Notes under the pieces: generated by a model
What the model was told of the DNA's origin: nothing
Database searches by the model: none
The model's input: only the letters and a program-made list of their open reading frames with translations
In this document: positions 1-64,000 of the stretch, one piece after another
Position numbering within the stretch: position 1 is the stretch's first letter
How the letters are laid out: each line of letters opens with the position of its first letter
Program-made: the position numbers and the translations under genes
Source: an uncultured bacterium
GTDB taxonomy: Bacteria > Bacillota_I > Bacilli_A > Acholeplasmatales > Anaeroplasmataceae
Direction: 5' to 3'
NCBI GenBank assembly: GCA_949293265.1
Contig: CASFCK010000001.1
Coordinates: forward strand, 62,001-126,000
Length of the DNA: 64,000 nucleotides

Positions 1-447
1 ATTTGACATTTCACTACCAGCAGCTGAAATGGTTAATATTACACCTACAGGTAATGATTTTTCTAATTTCTTTTCCCCGCAATTATAAACCCAAGGACTG
101 CAATCAGTATAAAATCCGGCCGCAATACTCTTAGCTGAGTCTATTACAGAACCACCACCAACGGCTAAAATGAAGTCAATATTAGCTTCTTTTGCTAATT
201 TTACTCCTTGTTCTACTAAACTAAGTTTTGGGTTTGCTTCTACACCGCCTAATTCAATGTAGTCTATATTATTGTTTTTTAATTCATCAACAACATAATC
301 ATAAAGTCCTATTTTTCTAATTGATTCCTTACCGTAGTGGAATAATATTTTTTTGAATTTATATTCTCTTAATATCTTTCCTAAATTTTTTTCAGCATCT
401 ATGCCAAAGAAAACTTTTGTTGGCGTATTATAAATAAAATTTCTCAT
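1..447 (-). CDS. Iron-containing alcohol dehydrogenase (butanol dehydrogenase-like), 3' part missing
   Basis: The first 149 codons of a group III, metal-dependent alcohol dehydrogenase; the rest lies beyond the left edge. The N-terminus (MRNFIYNTPTKVFFG) and the nucleotide-binding loop GGGSVIDSAK with the following AAGFYTD are typical of the YugJ/BdhA/YqhD branch, which reduces aldehydes to alcohols with NAD(P)H during fermentation. The metal ligands would lie in the missing part. The ATG at 447 follows the deoB stop by one base, so it is translated from the same message as the last gene of the MBL-hemW-xerD-deoB run. The family is clear; the physiological substrate is not. Confidence 0.85.
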   Translation of the reverse strand, partial: MRNFIYNTPTKVFFGIDAEKNLGKILREYKFKKILFHYGKESIRKIGLYDYVVDELKNNNIDYIELGGVEANPKLSLVEQGVKLAKEANIDFILAVGGGSVIDSAKSIAAGFYTDCSPWVYNCGEKKLEKSLPVGVILTISAAGSEMSN

Positions 448-448
448 T

Positions 449-1624
449 CTATAACTCCTTTAAAAAAGATTTGCCAATAGGTTGAGGCTTTAATTTAAAG
501 TTTTCGTTAATTGTTTGACCTAAATCCGCAAATGATGTTCTTAAGCCTAAATTCACGCCTTTAATTTTTCTATTATAAGCAAAGACAGGAACTAATTCTC
601 TTGTATGATCAGTACCATGCCATGTAGGGTCATTGCCATGATCAGCTGTAATTAACAGTAAATCATCATCATTAAGCAAAGGTAATAATTTAGATAAATC
701 ATAATCAAACTCCTCTAAAGCTTTTTTATAACCTTCAGGATTTCTTCTATGACCATATAGCGCGTCGAAATCAACTAAATTTAGATAGCATAAGCCTTTA
801 AAATTTGTTTTAGCAATTTCATTCATAATTTCCATTCCGTTATGATTAGAAACAGTTTTATAGGCTTTAGTTATACCACAACCGTTATAAATGTCATTAA
901 TTTTACCGATGCTAATTACATCATAGCCGCTTACTTTTAAATAATCTAATGTGGTTTCATGAGCCGGAGATAATGCATAATCATGACGATTAGGTGTTCT
1001 TACAAAATTATATTTATTAGTTCCAACAAAAGGTCTAGCTATTATACGTCCTACTTTCCATTCTGGTTTCATACAAATTTCTCTAGCAATATTACAACAA
1101 CGATATAATTCGTCCAAGCCAAAAACTTCCTCGTGGCATGCAATTTGTAAAACACTATCAGCAGATGTATAAACGATCATAGCCTTAGTTCTAAGGTGTT
1201 CTTCACCTAGTTCTTTGATTATTTCCGTACCACTTGCAGCACAATTACCGATAACTTTATGACCTGTTTTATTTTCTAATTCAGCAATTAATTCTTTAGG
1301 GAATCCTGTGTCAGTGAATGTTTTTAAAGGTTTTGTTGTTAATACTCCCATAAATTCAAAATGCCCTGTTAAAGTATCTTTACCAACACTAGCTTCTTGC
1401 ATTTTACCATAACACGCTACTGGGTTAGTATTAGGGCTAACTCCTTTAATTTTAGTTAAATTACCATAACCAAATCGTTGTAGACATGGTAATTTAATAC
1501 CATTACATGCATCAGCAATATGACTGATAGTATTTGCACCTTCATCACCATAGTTTATACTAGTAGGATCACTACCACATCCTACAGAATCCATTACGAT
1601 AGTAAATATTCTTTTAAATTCCAT
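449..1624 (-). CDS. deoB: Phosphopentomutase
   Basis: Interconverts ribose-1-phosphate or deoxyribose-1-phosphate with the 5-phosphate, linking nucleoside salvage to the pentose phosphate pathway in the cytosol. At 391 aa it has the normal family length. It shows the alkaline-phosphatase-superfamily metal sites: the N-terminal MDSVGCG with the metal-binding Asp, the phosphorylated Thr region (GKDTLTGHFE), and the C-terminal TADHGNDPTWHGTDHTRE. Its start shares one base with the xerD stop. The order xerD-deoB is widely conserved in Firmicutes, which supports both calls. Confidence 0.96.
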   Translation of the reverse strand: MEFKRIFTIVMDSVGCGSDPTSINYGDEGANTISHIADACNGIKLPCLQRFGYGNLTKIKGVSPNTNPVACYGKMQEASVGKDTLTGHFEFMGVLTTKPLKTFTDTGFPKELIAELENKTGHKVIGNCAASGTEIIKELGEEHLRTKAMIVYTSADSVLQIACHEEVFGLDELYRCCNIAREICMKPEWKVGRIIARPFVGTNKYNFVRTPNRHDYALSPAHETTLDYLKVSGYDVISIGKINDIYNGCGITKAYKTVSNHNGMEIMNEIAKTNFKGLCYLNLVDFDALYGHRRNPEGYKKALEEFDYDLSKLLPLLNDDDLLLITADHGNDPTWHGTDHTRELVPVFAYNRKIKGVNLGLRTSFADLGQTINENFKLKPQPIGKSFLKEL

Positions 1625-2538
1625 TATTCATTTTCCTCCTTTTTTAATGGATGTGTATTTTGATAAATTTCTTTGAGTTTGGTTTTATCTATATGTGTAT
1701 ATATTTGAGTTGTTGAAATATCTTCATGGCCTAATAATTCCTGAACAATTCTTAAACTAGCTCCATTAGCTAATAAATGGGTAGCAAAACTATGCCTAAT
1801 TGTATGAGGTGAAATAGTTTTATCAATCCCAGCTTCGCTAGCTAAATTTCTAATATATTTAAAAAAACCTTGACGGGACATTTTTTCACCTTTATAGTTA
1901 TAAAACAATAATGAGCCAGGCTTTTTACTAATATTTGAACGTGAATTTTCAATATAATCTCTAAGAGCAATTATTGCCATATCTCCTAGTGGAATAATTC
2001 TTTCCTTATTTCCTTTACCAATTACACTTAAATACTTTTCATTCATGTGTAAGGAACTTATTTTTAAATCAAGTAATTCAGAAATTCTTAAACCAGAACT
2101 ATATAGTAATTCTAACATTGCTTTATTTCTTTTACCAATGTCCGTAGTTGTATCTATTAAGCTTAGCATTTTAGAAATTTCTTCTTCGGTTAAAACAGTT
2201 GGTAAATGAATATCTTTTTTAGGCATATCAATATAGTATGCTACATCTTCTTTACTAATTTGTTCATTGCTTAAAAATTTATGAAAAGCTTTAATCGTAA
2301 CTATTTTTCTAGATATTGTCGTTTTAGCCAAATTAGCTCTTTTTAAAGATGCGATATATTTTAAAATCATTTCTTTATCAATATCTCTTACATCATCGAT
2401 ATGTTGATATTTAATTAAAAATTCTTGATATTCTAGAAGATCATTTTTATAAGCAATAATAGTGTTTTTACTCAATCTTTTTTCATCTTCTAAATAATAT
2501 ATAAAATCAGTTATTTCATAAAATTTAATTTCTATCAT
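1624..2538 (-). CDS. xerD: Site-specific tyrosine recombinase XerD
   Basis: Chromosome-dimer resolution recombinase acting at dif with XerC or alone. It is 304 aa with an N-terminal SAM-like core-binding domain (about 8-95) and a C-terminal catalytic domain. The full catalytic set is visible: R151 (GLRISELL), the Lys of GKGNKER, H245 and R248 (HTIRHS), H271 (LLGHEDISTTQIYTH) and the nucleophile Y280. The start overlaps the end of hemW as ATGA and the gene abuts deoB, its usual Firmicutes neighbour. Its length and context separate it from the mobile-element integrase at 57906. No xerC is in the window. Confidence 0.93.
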   Translation of the reverse strand: MIEIKFYEITDFIYYLEDEKRLSKNTIIAYKNDLLEYQEFLIKYQHIDDVRDIDKEMILKYIASLKRANLAKTTISRKIVTIKAFHKFLSNEQISKEDVAYYIDMPKKDIHLPTVLTEEEISKMLSLIDTTTDIGKRNKAMLELLYSSGLRISELLDLKISSLHMNEKYLSVIGKGNKERIIPLGDMAIIALRDYIENSRSNISKKPGSLLFYNYKGEKMSRQGFFKYIRNLASEAGIDKTISPHTIRHSFATHLLANGASLRIVQELLGHEDISTTQIYTHIDKTKLKEIYQNTHPLKKEENE

Positions 2539-3620
2539 ATAAATTCCTCAAAAACAACATTAGCTAACATTAATCCTTTATTTGTCAATCTAAGTGTGAG
2601 TTCATCCTCATATAAAAGTTTATAATCAACTAATTTTTGATAATTAAAATCATTATTAACATAAGAATTAAATCGCTTAAAATAGTCTTTTTTTATAATG
2701 CCATCAACTTTTCTTAAGCCTAATATTAAATACTCTTTTTTCTCATCTTCTATGCTTAAATATTCTATCTCTTTATCTAAATTATTTAAATATTTATATA
2801 AGAATTTAGCATTTGTAATCCTTTTATGACCAAGGTATGAACATGCACCCATACCAACACCAATATATTCCTCCTTAGACCAATATTTAAGATTATGTAT
2901 TGATTTAAAACCTGGTTTAGCATAATTAGAAATTTCATATTGAATAAACCCTAATTTAGCTAATTCGTTTGATATATATATATTCATATCAGCAATTAGA
3001 TCTTCATTTAATTCAGAAATATTATGTGTTCTATTTAATAAAGTTTCATTTTCTAAGATTAAACTATACGCTGAAATATGTTTAATATCTAACTCTTTAA
3101 TAAAGGCAATATCTTTTTTAACAGCATTGAGGGTTTGATTAAAATAACCATAAATTAAATCAATGTTAATATTAGTTATTCCATTATCTTTTAGCATTTT
3201 AACGGCATTAAGAACATCTTCTAATTTGTGGTGTCTATTTAATAATTCTAGTCCCTTTTTATCAGTTGTTTGCATACCTAAACTAACTCTATTTATTTTA
3301 TATTTAGCAAACAACCTAACCTGTTCTAAGGTTATAAGTTCAGGGTTTAGTTCAATGGAAAATTCTTTAAAATTAATCTTTAAACTAGAAATAAAACTTA
3401 ATAGTTTTTCTAAATTATCTAAATCTAGATAATTAGGTGTTCCTCCACCTATATAAATTGTATCGATATTTACAAAATAGGCTTTATAGTTTTTAATTTC
3501 TTCAATTAATGTAGCAATATATTTATTAACTTCTTCTTGTGAAAACGGGATTCGTTTAGGAAAATCACAGTATGAGCAAATATGAGCACAAAAAGGAATG
3601 TGAATATATAAACCTAACAT
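2535..3620 (-). CDS. hemW: Radical SAM heme chaperone HemW (coproporphyrinogen oxidase-like)
   Basis: 361 aa radical SAM protein of the HemN/HemW family. The cluster motif is CX3CX2C, seen as FCAHICSYCDFPK near residue 11. The HNLKYW motif near residue 237, linked to heme binding in HemW, is present. The N-terminus is short, as in HemW and unlike true HemN. HemW proteins are thought to bind and deliver heme rather than oxidise coproporphyrinogen. It ends with TGA overlapping the xerD ATG and starts one base after the MBL gene stops, so it lies inside a tight operon. In many Firmicutes this gene sits between lepA and hrcA; here lepA is 5.6 kb away. Confidence 0.88.
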   Translation of the reverse strand: MLGLYIHIPFCAHICSYCDFPKRIPFSQEEVNKYIATLIEEIKNYKAYFVNIDTIYIGGGTPNYLDLDNLEKLLSFISSLKINFKEFSIELNPELITLEQVRLFAKYKINRVSLGMQTTDKKGLELLNRHHKLEDVLNAVKMLKDNGITNINIDLIYGYFNQTLNAVKKDIAFIKELDIKHISAYSLILENETLLNRTHNISELNEDLIADMNIYISNELAKLGFIQYEISNYAKPGFKSIHNLKYWSKEEYIGVGMGACSYLGHKRITNAKFLYKYLNNLDKEIEYLSIEDEKKEYLILGLRKVDGIIKKDYFKRFNSYVNNDFNYQKLVDYKLLYEDELTLRLTNKGLMLANVVFEEFI

Positions 3621-3621
3621 A

Positions 3622-4494
3622 TTAAACCCTCTTAAAATATAATTTATTATCGAGAAAAAAGGTAGTAATTAAATTTTTAGATTCTAAATAGGCAAGATAT
3701 GATTTAATAGTTGAACATATTAGTAAATATTTATTGTAGGAAATTTTTAATTTATAATGTTCAAATATATAGGCGAAAATATTATCATAATGATTAGGCT
3801 TACTTAAATATTCTAATAAAACATTACAAATTTCATCAATTTTAGCCAAATTATAGTCAACTAATTCAGCAAAATCATTACTAGTTTCAACATGACTAGG
3901 TACCATTATTTTACCCTTTAGACTTTTTATGTAATTTAGGCTTTTTATATAGCCATCAACATCATAAATAAGCATGATATGTTCTTTATCTATTAATTCT
4001 TTTTTACATATACTATCAGCAATAAAATAGACCCCATCTTTTGTTTTAAATCCACGCATATCATAATGATGCCCTGGCAATTTAAAACTTTTTAGGCAAT
4101 CTGGAAGATGTTTAAGTGACAAAATATCGTGTTGTTCATTAACATGCATTAAAGGAGTATCATATTTCGTTAAAGGATAGCCTCCACTAAGAAAGCCAAT
4201 ATCTAATTTATCATTACGTAAAAATGCTCTTTCTATTCTACTTGTTATGACTTGACAATTTGTTTGTTTGATTAAATATTCATTAGCTCCGGTATGATCG
4301 GCATGAGAATGAGTATTGACAATGTATTTTAAATTGAAGCCGTATGAGCGCAAAAGACTTTCTAGTCGGGGACCATATTTTTTAATTGGAACATCAATTA
4401 AAATTACATCATGTTCGTTTAACTTATATAAGCCTAAGTTAGTATTTCCGGTTATATAATAAGTATTTCCTTTTAAATGTATTAATTCAAACAT
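3622..4494 (-). CDS. Metallo-beta-lactamase-fold hydrolase, substrate unknown
   Basis: Zn-dependent MBL-fold hydrolase with the metal motif HSHADHTGA near residue 84 and later His/Asp ligands (GHHYDMRGF, FIADS, VPSHVE). I start it at the ATG at 4494, preceded by AAGGAT at good spacing; an upstream in-frame TTG at 4521 lies before that ribosome site. The C-terminal ~90 residues have a helical look (EYLSKPNHYDNIFAYIFEHYK), as in the SoxH/glyoxalase-II-like MBL group with a helical tail. It is the first gene of the hemW-xerD-deoB run. The substrate could be a thioester or a thiol adduct; the sequence does not decide. Confidence 0.8.
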   Translation of the reverse strand: MFELIHLKGNTYYITGNTNLGLYKLNEHDVILIDVPIKKYGPRLESLLRSYGFNLKYIVNTHSHADHTGANEYLIKQTNCQVITSRIERAFLRNDKLDIGFLSGGYPLTKYDTPLMHVNEQHDILSLKHLPDCLKSFKLPGHHYDMRGFKTKDGVYFIADSICKKELIDKEHIMLIYDVDGYIKSLNYIKSLKGKIMVPSHVETSNDFAELVDYNLAKIDEICNVLLEYLSKPNHYDNIFAYIFEHYKLKISYNKYLLICSTIKSYLAYLESKNLITTFFLDNKLYFKRV

Positions 4495-4690
4495 ATTATC
4501 AATCCTTAAAGTATGTAACAAAGTTATTTTACTAGGGTTAGATTGTCTATCTACCCTTTAATGATGGCATCCTATTTTTAGAATTTAGAAATGGTTTATA
4601 GCATAGTTTTCTAAAGTAAATAAAATTTAATACTTTTACTAGTTTAGTTTCAATAAGTTTATTAAATAAATATATAAATCACTTCTTATT

Positions 4691-4702
4691 TATTATACCA
4701 TT
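4691..4702 (-). promoter_or_regulatory. Candidate extended -10 promoter for the MBL-hemW-xerD-deoB operon
   Basis: On the minus strand a TGG-TATAAT extended -10 box lies about 200 bases upstream of the MBL gene start. No convincing -35 hexamer is at the right distance, so this rests on the -10 alone. The 200-base leader between it and the first gene shows no riboswitch I recognise. Confidence 0.35.
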
Positions 4703-4728
4703 TATTAACAAGATTTAATAGTTAAAAT

Positions 4729-4751
4729 AAAAAGGGATTACTCCCTTTTTA
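4729..4751 (-). terminator. Intrinsic terminator after metIQ
   Basis: A perfect hairpin (AAAAAGGGA, loop, TCCCTTTTT) followed on the minus strand by a T-rich run. It overlaps the metIQ stop codon and closes the methionine transporter operon. Confidence 0.8.
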
Positions 4752-6296
4752 CGAAATATGACTGATAAAATATGGTTTAATAGTACCCATAAATTCTTCT
4801 TCTATAAATCTTGCTGTTTCAGCACTTGTTAAAACATTAATTAAATCTTTAAGCCAACTAGCATTCTTATCTTCATCCCGACATGCTAATATATTGGCAT
4901 TTATGTGATTAGGGTCGGCTTCTTCAAAGATTAATTTATCATTACCAAGTCCAGCATTAATAGCAAATGTTGCATTAACAATGCCCAAATAACAATTAGA
5001 ATCATTTAAAGCTTCAGCAATACTTGAAGTTGCCATTGGCGTTATAATTAAATTTTCATAACCAGGTAACAATTCATAATAATTAAGAATATCAGTAGCA
5101 GAAAAACTTGTAATATCGCCATAAGTTGTTCTTATAATATTATTTGCGGCTAATAAATCTAAACATCTTTTTAAATTTGAACTATCGTTAGCTATTGCAA
5201 TAACTTTTTTAGTACTTCCTTTTAAATCAGTTATTTCATCTATTTTATATGAATATGCTCCATAAACACAATCGTACATTGTACAAGCATTAAACAAATT
5301 AGTATTATGAGTTTCATTATAACTTATTAAATATGGTTCATGTTGAAATAAATTAACATCTATTGAGCCATCAACAAGAGCGTTATTTAAAGGATCAAAT
5401 TCACTATAAATTTCAATATTTAAATTATAACCTAGTTCTCTCATTTCATCTTTAATATGGTTGAAAATTGGCTCACCAGGTTCACTCATAGTACCAACCT
5501 TAATAGTCACTAAATCGGTCTTATTAGTGGCATAAACTGCAATTTTAACACTGATAAATGTTATTAATAAAACACCTAAACCAATACCAATTTTTAAATA
5601 GTTTAAATGACCATTTTTAGCTAATTTATATAATATATTTCCACACAATTGAATAAACAGTACCAATATTATTATCGTAATTACAGCAAATAGCATCATT
5701 TCGAAGTCATAAGATATGTAGCCTTTATCATAAGCAAAAAAGCCAAGCCCACCGCCTCCTATTGCACCGGCCATTGCACTATAACCAATTAGGGTTATAA
5801 TAGCTAAAGTAGTACCTGAGATAATTGATGGTAAAGCTTCCTTTAAAATGATTTTTGTGGTTATTTGAGTTTTACTTAAGCCTAGAGCTTCTCCTACTTC
5901 TATAATATCTTTATTAGTTTCTTGTAAACTATTTTCAAAAAGTTTAGCAAAAAAAGGTATTGCTGCAATAGTTAACGGAACGATAAAGGCACTAGTTGAA
6001 AATGCTTGGCCAACTCCAGTAAATATTTTCATTATGATTCTTGTAAAAGGTATTACGAAAAACATTAACACATAAAATGGAAATGATCTAACTATACCAA
6101 TCAAAATATCTAAAATCTTATATAAAATTTGTATTCCTTTTCTTTTTGAACGTTTAGTATAAAATAATACTAAACCTAAAAATAAACCAAAGACTAAGGC
6201 TATTAAAACAGTTATAAATACCATTTCAATAGTTTCACCTAAATATTTAGGTAGATCATTATATACATATTCTTTTAATTTATCTAGAAAGGTCAT
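4749..6296 (-). CDS. Methionine ABC transporter: MetI permease fused to MetQ binding protein
   Basis: A 515-aa fusion. Residues 1-235 are a MetI-type inner-membrane permease with about five hydrophobic segments and the EAA loop that docks the ATPase (EVGEALGLSKTQITTKIILKEALP). A further membrane helix near 233-254 leads into a MetQ/NlpA-type substrate-binding domain (about 260-510; starts VTIKVGTMSEPGEPI, contains the family signature LFQHEPYL). Normally MetQ is a separate lipoprotein; here it has no lipobox and is held by the permease helix. It overlaps metN by 17 bases and lies behind a methionine T-box, which fits D/L-methionine uptake. The fused state is direct from one uninterrupted reading frame. 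Confidence 0.9.
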   Translation of the reverse strand: MTFLDKLKEYVYNDLPKYLGETIEMVFITVLIALVFGLFLGLVLFYTKRSKRKGIQILYKILDILIGIVRSFPFYVLMFFVIPFTRIIMKIFTGVGQAFSTSAFIVPLTIAAIPFFAKLFENSLQETNKDIIEVGEALGLSKTQITTKIILKEALPSIISGTTLAIITLIGYSAMAGAIGGGGLGFFAYDKGYISYDFEMMLFAVITIIILVLFIQLCGNILYKLAKNGHLNYLKIGIGLGVLLITFISVKIAVYATNKTDLVTIKVGTMSEPGEPIFNHIKDEMRELGYNLNIEIYSEFDPLNNALVDGSIDVNLFQHEPYLISYNETHNTNLFNACTMYDCVYGAYSYKIDEITDLKGSTKKVIAIANDSSNLKRCLDLLAANNIIRTTYGDITSFSATDILNYYELLPGYENLIITPMATSSIAEALNDSNCYLGIVNATFAINAGLGNDKLIFEEADPNHINANILACRDEDKNASWLKDLINVLTSAETARFIEEEFMGTIKPYFISHIS

Positions 6297-7269
6297 CTTT
6301 ATTTTCCCCCTTTACAATAAGTTCATATTTCACATCAGTTTTATCAATATAGTTTAAAACGTTAATAAAGTCTTTGTCTTTAACATTAATAACTAAACTA
6401 CCAAGAACATCATCACCAAACTTTTCAAGTTTGCCCCAAACTATATCGAAATCAATATTTAAATCACGAGCCATTTTTGTAATTAATGATTCACTAGCTG
6501 ATTTTTTAGGGAATATTAATTTAATGTTTTTACCACTTAATGGTACGATTGGTTTTTCAGCAATTAAAGTTTGTAAGGCTTTATTTTTATATAAGAATAT
6601 ATCTTCTGTCTTTCCTATTTCTAAAATTTCTCCTTTGTTTATAATTGCTACTCTATCACAAATATATTTAACTACTTCCATTTGATGAGTAACAATAACG
6701 ATTGTTATTTTTAGCTCTTTATTTATTTTCTTTAAAATATCTAGTATTTGGATAGTTGTATTAGGATCAAGCGCACTCGTTGCCTCATCACAAAGTAATA
6801 TTTTAGGGTTTAATGCTAAAGCTCGCGCAATTGCTACTCTTTGACATTGACCACCTGATAATGTTATTGGCAATGAATTTAATTTATCACTAATACCCGT
6901 GATTTCGGCTAGTTTTAAAACTTTTTCTTTTATTTCTTTCTTTTTAAAATGTCTAGCTTCAAGCGGTAAAGCAATATTTTTATAGACACTTTGAGTATTT
7001 AATAAGGCAAAATGTTGAAAAATCATTGCTACTTTTTGTCTATAATTTGCTAAATACTTACCATTTAAATTACAAACATTAATATCATCTACTAAAATTT
7101 GTCCATCATCCACTTCTTCAAGTTTATTAATTGTTCGTAACAACGTTGATTTTCCAGCTCCACTAGGACCAACAAGTCCAAATATTTCGCCATCAAGAAT
7201 TTCTAAATTAATATTTTTTAAAGCTACTAGATCACTATATTTTTTTACTACATTTATAAATCTAATCAT
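6280..7269 (-). CDS. metN: Methionine ABC transporter ATP-binding protein
   Basis: Cytosolic ATPase of the MetNI(Q) methionine importer, 329 aa. Walker A GPSGAGKST (about 34-42), Q-loop (MIFQHF), signature LSGGQCQRVAIARAL, Walker B ILLCDEATSALD and the H-loop (VTHQMEV) are all present. The C-terminal ~75 residues match an NIL/ACT-like domain (SASESLITKMARDLN...), which in MetN binds methionine and shuts the pump down when the cell is replete. It is the first gene after the T-box, with a TAGGAGGT ribosome site, and overlaps metIQ by 17 bases, so a complete importer is made from two genes. Confidence 0.95.
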   Translation of the reverse strand: MIRFINVVKKYSDLVALKNINLEILDGEIFGLVGPSGAGKSTLLRTINKLEEVDDGQILVDDINVCNLNGKYLANYRQKVAMIFQHFALLNTQSVYKNIALPLEARHFKKKEIKEKVLKLAEITGISDKLNSLPITLSGGQCQRVAIARALALNPKILLCDEATSALDPNTTIQILDILKKINKELKITIVIVTHQMEVVKYICDRVAIINKGEILEIGKTEDIFLYKNKALQTLIAEKPIVPLSGKNIKLIFPKKSASESLITKMARDLNIDFDIVWGKLEKFGDDVLGSLVINVKDKDFINVLNYIDKTDVKYELIVKGENKDDLSR

Positions 7270-7283
7270 TTTGTACCTCCTAA

Positions 7284-7534
7284 AACAAAAAACAGTTCCA
7301 CCCCTAAAAAGGACGAAACTGTAAAATTCGTGATACCAACCTTAATTCATCAATAAAAATTGACCTATTTTCAAGTACTAACATACTCTATCGCTATAAG
7401 AGGCGAATCCCCATATAACCTACATATTGGCTACATAACTCCAAGACCATGTTCACTTAGTTTTCCTTATCTAGTTACACCAACCCTAGATTCTCTAAAA
7501 ATTACTAGCTAAGTTACTCTTCTTTTCTTCGTTT
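7284..7534 (-). promoter_or_regulatory. T-box leader, methionine (AUG specifier), upstream of metN-metIQ
   Basis: Read on the minus strand. The stem I specifier region reads GAACATGG before the closing TCTTGGAG, placing AUG (Met) at the usual specifier position. The T-box core follows (AAGGTTGGTATCACG); its bulge TGGT would pair with ACCA, matching the A discriminator of tRNA-Met. It ends in a terminator hairpin with arms ACAGTTTCGTCC and AGGGGTGGAACTGT (7291-7322) and a T-run. Uncharged tRNA-Met should favour the antiterminator and switch on the importer. Confidence 0.92.
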
Positions 7535-7540
7535 GTTTAT

Positions 7541-7568
7541 ATTATACAAAAAAATATTCTATATGCAA
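7541..7568 (-). promoter_or_regulatory. Sigma-A-type promoter of the methionine T-box operon
   Basis: Minus strand TTGCAT, 16 bases, TATAAT. Transcription would begin near 7534, just before stem I of the T-box. Confidence 0.8.
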
Positions 7569-7584
7569 GACAAAATTTAAAATC

Positions 7585-7612
7585 TTGTAATTTTATCATA
7601 TTTTTGTATAAT
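7585..7612 (+). promoter_or_regulatory. Sigma-A-type promoter of the M20 amidohydrolase gene
   Basis: TTGTAA, 16 bases, TATAAT on the plus strand, back to back with the T-box promoter. The start would be near 7619, giving a very short leader that holds only the AAGGTGAT ribosome site before the ATG at 7630. Confidence 0.75.
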
Positions 7613-7629
7613 TAAATAAGGTGATTGCA

Positions 7630-8760
7630 ATGGATGATTTTATAATTAATTGTCGAACTTATTTACATCGATATCCTGAACTTGGTTTTAATACATATCA
7701 AACAGCCAAATTTATTTATAAAACTTTAGCTAAGTTAGGATATAATCCAAATTATGCCTTAGATAAAAATGCGGTTTATGCTTATTTAGATTTAGGCAAG
7801 GAAAAAACATTGTGTTTTCGTTCTGATATGGACGCGTTAAATGTCAAAGAAGAAACTAATGTTCCTTTTAAAAGTAAAAATGAATATATGCATGCATGTG
7901 GTCATGATGCTCATATGACAATTTTATTATATGCAGCAAAGTTAATTATTAATAACTTAGACAAACTTAAATATAACTTAGTTATTTTATTTCAACCAGC
8001 TGAAGAAGGGCCTTTACCAGGTGGGGCGTATTATTTAAAAGATATTCCAATCTTAAAAAAAGTTAATGAATTCTATGCTTTTCATGTTTCTCCAACACTT
8101 GAAGTTGGAAAAATAGGTATTAAAATTGGTGAAGCTTGTGCTGCGCCAGATTTATGGGAACTTGAATTAACTGGTTTAGGGTGTCATGCATCACGACCTG
8201 AAAATGGCAGGAATCCAATTTTAGGTGGAGCAGAAATTGTATTACAATTTGAAAGGTTTTATCAAGATATAAAACAAAGTAAAAATATAGTCTTATCTAC
8301 CACTTATTTTAATAGTGGAGTTTCTATGAACATCATTAAAGACAAAGCTTATTTAAAAGGTACAGCAAGAAGTTTTAATGAAATGGACCGAAAATATTTA
8401 GCTACAGAAATGGAAAATATAATAAGTAAATGTTGCAATTTGTACAAATTAGATTATAAATTTGATTTCCATTATGCTTATCCACCATTGTTTAATGATA
8501 AAGATTTAGCAGCTAAAATGTTTACTGCTGCAAGCTATATTTTAGGAGCTGGAAATTGTATTTCTCTTGCTAATTTTGAAATGATTGGCGAAGACTTTGC
8601 CTATTATAATGAAATAGCACCTATATGTTTAACGTGGATAGGCGCTAAAAATATAGGTGCTGAATTCTATGATTTACATAATGCTAAATTTATTGTTCCG
8701 TTTGAAACAATTGAATATGGTGGGAAAATACTTTTTGAATTAGTAACTAAAACAGGGTAA
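7630..8760 (+). CDS. M20D-family amidohydrolase (hippurate / N-acyl amino-acid hydrolase type)
   Basis: Metal-dependent amidohydrolase, 376 aa. Metal motifs visible: the HACGHDAHM block, the PAEEGPLPGG block with the catalytic Glu pair, HVSPT, and the C-terminal GEDFAYY. This branch includes hippurate hydrolase, IAA-amino-acid hydrolases and N-acetyl-diaminopimelate deacetylase (DapL/YkuR type). I place the start at ATG 7630 because the in-frame GTG at 7621 is itself part of the ribosome site AAGGTGAT. Single gene with its own promoter and terminator, divergent from the methionine transporter. No dap genes lie nearby, so the substrate stays open. Confidence 0.85.
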   Translation: MDDFIINCRTYLHRYPELGFNTYQTAKFIYKTLAKLGYNPNYALDKNAVYAYLDLGKEKTLCFRSDMDALNVKEETNVPFKSKNEYMHACGHDAHMTILLYAAKLIINNLDKLKYNLVILFQPAEEGPLPGGAYYLKDIPILKKVNEFYAFHVSPTLEVGKIGIKIGEACAAPDLWELELTGLGCHASRPENGRNPILGGAEIVLQFERFYQDIKQSKNIVLSTTYFNSGVSMNIIKDKAYLKGTARSFNEMDRKYLATEMENIISKCCNLYKLDYKFDFHYAYPPLFNDKDLAAKMFTAASYILGAGNCISLANFEMIGEDFAYYNEIAPICLTWIGAKNIGAEFYDLHNAKFIVPFETIEYGGKILFELVTKTG

Positions 8761-8772
8761 CCTGTTTTTTTT
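8749..8772 (+). terminator. Terminator between the M20 gene and the HIT gene
   Basis: Hairpin AAAACAGG-GTAA-CCTGTTTT followed by a T-run on the plus strand. It overlaps the stop codon of the M20 gene and touches the 3' end of the convergent HIT gene, so it may act in both directions. Confidence 0.8.
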
Positions 8773-9205
8773 ATTCGTATTTGAAGTTTTCTTTAATGGC
8801 TTTAGCAACTGCTTCAATTTCTTCTTCAGTTGCATAATTTTGTTTACCAGTATTCATTTGGAATACTCCGCCCCATTCAAAGCCATCCTTATATTTAGGT
8901 ACTAAATGGAAATGAAGATGACCTAGTCCATCACCATATGCACCGTAATTAACGCGATCAGGATGATATACTTTTTTTATAGCATTTGCACAGGCAACAA
9001 CGTCATTAATAAATTTTGTTCTTTCTTCAGGATCTAGTGCACAAATATCATCAACATGGTCATTTTTATAGGCTACTACCATTCTACCTTTATGTGATTG
9101 ATCTTTAAAAACAATAATGATTGATGTTTCAGTTTCAAATGCTATACGACCAAATTCTTCAATAGCCTCTCTTTTCAAACAATATTGACATTCTTTTAAT
9201 AACAT
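8771..9205 (-). CDS. HIT-family nucleotide hydrolase/transferase
   Basis: 144 aa, the usual size for a bacterial histidine-triad protein (HinT/Fhit type). The catalytic triad is HLHFHLVPK near residue 97; the central His forms the nucleotidyl intermediate. These enzymes hydrolyse purine phosphoramidates or dinucleoside polyphosphates, such as aminoacyl-adenylates escaping from synthetases. The N-terminal CQYCLK is a short Cys pair often seen in this group. It starts 11 bases after the lepA stop and is probably co-transcribed with it. Confidence 0.88.
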   Translation of the reverse strand: MLLKECQYCLKREAIEEFGRIAFETETSIIIVFKDQSHKGRMVVAYKNDHVDDICALDPEERTKFINDVVACANAIKKVYHPDRVNYGAYGDGLGHLHFHLVPKYKDGFEWGGVFQMNTGKQNYATEEEIEAVAKAIKENFKYE

Positions 9206-9216
9206 ATTAATTTCTC

Positions 9217-11043
9217 CTATTCATCTGTTTTTAATATAGCAAGAAAAGCCTCTTGAGGAACTTCAACAGAACCGATAGCTTTCATTTTTTTCTTGCCTTC
9301 CTTTTGCTTTTCTAGTAATTTTTTCTTTCGTGATATATCGCCACCATAACATTTAGCTAATACATCTTTACGCATTGCTTTAATATCAGAACGAGCAATA
9401 ACTTTATGGTTTATGACAGCTTGAACTGGCACTTCAAACAATTGACGTGGTATTATGTCTTTTAATTTTTCAACTAAGGCCCTACCGCGTTGATATGCAA
9501 AATCTTTATGAACAATTGTTGATAATGCATCTATAACATCACCATTCAGCATAATATCCATTCGGACTAATTTAGATGGTTCATAATCGGCAATTTCATA
9601 ATCAAGGCTAGCATAACCCTTAGTATAACTTTTAAGTTTATCAAAGAAATCATAAACAATTTCTAGCAAAGGAATAGAATAATGAATCATAACTCTAGTT
9701 TCTTCTATATATTGCATATCAATAAATGTGCCTCTTTTTTTCTGACATAAATCCATTATTGCGCCTACATATTCACTAGGAGTCATAATTGTAGCTTTAA
9801 CAAATGGTTCTTCTATTCGACTAATTAAACCAACATCAGGAAGATCGGCTGGATTATCGATAATGATCATTTCACCATTTGTTAAATAGACATGATAAGA
9901 TACACTTGGAGCTGTTGCAATTAATTCAATCTTAAATTCTCGAGCTATTCTTTCTTGAACTATATCCATATGCAACAGTCCTAAAAATCCTGTTCTAAAG
10001 CCAAAACCTAAAGCTTGTGAGGTTTCAGGTTCATAAATTAAACTAGAATCTGATAACTTTAATTTTTCTAGAGCCTCTTTTAGATCTTCATACTGTTTAG
10101 AATCGATTGGATAAAGACCACAATATACCATTGGATTCATTTTCTTATAGCCAGGTAGAGGAGTACTAGCCAGACTGCTTAATGTAGTTATTGTATCACC
10201 AACATGCACATCATTAATATCTTTTATACTTGCAGTTAAATATCCTACATCTCCGGCCATTAAATATTCACGTTTAATTTCCTTTGGTGTTCTTACTCCA
10301 ATTTCAACTACTTGATAAGTTGCCCCAGTAGCCATAAATTTAATTGTATCACCTATTTTAATCATACCTTCTTTGACACAAATTAAAACTATAACACCAC
10401 GATAAGGATCATAAGCGCTATCGAATATTAAGGCTTTAGTTGGTCCAAAAATATTACCAGTAGGTGGGGCTATATATTTAACGACTTCTTCTAAAATATC
10501 TTTAACTCCTATACCGGTTTTAGCGGAACATGCTACTACATTATCACATGGTAAACCTATGACATTTTCAATTTCATTTTTAGCCATTTCAATGTCAGCT
10601 GAAGGTAAATCTATTTTATTTATTAAAGGTAATATTTCTAAATTATTATCTAGTGCTAAATAAACGTTTGCGATTGTCTGAGCTTCAACACCTTGAGTAG
10701 CATCAACGACTAATATAGCTCCTTCACAGGCAGCTAAAGAACGTGAAACTTCATAAGTGAAGTCGACATGTCCGGGAGTGTCAATCAAATTAAATTCATA
10801 AATTTGTCCGTCATCAGCTTTATATTTTAAGGCCACAGCATTAAGTTTGATTGTTATTCCTCTCTCGCGTTCTAAATCCATTGAATCAAGAATTTGTTCT
10901 TGCATCTCTCTTTCTTCAACGCTATCGCATATTTCAAGTATTCGGTCTGCTAAAGTTGATTTACCATGATCTATATGGGCAATTATGCAAAAATTACGTA
11001 TTCTTTTTTGTCTTAATAATAAATCATTTTTTGAAAATTCCAA
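9217..11043 (-). CDS. lepA: Elongation factor 4 (back-translocating GTPase LepA)
   Basis: Ribosome-associated GTPase of about 608 aa. G1 HIDHGKST, the switch region [11 protein letters not shown]3 DTPGHVDF, G4 NKIDLP, and the EF4-specific C-terminal domain ending in [17 protein letters not shown] are present. Start choice: an in-frame ATG at 11100 lies upstream of the predicted transcription start near 11065 and inside the promoter, so it cannot be used. TTG at 11043, after GGTGAT, gives the family's usual length (B. subtilis LepA is about 612 aa). GTG at 11055 is a possible alternative. Confidence 0.95.
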
Positions 11044-11071
11044 CTTTATCACCACTCTTTCTACTCTTTGT

Positions 11072-11100
11072 ATTATATCAATAATATACTGCCAATTCAA
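11072..11100 (-). promoter_or_regulatory. Promoter of lepA
   Basis: Minus strand TTGAAT, 17 bases, TATAAT. It sits across the apparent extra N-terminus of the open lepA frame and so decides the start codon. Confidence 0.75.
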
Positions 11101-11101
11101 T

Positions 11102-11138
11102 AAAAAAACGCCTTAAATAATCTTGTAATTTAAGGCGT
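11102..11138 (-). terminator. Terminator after the OYE-family reductase
   Basis: Stem ACGCCTTAAAT / ATTTAAGGCGT with a 9-base loop, then a T-run on the minus strand. Confidence 0.85.
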
Positions 11139-11164
11139 AATTTAATAATTTATCGTTTCAAATA

Positions 11165-13108
11165 TTAATTTAAACTATTAGCTGCATCATAAGCAGTCTT
11201 AGTAGCATTATCTACTGAACATGGAGCATTTTCTAAGGCATCACCAATGATAATGATGTTTTTATTTATTCCTTCTAAATCTAGTGTTTCTTTATGACTA
11301 GCCAATGCATTAACAACCATATCGCATTTGATTTCTACGCTATTAGTTATATTTCCTTCTTTATCTAAAACGTCACAAATAACACTCTTATTAGTTATTT
11401 CTTTAATTTTATGTAAAGTTAACACTTTGACAGCTTTTTCTTTAAATTCACTTAATATAGTTGGTAAAATAGTACTACTTTCTTCTTTAGCAATTTTGTC
11501 GATCATCTCTACAATTGTTACTTTATAACCTTTGTTTATTAAGTATTCAGTAGTTTCAACACCGACTAAACCGCCACCACACAAAACGATTTCCCCCATT
11601 GGCTCAACTTTATTATCTAATATATCCCAAGCATCAACGGCATAATTAATGCCTTTAATATTTGGATGAGCATTAGTTGCTCCAACAGCAACAATAATGT
11701 CATCATAAGGTTTAGCCATATCTTTTGTAAATGGTGTATTTAATAAAATTTTAACATTATTTAATTTACTTAAAACTCTTTCATAATAGTGACAAGCTCT
11801 ATTCATCTCATCTTTACGTGGTGGAATAGAGGCAATATTTAATTGTCCGTATAATCTACTTGTTTTTTCATATACTGTAACATCATGGCCTTTTAAACCG
11901 GCAACTCTTGCTGCTTCAAGGCCAGCAATACCACCTCCAACTATAGCAACATTATGTTTCTTAGTTGGTTTAGTAATTAGACGAGTATATTCATAACCGT
12001 TTTCTGGGTTTAGTACGCAAGAAATAAATTTGCGCGCCATAATCGCATCTGTACAGCCTTTATTACACATCATACATTGTCTAATTTCATCAGCCTTATT
12101 AGCTGCAAGTTTATTAACAATATCTGGATCACATAATAAACCACGACCAAAACCTACTATATCACAAACACCATCATTGATTAGTTTTTCTGCCATATTT
12201 ACATCAACAATTCTACCAACGATTGAAAGTGGTATAGATACTGCTTTACGAATTGCTTTACATTCTTCTAACATAAAAGCATAGGCTCTAGTTCCCATGG
12301 CAGGAATTGTATCATTCATATTACCTGTATGATTAGCTTGTGCAACATGAATCGTATGAACTCCAGCTTTTTCTAATAATTTAGCTAGTTCAATTGCCTC
12401 ATCTAATTCTAGACCGCCTTTACCAAGTAAAGTTCCATCAGCTTGCTTTGTTATAATTGGTAACTTATAATCAATTGTAATAGTGTCTGAAGCATCACGA
12501 ATTGCTTTTACAACAGCTAAGGCAAATTTAGTTCGATTAGCAAAACTGCCGCCAAAGCTATCTGTTCTATGATTAATAATTTTTGAGCAAAGTGAACCAA
12601 CTAAACGATCACCATGAACTTCAATTATATCAACTCCGGCACTAATAGCTCTTTTAACACAGGCTGTTATTTTGTTTAAAATTGAATTTAGTTTTTCTTC
12701 AGTAACCTCATTTATAAAATGCGTCATATCATAATGAAGTTTGGCATAAATTTCATTTGTTGGCTTTTTTTCAGCCATCATTTGTACAATAGCCTCTGAG
12801 TCATATTCAGGATGGAAAATTTGTAGACCAACTTTAGCATCATATTGGTGACAGGCATCTACTAAGGCTTTAAAAGTTGGTATCTGACTATCAAGATATA
12901 ATTTTGGAGTAGGTGAAATTGTAGGTACAGGAACCACATCACCAATCACAATATATCCGACTCCTCCTTCAGCTAAACGCCTATAAAAATTTAGACTTTG
13001 TTTACCGATTGAACCATCACGTTCTTCATAACCGGTAGTAAGTGGGGGGAACATAATACGGTTTTTGAGCGTAGTATGTCCGACATTAATTTTTTCTAAT
13101 AGTTTCAT
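11165..13108 (-). CDS. NADH:flavin oxidoreductase / enoate reductase-like (FMN + 4Fe-4S + FAD)
   Basis: 647 aa with the layout of 2,4-dienoyl-CoA reductase, trimethylamine dehydrogenase and the clostridial BaiCD/BaiH and enoate reductases. Residues 1-330 form an old-yellow-enzyme TIM barrel binding FMN (LKNRIMFPPLTTGY at the start). The iron-sulfur cysteines are CMMCNKGC plus a later Cys in ISCVLNP, near 345-365. A Rossmann FAD domain follows (NVAIVGGGIAGLEAARVA) and then an NAD(P) domain (IVLCGGGLVGVETTEYL). It probably reduces an activated C=C bond in fermentation; the substrate (fatty enoate, steroid, bile-acid intermediate) cannot be read from the sequence. Monocistronic, with TGC-TATAAT 23 bases before the ATG. 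Confidence 0.85.
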   Translation of the reverse strand: MKLLEKINVGHTTLKNRIMFPPLTTGYEERDGSIGKQSLNFYRRLAEGGVGYIVIGDVVPVPTISPTPKLYLDSQIPTFKALVDACHQYDAKVGLQIFHPEYDSEAIVQMMAEKKPTNEIYAKLHYDMTHFINEVTEEKLNSILNKITACVKRAISAGVDIIEVHGDRLVGSLCSKIINHRTDSFGGSFANRTKFALAVVKAIRDASDTITIDYKLPIITKQADGTLLGKGGLELDEAIELAKLLEKAGVHTIHVAQANHTGNMNDTIPAMGTRAYAFMLEECKAIRKAVSIPLSIVGRIVDVNMAEKLINDGVCDIVGFGRGLLCDPDIVNKLAANKADEIRQCMMCNKGCTDAIMARKFISCVLNPENGYEYTRLITKPTKKHNVAIVGGGIAGLEAARVAGLKGHDVTVYEKTSRLYGQLNIASIPPRKDEMNRACHYYERVLSKLNNVKILLNTPFTKDMAKPYDDIIVAVGATNAHPNIKGINYAVDAWDILDNKVEPMGEIVLCGGGLVGVETTEYLINKGYKVTIVEMIDKIAKEESSTILPTILSEFKEKAVKVLTLHKIKEITNKSVICDVLDKEGNITNSVEIKCDMVVNALASHKETLDLEGINKNIIIIGDALENAPCSVDNATKTAYDAANSLN

Positions 13109-13130
13109 ACTTTACCTCTTTTCTAAAGTT

Positions 13131-13139
13131 ATTATAGCA
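13131..13139 (-). promoter_or_regulatory. Extended -10 promoter of the OYE-family reductase
   Basis: TGC-TATAAT on the minus strand close before the start codon and its GAGGT ribosome site; the -35 is weak. Confidence 0.5.
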
Positions 13140-13174
13140 CATTTAAAGCTTGACTGAAAGGGCTTTAACCGTAC

Positions 13175-14050
13175 TTATAATACAGCGTTTAGAAAATCTT
13201 GTAATCTCTTACTTTTAGGGTAATTAAAAATATCTGTTGGTGTACCCATTTCCTCGATGATACCATTATCCATAAATATTACTCGATCGCTGACTTCTCT
13301 AGCAAAGCCCATTTCATGAGTTACTATTACTAAAGTCATTCCACTATTAGCTAATTCTTTTATTACATTTAATACTTCTTTTACCATTTCAGGATCTAAA
13401 GCACTAGTAGGTTCATCGAATAAAATAATATTTGGATTCATTGCAAGTGTCCTGATTATGGCTAAACGTTGTTGTTGACCTCCTGATAAACCTTTTACCG
13501 GAACATTGGCCTTATCTAATAAATTTACTCTTTTTAATAATTCATATGCTTGTTTTTTTGCCTCTTCTTCAGTTAATTTATTAAGCATAGTTGGAGCTAA
13601 AGTTATGTTTTCCATAACACTTAAATTTTTAAATATATTGAAATGTTGAAACACCATTCCGACTTTTTCACGATAAGCATTTATGCTTTTTTCTAATTCA
13701 ATGCTTTTTCTAAGAGCTATTTTTTCTTCTTTTTTCATAGCCTTATTTAGAATTTTATTTAATTTTTTTAATTTAGCTTTATCATTTTCATTCTTAATCT
13801 CATTTAAAATATTTTCTACTTCATTTGAATTATTATCTAAGTTAAATATTATTTCATCATTAAATTTTATTGATCCACTTTGAGGTATTTCTAACAAATT
13901 TAAACACCTTAAAAATGTTGACTTGCCACTTCCTGATGGTCCAATTATTGAAATGACTTCACCTTTATGAATTTGTAAATTAACACCTTTTAAAACTTGA
14001 ACATTTTTAAAGTTTTTTGTTATATTTTTAACTTCTAGTAAACAAGTCAT
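13175..14050 (-). CDS. Polar amino-acid ABC transporter ATPase with an internal helical insertion
   Basis: GlnQ/ArtM-type ATPase, 291 aa against the usual ~240-250. Walker [10 protein letters not shown] (37-45), Q-loop MVFQHF (~Q135), signature [16 protein letters not shown], Walker [13 protein letters not shown] and VTHEM are intact. The Walker A to Q-loop distance is about 98 residues against about 50 normally. The extra part (about 72-122) is a Lys/Glu/Asn-rich predicted coil ([20 protein letters not shown]...). Motifs on both sides are undamaged, so it is probably functional. It starts 2 bases after the fused binding protein-permease and completes an importer, likely for arginine or a related amino acid given the T-box. 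Confidence 0.9.
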
Positions 14051-14052
14051 AA

Positions 14053-15600
14053 CTAAGCCTCCATTTTTAATTCGAAATATTTTATCATTTTAGTAGTACC
14101 AAATGTTAAAATAAAATATATTACACCTACTATAATAAATGGCTCAATCGAAAGATAAGTTATCGACGTTATGTTATTTTTAACAGTCATCAAATCGCCT
14201 ATGAAAAATACTGATGCTAAACTAGTTTCTTTAATTAATGCCACGAATTCATTACCTAATGCAGGCAATATTTTTTTAGTTGCTTGAGGGAAAATAATTT
14301 TTTTAAATGTTTTAAACCTTGATAATCCTAAAGCTCTAGCCGCCTCATATTGACCCTTATCAACCCCTAAAATACCAGCTCTAATAATCTCGGCTACATA
14401 AGCACCACTATTTAAAAATAAAGCTATACCAACACTAAGTATTGGTGGCCATGTTGATGGTGCTAACATATATAACAGCCATAATAATAATAGTAATGGA
14501 ATACCTCTAACAAATTCAACGTAAATATTTCCAATTGATCTTAAAAGTAAAAACCGTGATTTTCTAATTAATTGTAAAATAACTGCAATAATAGTACCAA
14601 ATATTACGGTTACAGCTGATAGTAAAAGCGTAATTCCGGTACCTTTAAGGAATTCTAGACTATAATCACTTAAAACCATTGTAAATTTAACAAAAAAATT
14701 GCTTTCATTTGCTTCACCAAGTCCAATCTCAATAGCATAATTACGTGATATATTTAGCCAATTTGCATAAGTTTCATTATCAAGATAAGTTAAAGCCTCA
14801 TTAATATATTTTACTAGTGAGTTATCTTTTTTTAATAACCCTCTATTGCCTTGATATTCAACAGCAGCAAAGTAAAAACCAGTTACTATTGCTAATGACG
14901 GATTATTATCAACAACTAAATCAGCATTAGTTTTTGATAAAGCTATCGCATCAACTGAGCCTTTTAATAGTTGCATAACACCATCATTTATTTTTTGAAT
15001 TGTCCATTTTTTAGCGTTTGGTAATTGTTTATTACGTAATTCTTCTTGAATTGACCCAGCTTGGGCAGCTATAGTAGTACTTTCCTTATTTAGTTCTTCA
15101 TAATTGTTAAATTTAGCTAAATTATCTTTTAGAACCACTAAAACCTGACTATTTTCTTCAGCTTCTTCATAATAAACTTCAGTAAAACTAAAATTTTTAG
15201 CCCGTGATTCAGAATATGTTAAACCAGCTAAAACTAAATCAGCTTTATCTACATTTAATTCTATTACTAATCCATCAAAACTTGCTTCCGTAATTTCTAA
15301 TTCTAAACCCATAGTATCAGCTAAAAATTTAGCTAAGATAATATCTGCACCTTGAAATTGTTTATTTCCACTTTGATTTATATCTTTAAATTCATATGGA
15401 GAAAAATCAGGTGAAGTTGCGACGATCAATTTATTATCTTCTAATAAAATTTCATTTGGGACGGTAACTTTTTGTTCAAAGTTCATATTTTCCCAATCAA
15501 GATAATTGCTAGAATAATTTGGGCTATTTTTACAACTAGTTACTATAAATGTTAATAAAAAGCCTAAAACTAGTAAATTAATTACTTTCTTTAAATTCAT
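14053..15600 (-). CDS. Polar amino-acid ABC transporter: lipoprotein binding domain fused to permease
   Basis: 515-aa GlnPH/ArtPQ-type fusion. A lipoprotein signal (lipobox VTS-C23) anchors residues ~50-290, a family-3 solute-binding domain ([43 protein letters not shown]). Residues ~310-510 are the permease, with helices and an EAA loop ([21 protein letters not shown]). Fusions in this order are known in low-GC Gram-positives. It overlaps the M20 hydrolase upstream by 23 bases and is followed at 2 bases by the ATPase, so the three form one operon under a T-box. Ligand: polar amino acid, inferred arginine. Confidence 0.92.
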
Positions 15601-16729
15601 TTTTTACCTCACTTAATAATTCTTTATCACAAATCAAATTATATCCTAATTTAGCTAGGGCTAGTGCTCCTAATTTTAAAGCTTCTTGACCTTGTTTAGA
15701 TATAGTAGCACTTGCAAATTCTTTACTATGTGCACAAATATTATCATCACAAATTTTAATAGTTCCTTCTATAGTAGGAACTTTATATGATACAGCACCT
15801 ATATCACTTGAACCAGAAGGTGTCTCATTTACATCTTCAGCTATAATACCCATTTCATAATAAATTTTCTTTAACTCTTTTGCTAAGGTATAATTTATTT
15901 TTTTATCTTCATATATAGATTCATAAATAGTTTCTTCTACTTTTAAGTCGGACATTTGGGCTGCTCCCTTAGCTATTTTTGTTGCACGACATCTAATGTA
16001 GTCCGCATATTTTATACTTGGAGCTCTAAAATAATAATCTATACTAGCAAGATCAGGAATTACATTAGCGGCTTTACCACCATTACTTATAACTCCGTGA
16101 ATATAACAACCTGGTTTTAAGTACTGTCTTAACATATTTATTCCAACATATGTATTTATAGCACCATCAAGGGCGTTTTTACCATCTTCTGGGCTACATC
16201 CATGGGCACTTTTCCCATGAAATGTATAGCGAATTGGAATAATTGCTAAAGTTTTACCACCAACACTATATTTAGAACTTGGATGTAACATTAATGCCAC
16301 ATCAACATCATCAAAGGCACCAAGTTTGCTTAATTCTACTTTACCACCATAATTTTCTTCTGCTGGGCAACCAAATACATAAATAGAACCACCAATATCT
16401 TCAATAACTTCTTTTAACATAATGGCTGCTAATATTGAAATTACCCCAATTAAATTATGACCACATCCATGTCCAATTTCCGGCAATGCATCATATTCAC
16501 ATAAATAAGCAATTTTAGGTCCTGATTTTTTAGCATTATAAACTCCTAAAAAATCTGTTTTTAATAAATTTGGTACTTTAGTTTTAAAGCCATATTTTAT
16601 TAAAATATTAGCCAATAATTTAGAAGTTCTAAATTCTTGATTACCAATTTCCGGATGGTTATAAATATCTTTGACATATTCATTAAATTCATTCAATAAT
16701 TCATTTTCTTTTTTAAGTAATTTATCCAT
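15578..16729 (-). CDS. M20-family amidohydrolase (AbgB / aminoacylase-like)
   Basis: 383 aa, cytosolic. Metal motifs: GHGCGHNLIG with its His and Asp partners, GCPAEENYGGK with the catalytic Glu pair, MLHPSSK, and a dimerisation lid domain (HGKSAHGCSPEDGKNALDG). It belongs to the M20D group of aminobenzoyl-glutamate hydrolases and N-acyl-amino-acid amidohydrolases. I start it at ATG 16729, five bases after a perfect GAGGAGG; the in-frame GTG at 16747 lies upstream of that site, next to the T-box terminator. As first gene of a T-box operon with an amino-acid importer, it may release the amino acid from an imported conjugate or dipeptide. Confidence 0.87.
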   Translation of the reverse strand: MDKLLKKENELLNEFNEYVKDIYNHPEIGNQEFRTSKLLANILIKYGFKTKVPNLLKTDFLGVYNAKKSGPKIAYLCEYDALPEIGHGCGHNLIGVISILAAIMLKEVIEDIGGSIYVFGCPAEENYGGKVELSKLGAFDDVDVALMLHPSSKYSVGGKTLAIIPIRYTFHGKSAHGCSPEDGKNALDGAINTYVGINMLRQYLKPGCYIHGVISNGGKAANVIPDLASIDYYFRAPSIKYADYIRCRATKIAKGAAQMSDLKVEETIYESIYEDKKINYTLAKELKKIYYEMGIIAEDVNETPSGSSDIGAVSYKVPTIEGTIKICDDNICAHSKEFASATISKQGQEALKLGALALAKLGYNLICDKELLSEVKNEFKESN

Positions 16730-16747
16730 ATTTTCCTCCTCTAACAC

Positions 16748-16999
16748 AAAAAAAGCCTTAAATGATAAGTATCATTTAAGGACGAAATTTTCCGCGGTGC
16801 CACCTTAATTTATATCTTAGAAAGATATACACTTCAAGTACAATCATACTCTACCGCTGTAAAGGGCGAAACCCTAATGCTAATACTTAATTCCTAGCAT
16901 TAATTAAAAGACGCGTTCATAGAGATCTTAAATATTGTCCTTGCACCAACTGACAACTCGCTTAAATCTTAATCTAAATTACTATTTCTTTTTTGGTAT
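16748..16999 (-). promoter_or_regulatory. T-box leader, probably arginine, upstream of the M20-ABC operon
   Basis: Minus strand. The T-box sequence AAGGTGGCACCGCGG is nearly consensus, and the terminator stem CCTTAAATGAT / ATCATTTAAGG ends in a T-run. The specifier loop reads GAACGCG before TCTTTT. Counting from the closing stem as in the Met leader gives CGC (Arg); counting from GAAC gives GCG (Ala). The antiterminator bulge TGGC predicts a discriminator G, which the tRNA-Arg in this window has and bacterial tRNA-Ala normally lacks. I prefer Arg. Presence of a T-box is near certain; specificity moderate. Confidence 0.9.
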
Positions 17000-17005
17000 G
17001 TCTAG

Positions 17006-17033
17006 ATTATACATTTTTTTAATTTAATTGCAA
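17006..17033 (-). promoter_or_regulatory. Promoter of the second T-box operon
   Basis: Minus strand TTGCAA, 16 bases, TATAAT; start near 16999. Confidence 0.8.
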
Positions 17034-17047
17034 TATATTTTTAAATA

Positions 17048-18490
17048 TTAATATAATATATTGTAATTTTCAAATTGTTTTTCAATTTCGATTAATTCGC
17101 AATTAGATGGAACCGTAAATATTTTAATATAAACTTGAGATTTATCTATTGCTTGACTGCTTAAAAAATATAATGTATTGTTTTCATCTAAATAAAAATC
17201 AGCATTATCAAAAACATTTGTTGATATTTTACCCATTAGATATATTTTTTTAAGACCTAATACTATTTTTTCATCAGTTAAATAAGAACTAATTTCTTTA
17301 TTTTTTGTATATAATGATTTCAAAAGGTGATACCGCAAAGTTAATTCTTGTATATCACTTTGATCATTAAATTTTGAATTTTCTTGATAATTAGAAATTA
17401 AAGTATCATGCAATATATATTCACCATTTGAAAGATATCTATATGAGCCATAGAACAAAGCTGTATTAAATAGAGTCTTATAGCCGTTATCATAAGCACT
17501 AAATTCACAATCTACAAATACACCATTAATTAATAGAGCATCATTATATACTGAACTTGGGAAAGATAAGTATTCAAAACTAAATGTTTTAAATATGTCT
17601 TGTGCACCACCGTCATGAACTTTAAAATAATCTTCCCATAATTTTGTAACTTTATAAAAAGATGAAACATAAACATACGTAGTCCGATTAAATTTTAAAT
17701 TATGTATTTTAATATTATTTAAACCTAGAGAATATATAAAGGAAGCTCTATCACTATATATATGACCAATAATAGAATTATTAATTCCATAAGGCATAAT
17801 ATAGAAAGGAATTTGCGTATATTATTTAATTACTGATACATTACCCAAATCCATACTTGATAATCCTTCAATACTTAAGTCCATAATTACTACATCATTT
17901 AAAGCACCATAGCCAATACCTGCAACAACAACACCATTAATCATACTAGGTATTTTTATAGAAGTCATAACATATTCATCTTCTTTTGTAGACTTAAGAT
18001 CATCAGTTGAACCTACTACCCAAAAACATGGATTTTTCCATACATAATTTCGATCAACGTTATTTAAGGCAAACATAACATCGTTTTCACCACATGTAAC
18101 AGGGTTAAATATTTTTGGTTGAGTAGAGTACGTGTCATCAAGAAGGACTCCTCTATTAGTAGTATATGATAAACTTTGATAACTTAAGTTAGACCAATTA
18201 TCTTCATATAAGTCAGATTCAGTAATTGGAAAATCTTCAGGGTGTAACATATCAATCGGATAGGCTGAATGATATATTGGTCTTTCAGGGTCTGTGATAG
18301 TTGCAGTTTCATAATTAAAATATGGTGCATCTAAAAGATTATTTTCTTCATTAAGTTTTGGTGTATTATACTCATATATTAATCCGTCGATTATTATTTG
18401 ATCACCATCTTTATATGTTTTTTCAGCGTTGCAACCAACTACAAATAGCACTAATAATAATGAAATTAATGCTAAATAGATTTTTTTCAC
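17048..18490 (-). pseudogene. Lipoprotein gene split by one in-frame TAA (222-aa and 249-aa halves)
   Basis: The upstream half (17822-18490) begins with a lipoprotein signal (KKIYLALISLLLVLFVVGC) and ends ...GNVSVIK-stop. The downstream open frame (17048-17797) is in the same frame: after TAA at 17822-17824 come eight sense codons (YTQIPFYI) and then its ATG. That ATG has no ribosome site, so the simplest reading is one ~480-aa lipoprotein interrupted by a nonsense codon. The upstream start also looks damaged: the GTG at 18490 has no Shine-Dalgarno, while GGGGGAA before an ATG at about 18518 leads into another frame across a run of seven A. Function not recognised; no catalytic motif seen. 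Confidence 0.7.
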
Positions 18491-18590
18491 GTTTAATTAT
18501 ATGGTTAAATATCTGTATCATATTTACCATTCCCCCATTTTTATATTTTTTTATGGATACAGCATAATTTAAATGTTTTACTTCACCTAA

Positions 18591-18618
18591 ATTATATCAC
18601 TTTGTTTTTTTTTTACAA
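18591..18618 (-). promoter_or_regulatory. Promoter of the interrupted lipoprotein gene
   Basis: Minus strand TTGTAA, 16 bases, TATAAT. The promoter is intact although the reading frame is not. Confidence 0.7.
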
Positions 18619-18642
18619 AAAAACGCTTACAAATAATAAAAT

Positions 18643-18665
18643 AAAAAAAGAGACCCGAAGGTCTC
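18643..18665 (-). terminator. Terminator of rnpB
   Basis: GAGACC-CGAA-GGTCTC tetraloop hairpin with a T-run on the minus strand, directly after the P1 helix of RNase P RNA. Confidence 0.9.
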
Positions 18666-18666
18666 C

Positions 18667-18992
18667 TGCAATATATAAGCCATGTTTTGTCGAGGGTAAT
18701 CATCTATCTTCACATACGTGACCTAAACTTAACTTCATTTCGTCAGTTTAAGCTCTCCTACCATAATTTGGATTTCTAGCTTGAGGGGTTTACCGCGTTT
18801 CATTTATAGGTTTCCCTATAACTCGTTTCTGTGGCACGTTATAGACTACATCATATCATAGACTTAGATTTCATCCGCCGTTACCTAAAGGTACCTTAAG
18901 TTATTTTTTCCTTAAGCACAAACACTACAATCATCTCAGATTGTGCTAGCATGGACTTTCCTAACATTTCTGCTCGATTACCATATTGCCTA
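18667..18992 (-). ncRNA. rnpB: RNase P RNA
   Basis: Catalytic RNA that trims the 5' ends of pre-tRNAs. On the minus strand the universally conserved blocks appear in order: GGTAATCG, GGAAAGTCCATGC, a TGAGATGATTGTAGTG segment, GTGCCACAG, AAACGCGGTAAACCCCTC, CCAAATTATGGTAGG, AGATAGATGATTACC and GACAAAACATGGCTTA. The ends pair as helix P1 (GGCAATAT at 18983-18990 with ATATTGC near 18668-18674). The blocks closely match the Bacillus RNA; overall length is about 326 nt, shorter than the B. subtilis RNA, so some peripheral helices must be reduced. Confidence 0.95.
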
Positions 18993-19009
18993 AATATTTT
19001 ATCATAATG

Positions 19010-20014
19010 TTATTTTTTTTCAACTTTATTATTAATTATATTTACTCCTTCAAGATAATGAATTGCATCTTGTTCTTCTTTGTTTGGAAGTTTATTGACA
19101 AATATTTTTTTATTCGGTTTATTGTTTGCTTTAAGATCCTTAAATTTATAATTGCCATTATCTAAAATATTAATTAATTGTTGAGCTTTATTTTTATAAA
19201 ATAGTAACAAACTATCATTTGATATATCATTAGTTATACCATTAACTTTTATGATGTTTTCCATAACTAAATTCATTTCATTAATTATTTTTTTAAGTTT
19301 CGTATGAATTGGGTCTGTACTAGATATAGCTCTAAATTGAATATTTAAATCAGTCAACTTAAATCGAATTTTTAATATGTTTTGAGCCACTTTATTTTTA
19401 GTATTAAGATTAATTATTTTTTTAGCTGTTTTATTCATCCTCTTATAGTAATTTTTAGGCATGAATAGGTATATTAGATATCCTAATATTACAAAAATTA
19501 ATGAAACGCCCAGAATGAATATAACAATTTCGGTAATCTCATTATATTTTTTGGGTTGTATATTAGATATGGTAGTATCTTGATAATTTAGGGTTATTTT
19601 TTCACCAATCGCATATAAACCTTTAATATCTTGACCATCAACTATAAAATTAAAATCACCATATAATATTTGTTCATTGTAATAAACATAGTATTTATTA
19701 TCAAATTTTTTTAAACTTAAATCGCTAGCATTTGGAGTTACGAAATTTAAATTAATGATATAATAATTAGCATCAGGATTAACTATTATTCTAGTTGTAG
19801 TAGGATCTATAACAATAAATGTGTCATGTTCTGTTCGATATAGTTTATTTTCATCATATATTATATCAGTTGAATTGATAACATAACTGAATTCTTTGGT
19901 ATCAGCTAGAATATTGATAGTTGTTTCTTGGTTTAAATCAAGTTCAAATGCTTTTGTTGGTATGGCTATAATTGATATTAAAAATATACTTAATACAAGA
20001 ATTAACTTTTTCAT
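19010..20014 (-). CDS. Unrecognised secreted/membrane protein with one C-terminal-side helix
   Basis: 334 aa, no family recognised. Residues 1-22 are a signal peptide (KKLILVLSIFLISIIAIPTKAF). Residues ~23-160 look like an extracytoplasmic beta-rich domain with several short repeats of the DTKEF/YYVYYNEQILYGDF kind. A strong membrane helix spans ~164-187 (IVIFILGVSLIFVILGYLIYLF). The rest is a Lys/Asn-rich cytoplasmic helical tail of about 145 residues. It starts 2 bases after the mscS stop, so it is co-transcribed with pnp and mscS. A cell-envelope sensor or anchor role is possible but unsupported. Confidence 0.7.
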   Translation of the reverse strand: MKKLILVLSIFLISIIAIPTKAFELDLNQETTINILADTKEFSYVINSTDIIYDENKLYRTEHDTFIVIDPTTTRIIVNPDANYYIINLNFVTPNASDLSLKKFDNKYYVYYNEQILYGDFNFIVDGQDIKGLYAIGEKITLNYQDTTISNIQPKKYNEITEIVIFILGVSLIFVILGYLIYLFMPKNYYKRMNKTAKKIINLNTKNKVAQNILKIRFKLTDLNIQFRAISSTDPIHTKLKKIINEMNLVMENIIKVNGITNDISNDSLLLFYKNKAQQLINILDNGNYKFKDLKANNKPNKKIFVNKLPNKEEQDAIHYLEGVNIINNKVEKK

Positions 20015-20015
20015 G

Positions 20016-20822
20016 CTAATCCTTTCTTACTCTTATATCTAATTGATTATATGGGATTTCAATATTTTTCTCATTAAATGTCTTGATAATAGTTTCATTT
20101 AAACTAAAGCGAACCGGATGATAATCACTAGCTTTAAGCCATACTCTTAGAGTGAAATCAAGTGATGAATCATTCAATTTATCTAATTCAAACACTGGTT
20201 CAGGATCTTTAAAGATACGGTCATCTTTAGCTATAATCTCTTTAACTGTGTTTTTAACTAGTTCGATATCAGAATTATATGCAACACTAACAACTATATC
20301 TAAGCGCCTAGTAGTCATTGCATTATAATTGATGATGTTGTTTGATAAAACCTCATTATTAGGTATTGTTATCAGTTTATTATCGGTAGTTTGTAAAACT
20401 GTAGAAATCATATGTATGGCTACTACAGTACCGCTTGTACCATTAACTTCGACAAAATCACCAACATTAAAAGGTTTCATTGTAACTAGCATAATTCCAT
20501 TAGCTATATTTGATAGAGAATCTTTTAAGGCTAAACCAATTGCAACCCCAACACTTCCTACTAAAGCTACAATTCCATCTGTAGGTATATTAAATGAACT
20601 TAAAACAATTAATATATATAACAAATATAATATTGCTGATAATATACTAGTTAAAAATGTTGCAATAGTGGTGTTAATAGGTAATCTGTTTAAAATCTTT
20701 TTTAAGATATACCTTATTAATTTAACAACAAAAAAACCTATAACTAAGGTAATAACCCCGTTTAAAATAATAAACAGGGTATCACCAAAAAAGCTTTTTA
20801 AAGTATTAATGAAATCGGTCAT
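20016..20822 (-). CDS. Small-conductance mechanosensitive channel (MscS family)
   Basis: 268 aa, close to E. coli MscS length. Three N-terminal helices (about 15-38, 60-80, 85-105) are followed by the pore helix with its Gly/Ala pattern (GSVGVAIGLALKDSLSNIANGIML) and the conserved beta-domain PFNVGDFVEVNGTSGTV, then the C-terminal cytoplasmic cage ending IPYNQLDIRV. It opens on membrane tension to release solutes during hypo-osmotic shock. It starts 2 bases after the pnp stop and is followed at 1 base by an unknown membrane protein. Confidence 0.93.
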   Translation of the reverse strand: MTDFINTLKSFFGDTLFIILNGVITLVIGFFVVKLIRYILKKILNRLPINTTIATFLTSILSAILYLLYILIVLSSFNIPTDGIVALVGSVGVAIGLALKDSLSNIANGIMLVTMKPFNVGDFVEVNGTSGTVVAIHMISTVLQTTDNKLITIPNNEVLSNNIINYNAMTTRRLDIVVSVAYNSDIELVKNTVKEIIAKDDRIFKDPEPVFELDKLNDSSLDFTLRVWLKASDYHPVRFSLNETIIKTFNEKNIEIPYNQLDIRVRKD

Positions 20823-20824
20823 AT

Positions 20825-22960
20825 TTATACACTCAATGCATCCTTACGTGATAAATCAACTTGACCTTTTTCATTTATTCCGATGCATTTAACTAAAATT
20901 GTGTCACCTAAAGATACAACATCTTCACATTTAGCTACTCTCTCTTTAGCTAAACGTGAGATATGACATAAGCCTTCACAACCTGGCCAAAGTTCAACAA
21001 AGACACCATATTTTTCAATTCTTACTACTTTGCCTTCATATACCTTGTTAACTTCAGCTTCACGGACTAGATCTAGTATATACATAAGACAGTTTTTAGC
21101 TGTTTGCATATTTGAATGCATAACATAGACTCTACCATCTTGTTCGATGTCGATTTTAACATTGTCAAATTTTTCAATAATTTGATTAATAACCTTACCA
21201 CCACTACCAATAACATCCTTAATTTTATCAGGATTAATTTTTGCGGTTACTACTTTAGGAGCATATTGTGATAATTCATCTCTAGGTTGAGCGATTGTTG
21301 TAGCCATATGATCTAAGATTTCTAAACGACCTTTTTTTGCTTGAGCTAGAGCTTCTTTTAAAATTTGATACGTAATACCTTTAATCTTAATATCCATTTG
21401 TAAAGCAGTAATACCATCTCTTGTGCCTGCAACTTTAAAATCCATATCGCCTAAATGATCTTCCATACCTTGGATATCAGTTAAAATTGTATAATTCTTT
21501 TCATCTTGCATAATAAGTCCCATAGCAATACCAGCTACCGGAGCCTTAATAGGCACACCAGCTGCCATTAAAGCTAAGGTACCTGAACATATAGTAGCTT
21601 GACTTGAAGAACCATTAGATTCAAGAATTTCTGAAACAACTCTTATAGTATAAGGGAATTCATCTTCAGAAGGAATTACATATGATAATGCTCTTTCACC
21701 AAGGGCACCATGACCTATTTCTCTTCGACCAGGTGAACCATATCTGCCTGTTTCCCCAACTGAAAATTGTGGGAAATTATAATGTAACATAAAGCGTTTT
21801 GTATCTTCTAGACCTAAGCCATCAATAATTTGATTATCAGATAATGCGCCTAAGGTTACAGTACCTAAACTTTGAGTTTGACCACGTGTAAATAAGGCAC
21901 TACCATGGGTACGTGGTAAAACATCAATTCGACTAGATAAAGGTCTAATTTCATCTAATTTACGTCCATCTGGACGAATTTTTTCTACCGCTATCATATG
22001 TCTTACTTCTTCATGTAAAATGTTTTCTAAGCTCTTTTTTACATGTTTTAAATATAGGGCTTTAGCTTCAGTATCAATTACTTTTATTCCCCCAACTTCG
22101 GTAATGAAGACTTTTTTATCGAAATGTTCAACCGCATCTTCTTCTACTTCATCAATAGCTTTATAACGTTCTAACTTATCTTCAATACGAATAGCTTTTT
22201 TCATATTTTCTTCAGCATAAGTTCTAACTTCCTTATCTATTTCTGGATTTAAAACAAATAAATCGACAACAAGTTTTTCTTTAGCACACTCTTTAATAAT
22301 TTGTTGCTGAAAATCACATAATTTTTGAATTTCACTATGACCATATTTTAAAGCTTCCCACATAACATCTTCACTAACAAAGCGAGCACCAGCTTCAACC
22401 ATATTTATAGCCTCATGTGTACCAGCAACAGTTAAATTTAAATCACTATTTTCTAATTCAGCTGGGGTAGGATTAATAATAAATTTATTATCAAGCATAC
22501 CTACAACAACACCGGCGATAGGTCCTTCAAAAGGAATACTAGAAATCATCAAAGCTATAGATGAACCAAGCATAGCTGCCATAGCTGGTGAACAATCTGG
22601 ATCACTAGATAAAACAGTATTTACTACTTGGACTTCATTTCTAAATCCTTCGGCAAATAAAGGTCTAATTGGTCTATCAATTAAACGTGAAACTAAGGTT
22701 TCATGTTCACTAGGACGACCTTCTCTTCTTAAAAAGCCACCAGGAATCTTACCTGCAGCATATAATTTTTCTTGATATAATACCATTAGTGGAAAAAAAT
22801 CTTGTGATGAAACTTCATCAGAATAACAAACACAAGATAAAACGGTACTTCCACCATAAGTAACTAGGCAAGCCCCATCAGCTTGTTTAGCAACTTCACC
22901 GATTTCAACTATAAGTGGACGTCCCGCCCACTCCATTTCAAAACGTTTTACTTCACTCAT
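20825..22960 (-). CDS. pnp: Polyribonucleotide nucleotidyltransferase (PNPase)
   Basis: 3'-5' phosphorolytic exoribonuclease, 711 aa, normal length. Two RNase PH-like cores are visible (first with [24 protein letters not shown]; second with [34 protein letters not shown] and [17 protein letters not shown] carrying the catalytic Asp). These are followed by a KH domain ([15 protein letters not shown]) and an S1 domain ([21 protein letters not shown]). First gene of pnp-mscS-unknown. A TTGTTA-18-TATAAT promoter with a TGC extended -10 lies upstream. In most Firmicutes pnp follows rpsO, which is not in this window. Confidence 0.97.
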
Positions 22961-23039
22961 TAACGTTCTCCTATTCTTTCATCTTATTTTTTTACCAAGG
23001 TTAATTATAGCATATTTTCAATTGATATAACAAGTTGTT

Positions 23040-23993
23040 TTACATTCCATTAGCATAATATTCAATAATTTTACTAACTAGCGGATGTCTAACAACATCC
23101 TTACTATTAAACGTAATAACCCCAACTTCAGGAATTGAAGCTAATAACTTAGCTGAATATGCTAAACCAGAACTTTTAATATCTTTTAAATCCACTTGTG
23201 ATGGATCACCAGTTAAAATCATTTTTGAACTAAAACCTAGTCTAGTTAAAAACATTTTAATTTGTAATGTTGTAGCATTTTGAGCTTCATCTAAAATTAT
23301 ATATGCATTCTCTAAAGTTCTACCTCGCATATATGCTAGAGGAGCTATTTCAATTATATTTTTACTAATTAAGGCTTCGGTTTGTTCATTACCTAATATA
23401 TCGTATAAAGCATCATAAAGAGGCCTTAAGTAAGGATCTACTTTTTCTTTCAAATCACCTGGTAAAAAACCTAATGATTCACCAGCCTCAACAGCAGGTC
23501 TAGTTAAGATTATCTTGTTAATTAGGCCTTTTTTTAAAGCATTAACCGCAAGTGCTATACCTAGATAAGTCTTACCTGTACCAGCAGCACCTAACGCAAA
23601 AACTATGTCCTTAATATTTAATAAGGAAACATATTCAATTTGCTTAATCGTTTTAGGATAAATAGGTTTATTATTATATGTATAAACAACCGGCTTTTTG
23701 TTTTGATATAATTTAATAAAATTATTTTCTTCTTTATCTTCAATTAAGTTAGCTAAATAAACAATATCACGAGGTCCAATTTTAGCACCTAGATCGATCA
23801 CTTCTAACAACTTATGACTAAGTATATTTAACTTAGATATTATATTTATATCATCACTATTAGTGAAAACATAGTCATTTACTACATTTAGCTTGATATT
23901 ATAAATTCCTTCAATAGTTTTAATATTGTTATTGTTAGGACCACAAAAGTTTCTTAAAGCCTCAGCACTATTAATATTTAATTCTATCTTCAT
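23040..23993 (-). CDS. phoH: PhoH-family ATPase
   Basis: 317 aa. Walker A GAAGTGKTYLGIALAV (around 131-147), a conserved LTRPAVEAGESLGFLPGD block, Walker B (YIILDEAQNAT) and a C-terminal LTGDPSQVDL typical of PhoH/PhoL NTPases with a possible RNA-related role. It shares its first base with the end of the pseudouridine synthase gene. The usual downstream partner ybeY is absent here; after a 79-base gap comes pnp. Confidence 0.93.
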   Translation of the reverse strand: MKIELNINSAEALRNFCGPNNNNIKTIEGIYNIKLNVVNDYVFTNSDDINIISKLNILSHKLLEVIDLGAKIGPRDIVYLANLIEDKEENNFIKLYQNKKPVVYTYNNKPIYPKTIKQIEYVSLLNIKDIVFALGAAGTGKTYLGIALAVNALKKGLINKIILTRPAVEAGESLGFLPGDLKEKVDPYLRPLYDALYDILGNEQTEALISKNIIEIAPLAYMRGRTLENAYIILDEAQNATTLQIKMFLTRLGFSSKMILTGDPSQVDLKDIKSSGLAYSAKLLASIPEVGVITFNSKDVVRHPLVSKIIEYYANGM

Positions 23994-24640
23994 TATGAAT
24001 CAATTCCTTTAAATAAATTATTATTATCAATTTTAGTAAAACACATTTCTTCTTTACTTATAGGGTGTATAAAAGACAGTTTATAAGCTTGTAAATTAGG
24101 AAAACTTGTGTTTCTTTTACTGCCATATTTAACATCACCATATAATGGATGACCAATTAAAGAAAACTGAGCTCTAATTTGATGAAATCTACCTGTTTCT
24201 AACTTTATTCTAACGATGCTGTAGTCTAATTCTAGATTATATTTCAGACATTCATAATCTAAAATAGCTATTTTCCCATTAGGTGATAAATAAGCTTTTC
24301 TAAGTCCATTATTTTTAGCTAATTTATTTATTAATCTTCCACTATAAACTTTTCCTTCAACTATAGCTAAATATTCTTTATTAAAATTATTATTTTGCAT
24401 ATCGCTGCTTAATCGACTAGCCGCTTTACTAGTTTTAGCTAAAACCATGATTCCTTCAGTATTTATATCTAATCTATGTATTAAACCCACATAGACATTA
24501 CCAGGTTTGTTATACTTAACTTTAAGGTAGTCTTTTGCTAGAGTCAAAATATCCATTTTATTTGTTATATCTTTTTGAGCTAAAATTCCTCTTGGCTTAT
24601 AGACTACTAATAAGTGATTATCTTCATATAAAATTTCCAT
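23993..24640 (-). CDS. RluA-family RNA pseudouridine synthase, no S4 domain
   Basis: 215 aa, a bare catalytic domain. It begins directly with the first strand (MEILYEDNHLLVVYKPRGILAQ), so the S4 RNA-binding domain of RluC/RluD is missing. The catalytic Asp lies in GLIHRLDINTEGIMVLAK, and the GRFHQIRAQF and GHPLYGDVKYG motifs are present. It isomerises uridine in rRNA or tRNA; such short forms resemble TruC/YjbO-like enzymes. Likely target: one position in tRNA or 23S rRNA, undetermined. It overlaps phoH by one base and follows the LysR gene by one base. Confidence 0.88.
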   Translation of the reverse strand: MEILYEDNHLLVVYKPRGILAQKDITNKMDILTLAKDYLKVKYNKPGNVYVGLIHRLDINTEGIMVLAKTSKAASRLSSDMQNNNFNKEYLAIVEGKVYSGRLINKLAKNNGLRKAYLSPNGKIAILDYECLKYNLELDYSIVRIKLETGRFHQIRAQFSLIGHPLYGDVKYGSKRNTSFPNLQAYKLSFIHPISKEEMCFTKIDNNNLFKGIDS

Positions 24641-24641
24641 A

Positions 24642-25505
24642 TTATTCCTTTATTTTTTCCAAAATTAAATTAAGTAATTGTAATTTATTATTATCATAAT
24701 TTATATTGTTTCTTATTAAATAAATGGGAGTGTCAATATTAGTTTCCTTATATATAACAAGTTCATGACTTTTAAATTCTTTTACTATATTACTCTTGTA
24801 AAAAGTTCCAATAGCGTTATTCTTTAAAACAAGCTTTAAACTTAAATCTAGATTATTTGTTTCAATAACATTTTTAAAATTGTTTTTATCTAAATTATTA
24901 TCATTTAAATATTTTTCTAATGATTGATGGTAAGGATCGTTATTAGCTAAAGTTGTTAAATAATATTTCTTATAACTTATTTCTTTTTTTAAAAGATTAT
25001 GTTCTTTTCGAACAGCTAATATTATTTCATCTTGCATAATCTCATCAATTACTATATTAGGATTATCGCTTTTAATATTTGTAAAACCAAAATCAATTTT
25101 AGCTGATAGTAATGCTTTGTTTAATTCATCATTGCTCATAACAATAACGGCAATTTGATTCTTACTATATTTCATCAAATCACTAAAAAATGCTGTTTTA
25201 GAGAGATTATAATATATACTATCTATCATACCTAAATTTATTTTTTCTTCAAATTGGATTAAATTATTAATATTAGTCAAAAATAAATTATGATTATAAT
25301 TAACTTGTTTTGCATATTCATAAAGCATTTTTCCAGCATTTGTCAAATTCAAATCTTTAGTAAAAATTTTAATATTATATTCTTTTTCTAATGATTTTAT
25401 ATGTTGTGTAACTGTAGGTTGAGTAAAATTTAATTCTTTTGCTGTTTTAGTATAATTTTTAATATTAACTAATTTCATTAAAGTAACAAGTCTAATATCA
25501 TACAT
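24642..25505 (-). CDS. LysR-family transcriptional regulator
   Basis: 287 aa. The N-terminal winged helix-turn-helix is clear (MKLVNIKNYTKTAKELNFTQPTVTQHIKSLE), followed by a linker helix and an effector-binding domain that is weak but of normal length. I start it at ATG 25505, just after GGTGAT; an in-frame start at 25541 would precede that ribosome site. It diverges from the SNF2 helicase gene with about 100 bases between, the classical layout for a LysR regulator and its target, but it is also tightly linked to the pseudouridine synthase and phoH downstream. Confidence 0.9.
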   Translation of the reverse strand: MYDIRLVTLMKLVNIKNYTKTAKELNFTQPTVTQHIKSLEKEYNIKIFTKDLNLTNAGKMLYEYAKQVNYNHNLFLTNINNLIQFEEKINLGMIDSIYYNLSKTAFFSDLMKYSKNQIAVIVMSNDELNKALLSAKIDFGFTNIKSDNPNIVIDEIMQDEIILAVRKEHNLLKKEISYKKYYLTTLANNDPYHQSLEKYLNDNNLDKNNFKNVIETNNLDLSLKLVLKNNAIGTFYKSNIVKEFKSHELVIYKETNIDTPIYLIRNNINYDNNKLQLLNLILEKIKE

Positions 25506-25557
25506 ATCAATCACCAATTCTCCTTTTCCTAATATTACCACAAATTTCTTTTTTATT

Positions 25558-25573
25558 AAATAAATATTTATTT
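25558..25573. promoter_or_regulatory. 16-bp palindrome between lysR and the SNF2 gene
   Basis: AAATAAATATTTATTT is a perfect palindrome in the divergent intergenic space. It is a possible operator for the adjacent LysR protein. The AT-rich background makes a chance palindrome plausible. Confidence 0.35.
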
Positions 25574-25611
25574 GTGTCTTAAATATTGATAGAATATTAA
25601 TGGTGATTATA

Positions 25612-28600
25612 ATGAAAACAGAAATAGTTTTAAGTAATATATATGGAATAGGTTATATAAAACAACAAATTAATTTTGTCTTAACAGTTAAATTTAACTG
25701 TGGTTTTGAAAAAAACATTCAAGCTGATAGTGCGGCAATTCATTATTTTCCAGCTGCTTTTATTGATTTCATTTTAAGTAGAAAAGTTAAGATCGATTCA
25801 CTAAATTACAGTATTAAAATGAATAATTCTTTACCAAATATTTTATGTTTTAAGTATAATAACAAATCCTATAACTATAATATGGAAACTTTTTCATTTA
25901 TTAATCCTATTAGTAGTGACTTAGAAAAATTCTTACTAGATTCTCTAAGTATCGATATGAAAAAAGCTACTAATATTTCTAACTTCAAATTGATTAATAT
26001 AGACTTAGATATTCAATTAAGAACTCTAGAGGACTATTGTGAACACTTTTTATCGCTTAGAAAATTAAATACTATAATAGAAACTTTTGCAAAAATTGAT
26101 GACCCTGATTTTTACTATTCATTAGTAACAAAAGCAAATAATGCTTATTTAATTACCTTAATTTTTGCCTTAACTGCTACTAACGCTAGAGAGACATACA
26201 ATTCTTTTGTTTTTCTTCAACCATTTACAAAAGCTAAAAATACATATTTAACAAATTTTGATGAAAATATTAAAAATAATTCTTACATTATGAATACTTT
26301 TGGAGCTTATTATTATTTTTATTATCAAAATAAAGACTTTGAAACTTGCTTATTTTTACTTTTCGATGAAGATAACCATTTTACTATAGATTTAAATATA
26401 GATTTATTAAAAGATTTATTTACTAAAATTACTGATTTTAAGGTGATAATTGATTTTATTAGAAATAATGATTTTTATTTAACTAGACATTTTTTTGAAA
26501 ATTTAGTTAATAAATTTCCTTATGAAGATAATAAAGAGAATTATCAAAAATTAGATTTAACAAATATAAATTATAAATCTTATTATCAATTTTTCCCTTT
26601 TTCATTCACTTGTAAATATCTTGATTATTCTCCTGAAACTATAAGATTTGTTCTAAAAAATTATAATCAATTTTATAACGAATGTCCTAAAGAACTTCTT
26701 GGTTATTTATATGATGCTCTCCATAAATCCTATATCAATTATTATGATTTATCAAATATCAATAATAATGTTTTTATTGCTTGTTTAAGGGCTTATCGTT
26801 ATAACTATCAATATATGTGGGAAAAATATGATTATGACACTTTTGATTTTAATGAATTTGAAGTCCCATCAAAATCACTTGATGAATTTATGGATATTAA
26901 ATATGAAGAATTTTCTTATGCTGAAGATGAAAAATATTCTTACCTTATAGCAGGAATTAAATTATATATTGGTAATACTGTTATTGCTAACCTGGGGATT
27001 AATAAAATTGATAATTCATTAATTATTTTTAACTGTATTTCTAATTATTTAGATGATGAAGAAATAATCACCTATATTTATAAGCGAGCTAAAAAAGAAA
27101 TTGTTAATTTAGATGAGTTAATTACAAGGGCTGATCAAAGAATTGCTGAAATAAGGCAAAAGCAATTAATAGATAAATTAAATAGAGCTATAGAAACCTT
27201 AAATAAAGAAACGATAGATAATATAAATATTAGTTTAAATGAAGACAATTTGGTGGGCTTTAATGTTTCTATAATATCTAATGCTATTGGTTATACATTA
27301 AATCTTAGTATTGGTCATAAAAATAGTAAAATGTATGTTGTTAGAAATTTATATGAACTAATAACTAATTTTAAAAATAAGTCGGTTTATGAATATGGCA
27401 AAAAATTATCTTTTCATCATCTTCTTTCTAATTTAGCTAAACCATATGATAAATTAATCACCTATATAAATCATTTAGTAACTTATCCTACAAGACAGAT
27501 ATTATTAAATGATGCTGATTTAGCCTATATTTTAGAAATTCTTATGAATAATTATATTTGTTATAATAATGTTTCTTATTTCATTAGTTCTTCAGAATTT
27601 GTTCCTGAAATTTATTTAGATGAACATTATCATTTAAAAATTACAAATTGTGGTTTAAATACTGAATTTTTAATATTAAATGATCTAATTGTTTTTTTAA
27701 ATAATGAGTTAAAAACCATTCAATTTGTTAAAAATGATGGTAATTTTGCTTTATATAAATTTGTGATTGAAAATCATGATTTAGATTTTAGCCTTGTTAA
27801 AGATAATTTAATTTATAATGTATATGCTAGATATTCTAAATTAATTCAAATTGATGATAAATTAAAAAGTGCTATATCAATACCTGAAATTAATATAAAA
27901 GCTTATTTTGATTATGAAAATGATCAAATAATATTAAATACTATATATGAATTAGATGGTTATACTAATATTAATGATATTAGAAAACATGATTATTCAC
28001 ATATAATTGATAATTTTGAAAATTATATTGCTAAATTAGGTTTTAAGAATAAAGTTATTAGTGATTCAAATTTAATTATTAATTTTTTGATGCTTGATTT
28101 TACATATCTTAAATCAATTGCTGATGTTTATTTATCTGATTCGCTACAGAATAAAACTGTTTCTTATGCTAAATTACCAAGCATTAGAATGAATTATAAT
28201 TCCGGAATATTAGATTGTTTTTTAGAAGATAGTTTATATACTGATGAAGAATTATTAAATATAATTAAAGCGATGCGTAGTCATAGGAAATATGTGTTGT
28301 TAAAAAATAACCATATTTTAGCATTTAAAGATGAAGATTTACATTTTGGTGAAGTTATTGATAATTTAGGTTTAATTGAAAATGACAGGTTTGAACATCG
28401 CCAAGTTCCGTTGTATGAAAGTCTTAAAAATTTAGGTTTATATAATAATATTAATATTGATGATTTTGTTAACAATATGTTAAATGATATTACCAATTTT
28501 AAATATTTAAACATTGACTTACCTAAACTAAATGGTGAATTAAGAAGTTATCAAATTGAAGGTTATAAATGGTTACAAGTATTAAATAAATATCATTTAG

Positions 28601-29886
28601 GTGGTATTTTAGCTGATGATATGGGCCTTGGCAAGACTTTAGAGGTGATTAGTTTATTAGTTGATTTAGATATTGAAGCACCTATTTTAATTATTTGTCC
28701 TAAATCACTTATTTTTAATTGGCTAAATGAAATTAATAAATTTACTTCTACTTTAGTTGCTTATCCTATTTATGGTGCACAAAAAGAAAGATTAGAAGCG
28801 ATTAAAAAGATTGAACTTGATAAAAAGATAGTTTATGTGACTTCTTATGAATCATTATTACGTGATATAAATTACTATGAAGCAATAAAATTTGCTTATG
28901 TAATATTAGATGAGGCTCAAGCTATTAAAAATATGCAAGCTTTAAAAGCTAAAGCGGTTAAAGAAATTAAATCTATTAATCGTTTAGCTTTAACTGGTAC
29001 GCCGATAGAAAATCAATTATTAGATTTGTGGTCGATTTTTGATTTTTTGATGCCTAATTTTTTACCACCTTTAAGTCAGTTTAAATCTTTATATAGCGAT
29101 GATGTAAAGATTAAAGAATTAGCATTAAAAGTAACCCCATTTATTTTACGCCGTACTAAAAAAGAGGTTTTAAAAGATTTACCACCTAAATATGAGACTA
29201 TATTAACTGTTGAGCTAAGTTCTAGTGAAAGAAAATATTATGATGCGTTTGTAATGCAAGCAAAAAATATTTTAGCTAACGGAGCCAAGTCATTTGATGT
29301 TTTACCATATTTAATGCGGTTAAGACAAATATGTATTAGCCCTTACCTATTAGATAGTAATTTTAAAACAAATAGTTCTAAAATTAAAGAATTAGTTAAT
29401 ATTACTACTAAATATGTTAGTGATGGTCATAAAATTTTAATTTTTTCGGCCTTTGTTGAAGCTTTAAATCTTATTGAAGATGAACTTTCAAAAAACAATA
29501 TTAATTATTATGTTATCACTGGTAAAACTAGTGCTAAAGAACGAATCAAATTAGTTAATGATTTTAATGCAAACCGAAAAATTAAGGTGTTTTTAATCAG
29601 TTTAAAAGCTGGAGGAGTTGGACTTAATTTGACCGGGGCAGATACTGTAATTCATGTTGATCCGTGGTGGAATGTAGCAGCTGAAAATCAAGCTAGTGAC
29701 CGTGCTCATCGTATTGGACAGATTAATAATGTTGAAGTAATTAAATTAATTTGTGAAAACACTATTGAACAACGTATTATTGAATTACAAAATCTTAAAA
29801 AAGATTTAATTGATAAAGTAATAAATAATGATGATAATAAAATAATTAATTTATCAAAAGAAGATTTAAACTTCATATTAAGTTAA
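25612..29886 (+). CDS. Large SNF2-family DEAD/DEAH helicase (RapA/HepA-like)
   Basis: 1424 aa. The C-terminal ~480 residues hold the whole Swi2/Snf2 motor: motif I in ADDMGLGKT (nt 28612-28638), motif II DEAQ (near 28908), motif III TGTPIEN, and helicase-C motifs ending with SLKAGGVGLNLTGAD and QASDRAHRIGQ. The ~940 residues before it are Asn/Tyr/Leu-rich and divergent; this position usually holds an SNF2-associated domain, often with a SWIM zinc finger, but I see no CxCx(n)CxH pattern. Start at ATG 25612 after GGTGAT. Bacterial homologues translocate on DNA and may remodel RNA polymerase complexes. Codon use is like the neighbours. Monocistronic. Confidence 0.9.
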   Translation: MKTEIVLSNIYGIGYIKQQINFVLTVKFNCGFEKNIQADSAAIHYFPAAFIDFILSRKVKIDSLNYSIKMNNSLPNILCFKYNNKSYNYNMETFSFINPISSDLEKFLLDSLSIDMKKATNISNFKLINIDLDIQLRTLEDYCEHFLSLRKLNTIIETFAKIDDPDFYYSLVTKANNAYLITLIFALTATNARETYNSFVFLQPFTKAKNTYLTNFDENIKNNSYIMNTFGAYYYFYYQNKDFETCLFLLFDEDNHFTIDLNIDLLKDLFTKITDFKVIIDFIRNNDFYLTRHFFENLVNKFPYEDNKENYQKLDLTNINYKSYYQFFPFSFTCKYLDYSPETIRFVLKNYNQFYNECPKELLGYLYDALHKSYINYYDLSNINNNVFIACLRAYRYNYQYMWEKYDYDTFDFNEFEVPSKSLDEFMDIKYEEFSYAEDEKYSYLIAGIKLYIGNTVIANLGINKIDNSLIIFNCISNYLDDEEIITYIYKRAKKEIVNLDELITRADQRIAEIRQKQLIDKLNRAIETLNKETIDNINISLNEDNLVGFNVSIISNAIGYTLNLSIGHKNSKMYVVRNLYELITNFKNKSVYEYGKKLSFHHLLSNLAKPYDKLITYINHLVTYPTRQILLNDADLAYILEILMNNYICYNNVSYFISSSEFVPEIYLDEHYHLKITNCGLNTEFLILNDLIVFLNNELKTIQFVKNDGNFALYKFVIENHDLDFSLVKDNLIYNVYARYSKLIQIDDKLKSAISIPEINIKAYFDYENDQIILNTIYELDGYTNINDIRKHDYSHIIDNFENYIAKLGFKNKVISDSNLIINFLMLDFTYLKSIADVYLSDSLQNKTVSYAKLPSIRMNYNSGILDCFLEDSLYTDEELLNIIKAMRSHRKYVLLKNNHILAFKDEDLHFGEVIDNLGLIENDRFEHRQVPLYESLKNLGLYNNINIDDFVNNMLNDITNFKYLNIDLPKLNGELRSYQIEGYKWLQVLNKYHLGGILADDMGLGKTLEVISLLVDLDIEAPILIICPKSLIFNWLNEINKFTSTLVAYPIYGAQKERLEAIKKIELDKKIVYVTSYESLLRDINYYEAIKFAYVILDEAQAIKNMQALKAKAVKEIKSINRLALTGTPIENQLLDLWSIFDFLMPNFLPPLSQFKSLYSDDVKIKELALKVTPFILRRTKKEVLKDLPPKYETILTVELSSSERKYYDAFVMQAKNILANGAKSFDVLPYLMRLRQICISPYLLDSNFKTNSSKIKELVNITTKYVSDGHKILIFSAFVEALNLIEDELSKNNINYYVITGKTSAKERIKLVNDFNANRKIKVFLISLKAGGVGLNLTGADTVIHVDPWWNVAAENQASDRAHRIGQINNVEVIKLICENTIEQRIIELQNLKKDLIDKVINNDDNKIINLSKEDLNFILS

Positions 29887-29917
29887 AAAGAGCTTTAGGT
29901 TGTCCTAAAGCTCTTTT
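29886..29917. terminator. Bidirectional terminator between the SNF2 gene and lon
   Basis: Stem AAAAGAGCTTTAGG / CCTAAAGCTCTTTT with loop TTGT; T-runs on both strands serve the two convergent genes. Confidence 0.9.
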
Positions 29918-29918
29918 A

Positions 29919-32219
29919 TTAAAATATTTTACTTAATAATTCACTTACACTTTTTACAGGAATAATTTGAAGTTTTTCTTTAACTTCATCAGGTACTTCA
30001 TCTAAATCGCGTTCATTTTCTTCTGGAATAAAGATTGTTTTAAGTCCTGTTCTTACAGCAGCAATACTCTTTTCGCGTAAACCACCAATTGGAAGTACAC
30101 TACCGCGTAAAGTAATTTCTCCGGTCATACCTATGTTAGCTGGTACAGGCTTATTAGCTAAAGCACTTACTAAGGCTGTAATTAATGTTACGCCAGCTGA
30201 TGGACCATCCTTTGGGACTGCACCTTCAGGAACATGAATATGGATATCTATATTAGCAAAGTCAACTTCTATTCCTAAATCTTTGGCATGTGATTTAACA
30301 TAAGATAAGCCAGCTTGGGCAGATTCTTTCATAACATCACCTAATTTTCCGGTTAATATTAAACCTCCTTTACCAGGATATGTCATTACTTCAATATCTA
30401 ATGTATCACCACCAAATTGAGTATATGCTAAACCTGTAACCACACCAATTTGATTTTCGTTTCTTCCTTCATTATTGAAAAATCTTATTTTACCAAGATA
30501 ATTTAGTAAGTTATCTTCAGTGACTTCTATTTTTTCTTTATGATCAATCAATATATCTTTTACTGCTTTACGGCAGATTGTAGATATTAATCTATCTAAT
30601 TCACGAACGCCAGCTTCGCGCGTATAGCCTTGAATTATTTTTAACATAGCTGATTCAGATATTTGTAATTGCTTATCTGTTAAGCCGTGATTTTTTAATT
30701 CTTTTGGTAATAAGTGTTTAAATGCTATGTTGAATTTTTCATATTCTGTATAGCTAGATAATTCAATTATCTCCATTCTATCTCTTAATGGACCAGGTAT
30801 ATCTTCAAGACTATTAGCAGTGGTAATAAACATTACTTGACTTAAATCATATGATTCTTCTAAATAATTATCAGAAAAATTAGAATTTTGTTCAGGATCT
30901 AAAACTTCAAGCATAGCTGCAGCCGGATCACCACGATAATCGGAAGCCATTTTATCAATTTCATCTAGTAAAAATACCGGATTAATCGTACCAGCATCTT
31001 TCATACCTTTTAAAATTCGTCCTGGCAAAGCTCCAACATAAGTACGACGATGTCCTCTTATTTCTGATTCATCGCGTACACCACCTAGACTTTGTTTAAT
31101 AAAATTACGTCCTAAAGCTTCAGAAATACTTTTAGCTAAACTTGTTTTACCAACTCCTGGAGGACCAGCAAAGCAAAGAATTGTCGAAGGATTTTTACCA
31201 GTCATCATTTTAACAGCTAAATATTCAACTATTCTTTCTTTAACTTTAGTTAAACCATAATGATTTTTATCTAAAGCTTTTTCAACTTCTTTTAAATTGC
31301 TAGTATCTTCTGTAGTTTGATACCAAGGAAGGGCAATTAAAAAATCTAAATAAGATCTAATAATTCCAGATTCAGCCATCTGATTATTAGTGTTTGAATA
31401 TCTTTCTAATTCTTTTAGGGCTTTTTCTTCAATTTTTTGCGGCATTTTAGCAGCAAGAATTTTCTTTCTTAATTCATCTACTTCTTCATCTTGTCTAGCT
31501 TTATCACCAAGTTCAGTTTGGATAGCCCGCATTTTTTCACGTAAGTAATATTCTTTTTGACTTTCGTCTATAGATTTTTTTACGTCTTCATTAATTTTAT
31601 TTTCTATTTCGATGATTTTTCTTTCTTTAGCAGCATCTTCAAGTAGATATTCTAATCTTTTAGCTACATTTAATTCAGCTAAATATTTATATTTATCATT
31701 AGTTTTTAAATAATAAGCCATCACATCGGCTGTTTCTTCTGTTGTTAATCCCTGTTGAAGTAATCTTGATACTTCATCAGGAGCTATTAAATAATTTTTG
31801 CCATCGCGTTGAAATGTTTCAATAACTTTTCTAATTAAGGCTAATTCTTCTTCATTTCCTAAAACAACTGATTTTAGTTTTTCATAAGCTATGACTATAT
31901 ATGGATCAAGTGATTCATAGTTTACTATTTTAACCCGATCAGTAATCTTAAACTTTACTTTATAATTACCATTAGGCATTTTAAGTTTTAATTGAATTTT
32001 TGCCATAACACCTACTTCATAAATGTTATCGACATTGATATCTATTAAGTTAGGATCTTTTTGAATTATTAATATAACATTTCCACCATACATTTTTTCA
32101 GCTTGTTCTAAAGCTAAAATTGAGATTTCACGACCAACTTCAATTCGAAAATCAACATGTGGTATTGGTACTAGGCCTCTAATGGCTATGGCAGGTAAAA
32201 TAATTTTGTTTTCTTCCAT
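29919..32219 (-). CDS. lon: ATP-dependent protease La
   Basis: 766 aa, standard LonA length. The N-terminal substrate domain (to ~200) and a coiled segment precede the AAA+ module with Walker A GPPGVGKTS (352-360) and Walker B PVFLLDEIDK. The protease domain has the Ser-Lys dyad S674 (PKDGPSAG) and K717 (GGLREK). It degrades misfolded and regulatory proteins. Its promoter carries an inverted repeat, listed separately. It is followed upstream on the same strand by tig, as in many Firmicutes where tig, clpX and lon cluster; clpX is not between them. Confidence 0.97.
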   Translation of the reverse strand: MEENKIILPAIAIRGLVPIPHVDFRIEVGREISILALEQAEKMYGGNVILIIQKDPNLIDINVDNIYEVGVMAKIQLKLKMPNGNYKVKFKITDRVKIVNYESLDPYIVIAYEKLKSVVLGNEEELALIRKVIETFQRDGKNYLIAPDEVSRLLQQGLTTEETADVMAYYLKTNDKYKYLAELNVAKRLEYLLEDAAKERKIIEIENKINEDVKKSIDESQKEYYLREKMRAIQTELGDKARQDEEVDELRKKILAAKMPQKIEEKALKELERYSNTNNQMAESGIIRSYLDFLIALPWYQTTEDTSNLKEVEKALDKNHYGLTKVKERIVEYLAVKMMTGKNPSTILCFAGPPGVGKTSLAKSISEALGRNFIKQSLGGVRDESEIRGHRRTYVGALPGRILKGMKDAGTINPVFLLDEIDKMASDYRGDPAAAMLEVLDPEQNSNFSDNYLEESYDLSQVMFITTANSLEDIPGPLRDRMEIIELSSYTEYEKFNIAFKHLLPKELKNHGLTDKQLQISESAMLKIIQGYTREAGVRELDRLISTICRKAVKDILIDHKEKIEVTEDNLLNYLGKIRFFNNEGRNENQIGVVTGLAYTQFGGDTLDIEVMTYPGKGGLILTGKLGDVMKESAQAGLSYVKSHAKDLGIEVDFANIDIHIHVPEGAVPKDGPSAGVTLITALVSALANKPVPANIGMTGEITLRGSVLPIGGLREKSIAAVRTGLKTIFIPEENERDLDEVPDEVKEKLQIIPVKSVSELLSKIF

Positions 32220-32244
32220 AATAATTATTCTCCTTTCATGGATT

Positions 32245-32259
32245 GAAGGAAAGTCCTTC
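32245..32259 (-). other. Short hairpin in the lon 5' leader
   Basis: GAAGGA-CTT-TCCTTC (minus strand) forms a perfect 6-bp stem near the predicted transcript start, upstream of the ribosome site. It may stabilise the 5' end. No evidence that it is a thermosensor, since it does not cover the Shine-Dalgarno. Confidence 0.35.
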
Positions 32260-32267
32260 GAGCATAT

Positions 32268-32309
32268 ATTATATCATTTTTTGGCACTTTTGCAAGTAGT
32301 TTGCCAAAA
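32268..32309 (-). promoter_or_regulatory. lon promoter with a flanking inverted repeat
   Basis: Minus strand TTGCAA, 16 bases, TATAAT (-35 at 32290-32295, -10 at 32268-32273). A perfect 8-bp inverted repeat, TTTTGGCA (32279-32286) and TGCCAAAA (32302-32309) with a 15-base spacer, surrounds the -35. It is not the CIRCE (HrcA) or CtsR consensus as I know them. A stress repressor could bind here. Confidence 0.6.
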
Positions 32310-32323
32310 TATCTTAAAAAGAT

Positions 32324-32346
32324 AAAAAAAGCCTTTTTCAGGCTTT
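32324..32346 (-). terminator. Terminator of tig
   Basis: AAAGCC / GGCTTT stem with a 7-base loop and a long T-run on the minus strand. Confidence 0.8.
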
Positions 32347-32348
32347 AA

Positions 32349-33626
32349 TTATTTAACATATTTAGCATTTTTTAATAAGAAATTAATTAAATTATCATAA
32401 GCTAAATTAGAGAAAGCTCTTTGGAAATCTTCTTGAGAAATCTTTTTCGTGTCATCTTTTACATTTAAGAATGCTCTAATTTCTTCTTCTTTTGGCTCTA
32501 ATTTTTCAGCTTCGATAATCTTAGACATAACTTCAGAGAAAATAGCATTTCTCTTACCTTGGTTATAAGTTTCAGTTTCAAATTTTTCTTTATCAGTACC
32601 CATTAATGATAAGAATGTTTCAAATGGAATATTGTAGCGTTTTGCTTGATCTTCATATTGTTGGCGCATTTGATTAACACGGCTATTAATTAAAGATTCA
32701 GGCATATCAATAACTGTATTATCTAAAATTTTATTAATTATTTCATTTGTTTGACGATCTTTTTCAGCTACTTCTTTACGAGATTTTAATTCTTTTTCTT
32801 CATATGCTCTTAATTCATCTTTTGTAGTTACATCTTTAATGTTTAATGTTTTAATAAATTCTTCATCTAATTCTGGTAATACTTCAGTTAAAACTTGATG
32901 TATTGTAACAACAAATTTAGCATCTTTACCAGCTAATTCAGCAGCTTGATATTGTTCAGGGAATTTAACTAAAACATCTTTAGTTTCTCCCTCTTTCATT
33001 CCTACCATTTGGGTTTCAAAACCAGGAATAAATTGGTTAGAACCAATTTTTAATTCATAATCATGAGCTTCTCCGCCTTCAAATGGTTTGTCATCTACAT
33101 AACCTTTGAAATCAAATTTGGCTATATCACCTAAAGCTATTGTTTTATCTTCTTTTTGTTCTTTTTTAGTTTTTGGTCTTAATAAATTGTTAATGGCATT
33201 GTCAATATCTTCTGTAGTTACAGTAGTATCTGCTTCTTTAACTTCAACATCTTTATATTGTGGTAAATTGAATTCAGGTCTTACATCAAAAATTAAAGAA
33301 ACTTTAAAATCATGACCTCTTTCAACCTTTTCTTCTTTATTAAATTCAGGATAAACAGCACCAACGAAAGTTTTGCTGTAAGTTTCATCTTTTAAAACTT
33401 CCATTAACTTGTTATTTAAAATGTAGTCTAATGCATCTTCATATAATGCTTCTACGCCATACATTTTTTCAAATATTTCACGAGGTGCTTTACCTTTTCT
33501 AAAACCTTTAATAGTAACTTTTTCAATATTTTTGTTAAATGAGTAATCTAAAGCTTTTTCAAATTCATCTTTAGTTACATCAAATGTAGCCTTTACACGA
33601 CTATGATCTAATTTTTCAGTAATCAT
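32349..33626 (-). CDS. tig: Trigger factor, ribosome-associated chaperone and prolyl isomerase
   Basis: About 425 aa. The N-terminal ribosome-binding domain carries the signature GFRKGKAPREIFEK (about residue 40). The FKBP-type isomerase domain follows (GDIAKFDFKGYVDDKPFEGGEAHDYELKIGS...FIPGFETQMVGMK), then the helical chaperone arms. The start at ATG 33626 is nine bases after AGGA; an ATG at 33635 would leave almost no gap to that site. It is separated from lon by its own terminator. Confidence 0.96.
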   Translation of the reverse strand: MITEKLDHSRVKATFDVTKDEFEKALDYSFNKNIEKVTIKGFRKGKAPREIFEKMYGVEALYEDALDYILNNKLMEVLKDETYSKTFVGAVYPEFNKEEKVERGHDFKVSLIFDVRPEFNLPQYKDVEVKEADTTVTTEDIDNAINNLLRPKTKKEQKEDKTIALGDIAKFDFKGYVDDKPFEGGEAHDYELKIGSNQFIPGFETQMVGMKEGETKDVLVKFPEQYQAAELAGKDAKFVVTIHQVLTEVLPELDEEFIKTLNIKDVTTKDELRAYEEKELKSRKEVAEKDRQTNEIINKILDNTVIDMPESLINSRVNQMRQQYEDQAKRYNIPFETFLSLMGTDKEKFETETYNQGKRNAIFSEVMSKIIEAEKLEPKEEEIRAFLNVKDDTKKISQEDFQRAFSNLAYDNLINFLLKNAKYVK

Positions 33627-33760
33627 AATATTCATCCTTTCATATCAAAGCAAATTATACCATATTACGAAATGAATTGCAAAGTTTTTTCACTTAAAAA
33701 TAGGGAGTTATAACAACAAATTTATTATTTTTTTATTATATATTTAATTTGACATTACTT

Positions 33761-33787
33761 AAAAATAATAGGCAACAAAAGTTGCCC
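33761..33787 (-). terminator. Terminator after the tldD-pmbA-membrane protein operon
   Basis: GGCAAC-TTTT-GTTGCC (minus strand) followed by a T-rich tail. Confidence 0.75.
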
Positions 33788-33788
33788 G

Positions 33789-34538
33789 TTAATTTACATA
33801 TGTATTGTTTGTTTGTTCTTCATCGGTTGGTAGAATTATTTCTTCATCTTTATTATCATCATCCTGTTCTTCACTAACTTTTTCTTTTTTTACTTTTTTA
33901 TTGATAGTTTTACGATAATTATAATAAGAACCACCAGACATACCGATTAAGAATACAGCACATAATAAAGCTAATATAGCTATAAAAATTGCTAAATCTT
34001 TGGCATCAAAATTAGTCGCAAATATTATAACTGCGATAGTGATGATTAATATATGTAGCCAAAACTCAAATTTGTTAGTTTCTTCTTTTAATAAGCTTGT
34101 ATTAATAAAATAGAAAACAGCTTTAGCATAGAATACAAACCCTAGGAAAAAACGATAATATTTTTCGATAAAATCACCAATATCACTATTAGCTTTAATT
34201 TTAGTAGCACCAAAGATTAAAAATACACCTAATAAAATATTAATGATTATTTCTAATGCACTACTAAATTTAGCTAAACCCGTTTTACGGGATTTAACTA
34301 AAGGTATAATTCTAACTATCCCAAAGATTATAATAACAATTCCTGTAAAAGCTACTGCTAAACTTGAGCCAAAATTGCGATCAATTAAAATCCAAACTCC
34401 CATTACTAATAATAATGCTGCTCCAATTGCAAAAAGCCAAAATTTAACACCGTGTAAAGGATTTGTTAGATTGCTTTTTACCTCTATTTCTGGTACTGCT
34501 TTTACTTCAACTTCGATTTTTTCTTTTCTTTTTTTCAT
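33789..34538 (-). CDS. Unrecognised six-helix membrane protein (DUF308/HdeD-like pattern)
   Basis: 249 aa. A charged N-terminal tail (~30 residues) is followed by about six hydrophobic helices in pairs (FWLFAIGAALLLVMGVWIL, SLAVAFTGIVIIIFGIVRI, ALEIIINILLGVFLIFGA, FFLGFVFYAKAVFYFI, FWLHILIITIAVIIFA, LAIFIAILALLCAVFLIG). A long acidic C-terminus (EEQDDDNKDEEIILPTDEEQ) follows. The helix-pair layout resembles HdeD/DUF308 proteins, but I cannot confirm that. It begins at the pmbA stop with no gap, so it is translated with tldD and pmbA. Role unknown. Confidence 0.7.
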   Translation of the reverse strand: MKKRKEKIEVEVKAVPEIEVKSNLTNPLHGVKFWLFAIGAALLLVMGVWILIDRNFGSSLAVAFTGIVIIIFGIVRIIPLVKSRKTGLAKFSSALEIIINILLGVFLIFGATKIKANSDIGDFIEKYYRFFLGFVFYAKAVFYFINTSLLKEETNKFEFWLHILIITIAVIIFATNFDAKDLAIFIAILALLCAVFLIGMSGGSYYNYRKTINKKVKKEKVSEEQDDDNKDEEIILPTDEEQTNNTYVN

Positions 34539-35864
34539 TTAATTACCTGATATATTCATAGATTTTACATAAACTGAAGGCATTGCCATGCCGTTAAAAT
34601 AATAATTGTCATTAGCAATTTCAGCGATATTATTTAACATATCAATGAAATTACCTGATAAAACTATTAGTGTAATAGGTAAGTCCCTCTTACCATTTTT
34701 AATTAAATAACCTGAACATTGTAAGTTAAAATCACCACTAATAGGATTTACACCTGCGTGTAAACCAGTTACACTAGTTATTAAAACGCCATCATCTACA
34801 GTTTCTAATAACTGAGTGAAATTTTTGCTACCACCATCTAGATAAAGATTACATGGGTAAATATCTACATCACCACTTGGACTATTTTTAAAACCATTAC
34901 CGGTAGGTGAAACATTGTAATAACTAGCGGTTGAAAGGTTATGAAAGTAGGTTTGTAATACACCATCTTTTACGACTTCTTTTACCTTAGTGCTGACGCC
35001 TTCATCATCAAATGTGTCAATCATAGGTGCATCTTTATAGAATGGATCATCGATTAAATTAATATTTTTACCAAATATTTGTTTATTTAATTTATTTTCT
35101 AAGAAAGACATTTTATGTTTTACTTTTAAAGCGCTGAAATTATTAACAAAAGCACCCATTAGATTATTTAAAACATTATTTTGAATAACAACTTTATATG
35201 CGCCTGATTTGATTGATTTAGCATTAATTTGGCTAATAGCTTTATCAACTATTTTATTTGTAAAGGTATCTAAATCTAAGTTATCTAATGTTTTTAAGTA
35301 TTTAACTTCATAACCGTTTTTCATTTCATTATCATTTTTGACAATTATAGCACCGTATAATAAAGCATATTTATATTCTTTTGTTACATCTAAACCATTA
35401 GAATTAATAATTGATATTTTACCACTAATCTCTTCATATTCAGCTTCACCATGAAAATAAAGATTAGTTTTATCTTTTAACATCTTAGTTATTTTTAATA
35501 AAAGATTACTTTTTTCAGCTAAAGGCATTTTTTCTAATTCATTAACCGGTAATTCTACTGTAGCGTAGTTTTTGTCACCAGGATAAATAAAATAAGGTTC
35601 ATCATTAGTTAAATAGCTTGCAACTTCAATTAATCTTTTAATTAAATTAGGGATTTCATTATCATCATCTTTTTCGGTGTAAATTGTAGCTAATTGATTA
35701 TTATATACACCTCTTATCGCAAAAACCTTAGTATTTGCCTCAGTTTTTTCGTTAATTTGATTATCGAAAGCACTAATATTTATTTTTTTATCTTGTTTTT
35801 CATAGAGTTCAATTGCTTCAACACCGGCTTTTTTAGCTTCTTTTTGTAATAATTTAAAATTCAT
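34539..35864 (-). CDS. pmbA: TldE/PmbA-type subunit of the TldD-TldE metalloprotease
   Basis: About 441 aa. TldE/PmbA is the non-catalytic partner that pairs with TldD into a metalloprotease which trims unfolded peptides; in E. coli it matures microcin B17 and degrades the CcdA antitoxin. Recognisable: the N-terminal ISAFDNQINEKTEANTK region, the GNGFKNSPSGDVDIYP block, and SGDFNLQCSGYLIKNGK. It has no HExxxH. I start it at ATG 35864, three to four bases after GGAGGTGAG; a start at 35888 would overlap tldD and precede that site. Directly downstream of tldD. Confidence 0.9.
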   Translation of the reverse strand: MNFKLLQKEAKKAGVEAIELYEKQDKKINISAFDNQINEKTEANTKVFAIRGVYNNQLATIYTEKDDDNEIPNLIKRLIEVASYLTNDEPYFIYPGDKNYATVELPVNELEKMPLAEKSNLLLKITKMLKDKTNLYFHGEAEYEEISGKISIINSNGLDVTKEYKYALLYGAIIVKNDNEMKNGYEVKYLKTLDNLDLDTFTNKIVDKAISQINAKSIKSGAYKVVIQNNVLNNLMGAFVNNFSALKVKHKMSFLENKLNKQIFGKNINLIDDPFYKDAPMIDTFDDEGVSTKVKEVVKDGVLQTYFHNLSTASYYNVSPTGNGFKNSPSGDVDIYPCNLYLDGGSKNFTQLLETVDDGVLITSVTGLHAGVNPISGDFNLQCSGYLIKNGKRDLPITLIVLSGNFIDMLNNIAEIANDNYYFNGMAMPSVYVKSMNISGN

Positions 35865-35865
35865 T

Positions 35866-37254
35866 CTACTCACCTCCATTGCCGCCAACTGTCATATTTT
35901 TAACTCTAATTGTTGGTTGACCTACACATGCTGGTATTGAACCAGATGCTGAACCACACATACCATAACCAAAAGTTTGGTTATTACCAACCATATCAAT
36001 ATTTAGTAAAGTTTCATTACCTTTACCAATTAAAGTTGCACCTCTAACAGGTGTTGTGATTTTACCATCCTCAATTAAATAACCTTCATTGACGGCAAAA
36101 TTAAATTCACCAGTAGCTGGATTAACTGATCCACCGCCTAATTCTTTTGCAAATAAGCCATATTTTGTATTTTTAATTATTTCATCAAATGTATATTTGC
36201 CATTTGCTATATAGGTATTAGTCATCCTTGAAGTTGGCTTAAAACGATAGCTTTGTCTTCTACCTGAACCAGTTGGTTCTAGATTCATAATTCTTGAATT
36301 TTTAAAATCAACCATATATGATTTTAAAACTCCGTTTTCTATTAAAACATTCTTTTGTGTCGTATGACCTTCATCATCAATATTTAAGCTACCCCATTCG
36401 TTAGGAATAGTCCCATCATCAATAGCTGTTACACAGTCAGCAGCTATTTTTTGACCTAGTTTATTAGTGAAAACTGATAATCCTCTTGCTACACTTGAAG
36501 CTTCTAAGGCATGACCACAGGCCTCATGGAAAATTACTCCACCAAAATCATTATTGATTACAACATCGTAAGTTCCACCTTTAATTTGTGGTGCATTAAG
36601 CATTGTTATAGCACTTTCGGCCGCCTTTTGACCTAATGCATAAAAATCAAAATCCGCATAATGATCAAGACCAAAATTACCCCCATAATTATAATGACCT
36701 TGTTGCTTACCATTTTTATTTTCAGCAATACAAGTTATACCATATCTAATGTTATTTCTAACATCTGCTTTAAACACACCATTTGTATTAGCTACTAATA
36801 TGTGTTGAATATGTTCCTTTACATTAGCAACTGCTTGAATAATAATAGGATCATATTCTAAAGCACCTTTTGAAGCATTCTTTAAATATTCAATCTTTTT
36901 ATTTATATCTTCATCAATACTCAATTTAGGAATTATTGTATTTTGTTTAACAAATGTATCTTTAAATTCGAAGTCATTGATGATTCTTTCACAATTGTAA
37001 AAGCCACTTAATTCTTTTGCTAACTGAAGTAATCCCTCAAGACTAACATCATTTGTATAGCCATATATTTCATCATCTTTTTTTAATAAGCGTAACCCAG
37101 CCCCATAAATATTTGAATTATTTATACTATTCACCTTATATGAAGTCATCGTAATATTATTATCGATAGTATCTTCTAAATAAAGTTCAGCAAAATCACA
37201 ACCGGTCTTTACAGCTTCTAATAAAATTTTTTTAATTTCTTCTTTATTTAACAT
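35866..37254 (-). CDS. tldD: TldD-type catalytic subunit of the TldD-TldE metalloprotease
   Basis: About 462 aa. The zinc motif HEACGH (HExxxH) sits in FHEACGHALEASSVA. Other family blocks are GVLKSYMVDFKNSRI, the RQSYRFKPTSRMTNTYI segment, and the C-terminal FGYGMCGSASGSIP with a third metal ligand. I start it at ATG 37254 after AAAGGAG; an in-frame ATG at 37314 lies upstream of that site. With pmbA and a membrane protein it forms an operon. No obvious precursor peptide of a ribosomally made natural product is encoded beside it. Confidence 0.92.
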   Translation of the reverse strand: MLNKEEIKKILLEAVKTGCDFAELYLEDTIDNNITMTSYKVNSINNSNIYGAGLRLLKKDDEIYGYTNDVSLEGLLQLAKELSGFYNCERIINDFEFKDTFVKQNTIIPKLSIDEDINKKIEYLKNASKGALEYDPIIIQAVANVKEHIQHILVANTNGVFKADVRNNIRYGITCIAENKNGKQQGHYNYGGNFGLDHYADFDFYALGQKAAESAITMLNAPQIKGGTYDVVINNDFGGVIFHEACGHALEASSVARGLSVFTNKLGQKIAADCVTAIDDGTIPNEWGSLNIDDEGHTTQKNVLIENGVLKSYMVDFKNSRIMNLEPTGSGRRQSYRFKPTSRMTNTYIANGKYTFDEIIKNTKYGLFAKELGGGSVNPATGEFNFAVNEGYLIEDGKITTPVRGATLIGKGNETLLNIDMVGNNQTFGYGMCGSASGSIPACVGQPTIRVKNMTVGGNGGE

Positions 37255-37413
37255 GATTTTAACTCCTTTCAAAAAGTTACTTATAATAATACACTTATTT
37301 ATTTTTTTTTGCAATATTTGATTATTTAAATATATATTTAAAAAAATTTATGCTATAATTTAATTGGTTATATTTAATCATGAATTTCATAAAAACTTTG
37401 GGAGGTTAATACT

Positions 37414-38598
37414 ATGAATTTTATATTTATTTCACCCCAATTTCCTAAAACATACTATCGTTTTTGTCAAAAATTAAGAGATAACGGAGTAAATGTATTA
37501 GGTATTGGTGACACGCCTTATAATGATTTAGATAATGTTTGTAAAGACGCTCTAACTGAATATTATTATTTACCTAGTTTAGAAGCATATGATGATGTTT
37601 ATAGAGCTGTTGCTTTTTTTGCATTTAAATATGGCAAAATAGATTATTTAGAATCTAATAATGAATATTGGCTTAGACAAGATTCAAAATTACGTGAAGA
37701 TTTCAATATTTGGGGTCCTAAATTTAAAAATGTGATTGAATTTACCTCAAAATCACATATGAAAAAATACTATGAAAAAGCTGGGGTTCCTTGTGCTCGC
37801 TATAAAATTTCTAGCACATTAGAAGATGATTTAAAATTTGTTGAATTAGTAGGTTATCCGATAGTTGCCAAACCAGATGTTGGTGTAGGTGCGGCTGAAA
37901 CTTTTAAAATTAAGAATGATACTGATCTTATCAATTTTCATAATCATCATTATACTATTCCTTATTTATTAGAAGAATTTATTGAAGGAAATATTATTTC
38001 TTTTGATGGCATATGTGATGAATTTAGCAATGTCGTTTTTTGTGACAATGAAATTTTCCCTCCTTCAATAATGGATATTGTTAATGAAAATCTCGAGGTT
38101 ACATATTACGTCAATAAAGAAGTCCCTCGTGACGTTTATGAAAAAGGACAAGCAGTCTTAAAAGCATTTAATATACAAAAACGTTTCTTCCATCTCGAAT
38201 TTTTCCGTCTTACAAAAGCTAAAAAAGGCTTAGGAAAAGTAGGTGACGTTGTAGCCCTTGAAGTTAACATGCGTCCACCTGGTGGATATACTCCTGATAT
38301 GATTAACTTCGCTGCTTCAGTTGATACATATAAAATTTGGGCAGATGTAATGTGTTATAATAAAACTACAGTTGATTTAAATAAAGATAAATTTTATTGT
38401 ATATATGTCGGTAGACGTGATCGCTTGAATTATGTTAATTCTACCGCTAGTATATTATATAATTATCATGAGCATATTAAAGTTCATGATCGAATGGCTG
38501 ATATTTTATCTAGTGCTTTAGGTAATGAATTTTATATTGCTATTTTTAAAGATTATGATGAAATGCAAAAATTTAAAAATTTTGTTTTACAAAAATAA
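37414..38598 (+). CDS. ATP-grasp ligase of unknown substrate
   Basis: 394 aa, cytosolic ATP-dependent carboxylate-amine/thiol ligase fold. The N-terminal preATP-grasp Rossmann part (MNFIFISPQFPKTYYRF) is followed by the ATP-grasp core: the Lys of GYPIVAKPDVGVGAAET, the LLEEFIEGNIISFDG strand, and Mg ligands in ALEVNMRPPGGYTPDMIN. Such proteins are often labelled carbamoyl-phosphate-synthase-like. TGC-TATAAT and a GGGAGG ribosome site precede the start. It is divergent from tldD and convergent with the DUF3737 gene; nothing nearby names a substrate. Confidence 0.82.
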   Translation: MNFIFISPQFPKTYYRFCQKLRDNGVNVLGIGDTPYNDLDNVCKDALTEYYYLPSLEAYDDVYRAVAFFAFKYGKIDYLESNNEYWLRQDSKLREDFNIWGPKFKNVIEFTSKSHMKKYYEKAGVPCARYKISSTLEDDLKFVELVGYPIVAKPDVGVGAAETFKIKNDTDLINFHNHHYTIPYLLEEFIEGNIISFDGICDEFSNVVFCDNEIFPPSIMDIVNENLEVTYYVNKEVPRDVYEKGQAVLKAFNIQKRFFHLEFFRLTKAKKGLGKVGDVVALEVNMRPPGGYTPDMINFAASVDTYKIWADVMCYNKTTVDLNKDKFYCIYVGRRDRLNYVNSTASILYNYHEHIKVHDRMADILSSALGNEFYIAIFKDYDEMQKFKNFVLQK

Positions 38599-38624
38599 TA
38601 GGTGCAATAATGCACCTATTTTTT
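38597..38624. terminator. Bidirectional terminator
   Basis: AATAGGTGCA-ATAA-TGCACCTATT perfect 10-bp stem with T-runs on both strands, between two convergent genes. Confidence 0.9.
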
Positions 38625-39455
38625 CATATTTACAACACCATTTATAGGATATATAGCATCTTCATTTATGACTACTGTATGTTCACAATTTATATAACCA
38701 CTACCGACATTTTTAACACTTACTATATCACCAATAATATCGGCCTTAACATCACTATATTCAAATGCTAAATCACAATCAACCATCTTGCAATTTATAA
38801 GTTTTAAATTTTTGCAATAACAAAATGGTTGTGTCCCAATAATAGTACAATTGATTAAAGTTAAATTTTCAGAATACCAAGCTAAATATTCACCCTTTAA
38901 TATAGTATCATACACTTCAACGTTTTTAGCATGCCAAAAGGCATCTTTAGTATCAAAATTAGAGTTTTTAATTTGCATATTTTCAACATATTGGAAAGAA
39001 TATTTACCAGTAAAGGTTAAATTATTGATGTTGATGTTTTTGGTTTCAAAGAAAGCATAAACACCTATTAATTTAGAATTAAAAATATCTAAATTAGCAT
39101 TACGCCAAGCAAATTCATCTGATATTATATCACAGTTATCAATATTTATATTATTGCATTCTCTTACGGCTTTTATACCATGTAATTTTGAATTTGTAAT
39201 TTTAATATTCTTAGAGTACCATAAACTTGCCCTACTATTTATAGTCAATTCTACATTGTCCATAATTAAGTTTTGATCATGCCAGAGTGGGTATCTTAAA
39301 TCAATATAACTATTTTTTACGGTAATATTTCTACCTTCTTTTAAAGGAGATTCACCATCTTCTTCACCTTTAAATGTACAATTATCTACTATTGTATCAA
39401 CTAAATTATATAAACTTCTTTCACTTTGAAAATTTTTATTACTAATGGTATTCAT
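38616..39455 (-). CDS. DUF3737 family right-handed beta-helix protein
   Basis: 279 aa, with about ten parallel-beta-helix coils of roughly 20-22 residues. These show as repeated NIxIxNxxF/W patterns such as NMQIKNSNFDTKDAFWHAKNV and KNIKITNSKLHG. The N-terminus and SPLKEGRNITVKNSYIDLRYPLWH match the DUF3737 family seen in many gut Firmicutes and Bacteroides. No signal peptide, so cytosolic. No enzymatic function is known for the family. Single gene; last coils sit next to the bidirectional terminator. Confidence 0.88.
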   Translation of the reverse strand: MNTISNKNFQSERSLYNLVDTIVDNCTFKGEEDGESPLKEGRNITVKNSYIDLRYPLWHDQNLIMDNVELTINSRASLWYSKNIKITNSKLHGIKAVRECNNINIDNCDIISDEFAWRNANLDIFNSKLIGVYAFFETKNININNLTFTGKYSFQYVENMQIKNSNFDTKDAFWHAKNVEVYDTILKGEYLAWYSENLTLINCTIIGTQPFCYCKNLKLINCKMVDCDLAFEYSDVKADIIGDIVSVKNVGSGYINCEHTVVINEDAIYPINGVVNMKK

Positions 39456-39550
39456 TTTATCGCCTCAAGTTATATTATAATATATTCGCTATATTTTTTT
39501 ACATTTTTTATTATAATATATTGATTTATGATTGTTAATTGATTTGCTCA

Positions 39551-39578
39551 AAATAAAAATGCAGTAAAACTGCATTTT
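39551..39578 (-). terminator. Terminator of the phosphohexomutase gene
   Basis: AAAATGCAG / CTGCATTTT stem with a five-base loop, overlapping the stop codon; T-rich on the minus strand. Confidence 0.8.
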
Positions 39579-41262
39579 ATATTTTATTTACAATAGCTAA
39601 TACTGCATCAGATAATTTTTGAACCTTTTCATCTGCTGCTTGTTCACTAGAAGCTTTAACACCATAATAAACTTTAAGTTTTGGTTCAGTTCCGCTTGGG
39701 CGTAATACGAACCACGTATCGTCAGGTAAATAATATTTAATCACGTTAGATTTTGGCAAATTAATAGGTGTTTTTTCATTTGTTTCTAAATTAGTACTTA
39801 CGCCTAATTTAACATCATCTTTAACTAGGATTTTAAATCCATTCACTTCAATATCATTATTGCGGAAATAATCCATGATTAAATTGATTTTTTTAGTACC
39901 ATCTAAACCTTTTAGTACTATATTAGTAATTCCTTCTTTGTAATAACCATATTCTTTATAGATAGATTCTAGTGCATCATAAAGGTCCATACCTTTAGTC
40001 TTATAATATGCTGCAGTTTCAGATAGCATTAAAATAGCTTGAATAGAATCTTTATCTCTTACAATTGGACTTACTAAACAACCATATGATTCTTCAAAAC
40101 CGAATACATATGTTCCTTTACCTTGTTCCATTTCGCGAGCTTTTTCACCAATGAATTTGAAACCAGTTAAAGTTATTTCAACTTTCATACCATATTTTTT
40201 AGCAATCATAACAGGAAGGCTTGAAGATACATTTGTTGTAAATACATAACCATCTTTTGGTAAGGTATTTAATTCTTTTCTAGTCATTAAAATATAATTT
40301 AAAACTAATGCTGCAGTTTGATTTCCTGTAAATAAATGATATTTACCATTATGTAAAACAGCAATTCCTAATCTATCGGCATCAGGATCAGTAGCTAAAA
40401 CGATGTCAGCTCCAATTTGACTTGCTAATTCTATACCTTCATCAAATGCTTCTTTGTTTTCTGGATTAGAAGTTTTAACACCACTAAAATCAGGGTCACA
40501 GGTCATTTGACTAGCCACAGGTGTAACATCATACCCACATGAACGTAAAACATCGACCGCAAAGACTTGGCCTGTACCATGTAAAGGCGTATATACCATT
40601 TTAAAGTTTTTAGGTAAATTAGGTCTTAAAACTATTTTTTTAACTTCATTAATATAAATATCATCTACATCTTTACCAATAATTTGGATTAAATCATGAT
40701 TTTTACTATGATCAATCGCGAAATAATCTGTTATTTTATTTATTTCAGCTATAACTTTATCAGCTTCTTTAGGAACTAATTGGCAACCTGTTTCATCATA
40801 TATTTTATAGCCATTATATTCTTTTGGATTATGACTTGCAGTAATCATAATACCACCAACACAACCAAAGTGTCTTACGGCAAATGATAATTCAGGAGTA
40901 GGTCTTAAAGCTTCAAACAAATAAACTTTAAAGCCTAATGTAGCAAGTACTTCGGCTGACATGCGTGAAAATTCTTTTGAATAATGACGGTTATCAAAGG
41001 AAATTGCTACACCTCTTTGATGTGCATCTTTAAAAGTTTCTAAATAGCGGCCAAAGCCTAATGTAGCTTTAGCTACAATATAAACATTCATTCGATTTGT
41101 ACCAGCCCCTAATATGCCACGTAGGCCACCAGTCCCAAATTCTAAATCAGTAGTAAACGCTTCTTGTTTTGCTTTATCATCCATTTTATTTAATTCAGCT
41201 TTTAAGTCGGCAGCTAAATCTTTATAATTAGCCCATAAGTTATATTTTTCTAAATAATTCAT
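39577..41262 (-). CDS. pgcA: Phosphoglucomutase/phosphomannomutase (alpha-D-phosphohexomutase)
   Basis: 561 aa, the usual size of Firmicutes PgcA. The phosphoserine loop TASHNPKEYNGYKIY, the metal loop DPDADRLGIAV, the sugar-binding GFEESYGCL and the C-terminal phosphate loop RPSGTEPKLKVYY are intact. It interconverts glucose-1-phosphate and glucose-6-phosphate, feeding UDP-glucose and glycogen or receiving glucose-1-P from starch breakdown. That suits the starch locus at the right end, though the two are 20 kb apart. Mannose-phosphate activity cannot be excluded. Monocistronic. Confidence 0.94.
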   Translation of the reverse strand: MNYLEKYNLWANYKDLAADLKAELNKMDDKAKQEAFTTDLEFGTGGLRGILGAGTNRMNVYIVAKATLGFGRYLETFKDAHQRGVAISFDNRHYSKEFSRMSAEVLATLGFKVYLFEALRPTPELSFAVRHFGCVGGIMITASHNPKEYNGYKIYDETGCQLVPKEADKVIAEINKITDYFAIDHSKNHDLIQIIGKDVDDIYINEVKKIVLRPNLPKNFKMVYTPLHGTGQVFAVDVLRSCGYDVTPVASQMTCDPDFSGVKTSNPENKEAFDEGIELASQIGADIVLATDPDADRLGIAVLHNGKYHLFTGNQTAALVLNYILMTRKELNTLPKDGYVFTTNVSSSLPVMIAKKYGMKVEITLTGFKFIGEKAREMEQGKGTYVFGFEESYGCLVSPIVRDKDSIQAILMLSETAAYYKTKGMDLYDALESIYKEYGYYKEGITNIVLKGLDGTKKINLIMDYFRNNDIEVNGFKILVKDDVKLGVSTNLETNEKTPINLPKSNVIKYYLPDDTWFVLRPSGTEPKLKVYYGVKASSEQAADEKVQKLSDAVLAIVNKI

Positions 41263-41324
41263 CTCTATTTACCTCTTTCTTTTTTAATTTTAGCATATTT
41301 TGAAAAGGCTTTCAACAAAAAGAA

Positions 41325-41351
41325 AAAAATATCTAGGAACTAGATATTTTT
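41325..41351 (-). terminator. Terminator after coaX
   Basis: AAAAATATCTAG-TTC-CTAGATATTTTT perfect 12-bp stem overlapping the coaX stop, followed by T-rich sequence. Confidence 0.85.
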
Positions 41352-42086
41352 GTAATAAATTGTTATTAAACCTTCTAAAATTAAATCTTCATAAATTGAA
41401 ATTTGTTCATTACATAGCGGAATAATAAGTTTTGCTAAACCACCTGTAGCTATAATTCTTAAATTTGGCTTATTTAATTCACTTTTAATCTTAGAAATCA
41501 TTCCATCAATCATTGAACTAAATCCATAAATTATACCTGATTGCATACATGGAACTGTACTTGTATTCAAAACCTTTTTAGGTGCTACTAATTCGATATT
41601 TGGTAATAATGCCGCATGAGTGATCATCGCTTTCGTAGATACTGCGACACCAGGACCTATTGCTACCCCAATTAGACTATTATTAGTTACATACAAATAT
41701 TTAGTTGCTGTACCTAAATCTAAAATTAAGCATTCATCATAATGGTTTAGAGCCGCTATACTGCAAGCTATTAAATCTGAACCTACGCCTTTTGGCTCAT
41801 CCGTTTTGATGTTTAGACCAGTTTTCATACCATAACCCATTATTTTTGAGTCAATGTTTAATAAAATTTTAATTCCTTTTTTAATTGTACTTGTTAAAAT
41901 TGGGACTACACTACATATTAAAACATCATCGATATTATATTTGGCTAATAATGGAGCTAAAATAAGTAAATATTCATCAGCTGATTTATTTATGTCACTA
42001 TTAACCCTAAAAGATTTAATTATTTTTTTGTTTTCTTCAATCCCTAAAAATATTGAAGAATTTCCTATATCAATTAATAAATGCAT
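41340..42086 (-). CDS. coaX: Type III pantothenate kinase
   Basis: 248 aa; phosphorylates pantothenate as the first step of coenzyme A synthesis. The ASKHA-fold motifs are present: N-terminal LLIDIGNSSIFLG phosphate loop, the PKGVGSDLIACSIAAL block (type III pattern GxDR-like region with D), LILDLGTATKYLYV and IATGGLAKLI. I start it at ATG 42086 directly after AGGAGAAAT; a start at 42122 would overlap the gene upstream and lack a ribosome site. It follows an ECF transporter S subunit by 7 bases, which points to coupled vitamin uptake and activation. Confidence 0.9.
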   Translation of the reverse strand: MHLLIDIGNSSIFLGIEENKKIIKSFRVNSDINKSADEYLLILAPLLAKYNIDDVLICSVVPILTSTIKKGIKILLNIDSKIMGYGMKTGLNIKTDEPKGVGSDLIACSIAALNHYDECLILDLGTATKYLYVTNNSLIGVAIGPGVAVSTKAMITHAALLPNIELVAPKKVLNTSTVPCMQSGIIYGFSSMIDGMISKIKSELNKPNLRIIATGGLAKLIIPLCNEQISIYEDLILEGLITIYYKNI

Positions 42087-42093
42087 ATTTCTC

Positions 42094-42783
42094 CTATTTA
42101 AACAATTTGTCGCTATCGACATCTACAAAAGTGACTTCTTCTTTCTTATCTTCTATATACAAATCAAATTGATTTTGAAAGCCTAGATTAGATTGATGAG
42201 CTAAAATTTTAACTAAATAGACTAATGCCGGACTACAAATAGCACTAACTAAAAATTCAATTAGGAAATTAGTAGTAAATGTCGCAGCTACAACTAAGCT
42301 AAATGCTTCACCTAAATTGCCACTTTCTGAATATAAATTAGTAAACATAAAAGTTGCACCTAAAATAAAAATACCAGTATTTAATATAGGGGTAATTAAA
42401 GCACTAGCTGTGATCGCAGTGGCAAATTTAGTTTTTTTATAGTTTTCCTTGATTTTAATTGCAGTTATACCATTAAATACTAAACCGGCAATTAAACCAG
42501 CAACGCCAGTTTTAACTAAACATAGTAAAATAGTGAGCCAAACATTAAAGCTTAAGAAAAATGTTGTACCAGGAGCAACTAATATAATAGCTCCCATTGC
42601 CATACCTAAGACCATACCGGTTAGAGGACCATACAAGATAGCACCCATAGTTAAGGGAATTAAAGCAAGTGTAATGTTCACAGGTCCAAATGAAATATAG
42701 TTTGAGATTAGTTGTAAAATAATAACTAATGCGAGTAGGACACCTATTCCTACTAATTTTTTAATTTTTTTTAAATTATTCAT
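42094..42783 (-). CDS. ECF transporter S component, probably for pantothenate
   Basis: 229 aa with about six membrane helices (VGIGVLLALVIILQLI, ITLALIPLTMGAILYGPL, MVLGMAMGAIILV, WLTILLCLVKTGVAGLIAGLV, ...). It shows the S-component hallmark of alanine-small-residue faces and the FGPVNITLALIPLTMGAILYGP motif of PanT/BioY/FolT-type proteins. It works with shared EcfA-A'-T modules, not found in this window. Co-transcription with coaX suggests pantothenate as cargo (PanT); this is by context only. The C-terminal ~25 residues are charged. Confidence 0.82.
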   Translation of the reverse strand: MNNLKKIKKLVGIGVLLALVIILQLISNYISFGPVNITLALIPLTMGAILYGPLTGMVLGMAMGAIILVAPGTTFFLSFNVWLTILLCLVKTGVAGLIAGLVFNGITAIKIKENYKKTKFATAITASALITPILNTGIFILGATFMFTNLYSESGNLGEAFSLVVAATFTTNFLIEFLVSAICSPALVYLVKILAHQSNLGFQNQFDLYIEDKKEEVTFVDVDSDKLFK

Positions 42784-42859
42784 ATTTTTTCCTTTCTCTT
42801 GAGGCCATAAAGGTCCCCATAGCGTTAAATATTATACTTATTTAATACATAGTTGTAAA

Positions 42860-42884
42860 GAAAAAAAGTAACCGAAGTTACTTT
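42860..42884 (-). terminator. Terminator of ychF
   Basis: AAAGTAAC-TTCG-GTTACTTT UUCG-type tetraloop stem followed by a T-run on the minus strand. Confidence 0.85.
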
Positions 42885-43984
42885 GTTACATTAAATTTAA
42901 ATAACATTATATCGCCATCTTGAACGACATAATCTTTACCTTCTTGCCTTACTAAACCAGCCTCACGAGCTTTTAAATATGTACCAGATGAAACTAAATC
43001 ATTATATGATACGGTTTCTGCCTTAATAAACCCCTTCTCAAAATCAGTATGAATAACACCAGCACATTCTGGAGCCTTCATTCCTTTTTTAAAAGTCCAA
43101 GCTCGACATTCATCTGGTCCGGTTGTAAAGAAAGTTTGATAGCCAAGCAATTTATATGTTTCCTTGATAAGACGGTTTAAACCAGGTTCTGCAATACCTA
43201 ATTCAGCTAAAAATTCTTTTTCGTCTTCGTCAGATAGGCTTGCTAATTCACTTTCTATTTCAGCACTAATCGGGCAAATCATTGAGCCTTCATTTAGGGC
43301 ATATGCTTTAAATGCATTATATACTTCATCTTCTTCTGGAGCTATTAAGTAATCATCTTTTATATTGGCAATGTACATGAATGGTTTAGCAGTTAATAAA
43401 CTATAATTTTTAACATATTTCAATTCAGTTTCAGAAAAATTCATACTTCTAACCGGCATTTCATTTATAAGCGTGGCTTCAATTCTTTTTAATAATTCAT
43501 ACTCAAACGGTGCATCATCAGTTTTAGTTTGAGCTTTTTTTTCTAATTTTGGTATTCTTTTACTAACAACATCTAAATCCGCTAAAATTAATTCTAAATT
43601 GATGATTTTAGCATCCCGAATTGGATCGATAGAACCTTCAACATGAACTACATTAGAATCTTTGAAGCATCTAACAACTTGTAATATTGCATCACAATTC
43701 CTGATATTAGCTAAAAATTGATTTCCCAATCCTTCCCCTTTTGAGGCGCCTTTAACAAGTCCGGCAATATCAGTGAATTCACAAGTTGCGGGAGTACTTT
43801 TTTTAGGATTATACATTTTGGTTAAAACTGCTAATCTTTCATCCGGTACTGCAACAATACCAACATTAGGTTCTATTGTTGCAAAGGGATAATTAGCGGC
43901 TAAAACTTGTGATTTAGTTATAGCGTTAAATAAAGTAGATTTACCTACATTAGGTAAACCTACTATTCCTGCAGTAAGTGGCAT
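42878..43984 (-). CDS. ychF: Redox-regulated ATPase YchF (Obg family)
   Basis: 368 aa, standard. G1 GLPNVGKSTLFNAI, G2/G3 with DIAGLVKGASKGEGLGNQFLANIR, and the C-terminal TGS domain (LLGYQTFFTTGPDECRAWTFKKG). YchF prefers ATP over GTP and associates with ribosomes; it negatively regulates the oxidative-stress response in E. coli. It follows ppa by 10 bases and shares its operon. Confidence 0.96.
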   Translation of the reverse strand: MPLTAGIVGLPNVGKSTLFNAITKSQVLAANYPFATIEPNVGIVAVPDERLAVLTKMYNPKKSTPATCEFTDIAGLVKGASKGEGLGNQFLANIRNCDAILQVVRCFKDSNVVHVEGSIDPIRDAKIINLELILADLDVVSKRIPKLEKKAQTKTDDAPFEYELLKRIEATLINEMPVRSMNFSETELKYVKNYSLLTAKPFMYIANIKDDYLIAPEEDEVYNAFKAYALNEGSMICPISAEIESELASLSDEDEKEFLAELGIAEPGLNRLIKETYKLLGYQTFFTTGPDECRAWTFKKGMKAPECAGVIHTDFEKGFIKAETVSYNDLVSSGTYLKAREAGLVRQEGKDYVVQDGDIMLFKFNVTK

Positions 43985-43994
43985 ATTTTTCTCC

Positions 43995-44534
43995 TTAATT
44001 TCTATTTATATATAATTCGTTATAAGCTTTAATTGAATCGTCTATAACTTTAATTGCGTCCTTACGACCTAAAACTTCAAGAACGCTAGTTTCTTTATCT
44101 TCTAATTGTTTATAGACTGTAAAAAAGTGACGAATTTCATTAAATTGATGAATTGGTAACTCACTAATATCGGTATAGGAATTGAACGAAGGGTCACCAA
44201 AAGGAATGGCAATGATTTTCTCATCGACTTCATCATTATCAATCATTTTTACTACCCCAATCGGATAACAGCGTACTAAAACAAGCGGATCTAATATTTC
44301 ACTACATAAAACTAAGACATCTAATGGATCGTGGTCTTGTGAATAAGTACGTGGTATAAAACCATAATTTGCAGGATAGTGAGTAGAAGTGTATAAAACA
44401 CGGTCTAAAATAATTAAACCTGTTTCTTTATCTAACTCGTATTTCTTTTTACTCCCTTTTGGGATTTCTACACATACTATAAAGTCTTCAGTCTTAATTC
44501 TGTCATCGTCAATTGAATGCCATATATTATTCAT
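43995..44534 (-). CDS. ppa: Soluble inorganic pyrophosphatase (family I)
   Basis: 179 aa cytosolic Mg-dependent pyrophosphatase. Metal and phosphate residues are visible in EIPKGSKKKYELDKETG, YPANYGFIPRTY and DHDPLDVLVLC (the DxDPxD signature), with KMIDNDEVDEKI further on. Hydrolysis of PPi pulls biosynthetic reactions forward. Many Bacilli instead use the Mn-dependent family II enzyme, so family I here is of some taxonomic value. First gene before ychF. Confidence 0.95.
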   Translation of the reverse strand: MNNIWHSIDDDRIKTEDFIVCVEIPKGSKKKYELDKETGLIILDRVLYTSTHYPANYGFIPRTYSQDHDPLDVLVLCSEILDPLVLVRCYPIGVVKMIDNDEVDEKIIAIPFGDPSFNSYTDISELPIHQFNEIRHFFTVYKQLEDKETSVLEVLGRKDAIKVIDDSIKAYNELYINRN

Positions 44535-44581
44535 TTATATCATTCCCTTCTTTTGTGGGATTATTTTATCACATTTAACAG

Positions 44582-45490
44582 TTAATTTAAATATAAAACC
44601 TGATAGAATTTTGCTTCTACTCGTTCATATTTATGTTTTTCATCTTCATCAAATGTAAAATCGGCATCTTTTAAATAACCATCTTGTAAAACAATTACTG
44701 GTCTAGCTGTATAGATGAGCTTACCATTATAATTAGTAGGGGCATCAATACATAATATTGTTTTAGTTTCTTTAATAATATTACGAATTATAAAATTTAT
44801 ACAATTAGCTATACCATATTCCGTTCTTTGTTTAACTTTAAAGATGTTAGACCCGGCTTTAACAACGGCATCTTTAAATGTTTCTTCATCATAACTTAAG
44901 TTATGCTCTTTTAAATAGGTAAAAAAGGGCTTTTTAGCAATAGTCGTATTACTAAACGCATATATTAGATCAACACCATGTTCACCAAAGGCATAGGCAT
45001 CAATTATATTTGGGTCTATATTATAAATATCACTAATAGCCCATTTTAGGCGGATAGAATCTAATATTGTTCCGCTTCCTAATACTCTTTTAGGGTCAAT
45101 TTTAGTAGCATCAACAATTAGTTTAGTAATGATTTCACAAGGATTTGTTATATTTAAAATAATACCTTTATAGCCAATAAAATGTTTAAATAAATCTAAA
45201 ATTATTGGCTTATTAGCTGATAATTCTGCCATACGATCTGAAGTTGTAACTTTTGCTGAAGCAGTATTTATTAAAATATCAGTAGAAAATAAATCTTTAA
45301 TTTCAGCCGGTATAACTTTAACTATTTTTTCGTTAATCATTGCAGCTTGGGCTAAATCATTTCTTTGAGCCATTAATAAGTTTTTATTTAAATCATATAT
45401 ATATAATTCATCGATTAAAGAATCATTTATTAAAGCATGACAAATTGCAGCCCCTGCATATCCTAAACCTATTACTCCAATTTTAGTCAT
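44582..45490 (-). CDS. Lactate/malate dehydrogenase-fold NAD-dependent oxidoreductase, divergent
   Basis: 302 aa. N-terminal Rossmann GVIGLGYAGAAICHAL with the Asp (D33) that prefers NAD; NITNPCEI (116-118) where LDH/MDH has NPVD; ILDSIR with the substrate Arg; and catalytic His in GEHG (169-172). The mobile loop usually reading QKPGETR is replaced by AKVTTSDRMAEL, so substrate choice cannot be set. It overlaps the flavoprotein gene by 8 bases, suggesting a coupled redox role. Lactate dehydrogenase is the simplest guess for a fermenter but is not proven. Confidence 0.75.
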   Translation of the reverse strand: MTKIGVIGLGYAGAAICHALINDSLIDELYIYDLNKNLLMAQRNDLAQAAMINEKIVKVIPAEIKDLFSTDILINTASAKVTTSDRMAELSANKPIILDLFKHFIGYKGIILNITNPCEIITKLIVDATKIDPKRVLGSGTILDSIRLKWAISDIYNIDPNIIDAYAFGEHGVDLIYAFSNTTIAKKPFFTYLKEHNLSYDEETFKDAVVKAGSNIFKVKQRTEYGIANCINFIIRNIIKETKTILCIDAPTNYNGKLIYTARPVIVLQDGYLKDADFTFDEDEKHKYERVEAKFYQVLYLN

Positions 45491-46337
45491 TTTGTAGCCT
45501 CAAAAACTCTTTAATATTATATGCTGCATTAGCTCCATCGCTAGCAGCTTTGACTACCTGTAACAAACCACCAATAACATCACCAGCCGCAAAAATACCC
45601 GGAATGTTAGTCATATAATTTTGATTTACTACAAGATTGTTATTATTAATTTCTAACCCTAAGTGTTTAGCTAAAGTGAAGGCATTTTGACTACCTAAAG
45701 CGATAAATAAACCATCTAATTGATATTTTTTGTCATCACAGAGAACAAATTCTAATTTATCATCGCCACCTAATTTAGTTATTTTAGAAGTGATAACAGC
45801 TATATCATTTGGTAAACTAATTTTTAATTTTTCCCCATTTGTAAACACAGTAATATCTTTAGTAAGTGGTAATAAAGCATTTAATTCATTTACCATATAT
45901 TCATTATAACCAACTATACCTATTTTTTTCTTTCTGTAGAAGAAACCATCACAGGTAGCACAATAAGAGACACCCTTGCCTTCATATTGTTTAGCTAGTT
46001 GAAAGCTATTTCTTGCTTTACCGGTAGCAATTAAAATAGTCTTAGCTTGATATTCATTTTTAGTTGTTTTAACATCAAAACAATTATTACCATATTCAAT
46101 AGCTATAACTTCATCTTTATTAATCATAACATCTAAATTTAGTGCATTTTTTAAGGCATTTTTAGCTAAATCTAAACCTGATAATTTACCAACACCATAA
46201 TAATTTTCTATTTCATGAGCTTTTTCTAACGCTCCTAAATCTTTACCTATAACTAAGGCATTTAAGCCATATCTTTTTAAATATATTCCTGCTTCTATAC
46301 CTGCAGGTCCCATACCAATTATTATTGAATCAAACAA
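45483..46337 (-). CDS. Thioredoxin reductase-like flavoprotein without NADPH motifs (FFTR-like)
   Basis: 284 aa. FAD motif GMGPAGIEAG (8-17), the redox-active pair CATC (126-129) in SYCATCDGFFYRK and the C-terminal FAD motif GIFAAGDVIGG are those of low-molecular-weight thioredoxin reductases. The NADPH loop GGGDSA is replaced by GIVGYNEYMV (140-149), and the HRRxxxR motif by VFTNGEKLKISLP. Loss of both is the mark of ferredoxin-dependent flavin thioredoxin reductases (FFTR) described in clostridia. It probably reduces thioredoxin with another donor. It follows trmL by 2 bases and overlaps the LDH-fold gene. Confidence 0.8.
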   Translation of the reverse strand: MFDSIIIGMGPAGIEAGIYLKRYGLNALVIGKDLGALEKAHEIENYYGVGKLSGLDLAKNALKNALNLDVMINKDEVIAIEYGNNCFDVKTTKNEYQAKTILIATGKARNSFQLAKQYEGKGVSYCATCDGFFYRKKKIGIVGYNEYMVNELNALLPLTKDITVFTNGEKLKISLPNDIAVITSKITKLGGDDKLEFVLCDDKKYQLDGLFIALGSQNAFTLAKHLGLEINNNNLVVNQNYMTNIPGIFAAGDVIGGLLQVVKAASDGANAAYNIKEFLRLQND

Positions 46338-46339
46338 AA

Positions 46340-46873
46340 TTACACCTCCTCGTGTTTAAATTGATCAATGAAAAATTCACCTTTTAAAGAATCAGGTTCA
46401 TGGTTGATTAAATTAGGATTTATAATACTTGAACTTGCTAAATAAAGCATTATTGCAACACAATTAGATAAATTTAAGCTCCTAACCTTATTAGTTGTTG
46501 GTATTCTAAATGTTTTATCTAAGTTAGATGCAATAAATTCATATGGTAAACCTGTACTTTCTTTACCAAAGATTAAATAGATATCTTTATCACATTTTGT
46601 AAAATCTATTTCTTTAGGACTTTTATGACCATAGCGTGATAAAATATAAAATTCACCTTTGTTTTTATTTAAAAAATCAGTCAAATTATCATATTCTTCA
46701 TATTCTAAATATTTAAAATAGTCTAGTCTTGCTCTTTTTAAATGTTTTTCATCTAAGCTAAACCCATAAGGCTTTATTAAATGTAGTTTAGCGTCAAACC
46801 CTACACAACTACGCATAATATTACCTGTATTTTGAGGTATTTCAGGTTCAAATAACACAACATTTAATTTCAT
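46340..46873 (-). CDS. trmL: tRNA (cytidine/uridine-34 2'-O)-methyltransferase
   Basis: 177 aa SPOUT-class methyltransferase. The opening NVVLFEPEIPQNTGNIMRSC and the trefoil-knot segments FGKESTGLPYEF and VRSLNLSNCVAIMLY are diagnostic. It methylates the wobble ribose of tRNA-Leu isoacceptors using S-adenosylmethionine. Overlaps rimO by 4 bases. Confidence 0.94.
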   Translation of the reverse strand: MKLNVVLFEPEIPQNTGNIMRSCVGFDAKLHLIKPYGFSLDEKHLKRARLDYFKYLEYEEYDNLTDFLNKNKGEFYILSRYGHKSPKEIDFTKCDKDIYLIFGKESTGLPYEFIASNLDKTFRIPTTNKVRSLNLSNCVAIMLYLASSSIINPNLINHEPDSLKGEFFIDQFKHEEV

Positions 46874-48165
46874 ATTTCTTCACCAACTAAACTGTAAGCA
46901 TCAGCATCTTTAATTTTTATTTTAACTAAATCACCTAATTTATGTTCATCTTTTGCCGCTACATAAATAACCCCGTCAATATCATCAGGTGCATACATAT
47001 AATTTCTAGCTAAATACATTAAATTTTCTGCATCATAACCGGTTATAAAACAGTCATCAATTATGGTGTTAATATATTTTTCTTGTTTTTTACGGGCTAT
47101 ATTTTCCTGGATTTGCATGACTTTATTATAGCGTGTTTTTTTAATTCTTTCTTTAATTTGATTTGGCATTTTAGCGCCTTTAGTTCCTTCTTCTTTAGAA
47201 TAGGTAAAAGCACCAAGACGATCAAATTTAACTTCCTCTATAAATTCAATTAAATTATCTATATCTAAATCAGTTTCACCAGGGAAACCAACTATTAAAG
47301 TTGTCCTTATAATGGCGTTAGGGATTTCTTTTTTTATCTTTCTAAAAAGATCTAATAAGTATTCTTTATTACCACGCCGATTCATAGCTTTTAATAGACT
47401 ATCTTCGCTATGTTGAATTGGAATATCAAAATAAGGCATGATTTTTGAATTGTTTTTAATAAATTGAATTAGCAAATCATTTACAATATCAGGATATAGA
47501 TATAGTAATCTTACTTTAAAATCACCAGGTATTTTTACTATTTCAGCCAACAAATTAACTATGCTATTTTCTTTATATATATCATAGCCATATCTAGTAG
47601 TATCTTGGCTTATTAAATTAATTTCATATGCTCCATCTTTAACTGCTTGACTAACTTCATTAACTATGTCGTCAATCGTCCTTGATTTCAATTTGCCTCT
47701 AATTAAAGGTATAGCACAAAAAGCACAATGATTTAAGCAACCTTCAGATATTTTAATATAGCGCATATAATTAGGGGTTGATATATGTTTATTTAAAAAA
47801 GATAATTCACCTTGATAATCAGATTTGTAAAGATTATTTATTATTTTGCTAAAATTAGAATAATCCTTAATTGGAATAAAAGCATCTACTTCTGGCAATA
47901 GTTGAGCTAAATTATCATATCTTTGCGGTAAACAACCACACACAACTAGTTTTTTATTACCAGTTTTATAATCAGCTAAACTTAAAATTGTATCAATCGC
48001 TTCTTTTCTTGCGCTTTCTATAAATGCACAAGTATTGACCATTAATAAATCTGCTTCATTTGGTTCATCTACTAATATAGCTTTATTTTTTTCTAACAAA
48101 CCTATTATTAGTTCACTATCTACTCTATTTTTAGCACACCCTAAGCTTATTAAGTATATTTTCAT
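46870..48165 (-). CDS. rimO: Ribosomal protein S12 methylthiotransferase RimO
   Basis: 431 aa. It has three domains. The N-terminal MTTase domain has three cluster cysteines (GCAKNRVDSE, NTCAFIESA, VVCGCLPQR). The radical SAM core carries CLNHCAFCAIP (CX3CX2C). The C-terminal TRAM-like domain follows from about residue 365. It adds a methylthio group to Asp of S12. The RGKLKSR sequence after the radical SAM motif favours RimO over MiaB. It leads the trmL-trxB-like-LDH chain of overlapping genes. Confidence 0.94.
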   Translation of the reverse strand: MKIYLISLGCAKNRVDSELIIGLLEKNKAILVDEPNEADLLMVNTCAFIESARKEAIDTILSLADYKTGNKKLVVCGCLPQRYDNLAQLLPEVDAFIPIKDYSNFSKIINNLYKSDYQGELSFLNKHISTPNYMRYIKISEGCLNHCAFCAIPLIRGKLKSRTIDDIVNEVSQAVKDGAYEINLISQDTTRYGYDIYKENSIVNLLAEIVKIPGDFKVRLLYLYPDIVNDLLIQFIKNNSKIMPYFDIPIQHSEDSLLKAMNRRGNKEYLLDLFRKIKKEIPNAIIRTTLIVGFPGETDLDIDNLIEFIEEVKFDRLGAFTYSKEEGTKGAKMPNQIKERIKKTRYNKVMQIQENIARKKQEKYINTIIDDCFITGYDAENLMYLARNYMYAPDDIDGVIYVAAKDEHKLGDLVKIKIKDADAYSLVGEEI

Positions 48166-48184
48166 CTTATTAGTCCTTTCATAG

Positions 48185-48212
48185 AAAAAAGGAATATTGC
48201 TATTCCATTTTT
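48185..48212 (-). terminator. Terminator of the unknown gene at 48200
   Basis: GGAATA / TATTCC stem with loop TTGC and A/T-rich flanks giving a minus-strand T-run. Confidence 0.7.
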
Positions 48213-49318
48213 CTTAAATATTCATGTAGTTCATTTTTTAAATATGATTTTACTTGTTTCTTTAATTCTTTCTTTGCTAATTTCAATTCTTTTTTATTTA
48301 ATGGTTCATTTTCAGGCATCATAGTTGGGTTTTTAACCACTAGTTTATACATGTATTCTTTGTTTGTACGCATCATTTTATACATTAAATTCAATTCATA
48401 TTCTGCCTTTTTAGCTTTTACTAAACCTAAATCATAAGCTCTAACTAAGAAATTATATAAATCAAAATATTTCTGATTATCAGTTAATTCAAGATTAGGA
48501 GAATTTTTAAAATGTTTAGCAACTTTTTTACCTGCGCGTTTAACTTTTCTTGTAAAGCGTTTAAAACGATAATTACGATAATATTTCTTTGTCATAAAGA
48601 AATGGAAATGCATACCAGAATCAGCAATTGGATTTAATGGAATAGTAATATCATCGCCTATTGAATTTAATACAACATATTCACAATCATGTTCATCATA
48701 TAGTTTTAAAACTTTTTCTACGCCATAACGATGACATAATATAGCTTCAAATTCAGGATCATGCATTTGCTCTTGATAGGCTGCAAAAGGTTCAAGATCT
48801 GAAACAGATTGCATTAAATAATAATCTAGAGCTTTATAACCATGAACATCTTCTTCTTTATAACGACCGTCATAGAATAATTGGAAATATTTAACTATAG
48901 CAGGATTATTGATATTATTTTCAATTTCAAATATGTTAGGTAAAGATTTATCAGACATACCTAAAGTATGACTTATAGTATGGTCAACAAATAAATGGAT
49001 TACAGCTTGGCGAATAGTTTCTTCATCTAAGGCACAAGCTACATCATGATAATTTCTTAAACATTTACCGTTAACTACTAAACCTAAATTTTTATCTAGA
49101 AGATAAATAGTAGCAGCAAAAGCACTAGTTGCATAATATGCTCTTTTTTGTTCAGCTAATAAACGACCCTTTAAATATGAATCAGTAAATTGTTCTAAAA
49201 ATTCAGGTTCGAAAATAAAATTAATGCCATCAGCATAATTGTTAGCTAATGCATATGCAAAGCTTTTAATATCATTATATTCCTTCCCTAAAAAATGATA
49301 AACTGTTTTATTTTCCAT
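48200..49318 (-). CDS. Unrecognised 372-aa soluble protein
   Basis: I do not recognise the family. No signal peptide or membrane helix. Residues ~1-130 are mixed and mildly acidic (HFLGKEYNDIKSFAYALANN, EQKRAYYATSAFAATIYLLDKN); the middle has a very basic patch near 255-272 (YRFKRFTRKVKRAGKKVAKHFK); the C-terminal ~60 residues are Lys-rich helices (KKELKLAKKELKKQVKSYL). The basic patch and tail suggest RNA or DNA binding. It overlaps the start of dtd by 11 bases and has its own terminator, so it ends the rel-dtd operon. Neighbours are translation-related genes. Confidence 0.75.
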   Translation of the reverse strand: MENKTVYHFLGKEYNDIKSFAYALANNYADGINFIFEPEFLEQFTDSYLKGRLLAEQKRAYYATSAFAATIYLLDKNLGLVVNGKCLRNYHDVACALDEETIRQAVIHLFVDHTISHTLGMSDKSLPNIFEIENNINNPAIVKYFQLFYDGRYKEEDVHGYKALDYYLMQSVSDLEPFAAYQEQMHDPEFEAILCHRYGVEKVLKLYDEHDCEYVVLNSIGDDITIPLNPIADSGMHFHFFMTKKYYRNYRFKRFTRKVKRAGKKVAKHFKNSPNLELTDNQKYFDLYNFLVRAYDLGLVKAKKAEYELNLMYKMMRTNKEYMYKLVVKNPTMMPENEPLNKKELKLAKKELKKQVKSYLKNELHEYLRKME

Positions 49319-49772
49319 AATGTACCTCCTTGATGTCTGCGGAATCTAATAAAATAGTTACTGGTCCGTCATTGATTAATTCTATTTGCATATCGGCTCC
49401 GAATATACCAGTCTTAGTTTCAACTTCAGCATTTAATAATTCATTGAATTTATCATATAAACTACTAGCTTTTTTATATTCTAAAGCTTTAGTAAAAGAT
49501 GGTCGATTCCCATTATATGGCCATGCATATAGAGTAAATTGACTTATTGATAATATTTTACCACGAATATCTGTAATTGATAAGTTTAATTTACCTAAAT
49601 TGTCACTAATAATTCGCATTTTAGTAATTTTTTTAACAAAATAAGGTAAAATTTCAACATCATCACCTTCTGTAAAGCCTACAAGTAGTAAAAAGCCTTC
49701 ATTAATAGCTTGATAAACTTCATTATTAATTATACATTTTGCTTCTTTTACTCTTTGAATAACTACTCTCAT
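49308..49772 (-). CDS. dtd: D-aminoacyl-tRNA deacylase
   Basis: 154 aa. Motifs SISQFTLYA (catalytic core, SQFTLY) and the Gly-trans/cis-Pro motif region NGNRPSFTKAL are both present; the N-terminus MRVVIQRVKEA is canonical. It removes D-amino acids (and Gly from tRNA-Ala) and so protects translation. It overlaps the end of rel by 4 bases, a conserved Firmicutes pair. Confidence 0.95.
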   Translation of the reverse strand: MRVVIQRVKEAKCIINNEVYQAINEGFLLLVGFTEGDDVEILPYFVKKITKMRIISDNLGKLNLSITDIRGKILSISQFTLYAWPYNGNRPSFTKALEYKKASSLYDKFNELLNAEVETKTGIFGADMQIELINDGPVTILLDSADIKEVHYGK

Positions 49773-51955
49773 AGGCCCTCACGTGTTATCTCATGAATAG
49801 CTGATATTTTTTTTAGATTAGCAATAACGTTATTCAAATCAGCTAAATTAAGAACAATTATTTTGATCTTAATAATAGTCTCTAAAGTGTTTATATTATT
49901 TTTAACATTTAAGCTACTTACATTAATATTTAAACTAGATAATGTCGTCATTACATCACCAAGTAATTGCATATTATTACTAGCATTAATTTTTAATGCT
50001 ACCGGATATTTTCGCGTTATATTATTATCCCATAACAAATTAATTAAGCGTTCTTTAGCTAAATTAACTAAATTTTTACAATTAGCATGATGAACAACAA
50101 TTCCACTACCTTTAGTAATATAACCAACAATTGGGTCACCAGGAACAGGATTACAACATACTGCTAATTTTATTTGCGGATTTGATAAACCTTCAACTAT
50201 AACTCCTGTTTCAGAGATATGTTTTTGATTACGATTAAACTTGGCTATAGATTGTTGAATTATGGTTTCCCTATCTTTTTTTACTTCACCTAAATATTTG
50301 TTAACAACAGTTTTTTCTGATAGAGTACCCTTACCAAGTTCGATATATAATTCATTTAATGTATTAATGTTATTTTTACCAAATGTTTTATTAACAAAAT
50401 CATCTTTTAAATCATAATTGTAGATTCTTTGATTTTGAAATTCTTCTTCTAATTGACGCTTACCAGATTCTAATAGAATGTCTTTGTTTTGCTTATTTAA
50501 AAAAGATTTTATCTTATGTCTAGCATGGGTTGTTTTAGCTATTTTTAACCAACTTGCTGATGGACCTTGTGAGTTTTTATTAGTTCGAATAGAAACTATA
50601 TCCCCATTTTGTAATTCATAATCTAGGGGAACAATTCTTTTATTAACTAATGCTCCAATCATCGTATTACCTAGTTCAGTATGAATTTTATAGGCTAAAT
50701 CTAGAGGTGTAGCACCCTTAGGAAGATCTATTACATCACCAGTTGGAGTATAAACATAAACTGAAGTTGTTAAAATATCTTTTCTAATACTGTCAACAAA
50801 AGTTTTAGGATCTGAATCATCTTTATCTTCTTCATTAAATTTTAATAATTCAGCATACCATTTAAGCTTAGAAGCTATTTCAAATTGTTCTTTTTCTTTT
50901 GAATAAGTTACATTTTCTTTATATGCCCAGTGGGCAGCAATACCTAATTCAGCAACATTATCCATATCTTTTGTTCTGATTTGAACTTCAAATGTTAAAC
51001 CACCAGAACTAATTACTGTTGTATGTAAGCTTTGATACATATTAGGCTTTGGTACGGCAATATAATCTTTAAATCGTTTAGGAACAGGGGTATATTTAGC
51101 ATGAATAAGTCCTAATACACGGTAACAATTATCAATTGTATCGACAATAATTCTAATAGCTAAAACATCATATATATCTTCAAATTCTTTATGTTGGTTA
51201 ATCATTTTTTTATAAATTGAATAGATGTTTTTTACTCTACCTTTAATTTCAATTGGAACTACTTTCTCATCTTTTAAATAAGCTTTAATTTCGTCAATAA
51301 TATGATCTATATTTTCAAGTCGTGCTGAATTAGTTTTAGAAATATCTTCTTCAATCTTTTTAAACATATCAGGATCAGTATATCTAAGCGATCTATCTTC
51401 TAATTCAGCTTTAATTTTAAACATACCTAAGCGATGTGCTAATGGAGCATAAATTTCTAAGGTTTCTTTACAAATTCTAGCTCTTTTTTCAGGATTTTGG
51501 GCATCGATAGTTCGAATGTTGTGTAATCTATCGGCCAATTTAACAACGATAACTCTAATGTCTTTTCCCATTGCTAATAACATTTTTTGTTGATTTTCAG
51601 CTTGTTTTTCCTCCAATGATGTAAACTTCATCATTGTTAATTTAGTTACTCCATCAACCATACCAGCAACATCAGAACCAAATTTTTTACTTATTTCATC
51701 AAGAATTACATTGGTATCTTCAACAACATCATGTAATAATCCAGCAATTATAGTATCAGGTCCAACATGTAATTCGGCCAAAATAATTGCTACATGAAGT
51801 GGGTGAGTTATATACGGATCACCAGATCTACGCATTTGACCTTTATGTTTTTCATCAGCAAATTCATAGGCTTCGTATATCCTTTTGAGGTCGGTTTCAT
51901 TATGGATATACGTAGTAACTTTATTTAATAAGTCATTAAAACTAATGTTATCCAT
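49769..51955 (-). CDS. rel: Bifunctional (p)ppGpp synthetase/hydrolase
   Basis: 728 aa. The N-terminal HD hydrolase domain has HDVVEDT and ADRLHNIRT. The synthetase domain has GRVKNIYSIYKKM and RFKDYIAVPKPNMYQSLHT. The TGS domain (VYVYTPTGDVIDLPKGATPLDLAYKIH) and a C-terminal zinc-finger-like plus ACT region follow (KLAVCCNPVPGDPIVGYI). This is the long RelA/SpoT homologue of Firmicutes that runs the stringent response. It follows apt by 17 bases; apt-rel-dtd is the conserved order. Confidence 0.96.
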   Translation of the reverse strand: MDNISFNDLLNKVTTYIHNETDLKRIYEAYEFADEKHKGQMRRSGDPYITHPLHVAIILAELHVGPDTIIAGLLHDVVEDTNVILDEISKKFGSDVAGMVDGVTKLTMMKFTSLEEKQAENQQKMLLAMGKDIRVIVVKLADRLHNIRTIDAQNPEKRARICKETLEIYAPLAHRLGMFKIKAELEDRSLRYTDPDMFKKIEEDISKTNSARLENIDHIIDEIKAYLKDEKVVPIEIKGRVKNIYSIYKKMINQHKEFEDIYDVLAIRIIVDTIDNCYRVLGLIHAKYTPVPKRFKDYIAVPKPNMYQSLHTTVISSGGLTFEVQIRTKDMDNVAELGIAAHWAYKENVTYSKEKEQFEIASKLKWYAELLKFNEEDKDDSDPKTFVDSIRKDILTTSVYVYTPTGDVIDLPKGATPLDLAYKIHTELGNTMIGALVNKRIVPLDYELQNGDIVSIRTNKNSQGPSASWLKIAKTTHARHKIKSFLNKQNKDILLESGKRQLEEEFQNQRIYNYDLKDDFVNKTFGKNNINTLNELYIELGKGTLSEKTVVNKYLGEVKKDRETIIQQSIAKFNRNQKHISETGVIVEGLSNPQIKLAVCCNPVPGDPIVGYITKGSGIVVHHANCKNLVNLAKERLINLLWDNNITRKYPVALKINASNNMQLLGDVMTTLSSLNINVSSLNVKNNINTLETIIKIKIIVLNLADLNNVIANLKKISAIHEITREGL

Positions 51956-51971
51956 AATAAACCTCCTTTTT

Positions 51972-52496
51972 CTATAATTCTTCTTTCATTTTTAATAATG
52001 ACATTATCTCATACTTTTCTAATAATTTACGACCTTCTAAATCAGTTAATTCGATATAAAATGCACAGCCAACAACTTCGCCACCTAGTTGTTCGACTAG
52101 TTTAGCAGAGGCAAGTACAGTACCACCAGTAGCTAATAGATCATCGACAATCAAAACGCGGTCTCCTTTTTTTATGGCATCCTTATGCATTGATAGTGTG
52201 TTTGTACCATATTCTAAATCATAGTCTACCGAAACTACTTCGCGTGGTAATTTAGATGGTTTTCGAACTGGCACAAAACCAATATTAGCTTTATAAGCAA
52301 CCGGACAACCAACCATAAATCCTCTAGCTTCAGGTGAAACAATAACATTTGCATTTTTACTTTTGGCATATTCTACTAATTTATTTGTAGCATAGCTATA
52401 TGCGTCATTATCTCTTAATAGAGGAGTAATATCTAAAAAAACAATACCTTGTTTTGGAAAATTAGGTATTTTAGCTATATATTTCTCTAAATCCAT
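51972..52496 (-). CDS. apt: Adenine phosphoribosyltransferase
   Basis: 174 aa. N-terminal [22 protein letters not shown], the purine pocket [15 protein letters not shown], and the PRPP loop [13 protein letters not shown] are all typical. It salvages adenine to AMP. First gene of apt-rel-dtd-unknown, divergent from rarA. Confidence 0.96.
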
Positions 52497-52595
52497 AATG
52501 TCAACTCCATTTCATTTTATTATAACATGAAAGATTTAAATAATAAATAAAATGTGATATAATTTTTAAAGAAATAGCTTATTTGGAGGTGTTTT

Positions 52596-53816
52596 ATGCA
52601 ACCACTTGCTTATCGTGTTCGCCCTAAAAATTTCAGTGAAGTAATCGGACAAGACCATTTAGTTGGTGATAATGGAATTATTAGCAATATGCTTAAAAAG
52701 GACCGATTATATTCTTTTATTTTATATGGTCCTGCCGGTTGTGGCAAAACAACTATTGCGAATATAATTAAAGATAAATTCGGCTTACAAGCATTTACTT
52801 TCAATGCTTCAACCAATAATAAAGCCGATTTAAAAGATATTGTTGAAGCGCGTAAATTTTATGAGTTTGTAGTTTTAATTATTGATGAAATTCATCGAAT
52901 GAAAAAGGATATTCAAGACTATCTTCTACCTTATTTAGAAGATGGTAGTTTAATAATTATTGGTCTGACTACTGAAAACCCTTATCGAGTTATAAATCCT
53001 GCTATTAGATCGCGACTACATATATATAAAATGCATGAATTAACAGTAAATGATTTAATAATACTTTTAAAAAAAGTTGCTGATAAAGAAAATATTAAAA
53101 TAAATGATACTAGAATCTATGATTATATTGTATCAGCAGCATCATTAGAAGTTAGAACAGCACTAAATATGTTAGAAGCTGTTTCATTAATTAATGAAGA
53201 TATAAGAGATTTAGAACACGCTAAAGATGTCATAGGATATAAAACGATTGCAATTGATGGCAAAGGTGAAAATTATTATGACATTTTATCAGCATTAATT
53301 AAATCTATTCGTGGAAGTGATGTTGATGCTAGTCTTCACTATTTAGTTAGATTTTTAGCTTGTGAAGATTTATTAATGTTAACAAGAAGATTAATGATAT
53401 CAGCATATGAAGATATCGGTATGGGTAATCCTAGCGTTGGTCCACGCGTTTTAGCCGCATGTGAAGTGGCATTAAAAGTTGGTTTACCTGAAGCTCGTAT
53501 CCCACTTAGTTTTGCGGTGGTTGATTTAGCATCAAGTCCGAAATCTAATTCGACATATTTAGCGATTGATAAGGCTAATCAAGATTTAATCAATCTTAAA
53601 TCTAAAAGTATTCCGCCTCATATTTTAAATAAAGAAATAAAGGGTGGTGCAAATTATAAATATCCCCATGATTATCCAAATGACTTTGTTTTACAACAAT
53701 ATTTGCCTAATGAGTTAAAAAATCATGTTTATTATGAACCTAAAACTAATAGTAAATATGAAATAGCCTTAAAAGAATATTTAACTAAAATAAATAAACA
53801 ATTAAAAAGCCTCTAA
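52596..53816 (+). CDS. rarA: Replication-associated recombination protein A (MgsA/RarA)
   Basis: 406 aa AAA+ ATPase. N-terminus PLAYRVRPKNFSEVIGQDHL, Walker A GPAGCGKTT, Walker B VLIIDEIHRM, sensor 1 GLTTENPYRVINPAIRSR, and the C-terminal tetramerisation part (PKSNSTYLAIDKA...HYPNDF-like) are seen. It acts at stalled replication forks. The ribosome site GGAGGTG and a TATAAT at 52558-52563 precede it. Confidence 0.95.
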   Translation: MQPLAYRVRPKNFSEVIGQDHLVGDNGIISNMLKKDRLYSFILYGPAGCGKTTIANIIKDKFGLQAFTFNASTNNKADLKDIVEARKFYEFVVLIIDEIHRMKKDIQDYLLPYLEDGSLIIIGLTTENPYRVINPAIRSRLHIYKMHELTVNDLIILLKKVADKENIKINDTRIYDYIVSAASLEVRTALNMLEAVSLINEDIRDLEHAKDVIGYKTIAIDGKGENYYDILSALIKSIRGSDVDASLHYLVRFLACEDLLMLTRRLMISAYEDIGMGNPSVGPRVLAACEVALKVGLPEARIPLSFAVVDLASSPKSNSTYLAIDKANQDLINLKSKSIPPHILNKEIKGGANYKYPHDYPNDFVLQQYLPNELKNHVYYEPKTNSKYEIALKEYLTKINKQLKSL

Positions 53817-53829
53817 TCTAGAGGCTTTT
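53805..53829. terminator. Bidirectional terminator between rarA and RNase J
   Basis: AAAAGCCTCTA-ATC-TAGAGGCTTTT perfect 11-bp stem; both convergent stop codons overlap it. Confidence 0.9.
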
Positions 53830-55501
53830 CTAAATCTGTTGATATTAAAACTGGAATTATAATTGGACTTCTTCTAGTTTCTTTATATATTAATGAGGCA
53901 ATTTGACCACGCAATTCATTTTTAAAATCTGACCAATTAATAAATTTTTGAGCTAAATATACATTTGCAACATCAGCAAAAATTTGTTTTATTTTATCAA
54001 ATAAATTCAAATTTTCATTATCATACATAAAGCCTTTAGTTACAATATCTGGTCCAGTTAATATTTTTTTGCTTCTGGCATTAATGTTTGAAGAAATTAT
54101 AAGAACCCCATCATTAGCTAAAAGCTCACGATCGTGCATAACGACATCACCAATATCACCAAATGCTTTACCATCTAGCATAACTTCACCTACAGGTACA
54201 CTTTTAGTAATGCCGACATACCTACCATTATTAAATTCAGCTACATCACCTAAATCCATAATAAGAGTGTTATTTTTAGTATAACCAACACAATCAGCAA
54301 CAACCTCAAGGGCATAAAGATGACGGTACTCACCTATGACAGGTATAATATATTTAGGTTTTAATATATTAATCATTTCTTTTATTTCTTCTCTTGAAGC
54401 ATTAACAGGTGGTAATAATTCTTGTTTAAATGTATAGACTTTACTTGTTACTTTATATATGATATCTAGGGTTCTAGCTGACATCTTTTCTGTACCTAAT
54501 AATGGATTAGTTAATACAATAACAGTATCATCTTTTTGCATATGAATCAAACGATCTATTCTTTTACTCATTCGTTGAAGCATGAAGAAAGGCTCATGTC
54601 TTTCACCAGTCACTAAAACAACTAAATCTTTATCATTATTATCATTTTTTTCATCAATATAGCGTAAATTAACATTGTATTCATCTGGAATATGTAAATA
54701 ACCAAGCTCAATAGCTTTAGCTAATAAGCGTTGTGTTTTTTTGCCTAATAAGGCAATCTTTTTATGATTATCAATCGCTATATTAATGATTTGTTGAATT
54801 CTTAATATATCTGATGAATACAAACTAAATATAACTCGACCGGGACTAGAAGCTAAAATTGCATTCATTCTTGTTTTAAATTCTAATATTGTGCCTCGAT
54901 TAGAAGCGTTTGTAGCACCTAATGACTCAGATAATAATAACAATACTTTTTCTTTTGAAAATACGGCTAAGTTTCTAAACATAGCAGCATAATCAACTTT
55001 AGCATTCTGATCAAAGTTAAAATTACCTGTATAGACAATATTACCATCATTAGTTAAAATATCTATTCCACAACAATCAGGAATATTATGAGCTAATTCA
55101 AAAAATCTAATTTTTAAATTATTCATTTCTAATGTTGATCTAGATTTAACAGTAATTAAATTTTCTTCATTGAAATCTATACCATCTTTAATAAGCTTAT
55201 CCTTTAATACTTCCATTGTAAATTTAGAACCATATATTTTAGGATTAATATCTCTTATTATTTGATATACAGAGCCAATGTGCTCATCATGAGCATGGGT
55301 TAAGAATAGACCGGCTATTCTTTTTTTGTTTTCTATTAAATAAGATATATCAGGAACTATTAAATCAACACCATGTAATTCCATTGAAGGAATTTTAGAA
55401 CCTGCATCTAATATATATATATATTTATCTACTTCTATACAATATAAATTCTTTCCATCTTCCTGTAAGCCACCTAAAGCATAAAATAAAATTTGTGACA
55501 A
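53813..55501 (-). CDS. rnj: Ribonuclease J family
   Basis: 562 aa, beta-CASP metallo-beta-lactamase RNase with 5'-3' exo and endo activity. The metal motif is HAHDEHIG (usual HGHEDHIG), followed by FELAHNIPDCCGI, YTGNFNFDQ and the C-terminal beta-CASP part with GEYRHLYALEVVADCVG. Start at TTG 55501 after AAGGAG; the in-frame TTG at 55519 belongs to that site. J1 and J2 cannot be told apart by eye. The motif differs in two residues from the consensus (D and E swapped), noted below. Own promoter region and terminator. Confidence 0.88.
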   Translation of the reverse strand: MSQILFYALGGLQEDGKNLYCIEVDKYIYILDAGSKIPSMELHGVDLIVPDISYLIENKKRIAGLFLTHAHDEHIGSVYQIIRDINPKIYGSKFTMEVLKDKLIKDGIDFNEENLITVKSRSTLEMNNLKIRFFELAHNIPDCCGIDILTNDGNIVYTGNFNFDQNAKVDYAAMFRNLAVFSKEKVLLLLSESLGATNASNRGTILEFKTRMNAILASSPGRVIFSLYSSDILRIQQIINIAIDNHKKIALLGKKTQRLLAKAIELGYLHIPDEYNVNLRYIDEKNDNNDKDLVVLVTGERHEPFFMLQRMSKRIDRLIHMQKDDTVIVLTNPLLGTEKMSARTLDIIYKVTSKVYTFKQELLPPVNASREEIKEMINILKPKYIIPVIGEYRHLYALEVVADCVGYTKNNTLIMDLGDVAEFNNGRYVGITKSVPVGEVMLDGKAFGDIGDVVMHDRELLANDGVLIISSNINARSKKILTGPDIVTKGFMYDNENLNLFDKIKQIFADVANVYLAQKFINWSDFKNELRGQIASLIYKETRRSPIIIPVLISTDLEKPLD

Positions 55502-55565
55502 AATATCATCTCCTTGCAACGAATAATTTCAATTAATTATATTAAAAAATGGCAAAATTTGCAAT

Positions 55566-55597
55566 AAAAAAAGCCATTTTACATTTGGCTTTTTTTA
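55566..55597 (-). terminator. Terminator of the CBM20 gene
   Basis: AAAAAAGCCA / TGGCTTTTTT stem with eight-base loop; T-run on the minus strand. Confidence 0.85.
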
Positions 55598-55600
55598 TTG

Positions 55601-55921
55601 TTACTTAAAGCATGCAACATATACTGTTTCAACATGTCCTTTTTCAACAACGAAATAATGGTTATCAACATCACAACCCCATTCAGCTGCTTCAACATTA
55701 GCCCATTCTTTAGTTGCTAATACTTTGTAAGAAACTTCTTGACCTAAAGGTAACATTTTAGAAACGCTATAGCATTCATTTTCTGCATCATACACTGCTT
55801 TAATTGCTTTTTTAGCATCCCATTCACCTAATTCTGTTAAATTACCACATACATATACACAATCTAATTTAACTGGTGAAGTAATGTTAAACATAACCTT
55901 TGCTTTTTTTACATCTGCCAT
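55601..55921 (-). CDS. Free-standing CBM20-like starch-binding domain protein
   Basis: 106 aa and nothing but one domain. The segment VYVCGNLTELGEWDAKKAIKA matches the start of carbohydrate-binding module 20, the starch-binding domain usually attached to amylases, with the Trp of LGEW. A second Trp pair (KEWANVEAAEWGCD) suits a glucan-binding face. There is no signal peptide, so it should be cytosolic and would meet glycogen or starch oligomers rather than external starch. TATAAT and GGAGG precede the ATG. Monocistronic. It could act as a glycogen-associated scaffold. Confidence 0.8.
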   Translation of the reverse strand: MADVKKAKVMFNITSPVKLDCVYVCGNLTELGEWDAKKAIKAVYDAENECYSVSKMLPLGQEVSYKVLATKEWANVEAAEWGCDVDNHYFVVEKGHVETVYVACFK

Positions 55922-56055
55922 TTTTCTATACCTCCTACATTTTAATTATAATGACTTTTATTTAAAAAATAAATACTGTTTTAAAAAATGTAAGCATTTT
56001 AGTGAAAAATATAGCTATTTTTGTGGCTTTATTTTATAATTAATTTGGTGATCAT

Positions 56056-56652
56056 ATGAACTTTCCAACTAAAAAAACACAAACAAGTAATTTTATAAAC
56101 AAAGCTAATTTAGGTATGCAATTAGAAGAGGAAATTAATGCAACTAATTTGTATTACTTAACAAAAGACTTAGCTGTAATCTATAAAAAACCTACACCTG
56201 TACAAATCGTTAAAGTGGATTATCCAATGCGCAGTAAAGCGGTCATAACTGAAGCATATTATAAAACTCCATCAACTACCGATTATAATGGCATATATAA
56301 AGGTTACTATATCGATTTTGAAGCTAAAGAAAATCATAATAAAACAGCTTTTCCACTTGCTAATATTCACCCTCATCAATATAAACATTTGCTTAATATT
56401 TATGAACATGGAGGAATAGGATTTATAATAATAGCTTGGAATCACTATTCTGAAAATTATCTTATGCCTATTAAGACATTAGAAAAATTTTGGCAGCGAA
56501 TGGAAAATGACGGTAGAAAATCTATAACCTATTTAGAAATGAAAGAAAATAGCCTTCTAATTAAAGAAGGCTATAATCCAAGATTAGATTATTTAAAAGC
56601 TATTGACTACTATTTAGATTCAAATCCTGAATTAATTAAAAAGACTATTTAA
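56056..56652 (+). CDS. recU: Holliday junction resolvase RecU
   Basis: 198 aa. N-terminal GMQLEEEINATNLYY and the catalytic block TDYNGIYKGYYIDFEAKENHNKTAFPL with the metal-binding Asp/Glu/Lys, followed by HPHQYKHLL, are RecU signatures. It cuts Holliday junctions in recombination and chromosome segregation. The start follows GGTGATC. In most Firmicutes recU is beside the penicillin-binding protein gene ponA; here it is alone, convergent with and overlapping the next gene by 8 bases. Confidence 0.94.
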   Translation: MNFPTKKTQTSNFINKANLGMQLEEEINATNLYYLTKDLAVIYKKPTPVQIVKVDYPMRSKAVITEAYYKTPSTTDYNGIYKGYYIDFEAKENHNKTAFPLANIHPHQYKHLLNIYEHGGIGFIIIAWNHYSENYLMPIKTLEKFWQRMENDGRKSITYLEMKENSLLIKEGYNPRLDYLKAIDYYLDSNPELIKKTI

Positions 56653-57403
56653 GAATATCATCTATTCCTTCAGGGAATGTAGATTGAACTTTAGTTTTTA
56701 AAGTGTTAAATTCTTGTTTCAATTTGTAGTTTTGTTGTCTTAAAGCTGTTTCTTCTCTAGCTATTAAGGCATCATCATTTATTATTTCTTTCATTTTAAC
56801 AATTTTATTATCGTTTTTGATTTTTTCTAATTGTTCTTTATATAATTTAATATTTGATTCATATATTTGAATTGCTCTTTCTTGATTTGGAAATTCATGA
56901 AGTGGAATTGGATGTTCTTTAAAAACACCATTAAAAGCATCGATATTAGAAACCATATAAAACTGACGTAAAGTGTTAAACGTAGTGATAGAAATACGAT
57001 CATTTGTTAATGTTATTAACGGATGATATGTTCTTAATACCTCAGCATATGTATTGCTAAATTCATTAAGTTGTTCAAGTGAATATTTATCTTTAGCTTG
57101 TTTAATATCTCTAGCAGCTCGCATTTGGTTATTAATGTATGCAACTCTTCTGCCTGTATTATTTTTCAAAGGAACTAAACTTTTTTTGATTTCATCATTA
57201 GTTTTACCTTCTTCATGTAATTTTAATATTTCTTTAAAAATTGTTAAACTAACACCTAAATTTAAATTTTCAATATATTCTTTTTTTAATTCATCAATAA
57301 ATTTAGTTTCTGTTTCTAATTTATCTTTTAATAACTGATCTACACTAAATAATATACCAGATAATTCCTCTTGTAGTTCTTTAATTTTATCAATATTGTT
57401 CAT
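56645..57403 (-). CDS. Unrecognised coiled-coil protein
   Basis: 252 aa from ATG 57403, seven bases after AAGGAGATG; an ATG at 57451 precedes that site. Family not recognised. Residues 1-55 are a coiled coil (ELQEELSGILFSVDQLLKDKLETETKF). The middle includes a helix-turn-helix-like stretch (HEEGKTNDEIKKSLVPLKNNTGRRVAYINNQM), and the C-terminal ~75 residues are a second coiled coil (YESNIKLYKEQLEKIK ... REETALRQQNYKLKQEF). No membrane segment. Possibly a DNA-linked or scaffolding protein. Single gene between recU and tRNA-Arg. Confidence 0.72.
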   Translation of the reverse strand: MNNIDKIKELQEELSGILFSVDQLLKDKLETETKFIDELKKEYIENLNLGVSLTIFKEILKLHEEGKTNDEIKKSLVPLKNNTGRRVAYINNQMRAARDIKQAKDKYSLEQLNEFSNTYAEVLRTYHPLITLTNDRISITTFNTLRQFYMVSNIDAFNGVFKEHPIPLHEFPNQERAIQIYESNIKLYKEQLEKIKNDNKIVKMKEIINDDALIAREETALRQQNYKLKQEFNTLKTKVQSTFPEGIDDILK

Positions 57404-57457
57404 AAAATCATCTCCTTCAGTCATTATATAAAAAAAATAAAATTTATGCAATTGCTA

Positions 57458-57486
57458 TTTACAAATTGTTTCAATTATTATATAAT
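57458..57486 (+). promoter_or_regulatory. Promoter of tRNA-Arg
   Basis: TTTACA, 17 bases, TATAAT; start near 57493, five bases before the tRNA. Confidence 0.8.
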
Positions 57487-57497
57487 AAACGAGCGTT

Positions 57498-57574
<77 letters not shown>

Positions 57575-57603
57575 CTAAGAAATTTAATAAATTCTAATAA
57601 AAA

Positions 57604-57631
57604 TTGTTATTTAGAATTTAATTCGTATAAT
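57604..57631 (+). promoter_or_regulatory. Candidate promoter of a short hairpin transcript
   Basis: TTGTTA, 16 bases, TATAAT directly before the inverted repeat 57628-57682. It could drive a short RNA. Confidence 0.5.
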
Positions 57632-57689
57632 GTGTGGTTTAATGAAGCTTTCTACAAGAATTTAGCATTTTACTACACATTATTTTTTT
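57628..57689 (+). ncRNA. Candidate small RNA or recombination site: long-stem hairpin with T-run
   Basis: TAATGTGTGGT (57628-57638) pairs with ACTACACATTA (57672-57682), 11 pairs including one G-U, enclosing 33 bases; seven T follow. With the promoter just upstream this is a complete ~55-nt transcription unit ending in its own terminator. The same palindrome beside a tRNA and an integrase could instead be an attachment or excisionase site. No coding capacity. Confidence 0.4.
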
Positions 57690-57776
57690 ATACATTAAAA
57701 ATGTGAATTTATTTTATTTTACTTTTTTATCAAAAATTTCACTTTTTTTTACTTTTTTTAATATTTTTTTATATAA

Positions 57777-57812
57777 AAGTCACATTCGAAGTCACATTCG
57801 AAGTCACATTCG
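57777..57812 (+). repeat. Three tandem 12-bp repeats AAGTCACATTCG
   Basis: Three exact head-to-tail copies (57777-57788, 57789-57800, 57801-57812) in the leader of the integrase gene. Their spacing is close to one helical turn. They look like integrase arm-type sites or iterons for a regulator. The rest of 57690-57776 is low-complexity A/T sequence with no other feature seen. Confidence 0.85.
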
Positions 57813-57852
57813 TATTTGTTCAAAAAATATTGTTAAAATGCATAAAAAATTC

Positions 57853-57880
57853 TTGTCATATTTTTTTAGTAAACTATAAA
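57853..57880 (+). promoter_or_regulatory. Promoter of the integrase gene
   Basis: TTGTCA, 16 bases, TATAAA; start about 57887, close before the GGAGG ribosome site. The 12-bp repeats lie 40 bases upstream. Confidence 0.75.
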
Positions 57881-57905
57881 TTATTATATTTAAATGGAGG
57901 AAAAT

Positions 57906-59075
57906 ATGAACGAATGTATTAAAGGAATTTTTAAATTAAAAAATGGAAATTGGAAATGTGATAAAATTTATAACGGAGTTAGAATCACTAAAATTTGTTC
58001 AACAAAAAATGAAATTTTAACTTTTTTAAAACAAAAAATATTAGAAATTGATAATATGAAAAATGAAAAATTAGATTCTTTTTCAAAAGTTCCCACTTTA
58101 CAAGAAATATTTGACCTTTATAAAATTAGTCATAATTGGTCTTTAAACACTATTAAAAAAGGAAATGGTTATTTTAATACTTATTTTGATGATTTTAAAG
58201 ATAAACCAGTATCATATATAAATAATAATATTTTATTAAACTGGATTACTTCTATCAATAATTTAGTAAATACTGGTAAAATAAAAATTGAATATGCTAA
58301 CAAAATTTTAAGACTTATGAAAAATTTACTTAAAATAGCTTTTCAAAATGGCTTTATTTCACACAAAATTAATATAGATTTAATTAATTTATACAAAAAT
58401 ACAAATTCAATTAGTGAAAAAATTGAAAATAATTATTTGAATTATGATGAGTTTATTTTATTTTGTAATGAACTTTTAAAACTTAATTATAGAGAATGCA
58501 TTACGATGGATAAACGTGAATTTGTTTTTGTTTTAAAATTCTTATATTATACAGGAACAAGGATAAATGAGGCTAGAGCAGTCCAAGTTAAAGACTTAAT
58601 CACTTCAATCGATAAAAAAACTAAAAATAATATTTATTATGTTTTGATTAATAAACAGTTAGATGAAGATAAAAATGAAATAAAATATATTTTAAAAAAT
58701 GGTGATACAATAGGAAGAAAAGTCTATATTGAATCTAAAGTTTATAATGATTTAACAAATGATTTAAATTATTTTAATTTAAAAAATGATGATTTTATTT
58801 TCGATTTTTCTCATGAAAACAGGCCATACAACAGAAGGTCTATATCATATAATATGAAACAATTTATTGCTTATTTAAAAAATGCTAAAAGATTGCCTTC
58901 TTCTTTTCCCGATTATTTATCACCACATGGTTTTAGAAGATCGAACACTTTATATTTAAAACAACTTGGTGTATCGGTTGAACTTGCTGCTAAAATGCAA
59001 GGACATTCGGTATCAGTTATGCTTAATACTTATTCTAGAGTTGATAAAAACGAAGTAACTTCTATTTTTAAATAA
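57906..59075 (+). CDS. Phage/ICE-type tyrosine integrase
   Basis: 389 aa from ATG 57906 (after GGAGG; the ATG at 57894 is part of that site). The layout is of the Tn916/lambda class. Residues 1-45 are an arm-binding AP2-like domain (GIFKLKNGNWKCDKIYNG). Residues ~65-165 are the core-binding SAM-like domain. The catalytic domain has R219 (TGTRINEAR), H341 and R344 (SPHGFRRS), H367 (MQGHSVSVM) and nucleophile Y376 (LNTYSRV). All needed residues are present, so it looks active. It is orphaned: no excisionase, relaxase or phage genes follow. Confidence 0.93.
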   Translation: MNECIKGIFKLKNGNWKCDKIYNGVRITKICSTKNEILTFLKQKILEIDNMKNEKLDSFSKVPTLQEIFDLYKISHNWSLNTIKKGNGYFNTYFDDFKDKPVSYINNNILLNWITSINNLVNTGKIKIEYANKILRLMKNLLKIAFQNGFISHKINIDLINLYKNTNSISEKIENNYLNYDEFILFCNELLKLNYRECITMDKREFVFVLKFLYYTGTRINEARAVQVKDLITSIDKKTKNNIYYVLINKQLDEDKNEIKYILKNGDTIGRKVYIESKVYNDLTNDLNYFNLKNDDFIFDFSHENRPYNRRSISYNMKQFIAYLKNAKRLPSSFPDYLSPHGFRRSNTLYLKQLGVSVELAAKMQGHSVSVMLNTYSRVDKNEVTSIFK

Positions 59076-59081
59076 AAAAAG

Positions 59082-59107
59082 AGAGATATTTTTCAATAAA
59101 TATCTCT
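59082..59107 (+). terminator. Terminator of the integrase gene
   Basis: AGAGATATTT / AAATATCTCT stem with six-base loop and T-run. Confidence 0.85.
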
Positions 59108-59135
59108 TTTTGCTTTGATTAAATAGAACAATTAT

Positions 59136-59328
59136 TTACTCATCTAAATATAAAATATAATAAAAATCTTTTTCTATAATTACTAATTTTTCAATTTCTT
59201 CTTCTTTTAATTTTAATTTTAAAAAATCAATTTGTCCTTGTTTAAAAAGAAAATCACATTCTCCTTTTCTTAAATTTCTTTTAACATCATCAATTCCACC
59301 TTCATCATACAATGTTCGTAAGCGTGTA
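59136..59328 (-). pseudogene. Remnant of a longer gene, about 63 codons
   Basis: On the minus strand an open stretch reads IITRLRTLYDEGGIDDVKRN... and ends ILYLDE-stop at 59136. Upstream of it in frame comes TAG, and no start codon with a ribosome site lies in between. The charged, helical C-terminal look resembles the tails of transposase-like or phage-related proteins, but I cannot name it. It fits debris of an inserted element beside the integrase. The rest of 59108-59425 shows no gene. Confidence 0.45.
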
Positions 59329-59425
59329 ATAATCTATTCTTTGAACTATGAACTTTCACATAACTCCTAATGTTATAAATCAAAAACATCCGACAAATAT
59401 CGTTAAAGTTTACAGCAATATTGAG

Positions 59426-59457
59426 TAAAAAATCCCGGCTATAAAAACCGAGATTTG
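59426..59457 (-). terminator. Terminator of the starch operon
   Basis: AATCTCGG / CCGGGATT stem (one G-U) with a T-run on the minus strand, just after the starch-binding lipoprotein gene. Confidence 0.8.
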
Positions 59458-59479
59458 TTTAAAGAGGTTATTTAAAGGA

Positions 59480-60790
59480 TTACTCTGTAACTGCTGTAAT
59501 AGTAAGAGATGGAGTTGAATCTAAATTAGATACAACAATTTGATATGTACCTGCTGTAAGAACAGTAATATTGCCATCGGCAGCTTTACTAAATGCAGCA
59601 CCTAATTCATCTGAACTAACTTCACCAGACCAACCTGCTTGAGCAATCTTAAATACATCGCCTTCTGCAAGAGGAACAGTGATTGTAGCTGTCATAGTTT
59701 CTTCATCAATAGCTAATTTATAAGCTTCTTCAAAAGTCCAATTAACAGTTCCAAATTTACCAACTATGTAAAACTCAGGTAGACCTAAGTCTACTTCAAC
59801 TGCTGTAAATACACCATCTTTGTAGTTACCATATGAAGCGGATAAGTCAGCCAATATAACAACACAGTTAGCGTCAGCTACTGCTGTAATGTTTTCAGAT
59901 TGTACGCCAGATTCTACACCATCGACTGTAACTTTATTATTTGCAATATATGTAGTAGCATCTTCAGGCACTTCTACACTATATATATTACAAGATTCAC
60001 CATTTACTTCTACTTCACCAACTTTAGTAGTAGCAACACCTGGCCATGTAGAATCGCCAAGTTTAGAACCCCAATAATGAATATTTAAAACATCCCAACC
60101 ATTTGTATCAACTACGTATAAAGTTATCATTTCAATTGGATCACTAGCTTCTGGTTTAGCTAATTCAGGATCATCAGCTTTAGCTTGATAAGATGTATAA
60201 GTAACTTCATATTTATTGTCAGAGTTTAGAACATCAAATCTTAACGCATTACGTTCTGGAGAATATGCAACATCTACAGTTTGAGATGAGCCATCATTAA
60301 TGATTATATTGTCAACACCTGCAGGCAATGTATAACCATATAAATGTTCTGATTCATTAACTAAAGTCATTTCAACACCTGGCCAAGCTACTGCATAGCT
60401 TGATTCTAAATTTTCGCCCCAATAATAGATATTTACTGTTTCAAAATCAGCTGGAACATATGCATATAATGCTGTAAAGTCTGTTGTTGCACCAAATGTA
60501 GGTGTTAACATAGGAATTTCTTCAGTTCCTTTATAACCACAAACTGTACAAGTGTGTTCTTTTAAACCTTTTTCATCTAATGTGGCTTCTTTTGTTACTT
60601 TCCATTCTCCCCACACATGGGCATCCCATCTAGTTTCTTCTCCACATTCTGTACAAACTTGACGATGTTTTGTTGCTTCACTTTCATAAATATAACTATG
60701 TTGATGTTCTTCTTCAGAACATGATGCTAATGCTAATACTGTACATAATGTAGTAAGTACTAACATTATTGTTTTAATAACATTTTTCAC
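59480..60790 (-). CDS. Starch-binding lipoprotein with three glucan-binding modules
   Basis: 436 aa, starts GTG after AGGAGGTAAATA. Lipobox LAS-C24. Residues ~30-92 carry two CxxC pairs (CTECG, CTVCG) in a His/Trp-rich spacer seen on other surface proteins of gut Firmicutes. Then come two CBM26-like modules (about 105-200 and 222-325), both showing xVNIYYWG/VLNIHYWG and a WPGV motif. A third module (338-436; EFYIVGKFGTVNWTFEEAYKL) resembles SusE/F-type starch-binding domains. No catalytic domain. It probably holds starch at the cell surface for the pullulanase encoded 59 bases upstream. Confidence 0.85.
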   Translation of the reverse strand: MKNVIKTIMLVLTTLCTVLALASCSEEEHQHSYIYESEATKHRQVCTECGEETRWDAHVWGEWKVTKEATLDEKGLKEHTCTVCGYKGTEEIPMLTPTFGATTDFTALYAYVPADFETVNIYYWGENLESSYAVAWPGVEMTLVNESEHLYGYTLPAGVDNIIINDGSSQTVDVAYSPERNALRFDVLNSDNKYEVTYTSYQAKADDPELAKPEASDPIEMITLYVVDTNGWDVLNIHYWGSKLGDSTWPGVATTKVGEVEVNGESCNIYSVEVPEDATTYIANNKVTVDGVESGVQSENITAVADANCVVILADLSASYGNYKDGVFTAVEVDLGLPEFYIVGKFGTVNWTFEEAYKLAIDEETMTATITVPLAEGDVFKIAQAGWSGEVSSDELGAAFSKAADGNITVLTAGTYQIVVSNLDSTPSLTITAVTE

Positions 60791-60849
60791 TATTTACCTC
60801 CTATTAATGTTATTATTTATTTTTAGACTTACTCACAAGTCTTAAGCCC

Positions 60850-63513
60850 TTATAAATCTTTATAAAGAATTAGAGTTTGATAATTACTAATAGTAGTTTC
60901 ATTTGTTAATTCAATATTTCCTGGTAAAGTATTTAAATAAATGCTATAACCTGTTAAATCTAATACTTTATCAGTAGCACTAACACCATTAGAATGAATA
61001 ATTAAATATTCTCTATTAGCACTATTATCTGTTAATTTATAATAAATCATTGAACCATCTTTATTAGTGTTAATTACTAATTCTTTTGCAGATAGACTAT
61101 CTAAACCAAATAGATTACTATTTTGTTTAATAGCTATTAATTTTTGATAATTTTCAAATACATCGCTATTTTTAATTTTTAACGCATAATTTAATTCATT
61201 AACTTTATAGCTTGCATTATATGAATTCTCATTGCCTTGTTTAGTTCTTAAGAATTCTTCACCAGCTAGCATAAATGAAATACCTTGAGATGTAAATACT
61301 ACTGAGTTTGCTAATACTGCCATTTTCTTTATTGTTGTTTCATCTTTTATGCCGGCTGCTTTAATTCTGTCATACAATGTATAATTATCATGACAAGTTA
61401 CATAATTTACACATTTTTCAACTTCTAAAGTCTTATTAGTGCTTAATATTAAACCAGTTAAACTGCTCTTAATATTCTTTACATCTGATGTAGAAACTTT
61501 AGAATTATTAGTTATCCAACCTTTTGAAGTTGCAGCATTTAGACCACCTTTTATTAAGGCATCGCGTATCTTATCGTTAAAACAGCCATAGCCTTCATAC
61601 TTGTTCATATTAGCTTGGCTTGCTTGCATACTAGATGATAAAGCTGATGTGCCACCAGTCCATGGTTCACCATAAACTGTAATAGCTTCATTAACATTTT
61701 CATGTAAGTTTTTAGCTAACTCATTCATTGTTTGTAAATCATGAACAGCCATTAAGTCAAATCTAAAGCCACCAAGTTTATATTCGCTAGCCCAAAACTC
61801 TGTTGAATCAACCATAAATTTACGATACATTGAACGTTCACTAGCTGTTTCATTACCACAACCACTACCATTAGAAGGTGAACCGTTACTATATCTAAAG
61901 TAATAGCCTGGCATTAAAACATCAAAGTTAGAACCACCTAATCCATTAACGTGGTTATAGACTACATCCATAATTATGTTAATTCCAGCTTCATTATAAG
62001 CCTTAACTAACTCTTTAAATTCTTTAATTCTTACATAACCATCTGATGGGTCAGATGAATAAGAACCTTCTAAGGTATTATAATTTAATGGATTATAACC
62101 CCAATTAAATACCATTGTGCTTTCTGTATTGGCTTGATCAAAGATTGGTAATAATTGAACTGCATTAACACCTAATTCTTTAATATGGTCAAAGCCTGTA
62201 CTTACTGTTATGCCATTTGAGCTTGTATAAGTTGTGCCTGTTTCGTAAAAGCCTTTAAATTTCTTAGCATTTTCACTACTACCACCCCAGGTAGAGCTAC
62301 TAGTTAGGTCAGATATATGAGTTTCATAAACTGTTAAGCTAGTTGATGCATAATTATGAACATTAATATTATCCCAGCCTTCAGGGTTTGTCTTACTAAA
62401 GTCAACAACCATACCTCTTAAACCATTTATGCCAGTTGATTTAGCATATGGGTCTACAACTTCACGATTAGAATATGTTGAATTAGTAACTACATATGTA
62501 TAATACTTACCCTCATTATCGCCATTTAAAACGTATTCAAAAACCCCATTTTCAATCTTTTTCATCGCATATTCTTGATAGTTATTATTACCACCAAGGC
62601 TAGAAGGAGTACCTGTATCATATATTCTTAAACTAATTTTTGAAGAAATAGGAGACCAAACTCTAAATGTTGTTTTTTCACTAGTATAAATAGCCCCAAG
62701 TTCGCCACTATATGTATATAATTCTTCAAATTCTTTGCTAGAATAGATAACTTGTTTATCGCACATCTTAGTTAATGTTTTACCAGATTTAAAAGTAACA
62801 TTTAAAATGTAGTCATCTAATAAGCTAGGCAATTCATTACCTAACTCATATATTACTCTTTTACCTGTGTTTGACGATAACATATCAGATGGAGTATTAC
62901 TGTCAAATAAAACTTCATTTCCTAATTTAATTTCATAACTTGCAAATTCTCTATTAGTCTGAAACCAAATAGAAAAGCCAGTTTTTGTATTATAAGCTAA
63001 TTCAAAATGTGAAATCATCTCAAGCAATTCTCCTTTGTCATTAATATAGATATTTGAATCACCATTTTTTAAATAAATATTATAATAACCATATTGGTCT
63101 CTTTCTAAGACACTAAAATCAACATATCGGTCCTCATCACCATCTTTAGAAGGCGAATCTGCCCAAGGCTTATTTTCTTTTACTATAAAACCTAGACCAC
63201 TGCTTTCAGCTGTTGGAAACTCAGCCCAAGAAAATCTTGCAACTAAGCCATAACTATCTGTTTCTGTAAACTGATAATCAGCACCATCTTTTGTGTCTTC
63301 CCATAACCATAAATTCCAAGTATACTCACCATTTGTCTTTGTAGTTATATCATAATGAATCGCAAAACCTAAGTTTTTATCAGTTATAGGCAAATTTGGG
63401 TCATTGTTTTCTTCTTCATTTGGCTTTGGGTCTTGGTCTATAGTCTTGTTATTACAAGCTACAATTGTTAAAGAAAGGATGAACAATAATAATATATTTA
63501 ATATTTTTTTCAT
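60850..63513 (-). CDS. Lipoprotein type I pullulanase (GH13)
   Basis: 887 aa. Lipobox IVA-C20. Residues ~47-160 are a CBM41 alpha-glucan-binding domain (GFAIHYDI..., WNLWLWED). A CBM48-like domain lies at ~275-360. The GH13 barrel carries VFNWGYNP (469-475), the YNWGY signature of type I pullulanases, DVVYNH (516-521), nucleophile D586 (GFRFD), acid E616 (YGEPW) and transition-state D709 (CHDN). It cuts alpha-1,6 branches of pullulan, amylopectin or glycogen outside the cell. It follows the partial gene by 10 bases with an AAGGGG ribosome site, in one operon with the starch-binding lipoprotein. Confidence 0.93.
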   Translation of the reverse strand: MKKILNILLLFILSLTIVACNNKTIDQDPKPNEEENNDPNLPITDKNLGFAIHYDITTKTNGEYTWNLWLWEDTKDGADYQFTETDSYGLVARFSWAEFPTAESSGLGFIVKENKPWADSPSKDGDEDRYVDFSVLERDQYGYYNIYLKNGDSNIYINDKGELLEMISHFELAYNTKTGFSIWFQTNREFASYEIKLGNEVLFDSNTPSDMLSSNTGKRVIYELGNELPSLLDDYILNVTFKSGKTLTKMCDKQVIYSSKEFEELYTYSGELGAIYTSEKTTFRVWSPISSKISLRIYDTGTPSSLGGNNNYQEYAMKKIENGVFEYVLNGDNEGKYYTYVVTNSTYSNREVVDPYAKSTGINGLRGMVVDFSKTNPEGWDNINVHNYASTSLTVYETHISDLTSSSTWGGSSENAKKFKGFYETGTTYTSSNGITVSTGFDHIKELGVNAVQLLPIFDQANTESTMVFNWGYNPLNYNTLEGSYSSDPSDGYVRIKEFKELVKAYNEAGINIIMDVVYNHVNGLGGSNFDVLMPGYYFRYSNGSPSNGSGCGNETASERSMYRKFMVDSTEFWASEYKLGGFRFDLMAVHDLQTMNELAKNLHENVNEAITVYGEPWTGGTSALSSSMQASQANMNKYEGYGCFNDKIRDALIKGGLNAATSKGWITNNSKVSTSDVKNIKSSLTGLILSTNKTLEVEKCVNYVTCHDNYTLYDRIKAAGIKDETTIKKMAVLANSVVFTSQGISFMLAGEEFLRTKQGNENSYNASYKVNELNYALKIKNSDVFENYQKLIAIKQNSNLFGLDSLSAKELVINTNKDGSMIYYKLTDNSANREYLIIHSNGVSATDKVLDLTGYSIYLNTLPGNIELTNETTISNYQTLILYKDL

Positions 63514-63523
63514 TATTTTCCCC

Positions 63524-64000
63524 TTATAGATTTATTAATTTGTTAATTGGAATATTATATTCACATTCGATAGTTGTTAGAATTTCCATACTATAATCTC
63601 TTGTAAAAGCTCTAGATGTTAAACTTATAATCATGCCATAACGATCTACTGTAAAACTGTGCATATTAATTAGTTCTTTACCATCTTCTGTTTCACTTTT
63701 AGTATTTACGCTATAAGTGAGTTCTGTTTCATCATCATTTAATGAAAAGAATTGATAATAATTTGCTACATTAGCTATAACATAATCACCATAGTAAACC
63801 CCTCCACTATGGTAATTAGATGTTACATCTGAATAGAAAAAACTTTTAACTGAATCAGTAATATCTTCTTCACTATAAGAAACATTATCTAATATTCCGT
63901 CTGTTTTTTGGTAGACTACTACGTTATTCGCTTCGTCAAAATAAGATAGGATTTCTTGTTGGTAAAAATTATAATCATCTTTGTCATTACCAAAATAACT
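63524..64000 (-). CDS. C-terminal part of an unrecognised protein upstream of the pullulanase
   Basis: 158 codons, open at the right edge, ending ...IPINKLINL-stop at 63524. No family recognised. The visible part is acidic and beta-rich with many Tyr and Asp (DDYNFYQQEILSYFDEANN, SKSFFYSD-like stretches), similar in feel to surface lipoprotein domains. It is translated just before the pullulanase (10-base gap) and so belongs to the starch operon. Without its start I cannot say whether it is secreted. Confidence 0.65.
   Translation of the reverse strand, partial: SYFGNDKDDYNFYQQEILSYFDEANNVVVYQKTDGILDNVSYSEEDITDSVKSFFYSDVTSNYHSGGVYYGDYVIANVANYYQFFSLNDDETELTYSVNTKSETEDGKELINMHSFTVDRYGMIISLTSRAFTRDYSMEILTTIECEYNIPINKLINL

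Follow-up and report, generated by a model that had tools for sequence, protein, structure and literature searches.

Three identical 12-bp direct repeats between a tRNA-Arg gene and a tyrosine integrase gene in the Acholeplasmatales: candidate arm-type sites at one end of a probable degenerate integrative element

Three copies of the 12-bp sequence AAGTCACATTCG stand between a tRNA-Arg gene and a tyrosine integrase gene in a genome of the order Acholeplasmatales, and the array is a further example of a known arrangement in which repeats accompany the integrase at the end of a worn element. It is best explained as a set of protein-binding sites in an att arm, most likely the arm-type sites of the integrase, a reading to which we assign a probability of about 0.5. 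A short tandem sequence has been kept in two genera while all around it differs, which argues for a protein-binding array; arm-type sites are the first choice owing to the position of the array between the element edge and the integrase promoter, and to the predicted N-terminal fold of the integrase. The estimate was lowered to its present value because Rfam failed to recognise as a tRNA the fragment that lies near the related block in the second genus (G032).

In the Acholeplasmatales, the repeats are candidates for the recombination sites of an integrase subfamily that is rare, three close members having been found. We know of no att system that has been studied in this order. The 16 papers containing the 12-mer or its complement were unrelated by title, and among the matches listed for integrase islands or starch gene transfer in the Acholeplasmatales, 10 of 1,835, none named the order. 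The region as a whole combines an integrase-marked site near tRNA-Arg with a starch-use cassette that is framed by IS ends and has seemingly spread between species.

The repeat array and its near copy in another genus

The array is exactly what the first-pass annotation had described at 57777-57812: three perfect 12-bp copies, head-to-tail, identical and with zero spacer between them (Table 1). In the window, by which we mean the whole 64,000-nt stretch of DNA that was analysed, these three copies are the only matches to the 12-mer with fewer than two mismatches. No exact copy occurs outside the array in the 1.59-Mb assembly of the own genome, where a forward search allowing up to one mismatch gives seven matches, namely the three of the array and four singles on other contigs, the latter to be set against three matches for a reversed control pattern. 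The longest self-match run at lags of 9-15 in the 64 kb measures 24 bases, as against 9-13 in 20 Markov-1 simulations of the same length. A scan for perfect tandem arrays (units of 7-24 bp, at least 30 nt, about 2.9 copies or more) over the 267,705 bases fetched, in 12 sequences from the own genome and its relatives, returned only this array and a 9-bp array in the sister genome G006. The perfection of the array is far beyond chance. It also differs from its surroundings in composition, with a G+C content of 42% inside and 15% on either side, which bears out the remark that it stands out by its C and G.

Table 1. Features around the repeat array. Positions are those of the window; extended coordinates are positions past 64000 on the continuation of the same contig.
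Feature	Position	Strand	Basis or remark
tRNA-Arg (anticodon TCT)	57498..57574	+	ARAGORN; Rfam tRNA 70.1 bits
Long AT-rich hairpin, then T run	57627..57683	+	Fold z-score -5.28; G006 alignment
T/A-rich imperfect direct repeat, left copy	57746..57778	.	Local alignment; right copy at 79040-79073 (extended)
31-bp block common to G032, 30/31 identical	57771..57801	.	Alignment
Repeat copy 1, AAGTCACATTCG	57777..57788	+	Pattern match
Repeat copy 2, AAGTCACATTCG	57789..57800	+	Pattern match
Repeat copy 3, AAGTCACATTCG	57801..57812	+	Pattern match
Weak sigma-70-like promoter match (TTGTCA, 18 nt, TAAATT)	57853..57882	+	Consensus scan, 9 of 12
Tyrosine integrase	57906..59075	+	PF00589 1.1e-11; PHROG integrase 1.1e-29; alignment; models
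Short frame, possibly a gene remnant	59136..59312	-	No Pfam match; weak PHROG, function unknown, E 0.086
GTAAGCGTGTAAT, IS66-like end, left cassette edge	59318..59330	+	Motif
Start of starch/maltodextrin cassette	59324..64000	.	Continues to about 78870 (extended; L046:1-14870)

B-DNA has about 10.5 bp per helical turn, so that a 12-bp unit spans about 1.14 turns and neighbouring copies are rotated by about 50 degrees. The proposal that a period near one helical turn puts the protein on one face of the DNA therefore has to be given up in its strict form. The pitch also bears on an alternative in which the array holds the sites of an excisionase (RDF) or of another regulator encoded by the element, a protein that would bend att DNA or act on the integrase promoter and whose gene is lost, unrecognised or elsewhere. 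RDF sites in att regions are described as head-to-tail direct repeats of about one helical turn, and control of an integrase promoter by an RDF is also on record (PMC7498355, PMC11963761); the near copy in G032 described below, which lies near other element-like genes, would fit a shared regulator as well. The RDF sites described in PMC7498355, however, have a pitch of 10-11 bp, which the 12-bp pitch of the array fits less well, and no excisionase-like frame was seen by eye in the interval between the integrase and the cassette. Excisionase sites, which the first-pass annotation had offered as a second option, are considered unlikely, although they are the strongest competitor of the arm-site reading.

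When 160 genomes of the order were searched for the double 12-mer with up to three mismatches, it turned up in two: the own genome and G032, which belongs to another genus and carries one mismatch. The reversed control occurs in none of the 160. Calculated from the base composition for a search space taken as 231 Mb, the chance expectation for the double 12-mer is 7e-5 with up to one mismatch and 0.07 with up to three. The block common to both genomes is made up of an ATATAA lead, copies 1 and 2 and the first base of copy 3; the similarity ends on both sides, the flanks are unrelated and the G032 copy is non-coding. At a distance of 67 bp from this copy is a segment of 64 nt with 77% identity to the 3' part of a tRNA-Arg gene. 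The segment is called tRNA-like from this alignment only, since neither ARAGORN nor Rfam (E 0.1) reports a tRNA there; were it an att remnant, an intact counterpart would be expected. One side of the G032 block has host-like frames and the other has genes without a confident family. The G032 assembly of about 380 contigs gave zero matches to the own integrase, and no integrase-like frame was seen on the 9.6-kb contig that holds the block.

The occurrence of the block at two loci with unrelated-looking neighbours, one of them in a genome without an integrase match, would suit a DNA-binding protein of the host, acting at attachment regions or at promoters. More sites would be expected of such a regulator, though: the double site is found in 2 of 160 genomes, and single sites in the own genome are about as frequent as matches to the control, which makes a host factor very unlikely. 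Among viral sequences, the exact double 12-mer with a gap of 0-12 bp was found in no stretch of the collection. A degenerate pattern picked up four viral loci that were set aside: three (L117-L119) lie in long runs of similar repeats that look by eye like repetitive coding DNA, and at the fourth (L120) the match falls inside an ORF. ARAGORN found no tRNA at any of the four.

The element edges, the leader and the neighbouring cassette

Sister genome G006 is 91-93% identical to the window leftward up to 57766, where homology stops, and it resumes at 79040 in extended coordinates with 90-97% identity onward; the 21.3 kb between are absent there. The array therefore starts 11 bp inside a presence/absence region; for the block that is also present in G032, the distance from the end of G006 homology is 5 bp. 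Repeated short sites are thus found near an integrase gene and at the edge of a region of variable presence, an edge that would be an att end. At the site without the 21.3 kb (L038:6973-7002), G006 has a tandem array with a 9-bp unit, AAAAAGTGA x 3.3, whose sequence is unrelated.

As the sister genome holds a different short tandem array at the same place, the site may be prone to slippage, and the array could be a slippage-born tandem repeat without function, which would explain why its copies are identical and abutting. Against this stands the two-copy version in another genus, which has one substitution and the same ATATAA lead within otherwise unrelated flanks, and we see little chance that slippage is the whole explanation. 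The three identical abutting copies could nevertheless be in part the product of recent slippage.

The T/A-rich imperfect direct repeat that occurs at both edges possibly represents attL/attR remnants; it is suggestive only, as one other place in 124 kb scores higher (39 vs 37). At the right edge a degraded IS21-like end abuts host DNA, and no second repeat array was found there. Complete-looking copies of this IS21-like end are present in four of the eight genomes of the genus, one of them beside a frame with an rve domain. IS21 ends contain repeats, and with IS21-like and IS66-like ends around the region the array could conceivably be part of an IS or transposon end and not of an integrase element. 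Yet the left edge has no recognisable IS tip, and adjacent near-copy pairs were found in none of the 12 IS21-like loci fetched and in none of the four other cassette copies, so that such an origin is highly improbable.

A tRNA gene followed by an integrase, in a region missing from the same site in G006, is the layout of an island. It was not filed as a tRNA-integrated island, because no second copy of the tRNA-Arg 3' end (25-mer, up to three mismatches) exists in the assembly. The gap between the tRNA-Arg gene and the integrase ATG at 57906 is 331 bp, with 202 bp from the end of the tRNA gene (57574) to the array. Within it, the hairpin at 57627-57683 is probably the terminator of the tRNA-Arg gene, and it lies outside the presence/absence region since its sequence is common to G006. 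Its outer stem has 12 pairs and is kept in G006, the differences lying mainly in the loop. From the end of the array to the likely integrase start, which is preceded by GGAGG at 57896-57900, there are 93 bp. The array had been placed just upstream of the integrase promoter; the candidate for this promoter, at 57853-57882, is a weak match, and sigma-70-like matches are not clearly commoner than in shuffled sequence (five found, shuffle mean 3.5, sd 2.1).

Beyond the integrase lies a starch/maltodextrin cassette with genes for a CBM26 protein, a pullulanase, an amylase, ABC transporter parts, a phosphorylase, GH77 and a LacI regulator. Its left edge carries GTAAGCGTGTAAT, which we take to be an IS66-like end motif; IS66-like ends occur at the cassette edges in the own genome (G000), G002 and G006, and a TnpB_IS66 gene adjoins the copy in G006. 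The cassette is 97.9-98.8% identical over 19.3-19.6 kb to those of G002, G004 and G006 and 98.7% identical over 6.5 kb to that of G003, whose contig begins within the cassette, and a 3.8-kb piece is 99-100% identical in five of the eight genomes of the genus, own included. Its flanks have 76-80% identity to G002 and 90-97% to G006. The cassette of about 19.4 kb looks like a recent transfer between species, misassembled metagenome bins being the alternative. In G002 it follows the same tRNA-Arg with no array or integrase between, and in G006 it is located elsewhere, near frames that by eye read like ribosomal-protein and RNA-polymerase genes. The stretches fetched around the four other cassette copies contain neither the 12-mer (up to one mismatch) nor DNA homologous to the integrase. 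An early idea, in which the starch genes moved as a single unit with the integrase and the array, was dropped for this reason, and the cassette is probably not part of the integrase/repeat unit. The cassette genes that were searched against Pfam showed no transfer genes.

The integrase, its relatives and their leaders

Although 57906 is the likely start, reading of the integrase frame could also begin at 57894. The residues R, H, R, H and Y, which we take to be the positions usually called catalytic, are invariant in all three aligned integrases, own included. The full-length model is poor, with a mean pLDDT of 54.7, but the best 23 rows for its residues 65-170 are all integrase chains, among which lambda Int and Tn1549 Int have Z values of about 11.5, and this part is a predicted lambda-like core-binding domain. 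A separate model of residues 1-66 has three strands and a long helix, with pLDDT of about 87-91 for residues 11-50. It resembles the N-domain of Tn916 Int (1bb8; Z 4.0, rmsd 2.1, 45 residues), the AP2 domain 1gcc (Z 3.6, other AP2 domains lower) and the lambda Int N-domain (1kjk; Z 2.7). Ten unrelated chains outrank 1bb8, and Z 5 was reached by six of 998 chains, all of which look unrelated. Foldseek gave zero matches at E 0.001 for this model, the top one being an AP2 domain at E 0.25, and Pfam matched no family to the N-terminal segment. For the AP2-like N-terminus that had been proposed, the predicted three strands and helix are in favour, while the fold scores are modest and exceeded by unrelated chains.

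Relatives of the integrase are present in seven of the 160 genomes of the order (own included), the only close ones being those of G002 (40-43% identity) and G145 (35%). A sample of the class at E 1e-20 gave two genomes with relatives among 395, the own genome and G002. Among genome contigs a first scan found none and a second scan found two loci, which are the G002 and G145 contigs. No relative was confirmed in viral contigs, none was found in phages, and plasmids gave two weak records. At the DNA level the leader has distant matches in phages (164 records) and in plasmids (149 records); none extends beyond part of this AT-rich sequence, and they carry no weight here.

The G002 relative with 43% identity (L022, G002:C22:12000-26381) adjoins genes that by eye read like a rhamnose-use cluster, and its N-terminus has been lost at an IS21-like end close to the edge of the contig. 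In G145 the relative (L052:9752-10921) stands alone between genes reading by eye like yqeY and purC, and a 13-bp inverted repeat, instead of direct repeats, reaches the integrase start codon. At this insertion the sequence of relatives becomes homologous, at best, 52 bp upstream of the integrase start. The G145 gene is complete, and its 126-bp leader has no 12-bp repeat array. The expectation that the same 12-mer would be found beside homologous integrases thus fails in the only case that can be judged, the start of the G002 gene being cut; arm sites can, on the other hand, diverge at the distance that 35% identity represents.

The order has seven Arm-DNA-bind_4 loci, of which five provided 350-bp leaders for comparison (L089, L090, L091, L093 and L095); L092, where no ORF was recognised, and L094, which has only a neighbouring ORF, were left out. 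Tandem repeats of 9-14 bp in three copies occur in none of the five leaders. One further 12-bp array in the own genome (L013, 4.2 copies) lies upstream of an integrase frame; it appears by eye to be coding (NEPI) and was not counted. Since the five control leaders lack such arrays and that of L013 appears coding, arrays of this kind do not generally go with integrases here.

Candidate function and comparison with known systems

In the preferred reading, a degenerate integrative element lies beside tRNA-Arg, and the array belongs to the att arm at its left end. Each 12-mer would be an arm-type site for the N-terminal domain, occupied by one molecule apiece of the protein that we infer to be the adjacent integrase. 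The catalytic part of the integrase would bind a putative att core and, together with arm binding, build the recombination complex. Integrase bound there would at the same time reduce expression of its own gene, given that the array sits between the edge of the element and the integrase promoter; such self-repression would be a by-product. The earlier interpretation as arm sites is partly supported, by the edge position, the predicted N-terminal fold and the near copy in G032, and it finds no backing in conservation beside relatives. A shared third factor is possible given the G145 leader without an array, G032 without a related integrase and the weak fold scores. A further reading, which we regard as quite unlikely, is that the 31-bp block is either a portable att-arm module common to elements with unrelated integrases and genes or a site for a common factor acting in trans, the same arm sites beside tRNA-Arg genes thus serving various integrative elements of these bacteria.

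Arm-type sites at integrase genes are known or proposed in several systems. The 12-mer shares AGTCAC with one annotated Int site of lambda; this likeness has zero weight, as the hexamer occurs once more in the same 2.5-kb lambda stretch. The Tn916/Tn1549 family is approached through the protein models, the predicted N-domain resembling 1bb8 and the predicted core-binding domain resembling Tn1549 Int, and it differs in that the cassette genes given to Pfam include no recognisable transfer genes. Tn916 has DR-2 repeats. The AT-rich motif of the Tn916-type target, as given in PMC12084037, is found at the left edge with 1-2 mismatches; it was rejected as uninformative, because the window has 147 matches to it where 145 are expected.

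ICEMlSym of R7A has five arm sites in attP (P1-P5) with a 10-bp consensus and a known RDF, and its IntS lowers the activity of its own promoter by about a quarter (PMC11963761). Multiple short arm sites and an intS immediately downstream of attL recall the arrangement described here, whereas the window has three repeats in place of five sites and no RDF recognised by eye between the integrase and the cassette. Prophages of Oenococcus oeni are comparable in their low-GC Gram-positive host and in having short direct repeats beside tRNA sites, repeats in the att arms that have been proposed as sites for the integrase N-terminus (PMC8074189). Their repeats extend over both arms, in contrast to the one contiguous array of three on one side found here, the other arm of which would be lost or unrecognised.

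In KplE1, attL overlaps the intS promoter after argW and intS is self-repressed (PMC2951348). The KplE1 sites were experimentally tested, whereas the three identical contiguous repeats described here are known from sequence; both nevertheless have a tRNA gene followed by an integrase in the same direction, and in the KplE1 interval arm-type sites and the integrase promoter overlap.
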